The position numbers and the translations under genes were made by a program. Shown piece by piece: positions 1-30,837 of a stretch of 30,837 nt of DNA. Source of the DNA: a virus; the IMG/VR virus record IMGVR_UViG_3300007541_000112, positions 1 to 30,837 of that record; one strand, 5' to 3'. Each line of letters starts with the position of its first letter. Within the stretch, counting starts at the first letter, position 1. Below the pieces are notes generated by a model. It did not search any database, was not told where the DNA came from, and was given only the letters and a program-made list of their open reading frames with translations.

Positions 1-1
1 A

Positions 2-310
2 TACAGTACATATCTTGGTATTGCTGGAACTGTAGATTGTATCGCTGAGTTTGATAACGAACTTGCAATCATTGACTTCAAGACATCAGCAAAACCAAAA
101 CCGAGAGAATGGATTGATGGGTACTTTGTGCAGTGCTGTGCTTATGCTTGTATGCTTCACGAACTGACTGGTCTCTCAGTCAAAAAATTTGTTATTATTA
201 TGGCATGTGAAAATGGTGAAGTTGAAGTTTATGAAGAAAGAGATAAGGAAAAATATCTTCGCTTGTTAATTCAATACATCAAGAAGTTTGTGGATGATAA
301 GACTTCTTGA
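2..310 (+). CDS. PD-(D/E)XK (RecB/Cas4-like) nuclease, C-terminal part
   Basis: The gene enters from the left edge, so only the last 102 residues are visible. Reading from base 2, the frame has the catalytic core of the PD-(D/E)XK exonuclease superfamily: GTVD with its metal-binding Asp, then IIDFKTS, giving the D-x-K pair, then a Q-x3-YA motif (QCCAYA) typical of RecB- and Cas4-like nucleases. These enzymes cut DNA ends and act in recombination, repair or host DNA breakdown in the cytoplasm. The position just upstream of gp33, gp59 and gp32 fits a role in phage DNA metabolism. The stop TGA overlaps the -35 box of the next promoter. The family is clear; the exact substrate is not. The first ATG in the visible part (about base 161) lies after the active site and is not a real start. 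Confidence 0.75.
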   Translation, partial: YSTYLGIAGTVDCIAEFDNELAIIDFKTSAKPKPREWIDGYFVQCCAYACMLHELTGLSVKKFVIIMACENGEVEVYEERDKEKYLRLLIQYIKKFVDDKTS

Positions 311-335
311 CAGTAATGGTATAACCTGGTAACAT
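307..335 (+). promoter_or_regulatory. sigma70-type promoter for the gp33-gp59 operon
   Basis: TTGACA (307-312), a 17-base spacer, then TAACAT (330-335). The -35 is perfect and the -10 matches 4 of 6. Transcription would start near 342, about 16 bases before the gp33 ATG, the same spacing as at the stronger promoter at 19902. The -35 overlaps the stop of the nuclease gene. Probably read by host RNA polymerase early or mid infection. Confidence 0.5.
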
Positions 336-357
336 TAAAAAATATTATGAGAACTCA

Positions 358-651
358 ATGTCAATTAATTTAATAGAACTAATGAGCATAGACTACCAAG
401 AAGAATTGGTTAAAGAATTTAATTCTAAATTTATGTGTCCTTCTCGCTTCGCACAAGAAATTGAGAAGGTTGTGAAGGACAACATGGACATGAATTATAT
501 TGATGCTATTGTTCATTTTTGTGATCAGAATAAGATTGAGCTGGAATCTGTTCCAAAATTAATTTCAAAACCTCTTAAGGAAAAGATAAAGTGTGAAGCC
601 ATTAATTTAAATTTTTTGAAAAAAACATCACGAGCTAGACTAAAATTTTAA
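358..651 (+). CDS. gp33: T4 gp33-like late-transcription coactivator
   Basis: 97 residues. The C-terminal half (IDAIVHFCDQNKIELESV, then PKLISKPLKEKIKCEA, then LNFLKKTSRARL) reads like the gp33 family of cyanophages. In T4, gp33 links the host RNA polymerase beta flap to the gp45 sliding clamp and, with sigma factor gp55, activates late promoters. T4 gp33 is 112 residues, so the size fits. The order 33-59-32 is also that of T4, which supports the call. The product would act on the NATAAATA promoters elsewhere in this window. The C-terminal end here is basic (RARLKF), so a T4-style acidic clamp-binding tail is not obvious. Recognition rests on remembered family sequence and synteny, not on a search. 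Confidence 0.68.
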   Translation: MSINLIELMSIDYQEELVKEFNSKFMCPSRFAQEIEKVVKDNMDMNYIDAIVHFCDQNKIELESVPKLISKPLKEKIKCEAINLNFLKKTSRARLKF

Positions 652-653
652 AA

Positions 654-1244
654 TTGGATCCTCATAATTGTTATAAAACATACTTAGCACTAAAGAATCA
701 TTTTACTAAAGATAGTTATGACTATCATAAGTATAATGGAAAAACTAGATCTTCTCTACAATCTTTCTATAAACGTAAGGACAGATTCTTTTTCGAAAAG
801 ATGAGTCGTCAAAAAAGTGATGAAGAAATTTTAGAATTTTTTGTAGCAAATTTTGCATCTTGTAATGATCCCCAATCTTTGTGGATTGGTGAAATTATTA
901 AAGAAGGTGAGCAATCATATAAAAACTGGAAGAAAAAAAGTCAATCATTAACTTATATTTTTAAAGAAGAAATGACTTCTTTGTTTGAAAATAAATCTGT
1001 AGAAGAGTTATTTGATATAAAAGGATCTTCTCATCCAAGAATTCTTAAAGAATATCTTCAAGGAAATGTATCATTGGAAAGTTTAGTTTTATTGGACAAG
1101 ATTTTAAGTTTTAGGAAGTCCTTTGATAAAAAATTATTAGATCCTATTTGGGAATTTGTATCTATGAGAATTAGAAAATATTCGCCATTTATACATATTG
1201 ATATATTCAAATATAGAAAAATTTTAAAGGAGTGTATACCGTGA
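654..1244 (+). CDS. gp59: gp59 replicative helicase loader
   Basis: 196 residues from a TTG start two bases after the gp33 stop. Starting there gives the conserved family N-terminus MDPHNCYKTYLALKNHF; no in-frame ATG occurs nearby. T4 gp59 (217 residues) is an all-helical protein that binds fork DNA and gp32 and loads the gp41 helicase. Visible family features are the aromatic and basic N-terminal block (YKRKDRFFFEKMSR), a helix-rich middle, and a C-terminal part rich in Lys, Ile and Phe. The stop overlaps the GTG start of the next gene (GTGA), so the two are translationally coupled. The neighbours gp33 and gp32 match the T4 gene order. Confidence 0.85.
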   Translation: MDPHNCYKTYLALKNHFTKDSYDYHKYNGKTRSSLQSFYKRKDRFFFEKMSRQKSDEEILEFFVANFASCNDPQSLWIGEIIKEGEQSYKNWKKKSQSLTYIFKEEMTSLFENKSVEELFDIKGSSHPRILKEYLQGNVSLESLVLLDKILSFRKSFDKKLLDPIWEFVSMRIRKYSPFIHIDIFKYRKILKECIP

Positions 1245-1582
1245 CTTTTTTTCATTCTGAAATGGTAAGAGCAGAAATTGCAGAAATTTCTGAATTGCAA
1301 GAAGACGTATACTCAAATGTATTTGAGTTTTATCGAATGGATAAAGAGCAGAAGATACATCATGTAAATCTCTTACAGAAACTTCTAGAAAAGCAAAGAA
1401 TACTTTATACACGCATGAGTCTTTCTGATGATCCAGAAGCACAAGAAATGAAAGAGCGTATTCTTGATTCTGCTAAAATGATGGGACTTCAAGAGGGAAT
1501 GAACATCTCTCAAATGTTTGGAACTATGGAAAAACTTTTGGAAAAAATGAAAGAAGAGATTGACAGATACGACAATACCTGA
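1241..1582 (+). CDS. DUF1825 family protein (cyanobacteria/cyanophage family)
   Basis: 113 residues from GTG at 1241, read as MTFFHSEMVRAEIAEI. I chose this start over the GTG at 1232 because AAAGGAG (1226-1232) lies 8 bases upstream and because MTFF plus an acidic helix is the usual N-terminus of DUF1825. The protein is almost wholly helical and charged. A QKLLEKQRILYTRMSLSDD segment in the middle and a C-terminal GTMEKLLEKMKEEID helix fit the same family. DUF1825 proteins occur in cyanobacteria and their phages; no function is established. The start overlaps the gp59 stop, and gp32 follows, so the protein is probably made with the replication proteins. The gp32 promoter lies inside its last codons. 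Confidence 0.75.
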   Translation: MTFFHSEMVRAEIAEISELQEDVYSNVFEFYRMDKEQKIHHVNLLQKLLEKQRILYTRMSLSDDPEAQEMKERILDSAKMMGLQEGMNISQMFGTMEKLLEKMKEEIDRYDNT

Positions 1583-1588
1583 TACAAT
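1560..1588 (+). promoter_or_regulatory. sigma70-type promoter of gp32
   Basis: TTGACA (1560-1565), 17 bases, TACAAT (1583-1588): 11 of 12 consensus positions with ideal spacing. The predicted start, near 1595, is the first base of a hairpin leader in front of gp32. The promoter is embedded in the 3' end of the DUF1825 gene, so gp32 can be made on its own at high level, as expected for a protein needed in stoichiometric amounts. Confidence 0.65.
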
Positions 1589-1595
1589 ACATTCA

Positions 1596-1663
1596 TGCGG
1601 CTAGGGAATCCGCACCAAAGCAAACCCCACAGGCCAAATACGTACAAATACGAGGTAACACAA
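1596..1663 (+). promoter_or_regulatory. gp32 mRNA leader with possible H-type pseudoknot (autogenous operator)
   Basis: The leader begins with the stem TGCGG (1596-1600) / CCGCA (1610-1614). Its loop contains GGG (1604-1606), which can pair with the CCCC run at 1625-1628, giving an H-type pseudoknot. An A-rich, unstructured stretch follows, holding two copies of CAAATACG, then GAGG (1652-1655) and the ATG at 1664. In T4, gp32 represses its own translation by nucleating on a leader pseudoknot and spreading over an unstructured ribosome-binding region. The parts and their order here are the same. The second stem is only three base pairs, so the fold is an inference. Confidence 0.45.
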
Positions 1664-2638
1664 ATGTCTTTTGAAAATCTAAAGAAGCAATCCCGTCTGG
1701 GATCTCTGACTGCTAAATTGGTAAAAGAAGTTGAGAAAACCAATAGTGGATCAGGTAGTGTTGATGAACGCTTCTGGAAACCCGAAATGGATAAGGGTGG
1801 CACTGGTTATGCTGTAATTCGTTTTCTTCCAGCACCAGAGGGAGATGAACTCCCATGGGCAAAAATGTTTACTCATGGTTTCCAAGGAACTGGTGGTTGG
1901 TATATTGAAAACTCTCTGACTACTCTCGGCCAAAAAGATCCAGTCACAGAGTATAACCGTACTCTTTGGAATAGTGGAAACGAAAAAGATAAAGATACTG
2001 TGCGTAAGCAGAAACGCAAACTCTCTTATTATTCCAACATCTATGTTGTGAAAGATCCTCTACATCCAGAGAATGAAGGTAAAGTCTTTCTCTTCAAGTA
2101 TGGTAAGAAGATCTTTGATAAGATCCTGAGTGCTATGCAACCTGAGTTTGATGATGAAGATCCAATCAATCCTTTTGATTTCTGGGAAGGTGCAAACTTC
2201 AAACTGAAGATTGTAAAGAAGGATGGTTATTGGAACTATGATAACTCTGAGTTTGCCCGTCCAACTGCACTTCTTGATGATGATGAAGCACTTGAAGCAA
2301 TTTACAATAAACTGTATTCTCTGTCTGCAATCACTGCTCCAGATCAATTCAAGACCTATGAAGAACTTGAAAAGCGTCTGAACATGGTTCTTGGAATTGG
2401 CAAAGTTGCTCCCAAGTCTGCATCGCATGATGAAGAGGAAGAGTATGAGTCTTATACTCCTAAGCGCACCAAGGAAGATGACGTTGTAGAAGAACTAGAA
2501 GCATCTTATCGTAAGAGTAAGCAATCTTCTCAACTTCCAGAATCTATGAAAAAGGAACTTGATAATCTAAGTTCTAGTTCAGATGATGACGATGATGATG
2601 ACATTATGGCAAAGTTTCAAAGTCTTGTTGATGACTGA
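1664..2638 (+). CDS. gp32: gp32 single-stranded DNA-binding protein
   Basis: 324 residues from ATG 1664, preceded by GAGG at 8 bases. The frame stays open upstream to 1595, but that part would be the mRNA leader. Starting MSFENLKKQSRLGSLTAKL matches the basic N-terminal cooperativity (LAST) region of T4 gp32. The core has a basic KQKRKLSYYSNIYVVKDP block like the T4 KRKTS...NILVVKDP segment, then NEGKVFLFKYGKKIFDKI and FWEGANFKLKI, all strong family signatures. The C-terminal tail is acidic, with a Ser run and seven Asp in a row before a short hydrophobic end, the region that recruits replication partners. There is no cysteine anywhere, so the structural zinc site of T4 gp32 is absent. It coats ssDNA during replication, recombination and repair. 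Confidence 0.93.
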   Translation: MSFENLKKQSRLGSLTAKLVKEVEKTNSGSGSVDERFWKPEMDKGGTGYAVIRFLPAPEGDELPWAKMFTHGFQGTGGWYIENSLTTLGQKDPVTEYNRTLWNSGNEKDKDTVRKQKRKLSYYSNIYVVKDPLHPENEGKVFLFKYGKKIFDKILSAMQPEFDDEDPINPFDFWEGANFKLKIVKKDGYWNYDNSEFARPTALLDDDEALEAIYNKLYSLSAITAPDQFKTYEELEKRLNMVLGIGKVAPKSASHDEEEEYESYTPKRTKEDDVVEELEASYRKSKQSSQLPESMKKELDNLSSSSDDDDDDDIMAKFQSLVDD

Positions 2639-3406
2639 TCAACTATAAAGTCTAATATCATCTGCTCTTTTTAAGGTGTCACTCAAGAATTGGGTGCCAC
2701 CTTTTTTGTATGTCATAATAGAGTTTAAATCATCATAGATAATGCCAAGATACTTTGGTTTTAGGATGTAAATAAATCTTTTTATGTTTTCTTTCTTTTC
2801 TTCTACATCCAAGAAAGTTATTTCATTTAAAATTGATTCTGTAGCATTTGAAATTAAAACATCAGTTCTAAGACCTTCATCATAGAATTCTATGAAGTAA
2901 TCAACCAGTTGATTATAATCTGGGTTATCTTCATACTCACCAGTAACTGGATTGATAATTGTTTCTCTATAATCGGGCATTAGATTTGATGATAATCTAA
3001 TGCCTGCTGGTGTAATAATTTTACCAACAGAATTTTTTACTTCTAATGTTTCATAATGAGAAATTGCATTTAATTTTTCATAGGATCCATATTTTTGGAG
3101 CATAACGGAATCAAAACTTTCATTCGATAATGGCCATTCATCATAAACATTAAGAATATTGTTTGCCAAAAGAACTAACCAATCTAAAGTTTCATCATCA
3201 TAAATTTTAAATGCTACATTATCTGGTCTTTCATCACCAATAATAGAATACCTATTAAAGTAATTTAGATTTTGAAATATTTCATCACGTATTTTAACCC
3301 TTTTGAATAGATTTTTTACTTGGGCATAGTTTCCAATGTTCTTACTGTCATATCTACGATCAATGTATTCAAAGTTTGGAACTTGTCTGAAGTATTGATT
3401 TGACAT
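2639..3406 (-). CDS. gp53: gp53 baseplate wedge subunit
   Basis: 255 residues. The segment LNYFNRYSIIGDERPDNVAF, followed by DETLDWLVLLANNILNVYDEWPLS, is the signature of T4 gp53-family wedge proteins. T4 gp53 (196 residues) is added late to each wedge and joins neighbouring wedges in the baseplate. This version is about 60 residues longer, mainly after the core, where a C-terminal helical part includes KKENIKRFIYILKPKYLGII. Its start lies one base after the gp48 stop, so it is co-transcribed with gp48 from the late promoter at 4840-4847. It ends exactly against the gp32 stop (no spacer), and the gp32 terminator is encoded in its last codons. Confidence 0.88.
   Translation of the reverse strand: MSNQYFRQVPNFEYIDRRYDSKNIGNYAQVKNLFKRVKIRDEIFQNLNYFNRYSIIGDERPDNVAFKIYDDETLDWLVLLANNILNVYDEWPLSNESFDSVMLQKYGSYEKLNAISHYETLEVKNSVGKIITPAGIRLSSNLMPDYRETIINPVTGEYEDNPDYNQLVDYFIEFYDEGLRTDVLISNATESILNEITFLDVEEKKENIKRFIYILKPKYLGIIYDDLNSIMTYKKGGTQFLSDTLKRADDIRLYS
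2673..2707 (+). terminator. rho-independent terminator of gp32, inside the gp53 reading frame
   Basis: Stem AAGGTGTCAC (2673-2682) against GTGCCACCTT (2694-2703), one mismatch in ten, loop of 11, then TTTT for six T in total. It starts about 35 bases after the gp32 stop. The complementary strand is coding sequence for the C-terminus of gp53, so one stretch serves both purposes. On the minus strand the hairpin is followed by A's and not T's, so it should act only on plus-strand transcripts. Confidence 0.75.
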
Positions 3407-3407
3407 T

Positions 3408-4823
3408 TTAGTAACCTATTGGGTGATCTAATCCAATACCTTCATCATAATCTCCCTGATATACAGGAGTAATTTCCATAAACTGCATGTTCAATCTATA
3501 AGCTACCATTGTTTTATCAGGATCTCTATAAGTCATATATGTTCCTAAAGGAGTATAATCTACAGAAAAATTCGTTAATGCACATGCTTTTGTTGCAAGT
3601 TTTTCTGGAGCAATTAAGTTAATGGATTTATGTGTTTCATCAGTTCCATACTGATAATCTATAAAAAATACATGTGGAGTTTTTAGGAATAAGTTACCTT
3701 TAACATTTCTTACTGCCATGTGATATTTAAAGTATTTAATTATTTTTTTGATCATTTCTACTTCTTTACCTTCTGATCTAGCAGTAAGTAAAAATGAAAA
3801 AGCAAATGGTCTTAATTGAGGAGCATTGAATAATAATTCTAAATTTGGATTAAGAGCTAACGATGTTGCTCTTGTGAAAAGGTTGATATTTCCTGCAGCC
3901 ATTGCTGCCATGGCTGCATTACCAACTGCGCCCAAGTCCTGTAATTCTTTATATATTTCATTTGTGAGTCCTCCTAATGCATCCGTTGCAGCCTTGAATG
4001 CACCACCATTATTTGATAATGCTTTATAAGCCTGATTGAACATTGCCTTTTCTATTGGTCCCATTGTTCCTGGGCCCCAATCAACAGAATTTTGATCACT
4101 TATAGGAGATTGAATTGATAAGTATACTGGACCTGAATTGGTGACTGGTTTATATGTTAATTCTCCACCTATACCTCCTTTATCTTGTATTTCTACGGCA
4201 GTAAATTTTATTCTATCTTGATTTTTATTATTTTCTATATCTAATGGATAATATGCAGGCTTTCCAGATTTAACTGGGGAGTTATTTCCACTACTTGCTG
4301 GTTTAGATGCTATTGCTGCATCAGGTGCTGGTGTTGCATCAGGTTCTGGTTGTGTGGAAGTTTGTGCAGTGCTTTCTGGATCAGTTCCAGATGCAGGTGT
4401 TGGGTTTTGTGCATTTGGGTCTGTTGTTGCTTGATTTTTTGCACTTGCAGCAACTTGTCCCACTTCTTCTGGTTTAAGAGTAGGTTCACTTTCTACTAAA
4501 ACACTTAAACCTGTCGTAGAATCAATAATATTTTTTTGAGTTTCTGTTTTAAGGGATCCAGTTTCTAATGATCTTTGTGCATCAGCACCGAGAATTGGTG
4601 TTCCATCTGTTTTTTTGATATAATTCCAAGTATTTCCTCCATCTGTTGTTACTGCTGCTGGTACATAACCTTCAAATGGAGAAGATGAATAGTATAAAGT
4701 AGTTTCTCCACCAGTTACTTTTCCAGATGGATCTTTGTTTACTTTAGTTTCTGTATAAGTCCATAATTTAGTTCCATTGACACCAACTGAGACTTTGGAT
4801 GCTTTACTTCTATAAACGGACAT
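3408..4823 (-). CDS. gp48: gp48 baseplate tail-tube cap
   Basis: 471 residues against 364 in T4. The C-terminal 200 residues hold the tube-like domain: FNAPQLRPFAFSFLLTARS, then KKIIKYFKYHMA, FLKTPHVFFIDYQYG, CALTNFSVDYTPLGTYMTY and a final LNMQFMEITPVY. This is the pattern of T4 gp48, which caps the hub and begins the tail tube together with gp54. About residues 130-190 form a low-complexity linker rich in Pro, Thr, Ala and Ser, which explains most of the extra length. A helical Ala/Gly segment around residues 290-315 precedes the tube domain. A late promoter lies 17 bases upstream. gp4 is upstream and gp53 directly downstream in the same operon. Confidence 0.85.
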   Translation of the reverse strand: MSVYRSKASKVSVGVNGTKLWTYTETKVNKDPSGKVTGGETTLYYSSSPFEGYVPAAVTTDGGNTWNYIKKTDGTPILGADAQRSLETGSLKTETQKNIIDSTTGLSVLVESEPTLKPEEVGQVAASAKNQATTDPNAQNPTPASGTDPESTAQTSTQPEPDATPAPDAAIASKPASSGNNSPVKSGKPAYYPLDIENNKNQDRIKFTAVEIQDKGGIGGELTYKPVTNSGPVYLSIQSPISDQNSVDWGPGTMGPIEKAMFNQAYKALSNNGGAFKAATDALGGLTNEIYKELQDLGAVGNAAMAAMAAGNINLFTRATSLALNPNLELLFNAPQLRPFAFSFLLTARSEGKEVEMIKKIIKYFKYHMAVRNVKGNLFLKTPHVFFIDYQYGTDETHKSINLIAPEKLATKACALTNFSVDYTPLGTYMTYRDPDKTMVAYRLNMQFMEITPVYQGDYDEGIGLDHPIGY

Positions 4824-4839
4824 TTATAAACTTTTTAGT

Positions 4840-4847
4840 TATTTATA
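4840..4847 (-). promoter_or_regulatory. late promoter for gp48-gp53
   Basis: Minus-strand TATAAATA, the exact T4 late promoter -10 consensus, read by polymerase carrying gp55 and gp33. It sits between the gp4 stop (4851-4853) and the gp48 start (4823). A partial second copy, TTTATAAATG, overlaps the gp48 start region. Confidence 0.7.
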
Positions 4848-4850
4848 AAC

Positions 4851-5297
4851 CTAAAATAAATCTTCTTCCGTTATAATCTTGAATTCTATTCTACGATCTT
4901 CACACCATTCTTGTGCTGCTTTCCACTTCGCAATATTTTTATTATATGTAAGAACTTCGTTGATGTAAGTTTTCTTTTGCTTTCCTTTTGTTTGTTTTGG
5001 CGTAATAGTTTGCTTCTTTGGTTTGACTTCTACCAAATAAGTTTTTATTGCCCCACTACTTTCCTTTATTTTTATAATAAAGTCTGGGAAGTATCTACGC
5101 ACTTTATTTGTGGTGGGATCTAGGTAGGGAATAAAAAATTCTTCGCTACCCCATTCCATAATATTATCATTACGATCGCAGTATCTCATAAACTTGAGTT
5201 CCCAAGAAGAACGATATACAATATTTCTTGAGTCTCCTTTATATTTTTCTGGATGCTGTGGATGAAATCTTCCCTGATGATATTTCTTTTCCCGCAT
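4851..5297 (-). CDS. gp4: gp4 head completion protein (nuclease-like fold)
   Basis: 148 residues; T4 gp4 (also called gp50/gp65) is 150. Family hallmarks are VYRSSWELKFMRYCDRND near residue 30, WGSEEFFIPYLDP, then RRYFPDFIIKI and YLVEVKPKK. The last two give a PD-x(n)-E-V-K catalytic triad of the TnsA/PD-(D/E)XK type. In T4 the protein acts after DNA packaging to complete heads before tail joining, possibly trimming DNA ends. All active-site residues of the fold are present here, so the nuclease may be active. It is first in a three-gene minus-strand operon with gp48 and gp53, under the late promoter at 5322-5329. Confidence 0.88.
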   Translation of the reverse strand: MREKKYHQGRFHPQHPEKYKGDSRNIVYRSSWELKFMRYCDRNDNIMEWGSEEFFIPYLDPTTNKVRRYFPDFIIKIKESSGAIKTYLVEVKPKKQTITPKQTKGKQKKTYINEVLTYNKNIAKWKAAQEWCEDRRIEFKIITEEDLF

Positions 5298-5321
5298 ACA
5301 TAATATATAAGAATCAAAAAG

Positions 5322-5329
5322 TATTTATA
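5322..5329 (-). promoter_or_regulatory. late promoter for gp4
   Basis: Minus-strand TATAAATA in the 35-base gap between the divergent gp4 and gp54-like genes. The gp4 ATG is 25 bases downstream. I found no equally good plus-strand late box here; the plus-strand gene has only AT-rich ATATATAAG near 5300-5311. Confidence 0.7.
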
Positions 5330-5332
5330 GAA

Positions 5333-6394
5333 ATGGTATTTCAACAGTCTTATGTTAATCCATTTAATTTTGGTGAATCATATATACCTTCTAACCCATC
5401 CAAATTTCCAGTAGCTACTAAAAATGGAGGAACACCAATAACTCCATCTTCGGCAGGAACTCCTGGACAAACTCCAGGATCTTCAGCACCCATTCCATCA
5501 AATACTTCGTCACAATCTCAAGGATCTACAACAAATCCTCCAGCACCAAAAAGAAGAAGTGCTCAACTATCAATAAAATCTAAATTATTGAAACCAGCTA
5601 TGACATCTCATTATGAGTGTCATATAACATGCACAGGGGATGTGAAGAACTGGATGCAACAAAGGGAATTGCCATTTACTCCTGAACTACAAGATTTGCT
5701 AACTCTTTCTTGTTCTGAAGCAACTCTTCCAGGATCTTCGTTATTGACAAGTGACATAAACGATCACTTTACTGGAGTTACTGAAAGATATGCTTATAGA
5801 AGACAGTATGATGATACTTCAGACTTTACATTTTACATTGATGCTCCAACAAATGAGGGAGATAAGGGTTATAAAACTTTATGGTTTTTTGAACAATGGA
5901 TGGCGTATATTGTAAATGAACAATATAACGGATCTCCAAATATTAATGATAATTATTATAACTATTCTGTCAATTTTCCCGATTCTTATAGAAGTGATAT
6001 TTTTATTACAAAATTTGAGAGGGACCACGATTTATCAATACCAGGAAAAACGGGAACTAAAAAATATTTACAATATAGATTTATTAAGGCATTCCCAACT
6101 TCTATAACAAGTATGCCTGTTTCTTATGATCAATCACAATTATTAAAAGTGACTGTATCATTTACTTATCTTCGTTATGTTGTCGAAAGAAAGATTGGAG
6201 TTAGTCAAGGAGAGGCGACTCCTTATGGTTTTAATGGATCTACTGGATCTACTCCAACATTACTTCCAGGATATAATACGGATTTTGTTTCTGGATATGG
6301 AAAGAATCCAGTTGGTGATTTTTATCCACCTTCTAGTGGTACGTTACCTTCTACTCTTCCTGCAGTAAATCAACCAACATCAACCATTGCCTGA
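5333..6394 (+). CDS. gp54: gp54-like baseplate tail-tube initiator
   Basis: 353 residues from ATG 5333 (T4 gp54 is 320). The frame is open further upstream, but that part overlaps divergent gp4, so the first ATG outside gp4 was taken. Residues 25-75 are a Pro/Thr/Ser/Gly linker. From about residue 85 the protein has a tail-tube-like fold: HYECHITCTGDVKNW, LTLSCSEATLPGSSLLT, YAYRRQYDDTSDFTFYID, then FPTSITSMPVSYDQSQLLKV and VSFTYLRYVVER. That last sheet is shared by gp19, gp48 and gp54. In T4, gp54 sits with gp48 on top of the hub and primes tube polymerisation. Position next to gp48 and gp4 supports gp54; a tube paralogue is the alternative. Confidence 0.62.
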   Translation: MVFQQSYVNPFNFGESYIPSNPSKFPVATKNGGTPITPSSAGTPGQTPGSSAPIPSNTSSQSQGSTTNPPAPKRRSAQLSIKSKLLKPAMTSHYECHITCTGDVKNWMQQRELPFTPELQDLLTLSCSEATLPGSSLLTSDINDHFTGVTERYAYRRQYDDTSDFTFYIDAPTNEGDKGYKTLWFFEQWMAYIVNEQYNGSPNINDNYYNYSVNFPDSYRSDIFITKFERDHDLSIPGKTGTKKYLQYRFIKAFPTSITSMPVSYDQSQLLKVTVSFTYLRYVVERKIGVSQGEATPYGFNGSTGSTPTLLPGYNTDFVSGYGKNPVGDFYPPSSGTLPSTLPAVNQPTSTIA

Positions 6395-6400
6395 TAAATA
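6393..6400 (+). promoter_or_regulatory. late promoter for gp26 and the hub operon
   Basis: GATAAATA (NATAAATA consensus) overlapping the stop codon of the gp54-like gene. The start of gp26 is 29 bases downstream. From here to 19905 the genes are spaced by 0-8 bases or overlap, so this promoter could feed the hub and tape-measure genes. Confidence 0.6.
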
Positions 6401-6428
6401 AAACAACTGAATATAAAATTCAACAACT

Positions 6429-7148
6429 ATGCCTTTACCTAAAATTGTTACTCCAACTTATGAATTGGAACTACCTTCAACTGGACAAACAATCAAGTAT
6501 AGACCATTTCTAGTTAAAGAAGAAAAGGTTCTTGTGCTTGCTATGGAAACAGAAGATAGTAAGCAAATTACAAATGCAGTAAAAACCGTAATTAAAAATT
6601 GTATTGAAACCAAAGGAATTAAAGTAGAATCTCTACCAACATTTGATATTGAATATTTGTTTCTTAACATAAGAGCAAAATCTGTTGGTGAAGAAATCGA
6701 AGTTAATATTATTTGTCCAGATGATGGAGAAACTGAAGTTCCTGTAAAAATAAATGTTGATGATGTTAAAGTTGAAAAAAATGAAAATCACACTAATAAA
6801 ATCAAACTTGATGATAATGTAATGATGGAAATGAAATATCCATCATTAGATCAATTTATTAAAAATAATTTTGATATTTCAAGTAATAATAACATCGACC
6901 AATCTTTTGAATTGATTGCTTCATGCATTGATAAAATCTATACTGAAGATGAAGTTTGGGCATCATCTGATGTAACTAAGAAAGAATTATTGGAATTTTT
7001 GGACCAATTTAATACCAACCAATTCAAAGAAATTGAAGAGTTCTTTAATACTATGCCTAAACTTGTTCATAAATTTGAAGTTACGAATCCTGTTACCAAT
7101 GAAACTAGTCCAGTTACATTAGAGGGACTTGCAAGTTTTTTCGGCTAG
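6429..7148 (+). CDS. gp26: gp26 baseplate hub assembly protein
   Basis: 239 residues; T4 gp26 is 208. The N-terminus has the family pattern PLPKIVTPTYELELPSTG, then IKYRPFLVKEEKVLVLAMET, followed by IEYLFLNIRAKSVGE and an acidic beta segment (ICPDDGETEVPVKINVDD). In T4, gp26 is needed for hub formation but is not found in the finished baseplate, so an assembly or chaperone role is likely. The last codons contain TTTTTTC, a -1 slippery heptamer placed in the correct phase. Slipping there would join gp26 to the 65-residue frame that follows, giving a 306-residue product. This is the arrangement of lambda-type tail chaperones G and GT. A late promoter lies just upstream. Confidence 0.85.
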   Translation: MPLPKIVTPTYELELPSTGQTIKYRPFLVKEEKVLVLAMETEDSKQITNAVKTVIKNCIETKGIKVESLPTFDIEYLFLNIRAKSVGEEIEVNIICPDDGETEVPVKINVDDVKVEKNENHTNKIKLDDNVMMEMKYPSLDQFIKNNFDISSNNNIDQSFELIASCIDKIYTEDEVWASSDVTKKELLEFLDQFNTNQFKEIEEFFNTMPKLVHKFEVTNPVTNETSPVTLEGLASFFG

Positions 7149-7184
7149 GAATGTCTCATATGAGTCTTGAAAATTATCTGAGAC
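7136..7184 (+). other. candidate -1 programmed frameshift site joining gp26 to gp51-like frame
   Basis: Heptamer T TTT TTC (7136-7142) in the gp26 phase, two codons before its TAG. After a -1 slip, decoding continues CGG CTA GGA ATG, entering the downstream frame at 7151 with no stop. A 6-bp stem, GTCTCA (7153-7158) with TGAGAC (7179-7184), begins 10 bases after the heptamer and could stimulate slipping. The stem is weak, so the heptamer and phase are the main evidence. Confidence 0.5.
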
Positions 7185-7348
7185 TAAATTTTTCGTTGAT
7201 GCAGTATCATAAATATTCACTGACTGAAATTGAAAATATGATGCCTTGGGAAAGGGATATTTATGTTATTCTTCTTCAAAATCATTTAGAGGAAGAAGAA
7301 GAAAAAATGAAAGCAAAACGGAAGCAATCATCAAATGGATGGCAATAA
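7151..7348 (+). CDS. gp51: gp51-like small hub assembly protein
   Basis: 65 residues from ATG 7151. A second Met at 7160 is better placed behind AGGA (7147-7150, 9 bases), so free initiation there is also likely. The core is a helical segment with ENMMPWERDIYVILLQNHL, followed by an acidic and then basic charged tail. The Pro-Trp-Glu helix is like the C-terminal parts of tail assembly chaperones. In cyanophage annotation a short gene at this place is usually called gp51 (hub assembly catalyst), although T4 gp51 is 249 residues. It lies in the -1 frame relative to gp26 and may be made partly as a gp26 fusion. Its end overlaps the next gene by 14 bases. Confidence 0.55.
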   Translation: MSHMSLENYLRLNFSLMQYHKYSLTEIENMMPWERDIYVILLQNHLEEEEEKMKAKRKQSSNGWQ

Positions 7349-9890
7349 AACAAGTAAAGAACAAATAGATGAAAGAATCCTCAGGATGCTAAATCTTGAG
7401 GATACTTTTGATTTGGATTATGATACTTATTATACTTTGGTAAAAGAAAAATTAGTAGAAGTAAGTAGAGGAAAAAATATACCAACTGATGAAGTTATTC
7501 TTCTTCGTGAAGAATTAAAAAGAGCAAAGAGTAAAAAAGGAACTGGTGGAAGATTTAAACCAGAAAAGAAAAAAATAAAAAAAGAATCTATAAGTAACTT
7601 AAAAAATCTAGGTGAGTCAAAAAAAAGTCCATTACTATTACCAGGATCTTCTGCACCAATAAAGAAAAAGAAAGAAAATAATCAAAAACCAATACAAAAA
7701 AACGACGATAATAAATATCAACCAATTTTAAAATCATTAGATAATATTTCAAATATTTTATCCCAGCAATTAAATTTTGATAAAAAAGAATCTGAAAATG
7801 AACGGAAGTCTAGTGAAAAATCTAAAAGAAAATCAAAAGAAAATGCATTAGAGAATGCATTTAAAAAAGGAATTGGTGCAATTTCTGCAGCAGCAAAAGT
7901 AGCAATATCACCCTTTCAGGATTTGATTCAAAGATTGATTAACTTTATAAGTTGGGTTTTCTTCGGAAAACTTTTTATGGATCTTATGAATTGGTTTAAT
8001 GATCCAAAGAACGAAGAAAAAGTCAATACTATTAAAAAAATAATAAAAACTTTTCTTCCAGCAATAGTTGCTGCCATATTATTATTTACAAATCCATTCG
8101 GAAAGTTCATAAGAATGATTCTTGGAATGGTTGTTAGATGGACATTTAGAATTGCTAAATTTGCAATTCCAAGGCTACTAAAATTTATTGCAAAAAATAA
8201 AGTTGCTGCTGCTGGTATTGCTTTATTCGGAGCTGGTGCAGCAATACCAATGTTATTTCCTCAAACGGTTGATGAGCAGGAAAGAAAAACTGAAAGTGCT
8301 CCAGGATCTAATGAGGAAAAAATAAATCAACTTAAAAAGCAAAAAGAAGGATTAAATTGGTTCCAAAAAAATGTTCAAGGAATGGGACCAGAGATTGATG
8401 AACAAATCGAAAGATTAAATACTGGAAAAACACAGTCTTATAGTAGTGGTGGATCAGTAGGTGTTGATCATGGATATAATGGAATAGATTCAAATACTGG
8501 AGAAAAAATAACAGGTGCTGGTAGAGATACACAATTAATTGCCGCAAGACCTGGAGAAGTTGTTTTAACACCAGAGGATCAAAAAAACATTTATAAGGAT
8601 ATTGGTTTTGATGTTAAAAAATATGTTAGTGGAAGAACTCCAAAGTATATTAATACTTCAAACATAAAGTTTTCAAATGGTGGTTATTCTCATGGTGGAA
8701 TAATACAAAAATTTGATGTTGGCGGAGTTGTTGGTGGTGGTGGAAATAATTCACAACTGGATCCAAATGTATTAATAGATCTTCAAAATACTATTAATCA
8801 ATCAACTTCTAATTACAGAAATCAACCATCTCAATCTAAAGAAACATCTTTAGGTATTCCTTTAATTAGAAATAATCCATTACAATCATTAAAATCTATT
8901 TCTGAATTTGGTTTAGGATCTCTTGGATGGGTTCTTGGTGCTCCTGCTGATATATTGCATGAAGCATCTCAAATGATTCCTAGAAAACAGGGTGGTGGAT
9001 CTATTACAAGAAAAACTAAAGACGGAAAAAGAGTAACTCCAAGAAAGAAGAGAAGTCTTTCAAGTGCTCTACCAAGACAAGGATGGAAACCGCCAACTTG
9101 GGATTGGGAAAATAGACAACAAGAAAAATTATACGGAAAAAGAAAATTTAATTGGAATAGATACAAAAATAATTCTGTTCCGGAACTTCTTTACATGGAT
9201 TCTGTAGATTTTGGACAGATTCCTTTGAGTGAAGCAACAAATTATGGACGATATATAACTGGTAATAATGCCAAAAATGGTAAAAAAAGAAATCCAAATT
9301 ATCTATATGGAACAAGAGATAGGATGCCTGGATCTTCTTCAGCATATAGTTTATATCAAAAATATGGAACTGAAAAATTTATAGATCATCCAGCAAGAAA
9401 AATTTATAAAAATTTAAATTATCTTCAAGGTGGAGGAATTTTCCCAGTAACAACAAGAACTGGAATTGATATAAGAGGCGGAATATCTGGAATAGATACT
9501 CAATATTTACCAGAGTATAATACCGCAGTTCAACCTGGAGAAGAGATATTTAAATACGTTATAACAAAAGATGCTGCTGAAAAAGGAGCTGGTTCTCTAA
9601 TACTAAATTTTGCGGAAAGAATGACTGCAAATTTAGATTCTAATTCAAATGCAGCTAAAATGGGATTAAGAACAAAAGATTATTCATCTAGAATACAACC
9701 ATATAGTATAGATGGTGGGAATGAAGTTAATGTCTCTACAATTCCAATGGGGGGTATTGGTGGAGGAGTTGGAAATCCAGTTATGAAAAATGGCGGATCT
9801 ACTGACTATTTCCATTCACCAATATCTCAAGCAGGAATTTCTGAAAGACAAAGAATTTTAGATTTACTAGGAATAACAGCATTCGAATAA
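7335..9890 (+). CDS. tape-measure-like tail protein 1
   Basis: 851 residues, overlapping the previous gene by 14 bases. The N-terminal 190 residues are highly charged (Lys/Glu) and helical. Hydrophobic segments follow near residues 195-220 (LINFISWVFFGKLFMDLM), 238-262 and 288-303 (Ala/Gly-rich). The rest is Gly-rich with short beta elements. It includes ARPGEVVLTPEDQ near residue 403, a motif often seen late in tape-measure proteins, and a related VQPGEEIFKYV near 735. Tape measures set tail length and are ejected ahead of the DNA. No T4 gp29 likeness is obvious. The next gene has the same plan and a matching FVFWVFIGKLLPAI segment, so the two look like diverged paralogues or two parts of one system. 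Assigned from composition, size and place after the tail-chaperone-like pair. Confidence 0.5.
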   Translation: MDGNKTSKEQIDERILRMLNLEDTFDLDYDTYYTLVKEKLVEVSRGKNIPTDEVILLREELKRAKSKKGTGGRFKPEKKKIKKESISNLKNLGESKKSPLLLPGSSAPIKKKKENNQKPIQKNDDNKYQPILKSLDNISNILSQQLNFDKKESENERKSSEKSKRKSKENALENAFKKGIGAISAAAKVAISPFQDLIQRLINFISWVFFGKLFMDLMNWFNDPKNEEKVNTIKKIIKTFLPAIVAAILLFTNPFGKFIRMILGMVVRWTFRIAKFAIPRLLKFIAKNKVAAAGIALFGAGAAIPMLFPQTVDEQERKTESAPGSNEEKINQLKKQKEGLNWFQKNVQGMGPEIDEQIERLNTGKTQSYSSGGSVGVDHGYNGIDSNTGEKITGAGRDTQLIAARPGEVVLTPEDQKNIYKDIGFDVKKYVSGRTPKYINTSNIKFSNGGYSHGGIIQKFDVGGVVGGGGNNSQLDPNVLIDLQNTINQSTSNYRNQPSQSKETSLGIPLIRNNPLQSLKSISEFGLGSLGWVLGAPADILHEASQMIPRKQGGGSITRKTKDGKRVTPRKKRSLSSALPRQGWKPPTWDWENRQQEKLYGKRKFNWNRYKNNSVPELLYMDSVDFGQIPLSEATNYGRYITGNNAKNGKKRNPNYLYGTRDRMPGSSSAYSLYQKYGTEKFIDHPARKIYKNLNYLQGGGIFPVTTRTGIDIRGGISGIDTQYLPEYNTAVQPGEEIFKYVITKDAAEKGAGSLILNFAERMTANLDSNSNAAKMGLRTKDYSSRIQPYSIDGGNEVNVSTIPMGGIGGGVGNPVMKNGGSTDYFHSPISQAGISERQRILDLLGITAFE

Positions 9891-9894
9891 GAAA

Positions 9895-12800
9895 ATGGCA
9901 TTACCAGCAATACTTTCAGGTTTAGGAAAAAATCTAGTATTATCTGCAGCAAAAGGATCTAAAGGATCTTCTTCAAGAAGTGCTTTGGTTAGAAGAGGGG
10001 ATAATGTTGATGATACTAAAGTAGTAAAAAAAGAAAACTATAAAAAGTATTTTGATTCTGGTGAGAAAAAATCTTCTTCAATTATTGTAAGACCATCTAG
10101 TAGTTTAGTTTCAAGGAAATCTGTCAATATAAAATCATTTGGTGGAGACACTGGATTAGTATCCATACAAAATAAAATAGGAAATATTGAAAATGTTTTA
10201 AAAGAATCATCTTTATTTAAAACTAAAAAATCCAACGAACAAAAGAAATTACAAGAACAAAATAAGAGAAAAAAGACTGAAGAAAAGTTAGAAACTCCAG
10301 AAAAAAAGAATGGAATTTCTCTTCCAATCCCAGGAAAAGGATTGTTTGATAATATTATGTCTAGATTATCAAATTTTGTTTTCTGGGTTTTTATTGGAAA
10401 GTTGCTTCCAGCAATTATAGATTTTATTCCAAAAATTGAAGGATTGCTAAAAGTTATTGGAAACATTGGAGACACTATTTTAAACATATTTGGATCTATA
10501 CTTGATAGTATGGTTGGATTTGTTAGTAGTGCATTTAAGGCTTGGGAAGATGTAAAAGAAATTGCTAAAAATATTGGTGGAGAAAATGCTGAAAAATTAC
10601 TGAATGATCTTTCGGCAAATTTTGAAAAGTTTTTGAATCTTGCATTAATTGCAGGAATGTTATCAACAGATATTGGTGATGGTGGGAAACCAGGGAAACC
10701 AGGAACACCTGGAAAACCAGGGAAACCAGGAAGAGTTGGACCAACAACTTCTGGGGGAAGACCATTAGGCAGACCAGATTTAAGGAATCCATTAAGACAA
10801 AGACCCATTATTACCAGAGGTAGAGGTGGATCTCCAAGAATGCCAAGACTTCCTGGATCTGGTCCAAGAATCACTGGTTCTGGTGTTAATCAATCAGTCA
10901 CAAAAGGTGCTTTAAGTAAGGTAGTAAAAAGAATTCCTATAGTTGGTGCATTAATAGATTTTGCTATCAATTATTTTATCTTTAAAGAACCACTTGGAAG
11001 AGCAGCATTTAAAGCAGTTGGATCATCACTAATTGGATTCTTGGGTGGTGCTTTAGGTGCTGTTGCTGGACCACCTGGAGCAATTGCTGGTGGACTTCTG
11101 GGAGGAATGGCTGGAGATGCTTTAGGTGGAATGCTATATGATAAAATTTTTACTGGAAAAAATCCACCAAAAAAATCAATTCAAACAAAATCTAGAGGAG
11201 GTCAAGTTTCTAATTCTGATAGATCTGCTCAACCAAAAAGAACCTTTACTGGACAAAGAACCAGAAGACCCATTATACAAAGACCAAAAAAATCCGAACC
11301 AGGAAAGGATGTTGGTGGTAAGGAAAAGATTAAAATATTATTCCCAGATACGGAATATAAAAGTCCTATGGATTTTGCCAATGGAATTGATGCTGCTGGT
11401 GATCGTCTTGCAGGAACCTGGGAGATGAATAAAAAATTGAATAGACCAAATCCATATAAGGCACTCACCTCTACTGCAAAAATTTTGAAAGACATTCCTG
11501 TTATTGGTGGAATTATGGGTGCATCTGTTGATATTGCACTTGGACAAAAAGTTACTCCAGAAACTTTAAATTCCTTATTTTCAAGTGTAGATTATTTGGT
11601 AAAAACTTCTGCTGATAAAGGAGTATCAAACATAAGATCTATTATTAATGGATTTGATAGGGGTGGAAACATTCCAGGAAGATCTTTGAATGTTGGTGAT
11701 CAAAATTTTAATGCAAATAAATTATCTGATGTTATTAAAGTATCATTTAATCAGAAAATTAATCAAGCAATAAAAGAAATACAAGATAACATTTCAAGGA
11801 GACCATCAACTGGTCGTGATGAAATGCTTCAGGACAATCAACGTCGTGCTGGTGATGGAGGTGGTGGTCCTGCGGTAGAATCTATAAATGTTTCTGGATT
11901 TAGTGCTGAAGATGTTGATGCTTTAGGTAGAATGATCGCTGCAGAGGCTGCAGGAGAAAGTGATTTGGGTAAAGCTGGTGTACTTGCTGTAATTATGAAT
12001 AGGTATCGTTTGATTAAATCTGGTAAAGCAACACCATCTCAATTCAATATAAGTGGAAAAACTAGAGATGAAGTTACAATAAGAGATATTCTTTTTGCGG
12101 GTGGTACTGGCCCTGGAAATCAATTTTCACCATATAAAAATGGCGCATTTCATCGCACAAGTTCATCATCTGGGAAATCTGCATTATCTAGTGCAATACG
12201 TGCTGGAGGAAATGATCCAGAAAAGTTTAAAGAAAATTTAATTAAATCAGGATTAAGTGAACAAGATGCGGATTATGTTGTTCGTTCTGTTGCATTTTCT
12301 AATGCTGAGAGTAGAGGTAGTAGACCATTTTCTACTAGAGAAGTCGCGGTTGGTAGACACTCATTTCAACAATCTGCTGATGTAAAATTAACAGGAAAAA
12401 TTGGAAAGATAGATGCTAGTGTACAAGAATCTAATTACAGTGGAAATTTATCTAGACAATTTTTGGAAAATTTGAACAAACCTTTACCTGGAATTACTTT
12501 ATCTGGTCAAAGATATAGAGCATCTAGAGAGGGCGGAAAAAGAGAGCACGCTGGAAGAGATTACGATCTTTCCGATGATGGTACTTTTTACTCAAGAATT
12601 GGGGGTGAAGTTATATTTGCAGGAGATGCTGGTGGTGGATATGGGAATGTTGTGGACATTTATAATAAGGATTTAAATAGAACGGAAAGAATTGCTGAAG
12701 GAACAACAATTCTTCCTGGAATAAAGGTTGGTTCTACAGTATCTCCAGGACAACCTGTAGTTAAAGGAACTCATCAAACAGGAGTAATACATTACGAAAT

Positions 12801-13503
12801 AAGAAAAGGGAAGGCTGGTGCCTCTGGAAGTGTAAAAGGTACAGAAGATCCTGATGAGTTTTTAAATTCGAATAATTATAAGGACTACATTAAAAAAATA
12901 GAGAAGAAACGAGATATATCATCAGAACCAGTAGTAAGAGATCTTGTATCAGTTCAAAATAAAATAAGAGATATGAAACCTGGAGATCCTCCAGTAACAA
13001 TTCCAGGTGTTGGTAAAGTTGTAATTAAAAAGAATAAACACGGAATTATCATCAAAGAATACTATGATTCTAATAATAGACCAATTGATTCTGGAAAATT
13101 CTTTGATCTAGTTAAAGGACCATCAAAACCATCAACACCTACTGCAGCAAAACCATCAACACCTTTGGGTCCAGCACCACCAGCACCAGTATTACCTCCA
13201 CCACCTTCTTATGCTCAACCTGCAGCAAGGAAAACTCCAAGAGGAAGATGGGGAGCAGCAAATACAAAGTATGGTGGTGGATTAATAGGATCACCAAATC
13301 TAAATAGGTCAAATGTGGGATCATTTGCTTCTTATGAACATCCTGGAGTAAGAACTAATATAATATTTGTTCCAGTTCCAGTAAATAATGGTTCAATGTC
13401 TCCAGCAATAAATAAGTCTACGGGAAATGTTGCTCCAGAAAAATCTTCGCTTAATGGAATGGTTGGAGGAATGAGTAAGATTCATCAATTAAGTAGGTCA
13501 TAA
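9895..13503 (+). CDS. tape-measure-like protein 2 with CwlJ/SleB hydrolase and degenerate M23 domains
   Basis: 1202 residues. Order: charged N-terminus; hydrophobic NFVFWVFIGKLLPAIIDFIP (156-178); a short collagen-like Gly-x-y run (262-281); a Gly/Ala membrane-active-type segment (368-415); a CwlJ/SleB-like wall hydrolase (about 668-826); an M23/LytM-like domain (about 880-985); and a Pro-rich tail. The hydrolase has ALGRMIAAEAAGES with the expected catalytic Glu (E684), then AVIMNRYR and VAVGRHSF. The M23 domain keeps the zinc ligands H885 and D889 (HAGRD) and H966, but the first His of the HxH motif is Val964 (GVIHYEIR), and no second catalytic His is seen. It could open the cell wall during DNA entry, taking over the T4 gp5 lysozyme role. 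The M23 part may be structural only. Confidence 0.65.
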   Translation: MALPAILSGLGKNLVLSAAKGSKGSSSRSALVRRGDNVDDTKVVKKENYKKYFDSGEKKSSSIIVRPSSSLVSRKSVNIKSFGGDTGLVSIQNKIGNIENVLKESSLFKTKKSNEQKKLQEQNKRKKTEEKLETPEKKNGISLPIPGKGLFDNIMSRLSNFVFWVFIGKLLPAIIDFIPKIEGLLKVIGNIGDTILNIFGSILDSMVGFVSSAFKAWEDVKEIAKNIGGENAEKLLNDLSANFEKFLNLALIAGMLSTDIGDGGKPGKPGTPGKPGKPGRVGPTTSGGRPLGRPDLRNPLRQRPIITRGRGGSPRMPRLPGSGPRITGSGVNQSVTKGALSKVVKRIPIVGALIDFAINYFIFKEPLGRAAFKAVGSSLIGFLGGALGAVAGPPGAIAGGLLGGMAGDALGGMLYDKIFTGKNPPKKSIQTKSRGGQVSNSDRSAQPKRTFTGQRTRRPIIQRPKKSEPGKDVGGKEKIKILFPDTEYKSPMDFANGIDAAGDRLAGTWEMNKKLNRPNPYKALTSTAKILKDIPVIGGIMGASVDIALGQKVTPETLNSLFSSVDYLVKTSADKGVSNIRSIINGFDRGGNIPGRSLNVGDQNFNANKLSDVIKVSFNQKINQAIKEIQDNISRRPSTGRDEMLQDNQRRAGDGGGGPAVESINVSGFSAEDVDALGRMIAAEAAGESDLGKAGVLAVIMNRYRLIKSGKATPSQFNISGKTRDEVTIRDILFAGGTGPGNQFSPYKNGAFHRTSSSSGKSALSSAIRAGGNDPEKFKENLIKSGLSEQDADYVVRSVAFSNAESRGSRPFSTREVAVGRHSFQQSADVKLTGKIGKIDASVQESNYSGNLSRQFLENLNKPLPGITLSGQRYRASREGGKREHAGRDYDLSDDGTFYSRIGGEVIFAGDAGGGYGNVVDIYNKDLNRTERIAEGTTILPGIKVGSTVSPGQPVVKGTHQTGVIHYEIRKGKAGASGSVKGTEDPDEFLNSNNYKDYIKKIEKKRDISSEPVVRDLVSVQNKIRDMKPGDPPVTIPGVGKVVIKKNKHGIIIKEYYDSNNRPIDSGKFFDLVKGPSKPSTPTAAKPSTPLGPAPPAPVLPPPPSYAQPAARKTPRGRWGAANTKYGGGLIGSPNLNRSNVGSFASYEHPGVRTNIIFVPVPVNNGSMSPAINKSTGNVAPEKSSLNGMVGGMSKIHQLSRS

Positions 13504-13504
13504 A

Positions 13505-14827
13505 ATGCCAGCAAATGTAGGAACAGAATCTGGTTATTCTAATATTGATAAATTTATAATTACTTCTAATTATGGACCAGAAGAAGATTTTAGAAGTAGA
13601 AATGTAGAGTTAGTTTTATATGAAAGTATATTTGATACAACTGTGAGAGCAAAGGCATCGTTTGTTGATGCTGGATATAATCAATCGGAGATGAGTGCAG
13701 AAGACACTGAATTTTCGTTAACGGCAGGAGAGAAAACTGAAATAATTGTTACTGACTCAAAGGATAATAAACTAGAATACACTGGAGATTATCATCTTAG
13801 AGCAAGAAAACATCAGAGGGAGCATTTTTCATCGCCATCAAATACATATACAAATTTTTTCCTAGATTTTTATTCAAAAGAATCGATGGAAAATCATTTA
13901 TTGGATAAAAGAGCAACTTCAAAATTTGAAGGTCTTCCTCACGATCATATTAATACTTTACTCAAAGATGTTCTTGGAACAAATAAAAACATAGAAACAG
14001 ATTCTACTATCATCCCATATAATTTTATTGGTAGAAGTGAAAAAGTATTTCATCATTGCATAGATTTATGCACTAAAGGATGCCCAAAAAATCCTGGAGT
14101 TCTTGCTGGGTTTTTATTTTATGAAGTTGCAAAAGGAACTGATTGTCCTGGAGGATATAGATATAAATCAATAGATCTTTTATTGGAACAGAAACCAAAG
14201 AAAAAATTAATCTATAATAATACTGGAAAGACTCCTCCTGGATATGATTTAAACATTATAAATTTTTATGAAAATGTATCTGTAAATGCAGAATCGGAAA
14301 TACTTTCTGGTGCAACTTTTAAACGTCAGCTTAGAAGATGGGATCCATTTTTAAAGACGTTTGTGGAAGATGAATTTGATGGAAAGTCCCAGAATGAAAG
14401 TAATGCTGCGAAAAGTTTTTATAAGATTGCTGCAGATATAAATTTACAAGATAAAGTAAGTAGAGTTTCCTCTAAAATTTGGGACGCTGGAACAATACCT
14501 CACGGAAAAAATTGGGATGAGCAAAGATCTTATTCTAAAGATTTGAAAGGTCTTGGTAATTACCACATAGATGATTTAGTTAGGCAATCTTCAGATAGAT
14601 TAAATCAGTTGCTTGGAACACAAATAACTATTTTAATTCCAATGGATTTATCTCTTCATGTTGGAGACATGATAGAATGTGATTTTCCTCAAGTAGATGC
14701 AAAAAAAGATAAGAAAATGAAAAATAGAAGTGGTAACTATATAATATTAGACTTATCGCACAGAATCACTCCGAATACAACATACACTTCACTGCATCTA
14801 TCAAGAGATGCAACTATCAACAAGTAA
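13505..14827 (+). CDS. baseplate hub protein, gp27/late-control-D-like
   Basis: 440 residues; the start is one base after the previous stop. The N-terminus (KFIITSNYG, then VELVLYESIFDTTVRAKASFVDAG) resembles the first tube domain of hub proteins. The C-terminus has DRLNQLLGTQITILIPMDLSLHVGDMI, the typical closing motif of gp27, Mu gp44 and P2 gpD hub proteins, where a long helix is followed by the L-x-V-G-D strand. In T4, gp27 forms a trimeric ring that joins the gp5 spike to the tail tube. A gp5-like protein follows two genes later, as expected for partners. An unusual CX3CX3CX20C cluster (C185, C189, C193, C214) sits mid-protein. Length is close to T4 gp27 (391). Confidence 0.6.
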   Translation: MPANVGTESGYSNIDKFIITSNYGPEEDFRSRNVELVLYESIFDTTVRAKASFVDAGYNQSEMSAEDTEFSLTAGEKTEIIVTDSKDNKLEYTGDYHLRARKHQREHFSSPSNTYTNFFLDFYSKESMENHLLDKRATSKFEGLPHDHINTLLKDVLGTNKNIETDSTIIPYNFIGRSEKVFHHCIDLCTKGCPKNPGVLAGFLFYEVAKGTDCPGGYRYKSIDLLLEQKPKKKLIYNNTGKTPPGYDLNIINFYENVSVNAESEILSGATFKRQLRRWDPFLKTFVEDEFDGKSQNESNAAKSFYKIAADINLQDKVSRVSSKIWDAGTIPHGKNWDEQRSYSKDLKGLGNYHIDDLVRQSSDRLNQLLGTQITILIPMDLSLHVGDMIECDFPQVDAKKDKKMKNRSGNYIILDLSHRITPNTTYTSLHLSRDATINK

Positions 14828-14832
14828 CGATT

Positions 14833-15048
14833 ATGGAAAGAACATTATCACAGCATATTGAAGACGATAAAAATGAATTGGATAGATCAGACATTAGTGC
14901 TCAAAGAAGACGCCACTTAAATTCTGAACTATCTGATCTCGAAACATATCAAAATAATCATCCTGGAAATGAGCATGATCCAACTGCTCTTGAGTTATAT
15001 TGCGACTCACATCCAGACGCATTAGAATGTAGAGTATACGAAGATTGA
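14833..15048 (+). CDS. small protein with CP12-like C-terminus
   Basis: 71 residues. The N-terminal 45 residues are a charged helix (MERTLSQHIEDDKNELDRSD, then QRRRHLNSELSDLETY). The C-terminus, LELYCDSHPDALECRVYED, matches the GAPDH-binding end of CP12. It has two Cys eight residues apart (C57, C66), a Pro between them, and the closing ECRVYED. CP12 is the small redox switch that ties up GAPDH and PRK and shuts the Calvin cycle; marine cyanophages are known to carry CP12 genes. Here the N-terminal Cys pair is missing, and the gene is packed between the hub proteins (5-base gap before, one base after), so it should be a late gene. It may be a true GAPDH binder, or a tail assembly factor that resembles CP12. 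Confidence 0.55.
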   Translation: MERTLSQHIEDDKNELDRSDISAQRRRHLNSELSDLETYQNNHPGNEHDPTALELYCDSHPDALECRVYED

Positions 15049-15049
15049 C

Positions 15050-17731
15050 ATGAACGGAATCTCATTTAATTCTGAAAATTTAGGTAGAACCCCATTTTAT
15101 TTTTGGTATGGAATGGTAGTTGGTGGATCGGAGTGGGAAGATAATCAAAAAGATTCTTCTAATTCTGCACACAAAATTCATACTAGAGATGATGTTGCTG
15201 GTTGGGGATATAGATGTAAAGTTGCAATTATGGGATATGATCCCCACATTGTTGACGATAAGTCTGTAAAAAATTCTGAGTTAGCAATGGCGGAAGTTAT
15301 GCTTCCAACAACTGGTGGTGGAGGAATTGGAGGACCAATAAACACTCCAACAATTGGCAATAATTCTTTTGTCGTTGGATTTTTCAAGGATGGTATAAGT
15401 GCAAGAGAACCAGTTATTATGGGGGTCATACCAAATGTTTCCCAGTCCAGACTTGAAGATTATGAATTTTCAGAAAAAACAAGATACATTGCATCTAGTG
15501 GATATAGACCAGGAGAAGATAAAGCAGCAAATGATGCTTTATTTGGTGAGGGACCATCATCATCACCAATTGCTCAAAATGGTGAAATGGCTAGACCATA
15601 TACAGTATTGCTGAAGGCACAATTAGATGATGGCATTAGAAGATTTTCTTTACCAGAAACTTATAACTGTCAGAGAAAATGTGGTGGAGAACTAAATTCT
15701 ATTCAAGCAGCACTTCAACAACTTACTTCACACTTGGGATTGGCAAAAGGTGCTATTTTTGCGCAGAAAGCATCAGATGCTCTTAAAAATTATGGTGCAA
15801 TAGCAGCAAATGCAACTAATATTATTACTGCATATGTTCAAAAAATAGTTCAGGACATGCGGTCAAAAGTCCTCAATAAAGTTAATGCTACTATTGATGG
15901 TGTTTTGGATGGTGTTATTCCTCCCAACTTAAGAAGCAGCACAGTTGATGGAACTACCAGTAGTTTATTGGATGGAATTACTTGTGCCTTTAATTTGTTA
16001 CTTAAAGGTCTTAAAGGAATTGTTTCGAACTTTATAAAAAATATGATTGCTGGTGCATATGATATTGCAACATCAACTGCACAAGCACTGATTGGATGTG
16101 TATTGACTAATATTTTAGGACCAATAACTAGTGCTGTAGGAAATGCTCTTGCTGCTCTTGGAGGATTGCTTGGAAGCGCAATTTCTCTTGTTGGTGGAGT
16201 GTTAAATGGATTAAACATTTTACTTGGAGCATTTAATATTTTTTCATGCAAACAAGAACTTCAATGTGCTGGAATTAATTCTTGGTCTTGGCTATATGGG
16301 GATGGATCCACAAGTGGATGTTCTGGTGGAGGACTTCCGGGATTATTTTCATTATTCCAATCTTTTGATGCTAATGTTGAGAATGCTAAAAATGCAGTTT
16401 CTGGTGCTATAGATGCTGTTTCTAATTCCAAATCTGGGTTAGAAGGTGCTTTAGGATGCCTCAATATTCGGCAAGATACTCAACCAGTTCTTTCTGGTCC
16501 ACCAACAGTATCTACATCTGGAGGAGGAAATGTTCCAAATTCTGGAGGATTTGCAGCAAATCCTGTTATTAGTGCAAAAGGAGAAATTTTAGCACTAGAC
16601 ATTGTAAATGGTGGAAGTGGATTTACAAGTCCACCAAACATCATTATTTACGATTCTACTGGAAATGGTAGAGGTGCGGTAGCAATACCAATTATGACTA
16701 GTGCATCTGGAACATCTAGTGGAACATCTGGTTCGACTAAAGAAAGAGTTTTTGACATTGATGGTTGTGGAAAACCAAAGGTAAATGCAAAGTATCCAAA
16801 CATTAATCAAACTCTATCTCCATTATCCAGTAGATTTGAAAAAGATTTGACTTCTGAAGACAATGAAACAGAAAATCTTGGTGGAGGTCCTCTTCAAAAT
16901 AGACCAGAAATTAAGTTTACGCCAAATCTATTACCTTTAGAAGAATTTCCGCCAGTATCTGGACAGAGTGTGGAAAAAATCATAGTAGTAGATTCTGGAG
17001 TTGGATATTTGCAAAAATCTGATGGAAGCACTGGTGCTGGTGGAGTTAAAGTATCTAATCCAGAAGATACAATTGTTTATTGTGGTGGTTATAATGTATA
17101 TCCACCTTGCTCTGAAGTGCAAGTTTCTGAAGGAGATTCAATTTACATTCCATTAGGAACTACAGGACAAGTATTTGATGTTGAAGGTAATTTAGTTCAA
17201 TCTGTATCTGGAAGAGGTCCAGTAACTCCAATAAAAATAGAAAAAACTGGAACTCTGGCAACTCCTTGTGTTAGCAGAGAAGAAGTAATTCCTCCAGTGA
17301 GCGTAGTTCCAGTTGGAATTCCAAGAACACCGGAACAGATAACAACAACACAAACTCAAACTGAATATCAAGTTGCTTTAGAAATTGGAGATGTTTACAT
17401 TGAAGACATTGGAATAAATTATTCTCCCGATGATGAAATTACAATTGAGCCAGCAAACGGTGCTGAATTAAAACCTAAATATGATGAGGTTGGACGACTG
17501 ATTGATGTAGAAATAGTAAGTCCTGGAATTGGATTTACAGAATCTCCAAAAATTAGAATTTATTCAAATACTGGATTAAATGCAAACATTATTCCAATTT
17601 TCAATGTAATTCGTATTAGTGATGAAGTCATAGAAAGAGACATTGTTCCTTCAGGAACTAAATTGATAAGCGTTATTGATTGTGTCGGAATTCAACCTCC
17701 AAAAAGAGAATTTGATATAATACCAGAGTAA
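15050..17731 (+). CDS. gp5-like baseplate hub/spike protein (OB-fold), no lysozyme domain
   Basis: 893 residues, start one base after the CP12-like stop. Residues 1-140 look like the OB-fold of gp5 and VgrG: TPFYFWYGMVVGGSEWE, then WGYRCKVAIMGYDPH, then NSFVVGFFKDGISAREPVIM with GVIPN. Residues 200-460 are helical and hydrophobic (Ala/Gly/Leu-rich), with several Cys. Beyond 500 the chain is beta-rich and includes two copies of a repeat of the form IVNGGSGFTSPPNIIIYDST and IVSPGIGFTESPKIRIYSNT (about 507-550 and 814-851), with weaker copies between. T4 gp5 is 575 residues with a lysozyme in the middle; none is seen here. The protein should sit under the hub ring. The beta-helical needle of T4 gp5 seems to be encoded separately by the next gene. 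Confidence 0.6.
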   Translation: MNGISFNSENLGRTPFYFWYGMVVGGSEWEDNQKDSSNSAHKIHTRDDVAGWGYRCKVAIMGYDPHIVDDKSVKNSELAMAEVMLPTTGGGGIGGPINTPTIGNNSFVVGFFKDGISAREPVIMGVIPNVSQSRLEDYEFSEKTRYIASSGYRPGEDKAANDALFGEGPSSSPIAQNGEMARPYTVLLKAQLDDGIRRFSLPETYNCQRKCGGELNSIQAALQQLTSHLGLAKGAIFAQKASDALKNYGAIAANATNIITAYVQKIVQDMRSKVLNKVNATIDGVLDGVIPPNLRSSTVDGTTSSLLDGITCAFNLLLKGLKGIVSNFIKNMIAGAYDIATSTAQALIGCVLTNILGPITSAVGNALAALGGLLGSAISLVGGVLNGLNILLGAFNIFSCKQELQCAGINSWSWLYGDGSTSGCSGGGLPGLFSLFQSFDANVENAKNAVSGAIDAVSNSKSGLEGALGCLNIRQDTQPVLSGPPTVSTSGGGNVPNSGGFAANPVISAKGEILALDIVNGGSGFTSPPNIIIYDSTGNGRGAVAIPIMTSASGTSSGTSGSTKERVFDIDGCGKPKVNAKYPNINQTLSPLSSRFEKDLTSEDNETENLGGGPLQNRPEIKFTPNLLPLEEFPPVSGQSVEKIIVVDSGVGYLQKSDGSTGAGGVKVSNPEDTIVYCGGYNVYPPCSEVQVSEGDSIYIPLGTTGQVFDVEGNLVQSVSGRGPVTPIKIEKTGTLATPCVSREEVIPPVSVVPVGIPRTPEQITTTQTQTEYQVALEIGDVYIEDIGINYSPDDEITIEPANGAELKPKYDEVGRLIDVEIVSPGIGFTESPKIRIYSNTGLNANIIPIFNVIRISDEVIERDIVPSGTKLISVIDCVGIQPPKREFDIIPE

Positions 17732-17738
17732 TATAATT

Positions 17739-18341
17739 ATGTCAGCTAAAGAAGAAAGAACTAATTTTGTCTACGGACATAAATCTAAAGGGACAATAAA
17801 GTTTGGTCACCTTTGGTTGGACTCTGAAAATAAATTAGAAACAGCAGTCCAATCAGGTGTAATGCTTCAAGCATATGATGCTCGCCATTATATGTCTATG
17901 GACATTGATGGAGTTAGAAAAGGATGGACATTAAATAGGTGTCCAGGAACCTATCAAATTTTGTGCGGTACTGATTTGAAGGCAGATGGAATAGGATACT
18001 TGTTAATTTCTGAAATGGGAGACATTGTATTGAGGTCTCCGAGTGGAAAAATAAGAATGGAAGCTCAAGACATTGAACTTATTGCTAATGGAACTGGAAA
18101 TAAAAGAGGAAATATTGAATTAGACTCAAATACTTCCGTAAAAATTGATAGTCCAATGTTTGATGTAAATTGTAAAAATGGAATTAGATTTTTTACACCG
18201 TTCTCAATTGACATTGTTGGAAATGCGCGTATAAATTTTATATCTAATTTTATACAGGGATTAAGTTCAGCTTCAAAATCAGTTCCAGATAAATTAAATC
18301 CAACATCTTCTTTAAAATACGGTACTAATCAAGCATATTAA
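17739..18341 (+). CDS. beta-helical spike (gp5 needle-like) protein
   Basis: 200 residues. Residues 85-150 carry short repeating strands (LLISEMGDIVLRSPSGKIRM, EAQDIELIANG, RGNIELDSNTSVKIDSP). These are like the triple-stranded beta-helix of the T4 gp5 C-terminus and VgrG spikes, where V/I-x-L alternates with Gly or Ser turns. The upstream part (GWTLNRCPGTYQILCG) is a beta-rich cap. No PAAR tip is obvious. It directly follows the gp5-like gene, so the natural reading is a needle protein that completes the puncturing device. Assigned by pattern and context, not by a close match; a small fibre or plug protein is the alternative. Confidence 0.45.
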   Translation: MSAKEERTNFVYGHKSKGTIKFGHLWLDSENKLETAVQSGVMLQAYDARHYMSMDIDGVRKGWTLNRCPGTYQILCGTDLKADGIGYLLISEMGDIVLRSPSGKIRMEAQDIELIANGTGNKRGNIELDSNTSVKIDSPMFDVNCKNGIRFFTPFSIDIVGNARINFISNFIQGLSSASKSVPDKLNPTSSLKYGTNQAY

Positions 18342-18346
18342 TTATT

Positions 18347-19114
18347 ATGGCATATTCTGTAGATACTATAGCATCAACTCACCATTTAGTTCATGGATTT
18401 GGATATCCAATAGGTGTTATGAGATTGGGACCAGCTTCAGTAAGAGGAAGTTCGTACATTGAAGGACCTTCAGTTTTTGGTTCCGCAGGCACTTGGCCAT
18501 TTACCACTGCTACAGTGATGATTGGTCCAAATTTAAATATTGATATGCCAGGAGGTATTATGCCTGGATTTGTTGCTGCGTGTGGTCTTTGGAATCACTC
18601 ACCCTATTCATTGCATGTTCTTGGTGATGCTTTTATTAATAATTTTCTTGATGTTGCTATAGATGTAAATGCTGGGGGAGTTATTAGAGCAGGAGCAGCT
18701 ATTATATCTAAAGGTGCTGTCATATCAAAGTGTGGGGTTAAACCATTCAACATAAAACATCCAGACCCAGAAAAAGATGGATGGAGACTAGTTCACAATT
18801 GTCTTGAAGGTCCTGAAATTGCAGTTTATTTTAGGGGAAGAGTTAAAAATAAAAATGAGATAGATTTGCCAGATTACTGGGAACATTTAGTTAATAAAAA
18901 TACAATAACAGTAAATTTAACTCCCATAGGTTCTCACCAAGATATTATCATAAAAGGAATTGGGAATAATAAAATTATTCTACAGTCTAAAGGGGGAATG
19001 CCAATAGATTGTTATTATTATGTAATGGCAGAAAGAAAAGATATCCCAAAATTAGTTGTGGAGTATGAAGGAACAGTTGAAGATTGTTTAGATAATTTTA
19101 ATCTGGAGAAATAA
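18347..19114 (+). CDS. virion structural protein with fibre-type C-terminal domain
   Basis: 255 residues. The first 125 are Gly-rich and beta-structured, with a turn-rich pattern (HVLGDAFINNFLDVAIDVNA, then GGVIRAGAAIISKGAVIS) like a small beta-solenoid. From residue 135 comes FNIKHPDPEKDGWRLVHNCL, then EGPEIAVYFRGRV, LPDYWEHLVN, TITVNLTPIG and YYYVMAERKDIPKLVVEYEG. This reads as the LEGPE-type C-terminal domain found at the ends of many cyanophage tail fibre and virion proteins, possibly a trimerisation or assembly domain. It is probably a tail or baseplate surface protein. Three to five bases separate it from its neighbours, so it belongs to the same late operon. Confidence 0.5.
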   Translation: MAYSVDTIASTHHLVHGFGYPIGVMRLGPASVRGSSYIEGPSVFGSAGTWPFTTATVMIGPNLNIDMPGGIMPGFVAACGLWNHSPYSLHVLGDAFINNFLDVAIDVNAGGVIRAGAAIISKGAVISKCGVKPFNIKHPDPEKDGWRLVHNCLEGPEIAVYFRGRVKNKNEIDLPDYWEHLVNKNTITVNLTPIGSHQDIIIKGIGNNKIILQSKGGMPIDCYYYVMAERKDIPKLVVEYEGTVEDCLDNFNLEK

Positions 19115-19116
19115 TT

Positions 19117-19905
19117 ATGTCCAATGATACAAACTCTTATTTGCAGCAATTTAATTTGACTATACCTGAAGGAATAAAATCTACCCTAACTTCAGATACT
19201 ATTGAAACATTAAATAATGCCCAACCAACAGAAGATTTTGGAGCCATTCCCGATAGAGTTTTTGAAGGAGTTCCAGAAATTCCAAACACTCTTTTTGTTG
19301 AGTACATTGGAATCAATACTTCTCCTGGAGGAGTATTAGATAATCCATTAAGCACTGGTTCAGTTCATTTTTTCGTCCATGGTGAAAGTTATTTTGATGA
19401 GAACGTAGAAATAAATTCCACATTAAATGTTTCTGGACCAACAACTTTAGGTTCAACTCTTGATGTTGTTGGAGTAACATCTTTAAGTTCTGATTTATAT
19501 GTTGTTGGATCAACTACTTTAGGTTCGACTCTTAATGTTGTTGGAGTAACATCTTTAAGTTCTGATTTATTTGTTTCTGGTGTTGCTACAGTAACATCAC
19601 TTGATGTTGTTGGAGTAACATCTTTAAGTTCTGATTTATTTGTTTCTGGTGTTGCTACAGTAACATCACTTGATGTTGTTGGAGTAACATCTTTAAGTTC
19701 CACTTTAAATGTAACAGGAGCAACAACAATAAATTCGACACTTGATGTTGTTGGAGTAACATCTTTAAGTTCTGATTTATATGTTTCTAATGATTTGACT
19801 GTAGGAATAGATACTTCTACGGGACTAATATTAACATCTCCAAATGGAACTAAATATAGACTTATAGTTGATAATGTTGGAATCTTGACTACAGTAGTAG
19901 TTTGA
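19117..19905 (+). CDS. repeat-rich tail fibre-like protein
   Basis: 262 residues. The N-terminal 90 residues are unique and may attach to the tail (VPEIPNTLFVEYIGINTSPG). Residues 95-235 are tandem repeats around SLDVVGVTSLSSDLFVSGVA, with periods of 23-24 residues, the kind of short beta repeat that builds a trimeric fibre shaft. The end, LTSPNGTKYRLIVDNVGILT, is a common cyanophage fibre terminus. At DNA level two repeat units are identical, so unequal recombination could change shaft length. It is the last gene of the hub/spike run; its stop codon overlaps the -35 box of a strong sigma70 promoter. The fibre with longer repeats at 28406 uses a related but distinct repeat. Confidence 0.6.
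   Translation: MSNDTNSYLQQFNLTIPEGIKSTLTSDTIETLNNAQPTEDFGAIPDRVFEGVPEIPNTLFVEYIGINTSPGGVLDNPLSTGSVHFFVHGESYFDENVEINSTLNVSGPTTLGSTLDVVGVTSLSSDLYVVGSTTLGSTLNVVGVTSLSSDLFVSGVATVTSLDVVGVTSLSSDLFVSGVATVTSLDVVGVTSLSSTLNVTGATTINSTLDVVGVTSLSSDLYVSNDLTVGIDTSTGLILTSPNGTKYRLIVDNVGILTTVVV
19465..19772 (+). repeat. tandem 69/72-bp repeats in fibre gene
   Basis: The core GTTGTTGGAGTAACATCTTT recurs at 19465, 19537, 19606, 19675 and 19747, giving periods of 72, 69, 69 and 72 bases. The two 69-base units are identical as far as I can read. All periods are multiples of three, so the frame is kept. Confidence 0.85.
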
Positions 19906-19930
19906 CATATTAACTATTTTCTTTTATAAT
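19902..19930 (+). promoter_or_regulatory. perfect-consensus sigma70 promoter for the small-gene island
   Basis: TTGACA (19902-19907), 17 bases, TATAAT (19925-19930): 12 of 12 consensus bases at ideal spacing. The start site would be near 19937, 16 bases before the ATG at 19953. The -35 overlaps the stop of the fibre gene. It should be read by host RNA polymerase without phage factors, so the genes down to the terminator at 21153 are probably early, although they sit among late genes. Confidence 0.8.
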
Positions 19931-19952
19931 TTTCAAATAAAGTTTTTATAAA

Positions 19953-20162
19953 ATGACTGAACAGCAACAACATCTCAAAGATCTTCTACAAAAACGTGAA
20001 GTCCTCCAAAAAGATTTAGAAGGACTTCAAGTACAAATGAATACTAAGAGAGAAATTTTTCTAAAAGTTCAAGGAATCATAGAATATCTTACACAAATTG
20101 GAGTGACTCTTCCAGAAGAACCTACCAAGGAGACACTTGAAGAAGTGTCCACAGAGGATTGA
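19953..20162 (+). CDS. small coiled-coil protein, function unknown
   Basis: 69 residues. Residues 3-48 form one long charged helix with heptad-like Leu/Val spacing (LKDLLQKREVLQKDLEGLQV), likely a coiled coil, followed by an acidic tail (EETPTKETLEEVSTED-like, Glu/Thr-rich). No catalytic motif or membrane segment is visible. It is the first gene after a perfect sigma70 promoter, so early and strong expression is expected. There is no clear Shine-Dalgarno sequence; the leader is only about 16 bases. It could be a host-interaction protein or a misplaced small structural protein; I cannot choose from sequence alone. Confidence 0.7.
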   Translation: MTEQQQHLKDLLQKREVLQKDLEGLQVQMNTKREIFLKVQGIIEYLTQIGVTLPEEPTKETLEEVSTED

Positions 20163-20178
20163 CGCCAGGATCAAGATG

Positions 20179-20206
20179 TTCTATAGTAGTGGTGCCACTA
20201 ATAGAA
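20179..20206 (+). other. intergenic RNA hairpin
   Basis: TTCTAT-AG-TAGTGG, a TG loop, then CCACTAATAGAA: a 12-bp stem with one two-base bulge, in the 51-base gap between two small genes. Only TTT follows, so it is not a convincing terminator. It ends seven bases before the next ATG and could affect translation or mRNA processing. Confidence 0.5.
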
Positions 20207-20213
20207 TTTAAGA

Positions 20214-20393
20214 ATGCAAGATGAATACCTGACCCGATGCGTGGTAGACCCACTTCGTAAGACTGTCTACATCTATTCTAATGAGGGGACAGAACAGGAA
20301 CTAGTTTGTGAGACTACCGATCAGTTTATGAATGTGCTAAACTTCATTCGTGCCACAGTTGATGAGGACACACTTGCTTATGCTCCACTCTGA
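20214..20393 (+). CDS. small conserved-looking protein, function unknown
   Basis: 59 residues, starting MQDEYLTRCVVDPLRKTVYI and ending TVDEDTLAYAPL. The composition is that of a folded protein: alternating strands (TRCVVDPLRKTVYIYS), an acidic turn, then a helix (TTDQFMNVLNFIRATV). It resembles short proteins I associate with T4-like cyanophages, but no function is known to me. Second gene of the sigma70-driven island, behind a strong hairpin. Codon use is like that of its neighbours. It does not overlap any other credible frame. Confidence 0.65.
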   Translation: MQDEYLTRCVVDPLRKTVYIYSNEGTEQELVCETTDQFMNVLNFIRATVDEDTLAYAPL

Positions 20394-20473
20394 GGGAAAA
20401 TCGACTTTTAAATCCATTTTAGGTCAAAAAAAAATCCCAGCAAAATTTTTACTCTGTAGGGTTTTAAAAACTT

Positions 20474-20626
20474 ATGAGACCAGAAACACGCAAATCTATG
20501 GAAATGCTTTTCCACGCAAAGTGGAATTTGCCAAAGGCTGCATCACATTGCAATCTTACTAATAAAGAAATGAAAATTACTTTTAATGAGTATTGTAATT
20601 TTCATCCACCAACTTATAAAAATTGA
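20474..20626 (+). CDS. small helical protein, possibly DNA-binding
   Basis: 50 residues, MRPETRKSMEMLFHAKWNLP followed by KAASHCNLTNKEMKITFNEY and a short tail ending HPPTYKN. The pattern of two short helices joined by a turn (LPKAASHCNLTNKEMKITF) looks like a helix-turn-helix of the kind seen in small regulators, with basic residues on the N-terminal helix. Similar short proteins occur in cyanophages, as far as I recall. The 80 bases in front (20394-20473) hold A- and T-runs but no gene or clear terminator, and the Shine-Dalgarno site is weak. Third gene of the island. The assignment as a regulator is inference. Confidence 0.55.
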   Translation: MRPETRKSMEMLFHAKWNLPKAASHCNLTNKEMKITFNEYCNFHPPTYKN

Positions 20627-20663
20627 ATAATTTTACTAAATAATCAAAAATAGGGAAAATCCT

Positions 20664-20933
20664 ATGAAATACAAGATTGACACCAGATATTGCTGGTACA
20701 ATAGGGGACAACAACTTGTCCTTATGTATTTCATAAATGGAATCGCATTTACTTTTGATGATGTTTCTGAAGACTACTATTATGATCTTGACATTAGAGA
20801 AATAGCAGATAATGAAAGAAAATATGAACCTGAAGATTTATTTCAATCTTCATTTTATCTAATAGATGAAGAATGTCATCCACTTTTATTTGAACTGGAA
20901 TTAGAAAATCCAGAAATGCTTCCAAGTGATTAA
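20664..20933 (+). CDS. acidic small protein, function unknown
   Basis: 89 residues. The N-terminus is beta-like with aromatic residues (KIDTRYCWYNRGQQLVLMYF, then INGIAFTFDDV). The rest is strongly acidic and rich in Tyr, Asp and Glu (DYYYDLDIREIADN, ending LLFELELENPEMLPSD). There is no membrane segment or known motif that I can name. A small acidic protein made early in infection could be a host-protein inhibitor or DNA mimic, but nothing here proves that. A TAGGG stretch lies about nine bases before the ATG. The next frame continues in the same phase after its TAA. Confidence 0.65.
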   Translation: MKYKIDTRYCWYNRGQQLVLMYFINGIAFTFDDVSEDYYYDLDIREIADNERKYEPEDLFQSSFYLIDEECHPLLFELELENPEMLPSD

Positions 20934-20957
20934 AATAATAGAAAAAGGAGTAAGATC

Positions 20958-21128
20958 ATAAAAATCAATCTTTGGTATTCTGGACATCAAAAGAAATGGA
21001 GATGGACTCTTTGCGATGAGCAATTTGATCCTCTTCATATGGAATCTGGGCAGCAAGAAAATTTGCGTAGTGCAATGAATGATATTGCAAATACGGTAGA
21101 GTATATTTTAGAATCAAAACATAAATGA
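20958..21128 (+). CDS. small protein with apparent ATA start, function unknown
   Basis: 56 residues if read from ATA at 20958: IKINLWYSGHQKKWRWTLCD, then an acidic/Gln segment (HMESGQQENLRSAMNDIANT) and a closing VEYILES helix. A strong Shine-Dalgarno sequence, AAAAAGGAG (20942-20950), lies seven bases before the ATA. The first in-frame ATG (21039) would discard half of what looks like a folded protein. There is no GTG or TTG in place. The simplest readings are a rare ATA start, a recent ATG-to-ATA mutation, or a base-call error. It closes the sigma70 island; the terminator follows 25 bases after the stop. Short Trp-rich proteins of this type occur in cyanophages, to my recollection. Confidence 0.5.
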   Translation: MKINLWYSGHQKKWRWTLCDEQFDPLHMESGQQENLRSAMNDIANTVEYILESKHK

Positions 21129-21152
21129 GCAAAAGTAACTTTTATATCGAAT

Positions 21153-21173
21153 CCTCCTTCGGGAGGTTTTTTT
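21153..21173 (+). terminator. rho-independent terminator with UUCG loop
   Basis: CCTCC (21153-21157), TTCG loop, GGAGG (21162-21166), then seven T. A C(UUCG)G tetraloop is unusually stable and common in intrinsic terminators. It closes the small-gene island just before the next late promoter. Confidence 0.85.
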
Positions 21174-21176
21174 GTG

Positions 21177-21184
21177 GATAAATA
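21177..21184 (+). promoter_or_regulatory. late promoter for the fibre region
   Basis: GATAAATA, matching NATAAATA, four bases after the terminator T-run and 32 bases before the ATG at 21216. Together with the terminator it insulates the late fibre genes from the early island. Confidence 0.7.
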
Positions 21185-21215
21185 ACTTATAACGGAACTA
21201 AAAGTATTAATAAAA

Positions 21216-22610
21216 ATGGGTCTCTCACGTTTAGATAATTTTCTGAAATCTGTAAGAGGAAATACATTATATGTTGATCCAAATAGTCTTGATGCGACAG
21301 ATAGTGTAGAAAATCAAGGTAATTCTCCTACTCGCCCATTCAAAACTATTCAGCGTGCCCTGATCGAAGCTGCTAGATTTTCATATCAAATTGGAAATAA
21401 TAATGATAGGTTTAATAAAACAACTATTATTCTACAACCAGGAGAACATATTGTAGATAATAGACCTGGATTGATTGTCAACGAAGTTGATAGTAACTAT
21501 ACTACCAGAGGTGGATTTGAATCATATACTGATTTTGATGAATTTACATTATTAACTGTCTTTGATGTATTAAATGATAATAATGTACTTTACAAATTAA
21601 ACTCTATTCATGGTGGAGTGATAGTTCCAAGAGGAACATCAATTGTTGGATCAGATCTTAGAAAAACTAAGATTGTTCCAAGATATGTTCCAAATCCAGA
21701 AAATGCTAATATTGAAAGATCTGCGGTTTTTAGAATAACTGGTGGTTGTTATTTTTATGGATTTACCATTTTTGATGCAAATCCAAATGGAACTTGTTTT
21801 AAGGATTATACTTTATCTCAATTTGTTCCAAATTTTTCTCACCATAAATTAACATGTTTTGAGTATGCTGATGGTGTAAATAATGTCAATATCAATGACG
21901 ATTTTCTTGTCAAAGAATATCAAACAACTGACCTTGATATGTACTATAAAAAGGTTGCAGTTGCTTATGGGCAGAATAGTGGAAGACAGATTGTTGAAGC
22001 AAATGAAGACATTCAATCTGTAGTTGATGAGTATAGAATTGTTGGTTCAAAAGGTGAAGAAGCAACTATTACAAACATAACTTCTTCTGGAACTACTGTC
22101 ACAGTAACTATTGCTGAAGAACTTTCTGAATTGGCAGCAAACTCACCAATTCAAATTTCTGGTGTTCAATCTTCAGATTCTGAAGATGTTTATAACGGAC
22201 AATTTATTGTTTCTAGTGTTATAAGTAGCACTCAGTTTACATATACAACTACTGTAGTAAATGTAGACACTACTCCAAATGTAGCATCTGCAACTCTTAA
22301 CTTTAGTGTTGATACAGTTACATCAGCGTCACCTTACATATACAATATTTCTCTTCGTTCTGTATATGGAATGTGTGGAATGCTTGCTGATGGAAGCAAG
22401 GCTGGTGGTTTTAAGAGTATGGTTGTTGCTCAATTTACTGGAATTGGTCTCCAGAAAGATGACAACGCATTCGTAAAATATAACGAAACTACTGGACTCT
22501 ATCAATATTCAAATCAAGTAGTTGATCTTCATACAAATTCAAGATCAAGATTTAGACCAGAATATCGCAATTTTCACATCAAGGCAATTAATAATGCATT
22601 TATTCAGTAG
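21216..22610 (+). CDS. large virion structural/fibre protein, N-terminal part (frame broken)
   Basis: 464 residues. The start (LSRLDNFLKSVRGNTLYVDP, then PTRPFKTIQRALIEAARFS) has the xxYVDP...G-S/T-x-RPFKTIQ.A pattern that opens pectin-lyase-like right-handed beta-helices in cyanophage virion proteins. Further on, HGGVIVPRGTSIVGSDLRKT, GCYFYGFTIFDA and GMCGMLADGSKAGGFKSMVV fit rungs of such a helix. An inserted domain rich in Thr/Ser (about 285-370) looks Ig-like. The frame ends at TAG (22608-22610) after AINNAFIQ, with no sign of a natural C-terminus. Coding continues at once in the -1 frame (see the next entry), so I read the two as one gene of about 2,030 codons split by a one-base loss near 22608. 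A late promoter and the terminator lie directly upstream. Confidence 0.75.
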   Translation: MGLSRLDNFLKSVRGNTLYVDPNSLDATDSVENQGNSPTRPFKTIQRALIEAARFSYQIGNNNDRFNKTTIILQPGEHIVDNRPGLIVNEVDSNYTTRGGFESYTDFDEFTLLTVFDVLNDNNVLYKLNSIHGGVIVPRGTSIVGSDLRKTKIVPRYVPNPENANIERSAVFRITGGCYFYGFTIFDANPNGTCFKDYTLSQFVPNFSHHKLTCFEYADGVNNVNINDDFLVKEYQTTDLDMYYKKVAVAYGQNSGRQIVEANEDIQSVVDEYRIVGSKGEEATITNITSSGTTVTVTIAEELSELAANSPIQISGVQSSDSEDVYNGQFIVSSVISSTQFTYTTTVVNVDTTPNVASATLNFSVDTVTSASPYIYNISLRSVYGMCGMLADGSKAGGFKSMVVAQFTGIGLQKDDNAFVKYNETTGLYQYSNQVVDLHTNSRSRFRPEYRNFHIKAINNAFIQ

Positions 22611-25600
22611 TTTCAATTTTTGCAATTGGATATGCTGAACAATTTGTTGCAGAATCTGGTGGAGATCTATCTATTACAAACTCCAACTCCAATTTTGGGG
22701 CACAATCTTTAATTTCTAGAGGATTTAGGGAGGAATCATTCCCAAGAGATGATGTTGGATATATTACTCATATTGTATCACCACAAGAAATATCAAAAGA
22801 AATTACTAGCATAGAGTTTATTGCTATTGATGTTGGTATATCAACTCAAGTTGGAGCAGGAACAACTACAAGACTATATCTCTATAATGAAACTAATAAA
22901 GATTTACCACCATCTTCTGTAATTGATGGATATAGAGTTGGTGCAAAGACAAATGATATCTTATATGCACAAATTTCCCAGTCTGGCATAACATCAACAT
23001 ATTCATGTAGAATCACTATGCCAGATAGTGATTTGAGTAGAGAAAAGTCATACTTTGTTGATAGAACTGGAAATACAAATAATATCAATACTGGAACTGG
23101 TGAGATTACTCTCACAGAAACACATGAAATTTTATTGGGTGAAAAGGTAAGGGTATTTGCACAAGATGGAAACCTTCCAGATGGCATCTCCGAAAATACA
23201 ATTTACTATGCAACTGGTGTTACAGCAACTACATTAAAACTTGCAAATACTTTAAGTGATGCTTTAATCAATACTTCTACTATTGCTATTAAACCAAGCA
23301 ATAATGGTGGAGTTCTAGAAATTAAGAGTAGAGTATCTGATAAAAATGAGGGAGACGTTGGACATCCAGTTCAATATGACGATAGTTTAGGAAATTGGTA
23401 TTTAAATGTATCAAGTACAAATAATACCTTATACAATATTATCAATAATGTTGGTGTTTCTGGTTTAGGACAAGCAACACCTAGAACTTATATTGAAAGA
23501 GTAGTTGATACAAGAAATCTTGTAGATTCTATCTATAAAGTAAGGTATGTAATACCGAAAGACTCCAATGTAATTGGTAGATCACCTCTGGATGGATTTA
23601 TTATCCAATCTTCAAGTTCTACTGGATTACTAGATTCTGAACAAGATTTCTATTATAACTTAGAATCCTTTACGGATTTATTCGATAACTCAACTCAATT
23701 AAGAAATCCCGGATACATTGCGGATGCTGAGTGGTCTTCAAGTGTAGCAACAATCTATACCGAAATACCTCATGGTCTTTTCGTAAATTCTGAGGTAGAA
23801 ATACAGAATGTTACAAGTGGATTGAATACCACAACAGACCAGAAAAAAGGATTTAATGGAGTATTTACAGTAACTTCTGTCCCATCAACAAAGGAATTTA
23901 CATATGCATTAAGTAATGATCCTGGAGCATTCCAAAACGACACTACGATTAGGGATACTAATCTTCCAAGGTTCTCAAATAAATCTTTATCCAATACTTA
24001 TCAAACATATAGAGTTATTGAGCAGAAACCATATATTCAAAACTCTCAAGATGGTGTATATCAACTATTTGTAATCAATAATTCCAATTCTCCAGCAGTA
24101 TCTCCATTTACTGATAGTAAATTTACACAACCTGTCCAATATCTTTATCCTCAAACAAATAGAGATAATCCATCATCAGATCCAGATGCATCAACTTCTT
24201 TTGCTGTTGCAAATCCTATTGGAAAAGTTTCTATCAGTCATCCCGAAAAGAGTATAACAAAAGAAACTATACAAAAAATTGCAAATGACTTAAGTATTGG
24301 TTTTGGAGTGACCAGTGTTATTTCCAGTTCCGGAACAGCACATACAATTTTTACTGATGTTGAACATGGATTATCTGGAATTACATCAGTAAGTATAGTA
24401 AGTTCTGGTTCAAATTATATTGATGGAGATTATTATGCAGCAAATCTGGTGGGATTTGCTGGATCCACAACTGGAACTGGGGCAAACGCAAGAATTTCTG
24501 TGAGTGGTGGTGCTCTTTCCAGTCTTGTTATTATGGATCCTGGTAGCATTTATGGTATAGGAAATACACTTCAAGTTATTCCAGCGGCAGGAATAGGAAC
24601 GACTACTGGATTTACAGCAGCAGTTATTCAAGTAGAAAAGATAGTAGATAATATTAATGACACATTTGAAATTAGTGGATTAATTGGAACTACTTTTACT
24701 GGTTATAATAACATTTATAAAGTTGTGGGACTTACAACTATTGCAAATGAAATTACTGTTACATCTGCATCATCCGTATCTGGATTCTCTACAACTCAAT
24801 TGAGTTTTGAGCAAAATCTTGCTTCATACACTGGAAAACTCCTTTCTGTGTCTGGAGTCACATATAATAATGAAACTGGAATTGGAATTGTAACCTTTAC
24901 TGATTCTCATGGATTAAATATAGATAATGCTGTTAAATTTATCGGATTTAGTGAAAACTTCTTTAATACTACAGCACATTTAACCAAAAAACTTAGTCTT
25001 GTTTCTGGCGAATTTAATTTTGGAAAAAATGATAATGATTCCTTATCAACTTCTGGAACAATTGAAGGATATATTCGGGGATACACTTCCAGAAGTGGAA
25101 ATCTTTCCAAAGAAGATGAGAATATTTCTGGTAGAAATATTGTTCAATATGGCGGAATTCAATCTCAATTGAGCGCACAATTAACATCAGATTCTGGTGC
25201 TGCAGATGAATTAGAAATTGCTAATGCTTATGAATCTGGATTTAGAAGAGGAGATTATTTACAAGTAGATAGAGAAATCTTTAGAATTAGTGGCACTGTT
25301 CTTCCATCTACAGATACTGTAGATATTTTTAGATCTCTTTTAGGTAGTCCAAGACAAACACATGATGCAAATTCTGTTGTTAAGAAGATTAAGATAACAC
25401 CAATTGAATTTAGAAGGAACTCAATTATTCGTGCTTCTGGTCATACTTTTGAGTATCTTGGATTTGGACCCGGAAATTACTCCACTGCTTTCCCAGAAAG
25501 ACAGGACAGAGTTCTTTCATCACAGGAAGAATTATTTGCACAATCTTCTAAGGAAAATGGTGGAATTGTAATCTTCACTGCAATGAATAGTGATGGTGAT

Positions 25601-27304
25601 TTCTACACTGGCAATAAAAAAGTTAATTCTTCTACAGGTAAAGAAGAAGTATTTGATACACCAGTTCCTACTGTGACTGGCGAAGAACTTGATACTGGAG
25701 CATTTAGTGTAGGATTTGATGTTATTTCACCACTCGAAATTTCTGTTACAAGATCTCTGAGGGTTGAGGGTGGAGTTGATTCAAATCTAATATCGGAATT
25801 TGATGGTCCAGTTGTTTTCAATAACAAAATAACATCCACATCAACTAAAGGTATTGAAGCTACATCACTATTCTTACAAGGTGATGCTGATGTTTCTAGA
25901 AAAGTCACAGTTGGTCTCTCTACTCCATCTCTTGCAGGAAATTATGGTGATGTTGTAACCAGAACTGAACCTTTTGAAGGTGGCAATTTAGGTTGGGTTT
26001 ATACTACAGAGAATGAGTGGAAACATTGGGGATTAGTTAGAGGAATTGGTGATCCTCTTTATGGTGTTGGAATTTCTAGTGGAGGTGGATCTGTAGGATT
26101 CTCAACTCTAGTCGATTTTGTTGGAATTGGAGTTACTGTTACCGTAGGATTCAATACACTAACAAATACTTCAACAGTTACTGTATCTGGAGATCCCGCA
26201 AATACTATTGGAATTTCTTCTGATGGAACTTTTATTGGAGATTCTTCAGCATTAGACTTTGTTGGAGAAAAAGATGGATTTGGATTTAATATTGATGTAG
26301 ATTATGGTGGAGTTCTTGGAATTACTACTATAAGATTTGATGTTCCTCTTGATGTAATTAACTTCAAAACATCTGCTGAAAGTGGACTTGGATATGCAAA
26401 TCCTGCTTTTGCATCTACAAGTGTTGGAACAAGGGTTATCTATGAAGAAACCCTAAATGGAACATCACAAACAAACTTTGCTTGTGGAATTGGTCCTGCA
26501 ATCGACACTCTTTGGTGGTCAGTTCCTGATACTGGATCTTCATTTGATTGGTTTGGTGGAGAGACTTTACTTGGAAAATTAACTGGTACTGGCGAACTTT
26601 ATCTTTATGAAACTTCCACCTTACATTCCGATAATATTAATACTGCCATCCAAGTTGCTATTACAACAACGACAACAGCACCCATCAGTGTTGCTTCTAG
26701 TGTTCAGGTAGATAACTTAAATGTTGAGTATTTAAATGGGTTTGTTTCATCAGCAACAACAACTCCAAATACAATTGTTGTTAGAGATGGATCTGGTAAT
26801 ATGTTTGGTAACTCTACCAGACTTCTTCATAATGTAAGTGGTGGTCAACCTGGAGAATGGTATACAGACATTCCTGCAAGACAAGGATATGTTTCATTCA
26901 ATAAAGCAGGAGATCTTTCTACTGGAATTTGTACATTTACTCAAGTATCTGATATCTACAAAAATAGAACTGGCAGTACTTTAACTTGCAACTTTACTGA
27001 AGGTCCAATTACAAGAACAACAAGCACTACAGTAAATATTATTGATATCACAAATGTACCAACTACAGATGAAAGGGCACTTAATTATACTGTTGTGATG
27101 AATGCTTCTACAACTGTAGCAGATTTATCCAATATTGATTTTAGAATTAATGGAACTTCATTATCCTCTGGTGGAAATAGTATTCGATGGTTGAATAATC
27201 TTCCACCAGAAGGAACTGCTGCTGGATATTATTTCTTTGGATTTACTATTTTCCGAGTTGGGTCTGTTTGGGAAGTTATAGCAGTATTCGCAACCTACGC
27301 ATAA
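22610..27304 (+). CDS. large virion structural/fibre protein, C-terminal part (continuation in -1 frame)
   Basis: Open from 22610 (VSIFAIGYAEQFVAESGGDL) to 27304, 1,564 codons. The first ATG is at 23018, giving 1,428 residues, but the 136 codons before it are clearly coding and continue the previous gene. The chain is a series of beta-rich modules. One (about 24390-24630) repeats a SIVSSGSNYIDG...VIMDPGSIYGIGN motif also used in the gp5-like protein. Others are Ig-like Thr/Ser-rich units. Near 25920-26080 comes TPSLAGNYGDVVTR and NEWKHWGLVRGIGDP, then Gly-rich beta stretches. The end (YYFFGFTIFRVGSVWEVIAV) is a compact beta domain. Size and place next to other fibre genes suggest a surface appendage or collar/baseplate-attached fibre. 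Whether the full protein is made depends on the frame break. Confidence 0.75.
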   Translation, partial: VSIFAIGYAEQFVAESGGDLSITNSNSNFGAQSLISRGFREESFPRDDVGYITHIVSPQEISKEITSIEFIAIDVGISTQVGAGTTTRLYLYNETNKDLPPSSVIDGYRVGAKTNDILYAQISQSGITSTYSCRITMPDSDLSREKSYFVDRTGNTNNINTGTGEITLTETHEILLGEKVRVFAQDGNLPDGISENTIYYATGVTATTLKLANTLSDALINTSTIAIKPSNNGGVLEIKSRVSDKNEGDVGHPVQYDDSLGNWYLNVSSTNNTLYNIINNVGVSGLGQATPRTYIERVVDTRNLVDSIYKVRYVIPKDSNVIGRSPLDGFIIQSSSSTGLLDSEQDFYYNLESFTDLFDNSTQLRNPGYIADAEWSSSVATIYTEIPHGLFVNSEVEIQNVTSGLNTTTDQKKGFNGVFTVTSVPSTKEFTYALSNDPGAFQNDTTIRDTNLPRFSNKSLSNTYQTYRVIEQKPYIQNSQDGVYQLFVINNSNSPAVSPFTDSKFTQPVQYLYPQTNRDNPSSDPDASTSFAVANPIGKVSISHPEKSITKETIQKIANDLSIGFGVTSVISSSGTAHTIFTDVEHGLSGITSVSIVSSGSNYIDGDYYAANLVGFAGSTTGTGANARISVSGGALSSLVIMDPGSIYGIGNTLQVIPAAGIGTTTGFTAAVIQVEKIVDNINDTFEISGLIGTTFTGYNNIYKVVGLTTIANEITVTSASSVSGFSTTQLSFEQNLASYTGKLLSVSGVTYNNETGIGIVTFTDSHGLNIDNAVKFIGFSENFFNTTAHLTKKLSLVSGEFNFGKNDNDSLSTSGTIEGYIRGYTSRSGNLSKEDENISGRNIVQYGGIQSQLSAQLTSDSGAADELEIANAYESGFRRGDYLQVDREIFRISGTVLPSTDTVDIFRSLLGSPRQTHDANSVVKKIKITPIEFRRNSIIRASGHTFEYLGFGPGNYSTAFPERQDRVLSSQEELFAQSSKENGGIVIFTAMNSDGDFYTGNKKVNSSTGKEEVFDTPVPTVTGEELDTGAFSVGFDVISPLEISVTRSLRVEGGVDSNLISEFDGPVVFNNKITSTSTKGIEATSLFLQGDADVSRKVTVGLSTPSLAGNYGDVVTRTEPFEGGNLGWVYTTENEWKHWGLVRGIGDPLYGVGISSGGGSVGFSTLVDFVGIGVTVTVGFNTLTNTSTVTVSGDPANTIGISSDGTFIGDSSALDFVGEKDGFGFNIDVDYGGVLGITTIRFDVPLDVINFKTSAESGLGYANPAFASTSVGTRVIYEETLNGTSQTNFACGIGPAIDTLWWSVPDTGSSFDWFGGETLLGKLTGTGELYLYETSTLHSDNINTAIQVAITTTTTAPISVASSVQVDNLNVEYLNGFVSSATTTPNTIVVRDGSGNMFGNSTRLLHNVSGGQPGEWYTDIPARQGYVSFNKAGDLSTGICTFTQVSDIYKNRTGSTLTCNFTEGPITRTTSTTVNIIDITNVPTTDERALNYTVVMNASTTVADLSNIDFRINGTSLSSGGNSIRWLNNLPPEGTAAGYYFFGFTIFRVGSVWEVIAVFATYA

Positions 27305-27310
27305 AAACAA

Positions 27311-28366
27311 ATGGCATTACACGGATCGGCTTGTGCAAACTTAAGTCCCATTCTTTTTAAGGGAAACAATAGATCTCTTGGAGTAAATGTCATTATTCAT
27401 AGAGATGTTAGTGGAAGTATGGACCCTGTGAATGCTTTTTATGCTGATGGTTCTTTTATAGAAATTCTTCAAGATTCTTTACTTGCCGAAAAAATTGGTG
27501 ATGATGTTTCTAGGTATCCAAATTTATATGCAACATTCGATGTTTATAGTAAAAATCCATCGTCTCCCTTCAATATATCAAATCCGAATGGAACAATAGC
27601 AATAAGCCAAGCATTTATGCTTGGTCAGGCAACTGGTTCTGCTACAAGAACAGACTGGCAAAATTCTTATTGGGGAAACACAACAAGTCATGTTGTAGAC
27701 ATATGTACTGATGTGATTGGAGGAACTACCAATGGAAGATTACTTGGTGTAAATAATGATACAACAGGAGGATCTCCAAAATCAGAAGACATTCATGGAT
27801 GTCTTTGGTCAATTTGGACAAGTCCAAATGCAATTTCTACAGGAAATCCTGGAAGATTTGGAAGTATTCTTGGAAGTTCAGTAAGAAAAGGTTCAACAAC
27901 TATTGTAATTACAAATTCAGATGAACAAGAGAATTCTCCTGGTGACATGATAAATCAATTAGTTGATATTGATTCTTCAGGAACCAATGAAAGAACAATA
28001 AATGGATCAACTGGCGAGATGATTTCGAGAGGTTATCGCATTATTGGTCTTCATTCCTATGCTTCTACTGATGGGTATGTTGGGGTTCTTTTTTATGGAT
28101 TCACATCATCACAACCTTATGGATATGTAAATTTCCCAACAACATCAACATTTACAATTACAAGATCTTCAACCCCGCCGAGCAGTTGGATTAAAACAAC
28201 TAGCCCTTTAGCATCATCTTCACCACAAATTCATGACATGCTTACATTAGCATCAGAGACCCGTGGGGGATTATTTAAAATTGGACAAGTATTTGCCAAT
28301 GTTGGAACAGATAATAGAGAAGCATTTGCCAAATGCCTTGCATCATTTATTGCTGATACTGTATAA
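27311..28366 (+). CDS. von Willebrand factor A-like tail protein
   Basis: 351 residues, six bases after the large virion gene. Near the N-terminus NVIIHRDVSGSM ends a hydrophobic strand with a D-x-S-x-S metal-ion-dependent adhesion site (D32, S34, S36). A second strand, STTIVITNSDEQENS, has T201 and D204 at the place where VWA domains supply further MIDAS ligands. Between and after these are Ser/Gly/Asn-rich stretches, and a late helix (DNREAFAKCLASFIADTV) closes the domain as in VWA folds. VWA domains bind proteins or glycans through a divalent metal. In a fibre gene cluster this points to receptor binding or a joint within the fibre. A large insertion (about 60-190) makes the fold unusual. 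Late expression is expected, by read-through from upstream. Confidence 0.6.
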   Translation: MALHGSACANLSPILFKGNNRSLGVNVIIHRDVSGSMDPVNAFYADGSFIEILQDSLLAEKIGDDVSRYPNLYATFDVYSKNPSSPFNISNPNGTIAISQAFMLGQATGSATRTDWQNSYWGNTTSHVVDICTDVIGGTTNGRLLGVNNDTTGGSPKSEDIHGCLWSIWTSPNAISTGNPGRFGSILGSSVRKGSTTIVITNSDEQENSPGDMINQLVDIDSSGTNERTINGSTGEMISRGYRIIGLHSYASTDGYVGVLFYGFTSSQPYGYVNFPTTSTFTITRSSTPPSSWIKTTSPLASSSPQIHDMLTLASETRGGLFKIGQVFANVGTDNREAFAKCLASFIADTV

Positions 28367-28369
28367 ATA
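28362..28369 (+). promoter_or_regulatory. late promoter for the 72/90-repeat fibre gene
   Basis: TATAAATA, the exact T4 consensus, overlapping the stop codon of the VWA-like gene. The next ATG is 36 bases downstream behind AGAGGGGAGAG. Confidence 0.8.
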
Positions 28370-28405
28370 CAAATAGTAAAATACAAGAGGGGAGAGTGAA
28401 CCTCA

Positions 28406-30073
28406 ATGGGAATTAATAAGAATTTTGTAATTCGCAATGGTCTTGAGGTTGACACTGATTTAATTTTTGCAGATGCCGATACAAATAAGGTTGGTATTGG
28501 ATCTACAATTCCTAATTGTAAATTGAGTGTTAATGGCAATATTTGTGGAGATGATGCCAATTTTTCTGGTATTGTAACTGCTTCAACATTTTCCGGAATT
28601 GTTAGTTCCACTTCTGGATCTTTTGATGTTTTAGAGTTGGGAGATCTTATAGTAAGTGGTGGATCTAGTTTATCTGGAGTAACTACAATAACCCAATTGG
28701 AAGTATCTGGAGATACAACTCTTGGTGGAGGTTTAACTGTAACTGGGGTATCTACTTTTGCTTCTAATGTAGATGTTAATGCATCATTAGATGTTCAAAA
28801 TGATTTATCGGTAACTGGGGTATCTACTTTTGCCTCTAATGTAGATGTTAATGCATCATTGGATGTTCAAGATGATTTAATTGTTGGTGGAGGTTTAACT
28901 GTAACTGGGGTATCTACTTTTGCTTCTAATGTAGATGTTAATGCATCATTGGATGTTCAAAATGATTTATCGGTAACTGGATTATCCACCTTCTCTTCTA
29001 ATGTAGATGTTAATGCATCTGTTGACATTCAAAATGATTTATCGGTAACTGGAGTATCCACCTTTACATCTAATGTAGACATAAATGCTTCATTAGATAT
29101 TCAAGATGATCTAACGATTAATAATAACTTATCGGTAACTGGATTATCCACCTTCTCTTCTAATGTAGATGTTAATGCATCTGTTGACATTCAAAATGAT
29201 TTATCAGTAACTGGATTATCTACTTTTGCTTCTAATGTAGATGTTAATGCTTCATTAGATGTGCAGAATGATGTTATTATTGGTGGAGGTTTAACTGTAA
29301 CTGGGGTATCTACTATTGCTTCTAATGTAGATGTTAATGGTGGGATAACAGCAAGTACATTAGCAGTAGAAGATCTTACAGATAATCGCATTGTCATTGT
29401 TGGATCTGGTGGGGAATTGGAAGATGATGCTAATTTAACTTATGATGGATCTCAACTGATAGTTGGAACTGGATTGTCAGTAACTGGATTCTCCACATTT
29501 TCCAATATACAAATTACTGGTTATCTAAATGATGGTAATAGTTCAGGGGTATCTGGACAATATTTAAAAAGTACAGGAACTGGTGTTACTTGGGCAACTT
29601 TCCAATCAACTGCTGTAGAAACTACAACACAAACTGCTACCGAATCACAAACAACATTTACTGGATTAACTTATACTGTTGGATTAATTGATGTATATTT
29701 AAATGGCGTCAGATTAACACCTTCAGAATTTACTGCCACAAATGGGACATCGGTAACTTTAGATGATGGTGCATTTGAAGGAGATACTTTAGATTTTGTA
29801 ACTTATTCAACTATAACTGATTATGGAAATGTTGAAAATTATTGGGTACAAACTGATGTAGGAATTCATACTCTTTCCAATGTCGGTATTGGAACCACAA
29901 ATCCCACTTCAAAACTTACTGTCGATGGAAGTATTAATGTTACTGGTATTATAACGGCAACTGAAGGATTTATTAGTGTTGGAAATACAACTCCAATTCA
30001 AATTTCTTTAGTTGGAAATCAATTGACCTTTACTGCTGCAGGTATTGGAAGCACCACATTCACTTTATCATAA
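28406..30073 (+). CDS. tail fibre protein with regular shaft repeats
   Basis: 555 residues. The N-terminus, MGINKNFVIRNGLEVDTDLI, with NKVGIGSTIPNCKLSVNGNI after it, is the usual anchor of cyanophage fibre proteins. Residues 112-310 are tandem repeats of VTGVSTFASNVDVNASLDVQ type, 24 or 30 residues long. A knob-like part follows: TESQTTFTGLTYTVGLIDVY with LNGVRLTPSEFTATNGTSVT, a known fibre/appendage module. Near the end comes VGIGTTNPTSKLTVDGSINV and a final beta segment. A trimeric shaft with a distal domain that contacts the host is likely. The ribosome-binding region is strong and a perfect late promoter lies upstream. The VGIGTTN motif recurs in the next gene, so the two probably share an ancestor or attachment mode. 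Confidence 0.75.
   Translation: MGINKNFVIRNGLEVDTDLIFADADTNKVGIGSTIPNCKLSVNGNICGDDANFSGIVTASTFSGIVSSTSGSFDVLELGDLIVSGGSSLSGVTTITQLEVSGDTTLGGGLTVTGVSTFASNVDVNASLDVQNDLSVTGVSTFASNVDVNASLDVQDDLIVGGGLTVTGVSTFASNVDVNASLDVQNDLSVTGLSTFSSNVDVNASVDIQNDLSVTGVSTFTSNVDINASLDIQDDLTINNNLSVTGLSTFSSNVDVNASVDIQNDLSVTGLSTFASNVDVNASLDVQNDVIIGGGLTVTGVSTIASNVDVNGGITASTLAVEDLTDNRIVIVGSGGELEDDANLTYDGSQLIVGTGLSVTGFSTFSNIQITGYLNDGNSSGVSGQYLKSTGTGVTWATFQSTAVETTTQTATESQTTFTGLTYTVGLIDVYLNGVRLTPSEFTATNGTSVTLDDGAFEGDTLDFVTYSTITDYGNVENYWVQTDVGIHTLSNVGIGTTNPTSKLTVDGSINVTGIITATEGFISVGNTTPIQISLVGNQLTFTAAGIGSTTFTLS
28739..29296 (+). repeat. tandem 72/90-bp repeats in fibre shaft
   Basis: Units start at GTAACTGG at 28739, 28811, 28901, 28973, 29045, 29135, 29207 and a partial eighth at 29297. 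Lengths are 72, 90, 72, 72, 90, 72 and 90 bases. The longer units carry an extra 18 bases (six residues such as IVGGGL or TINNNL). Units 4 and 6 are almost identical. Confidence 0.9.
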
Positions 30074-30081
30074 ACTAAATA
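30074..30081 (+). promoter_or_regulatory. possible weak late promoter
   Basis: ACTAAATA, one mismatch to NATAAATA in a core position, in the 40-base gap before the ATG at 30114. Every other fibre transcription unit here starts with a late box in this place, which is the main support. Confidence 0.3.
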
Positions 30082-30113
30082 ACTAAAGCATAAAAAGTGT
30101 ATAGAGATAGAAG

Positions 30114-30837
30114 ATGACCATTAGAAATAGGGAGTTATCTCAATTTGGTTCATTCATTTATATTCAAGATGAAAGTAAGGATATTGGAATAACAACTGAA
30201 GCAACTCCTTATGTTGGTATTGGTACTACTAATGCGACACAAAAACTAGATGTTAATGGAAACATAAGAATTCGTGGAGGATTTTATGATTCTAATAATG
30301 TAGTTGGTACTGCAAATAGTGTTTTAATTTCAACTGGTGCTGGTGTTTCTTGGACAAACTCGTCGGAAATTACTGCTGGCGATTCTTCTGCGTTAGAAGG
30401 TCAATCTGGATCATATTATACAAATGCTTCCAACATAAATTCTGGTACTATTGGGGATGCTTATCTTCCAGCAACAATCACTAGCGATATTACGGGAAAC
30501 TCTGGAACAGCAACTTCTCTAGCAACAGCAAGAGATTTTAGTATTACTGGAGACTTTGTAACTGCTCCAACTATTTCTTTTGATGGAACTTCAAATGTTG
30601 CATTTGCTGCAACAATCACACCAGACTCTGTGGTTTTGGGAACTTATACATCGGGTGATTATGTAGAATCAGTATCTGGAACTACAAATCAAATTGATGT
30701 AACTGGTGGTACAGGTGAAAGTTCTACTGCCAGTTTTGGTCTATCATCCAATTTAGTTCTTCCCGGAACTCTTGAGGTAAATGGAATATCAACTTTTAAT
30801 GGTATTTCTACTTTTACAAATCAACTTTATACTGAAA
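30114..30837 (+). CDS. tail fibre protein, N-terminal part
   Basis: 241 codons from ATG 30114 to the window edge, with no stop. The N-terminus MTIRNRELSQFGSFIYIQDE is a typical cyanophage fibre anchor, followed by TPYVGIGTTNATQKLDVNGN, the same motif as in the preceding fibre. Then come low-complexity beta modules rich in Ser, Thr, Gly and Asn: a YYTNASNINSGTIGDAYLPA block and ITSDITGNSGTATSLATARD, both common in long fibres of T4-like phages. The last visible residues start a GISTFNGISTF repeat. The gene is likely long, and its receptor-binding end is outside the window. The ribosome site is weak (ATAGAAG). Confidence 0.75.
   Translation, partial: MTIRNRELSQFGSFIYIQDESKDIGITTEATPYVGIGTTNATQKLDVNGNIRIRGGFYDSNNVVGTANSVLISTGAGVSWTNSSEITAGDSSALEGQSGSYYTNASNINSGTIGDAYLPATITSDITGNSGTATSLATARDFSITGDFVTAPTISFDGTSNVAFAATITPDSVVLGTYTSGDYVESVSGTTNQIDVTGGTGESSTASFGLSSNLVLPGTLEVNGISTFNGISTFTNQLYTE

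Follow-up and report, generated by a model that had tools for sequence, protein, structure and literature searches.

Comparative evidence for a probable, conserved -1 frameshift at the end of gp26 in T4-like marine phages, with clade-specific RNA structure downstream

In phage lambda, the G and GT proteins are a short and a long tail assembly chaperone made from one start by a -1 slip, at a slippery site reading GGGAAAG and in the tail tube/tape measure position of the genome. For T4-like phages, Vladimirov, Gautam & Davidson 2022 (Virology 566:9-15) reportedly assigned the tail assembly chaperones (TACs), and the abstract of that study is said to describe frameshifting as a conserved trait of several T4-like groups, with T4 genes 26 and 51 encoding TAC-N and TAC-NC separately. 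Later papers, in passages citing the 2022 study, state that some T4-like phages have separate short and long TAC genes and do not use frameshifting (PMC10885494), and that poly-T -1 signals are known in T4-like TAC-N genes (PMC12846349). The initial annotation of the DNA studied here proposed such a frameshift and knew of no report of one in T4-like phages; since the core idea was published in 2022, as these citing passages agree, that claim of novelty fails. The core finding is already known, and the locus described below is a further example of the published arrangement.

The gp26 locus and its slippery heptamer

The stretch analysed, hereafter the window, comprises positions 1-30,837 of IMG/VR record IMGVR_UViG_3300007541_000112 (30,837 nucleotides). 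Its gp26 belongs to PF12322 (259.5 bits, curated cut-off 24.5), matches phrog_150 with an E of 3e-83, and ends with the codons GCA AGT TTT TTC GGC TAG (Table 1). The heptamer at this end lies in canonical phase, with the third base of AGT as X, TTT as XXY and TTC as YYZ, and the first T of the P-site TTT codon stands 9 nt before the stop. Past the slip, the codons of the -1 frame read CGG CTA GGA ATG... and continue without interruption to the TAA that closes this frame, and a tandem -1 slip would yield a fusion of 238 + 68 = 306 residues. The end of gp26 thus has both an in-phase X XXY YYZ heptamer and an open -1 frame beyond it, as the initial annotation had read from the letters for the phase of TTTTTTC near the gp26 stop and for a stop-free product of 306 residues; it was silent on the two ATGs of the -1 frame. 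For the small -1 frame, phrog_634 ("baseplate hub assembly catalyst") was hit with an E of 1.5e-27, and the final columns (242-280) of phrog_150 match it too.

Table 1. Features at and around the gp26 locus of the window
Feature	Position	Strand	Remarks
gp26, proposed short chaperone form (TAC-N) of 239 aa in the zero frame	6429..7148	+	stop TAG 7146-7148; PF12322, phrog_150
Slippery heptamer T TTT TTC, zero-frame phase	7136..7142	+	conserved across relatives
Predicted -1 frame extension (TAC-C), 68 residues after F238; long form 306 aa	7142..7348	+	stop TAA 7346-7348
First in-frame ATG of -1 frame	7151..7153	+	not conserved; annotated "gp51" start in some relatives
Second in-frame ATG of -1 frame	7160..7162	+	within hairpin region
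RNA hairpin region, 3' of slippery site	7153..7184	+	fold, stem and codon-preserving null comparison
Tail tube protein gene, upstream	5333..6394	+	PF23849 Phage_TTP_2 E 3.7e-13; phrog_45 tail tube E 1.4e-30
Downstream gene for a tape-measure-like membrane protein, 851 aa	7335..9890	+	phrog_35029 E 2.5e-36; overlaps -1 frame end
Second tape-measure-like gene, 1202 aa, peptidase-like segments	9895..13503	+	phrog_794 / phrog_973 tape measure E 3.5e-4 / 1.1e-3; Peptidase_M23 E 1.9e-4

The heptamer is not rare in the window, where TTTTTTC occurs 27 times against 24.3 expected and in-phase canonical heptamers number 89 in 9233 codons. Significance from base composition alone was therefore rejected, and the case for frameshifting was built on comparison. 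In the near set (79 IMG/VR relatives and the window; gp26 identity 66-81%), TTTTTTC stands exactly 9 nt before the gp26 stop in 79/79 IMG/VR relatives as well as in the window, and the heptamer is identical in all 82 near relatives, window included. The -1 frame continues for about 180 nt in these relatives, the exceptions being locus L005, in which it closes at 122 nt, and locus L065, in which it closes 44 nt past the gp26 stop. The latter is the sole near relative with so early a closure, which may reflect natural loss or a sequencing or assembly error.

The wider set held 247 loci and reached Melnitz-like phages, Sinorhizobium phiM12, Aeromonas phiAS5, Vibrio nt-1 and Stenotrophomonas YB07; IMG/VR searches with the gp26 of phiAS5 and nt-1 as queries returned only 4 and 2 loci, respectively. 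An in-phase T TTT TT[C/A/T/G] was present near the gp26 stop in 245/247 of them, so that the conserved heptamer in constant -1 phase across gp26/gp51 junctions, which the initial annotation had suggested looking for, was indeed found. The stop is sometimes the next codon after the heptamer (TTT TTT TAA) and in a few loci lies up to 30 nt further on; L202 and L221, in which the zero frame extends about 30 nt past the slippery site, would accordingly have short and long forms that differ in more residues. The two loci without the canonical heptamer belong to the distant relatives Vibrio VAP7 (L087, 2230-2250) and Vibrio K362 (L089, 2160-2185), in both of which the gp26 stop overlaps the ATG of the -1 frame (TAATG). 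VAP7 has GTTTTTC, close to GTTTTT, the signal described in phage Adele.

Codon usage at the site sets it apart from the rest of the gene. Across 183 distinct junctions, the codon pair was TTT-TTC in 142, TTT-TTT in 22, TTT-TTA in 18 and TTT-TTG in 1, with TTC as first codon of a Phe-Phe pair in 0/183, whereas Phe-Phe pairs elsewhere in the same genes (n=193) were written TTC-TTT in 122 cases, TTT-TTT in 53, TTC-TTC in 10 and TTT-TTC in 8. All 78 near relatives use TTT-TTC here, in other clades the second codon is TTT or one for Leu (TTA, TTG), and the codon preceding TTT ends in T in every junction. In other columns the share of the dominant codon averages 0.64, and 1/61 of them reaches 0.99. 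These tallies indicate that the run of T is kept despite amino-acid change and against the codon habit of the family, and thus that heptamer and phase are conserved beyond amino-acid constraint. Taken together, the comparison provides strong evidence that the site at the end of gp26 is real and functional.

RNA structure downstream of the slippery site

The minimum free energy (MFE) fold of the window sequence past the site (-8.6 kcal/mol, z -1.4) includes a 6-bp stem, GTCTCA at 7153-7158 with TGAGAC at 7179-7184, that begins 10 nt after the heptamer, and four more pairs between 7160-7163 and 7174-7177. The initial annotation had offered this stem as a possible stimulator of the slip. It is present and forms part of the MFE fold, and structure in this place is selected (see below), but the stem itself is not conserved: its pairs were formed in 46% of cases in 78 relatives against 47% under a codon-preserving null, and it was rejected as a conserved element.

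In that null, a codon could be swapped between sequences only at the same column and for the same residue. For the 42 nt from stop+2 in 78 sequences of the window clade, the mean MFE was -9.18 kcal/mol compared to -5.89 +/- 0.19 under the null (z -17), and the same test on 44 representatives below 80% nucleotide identity gave z -10. Along gp26, 13 control windows gave z from -3.7 to +1.6; because the permutation null breaks the linkage between columns, mildly negative z values (around -3) are background, and only peaks matter. RNA structure downstream of the site in the window clade is therefore strongly indicated to be selected beyond protein coding. A second excess of structure in this clade (z -10.9) lies at window positions 7223-7264 (stop +77..+118, in the -1 frame), around the codons for ENMMPWERDIYV; it does not suggest a function.

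The best covarying column pair of the region, +10/+17, falls inside a palindrome, GGTCC-ATAT-GGACC, variants of which include GATCC/GGATC and GGTTC/GAACC. Its 5-bp stem is complete in 58% of sequences against 37% under the null (0/500 for paired cells), and in the window it corresponds to 7153-7157/7162-7166 with one U-U mismatch. A single fixed consensus stem for the window clade proved only partly true, as the MFE excess comes from several alternative stems. Elsewhere, the P-SSM2 clade has a stem of 9-11 bp at the same place, for which covariation showed no excess over the null in sequences that are too few and too similar, and P-HM2 has, by eye, a GCCCTC/GAGGGC stem there as well. No structure was found in the Melnitz-like clade, and clades with a stop directly after the heptamer gave z -0.3.

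A rival to the hairpin role only is that the structure hides an internal ATG or ribosome entry, or acts on the mRNA. This would fit the overlap of the hairpin with the ATG at 7160 and its analogues, the lack of structure where the stop adjoins the heptamer, and the fact that P2-type sites work without hairpins (PMC3091744); a spacing of about 7-10 nt from the heptamer is, however, usual for -1 stimulators, and in the P-SSM2 and P-HM2 clades this position is taken by different stems of greater length. We regard this reading as possible though rather doubtful, and the clade-specific structures probably stimulate the slip. A broader proposal, on which our judgement is evenly divided, is that the TAC frameshift of T4-like marine phages is stimulated by hairpins that differ from lineage to lineage, with a 5-bp palindrome around CATATG in the window clade, the 9-11 bp stem in P-SSM2, another in P-HM2 and none where the stop adjoins the heptamer. 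If so, the slippery site would remain constant and the slip rate would be tuned by differing RNA structures that are replaced from clade to clade. A description of these hairpins was not found in the open-access literature searched, and clade-specific RNA structure, for which we found no earlier report, is the main addition of this work to the published arrangement and a testable one.

Entry into the -1 frame

How ribosomes reach the -1 frame can be judged from its start. In 76/183 distinct junctions its first 11 codons hold no ATG, and in 48/183 they hold no ATG, GTG or TTG. Conserved residues of the frame nevertheless lie upstream of those positions, namely L/M at residue 4 in 181/183 and His at residue 6 in 169/183. 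Given that an ATG is missing near the conserved start of the frame in 76/183, entry must come from gp26. Moreover, only 9/183 junctions show a Shine-Dalgarno (SD)-like motif ahead of an internal ATG of the -1 frame, compared to 116/179 for the start of gp26 itself.

The window has ATGs at 7151 and 7160, which makes a separate small protein conceivable in addition. Frameshifting could thus give the long form while the window clade also reinitiates at the ATG at 7160 and releases a free C-terminal part, a combination that we consider unlikely. In keeping with it, the ATG at codon 7 of the -1 frame (CATATG) occurs in most of the 78 near relatives and is rare elsewhere, and in the window it sits in the hairpin. 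Yet locus L002, a member of the window clade, has neither ATG of the -1 frame, an SD-like motif precedes the codon-7 ATG in 8/73, and CATATG is also accounted for by the palindromic stem and by the coded His-Met.

Far less probable is that the small frame is a separate gene, gp51, reached by termination and reinitiation at 7151 or 7160 with no frameshift at all. An ATG does follow the gp26 stop at a distance of 2 nt, in the window and likewise in many near relatives, the annotated relatives that we inspected list the small open reading frame (ORF) as its own gene, none of them joining it to gp26, and the TAATG overlaps of VAP7 and K362 come with the absence of the heptamer. Against this stand the junctions without a start codon, the near absence of SD-like motifs, the conservation of residues upstream of the ATG in the -1 frame, and the freezing of the TTT-TTC codons while other codons vary. 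Annotators also start "gp51" well inside the conserved domain, from an internal ATG, in P-HM2 (L091; 90 nt after gp26), phiAS5 (L086; 40 aa) and Melnitz-1 (L083), so that the conserved N-terminal part of the -1 frame is missing from these entries. Finally, the notion that the heptamer arises incidentally from a conserved Phe-Phe at the gp26 C-terminus in an AT-rich genome, to which the commonness of TTTTTTC in the window and the conservation of the pair might lend some colour, is barely credible and already refuted by the codon and start-codon data, as the codon choice is opposite to the family habit, the run of T stays where the second codon becomes Leu or TTT, and the -1 frame is conserved.

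Frameshifting from gp26 is therefore the reading that we carry forward. "gp51" in these phages is very likely the C-terminal part of a frameshifted chaperone and not a separate gene, and the separate annotations in the relatives inspected should for this reason be joined.

Proposed short and long chaperone forms compared with known systems

Both T4 gp26 (208 aa) and T4 gp51 (249 aa) are PF12322 members, and a single direct comparison of the two gave a BLASTP E of 2e-6. T4 gp51 matches phrog_150 end to end and phrog_634 with its tail, where VFKLL... looks similar on visual inspection to FFRLG...NYLRLNFSLMQYHKYSLTEIENMMPWER in the frameshifted form. By these profile matches, T4 gp51 is a gp26-like body with a tail homologous to the small -1 frame, and from this tail homology together with the paralogy of gp26 and gp51 it follows that T4 encodes short and long forms as two genes. 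Those genes lie at 3803-4429 (minus) and 4480-5229 (plus) of the T4 locus (L090) as divergently oriented paralogues. The initial annotation called the small frame gp51-like, which holds for its homology to the C-terminal part of gp51 and not for gp51 as a whole, since the gp26-like body is lacking; as a complete separate gp51 the small frame, with 65-68 residues that match the T4 gp51 tail only, was rejected. Short and long forms sharing an N-terminus are thus found at the level of sequence, through the -1 site here and through the two paralogues of different length in T4. In T4 itself, gp51 is needed but does not occur in the particle, and gp26 is listed as a hub assembly chaperone whose presence in the hub is disputed (PMC3004832).

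Gene order in the window runs from tail tube through chaperone to the tape-measure-like genes, the tape-measure profile matches being weak; in phiM12, the gene downstream of the chaperone is annotated as having "similarity to phage tape measure proteins". The second tape-measure-like protein has a Peptidase_M23-like segment (residues 884-973) and a cell-wall-hydrolase-like one (687-768), both below curated cut-offs, which suggests a tape measure with cell-wall-cutting domains. The head closure protein encoded at 4851-5297 on the minus strand (gp4-like, phrog_218) has a second match, to PF08722, the TnsA endonuclease domain. The AlphaFold model of gp26 is confident (pLDDT 86.7). A fold search with it in the PDB gave no significant match; 2ob9, the tail assembly chaperone of HK97, ranked 4th (prob 0.25, E 1.0) and YqbN 3klu ranked 32nd (prob 0.20), and with E values of about 1-5 the two are hints only. 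Its named matches among predicted viral structures were mostly other T4-like baseplate hub proteins. Searching the sequences of solved structures, with gp26 and T4 gp51 as queries, yielded no relevant match.

We propose that gp26 of this T4-like marine phage is very probably a TAC gene that gives a short form and a -1 frameshifted long form. Most ribosomes would stop at the TAG at 7146 and release TAC-N (239 aa), and a fraction would shift back one base on T TTT TTC, with tRNA-Phe re-pairing in the P and A sites, and read the -1 frame to 7348 to make TAC-NC (306 aa) with its 68-residue C-terminal part. In the window clade, a short-range RNA hairpin just past the stop probably stimulates this slip. 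If the pair acts like lambda G/GT and P2 E/E+E', the tape measure protein would be coated by the short form and connected to tail tube subunits by the long one; T4 has these two products from separate paralogous genes, 26 for the short and 51 for the long form. What the comparison shows is the phase, the conservation, the homology, the order of the genes and the selected RNA structure, whereas slippage, its efficiency, the chaperone action and the role of the hairpin are inferred. The G/GT-like chaperone pair before tape-measure genes, which the initial annotation put forward, has gained strong support from the constant phase and conserved heptamer in hundreds of relatives. Weighing against it are the two distant relatives that lack the canonical heptamer, the early closure of the -1 frame in L065, the internal ATGs of the window and the fold search with its lack of a significant TAC match. 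The pair would bring genes 26 and 51, classical for hub assembly in T4, under the general G/GT scheme known from long-tailed phages, which accords with the 2022 study.

The closest described system is the T4-like gene 26/51 family (PF12322) of the 2022 study, which, so far as the passages citing it describe, shares gene family and short/long logic with the window. T4 itself differs in that gp51 is the long form fused in one frame and gp26 the short form, encoded by two divergent genes with no frameshift. In P2, T TTT TTG ends the short gene E and a -1 shift leads to E+E' between the tail tube and tape measure genes, as in the window (PMC3091744), but the protein family is unrelated or very distant, the proteins (91/142 aa) are much smaller and there is no downstream hairpin. 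Lambda G/GT resembles the window in its short/long logic and genomic position and differs in its slippery site. In the TAC of Vandenendeviridae and Andersonviridae (phage Adele), a conserved -1 frameshift likewise uses a poly-T signal and a "separate ORF" is really TAC-C, although the signal is GTTTTT and the phage families are different ones (PMC12846349).
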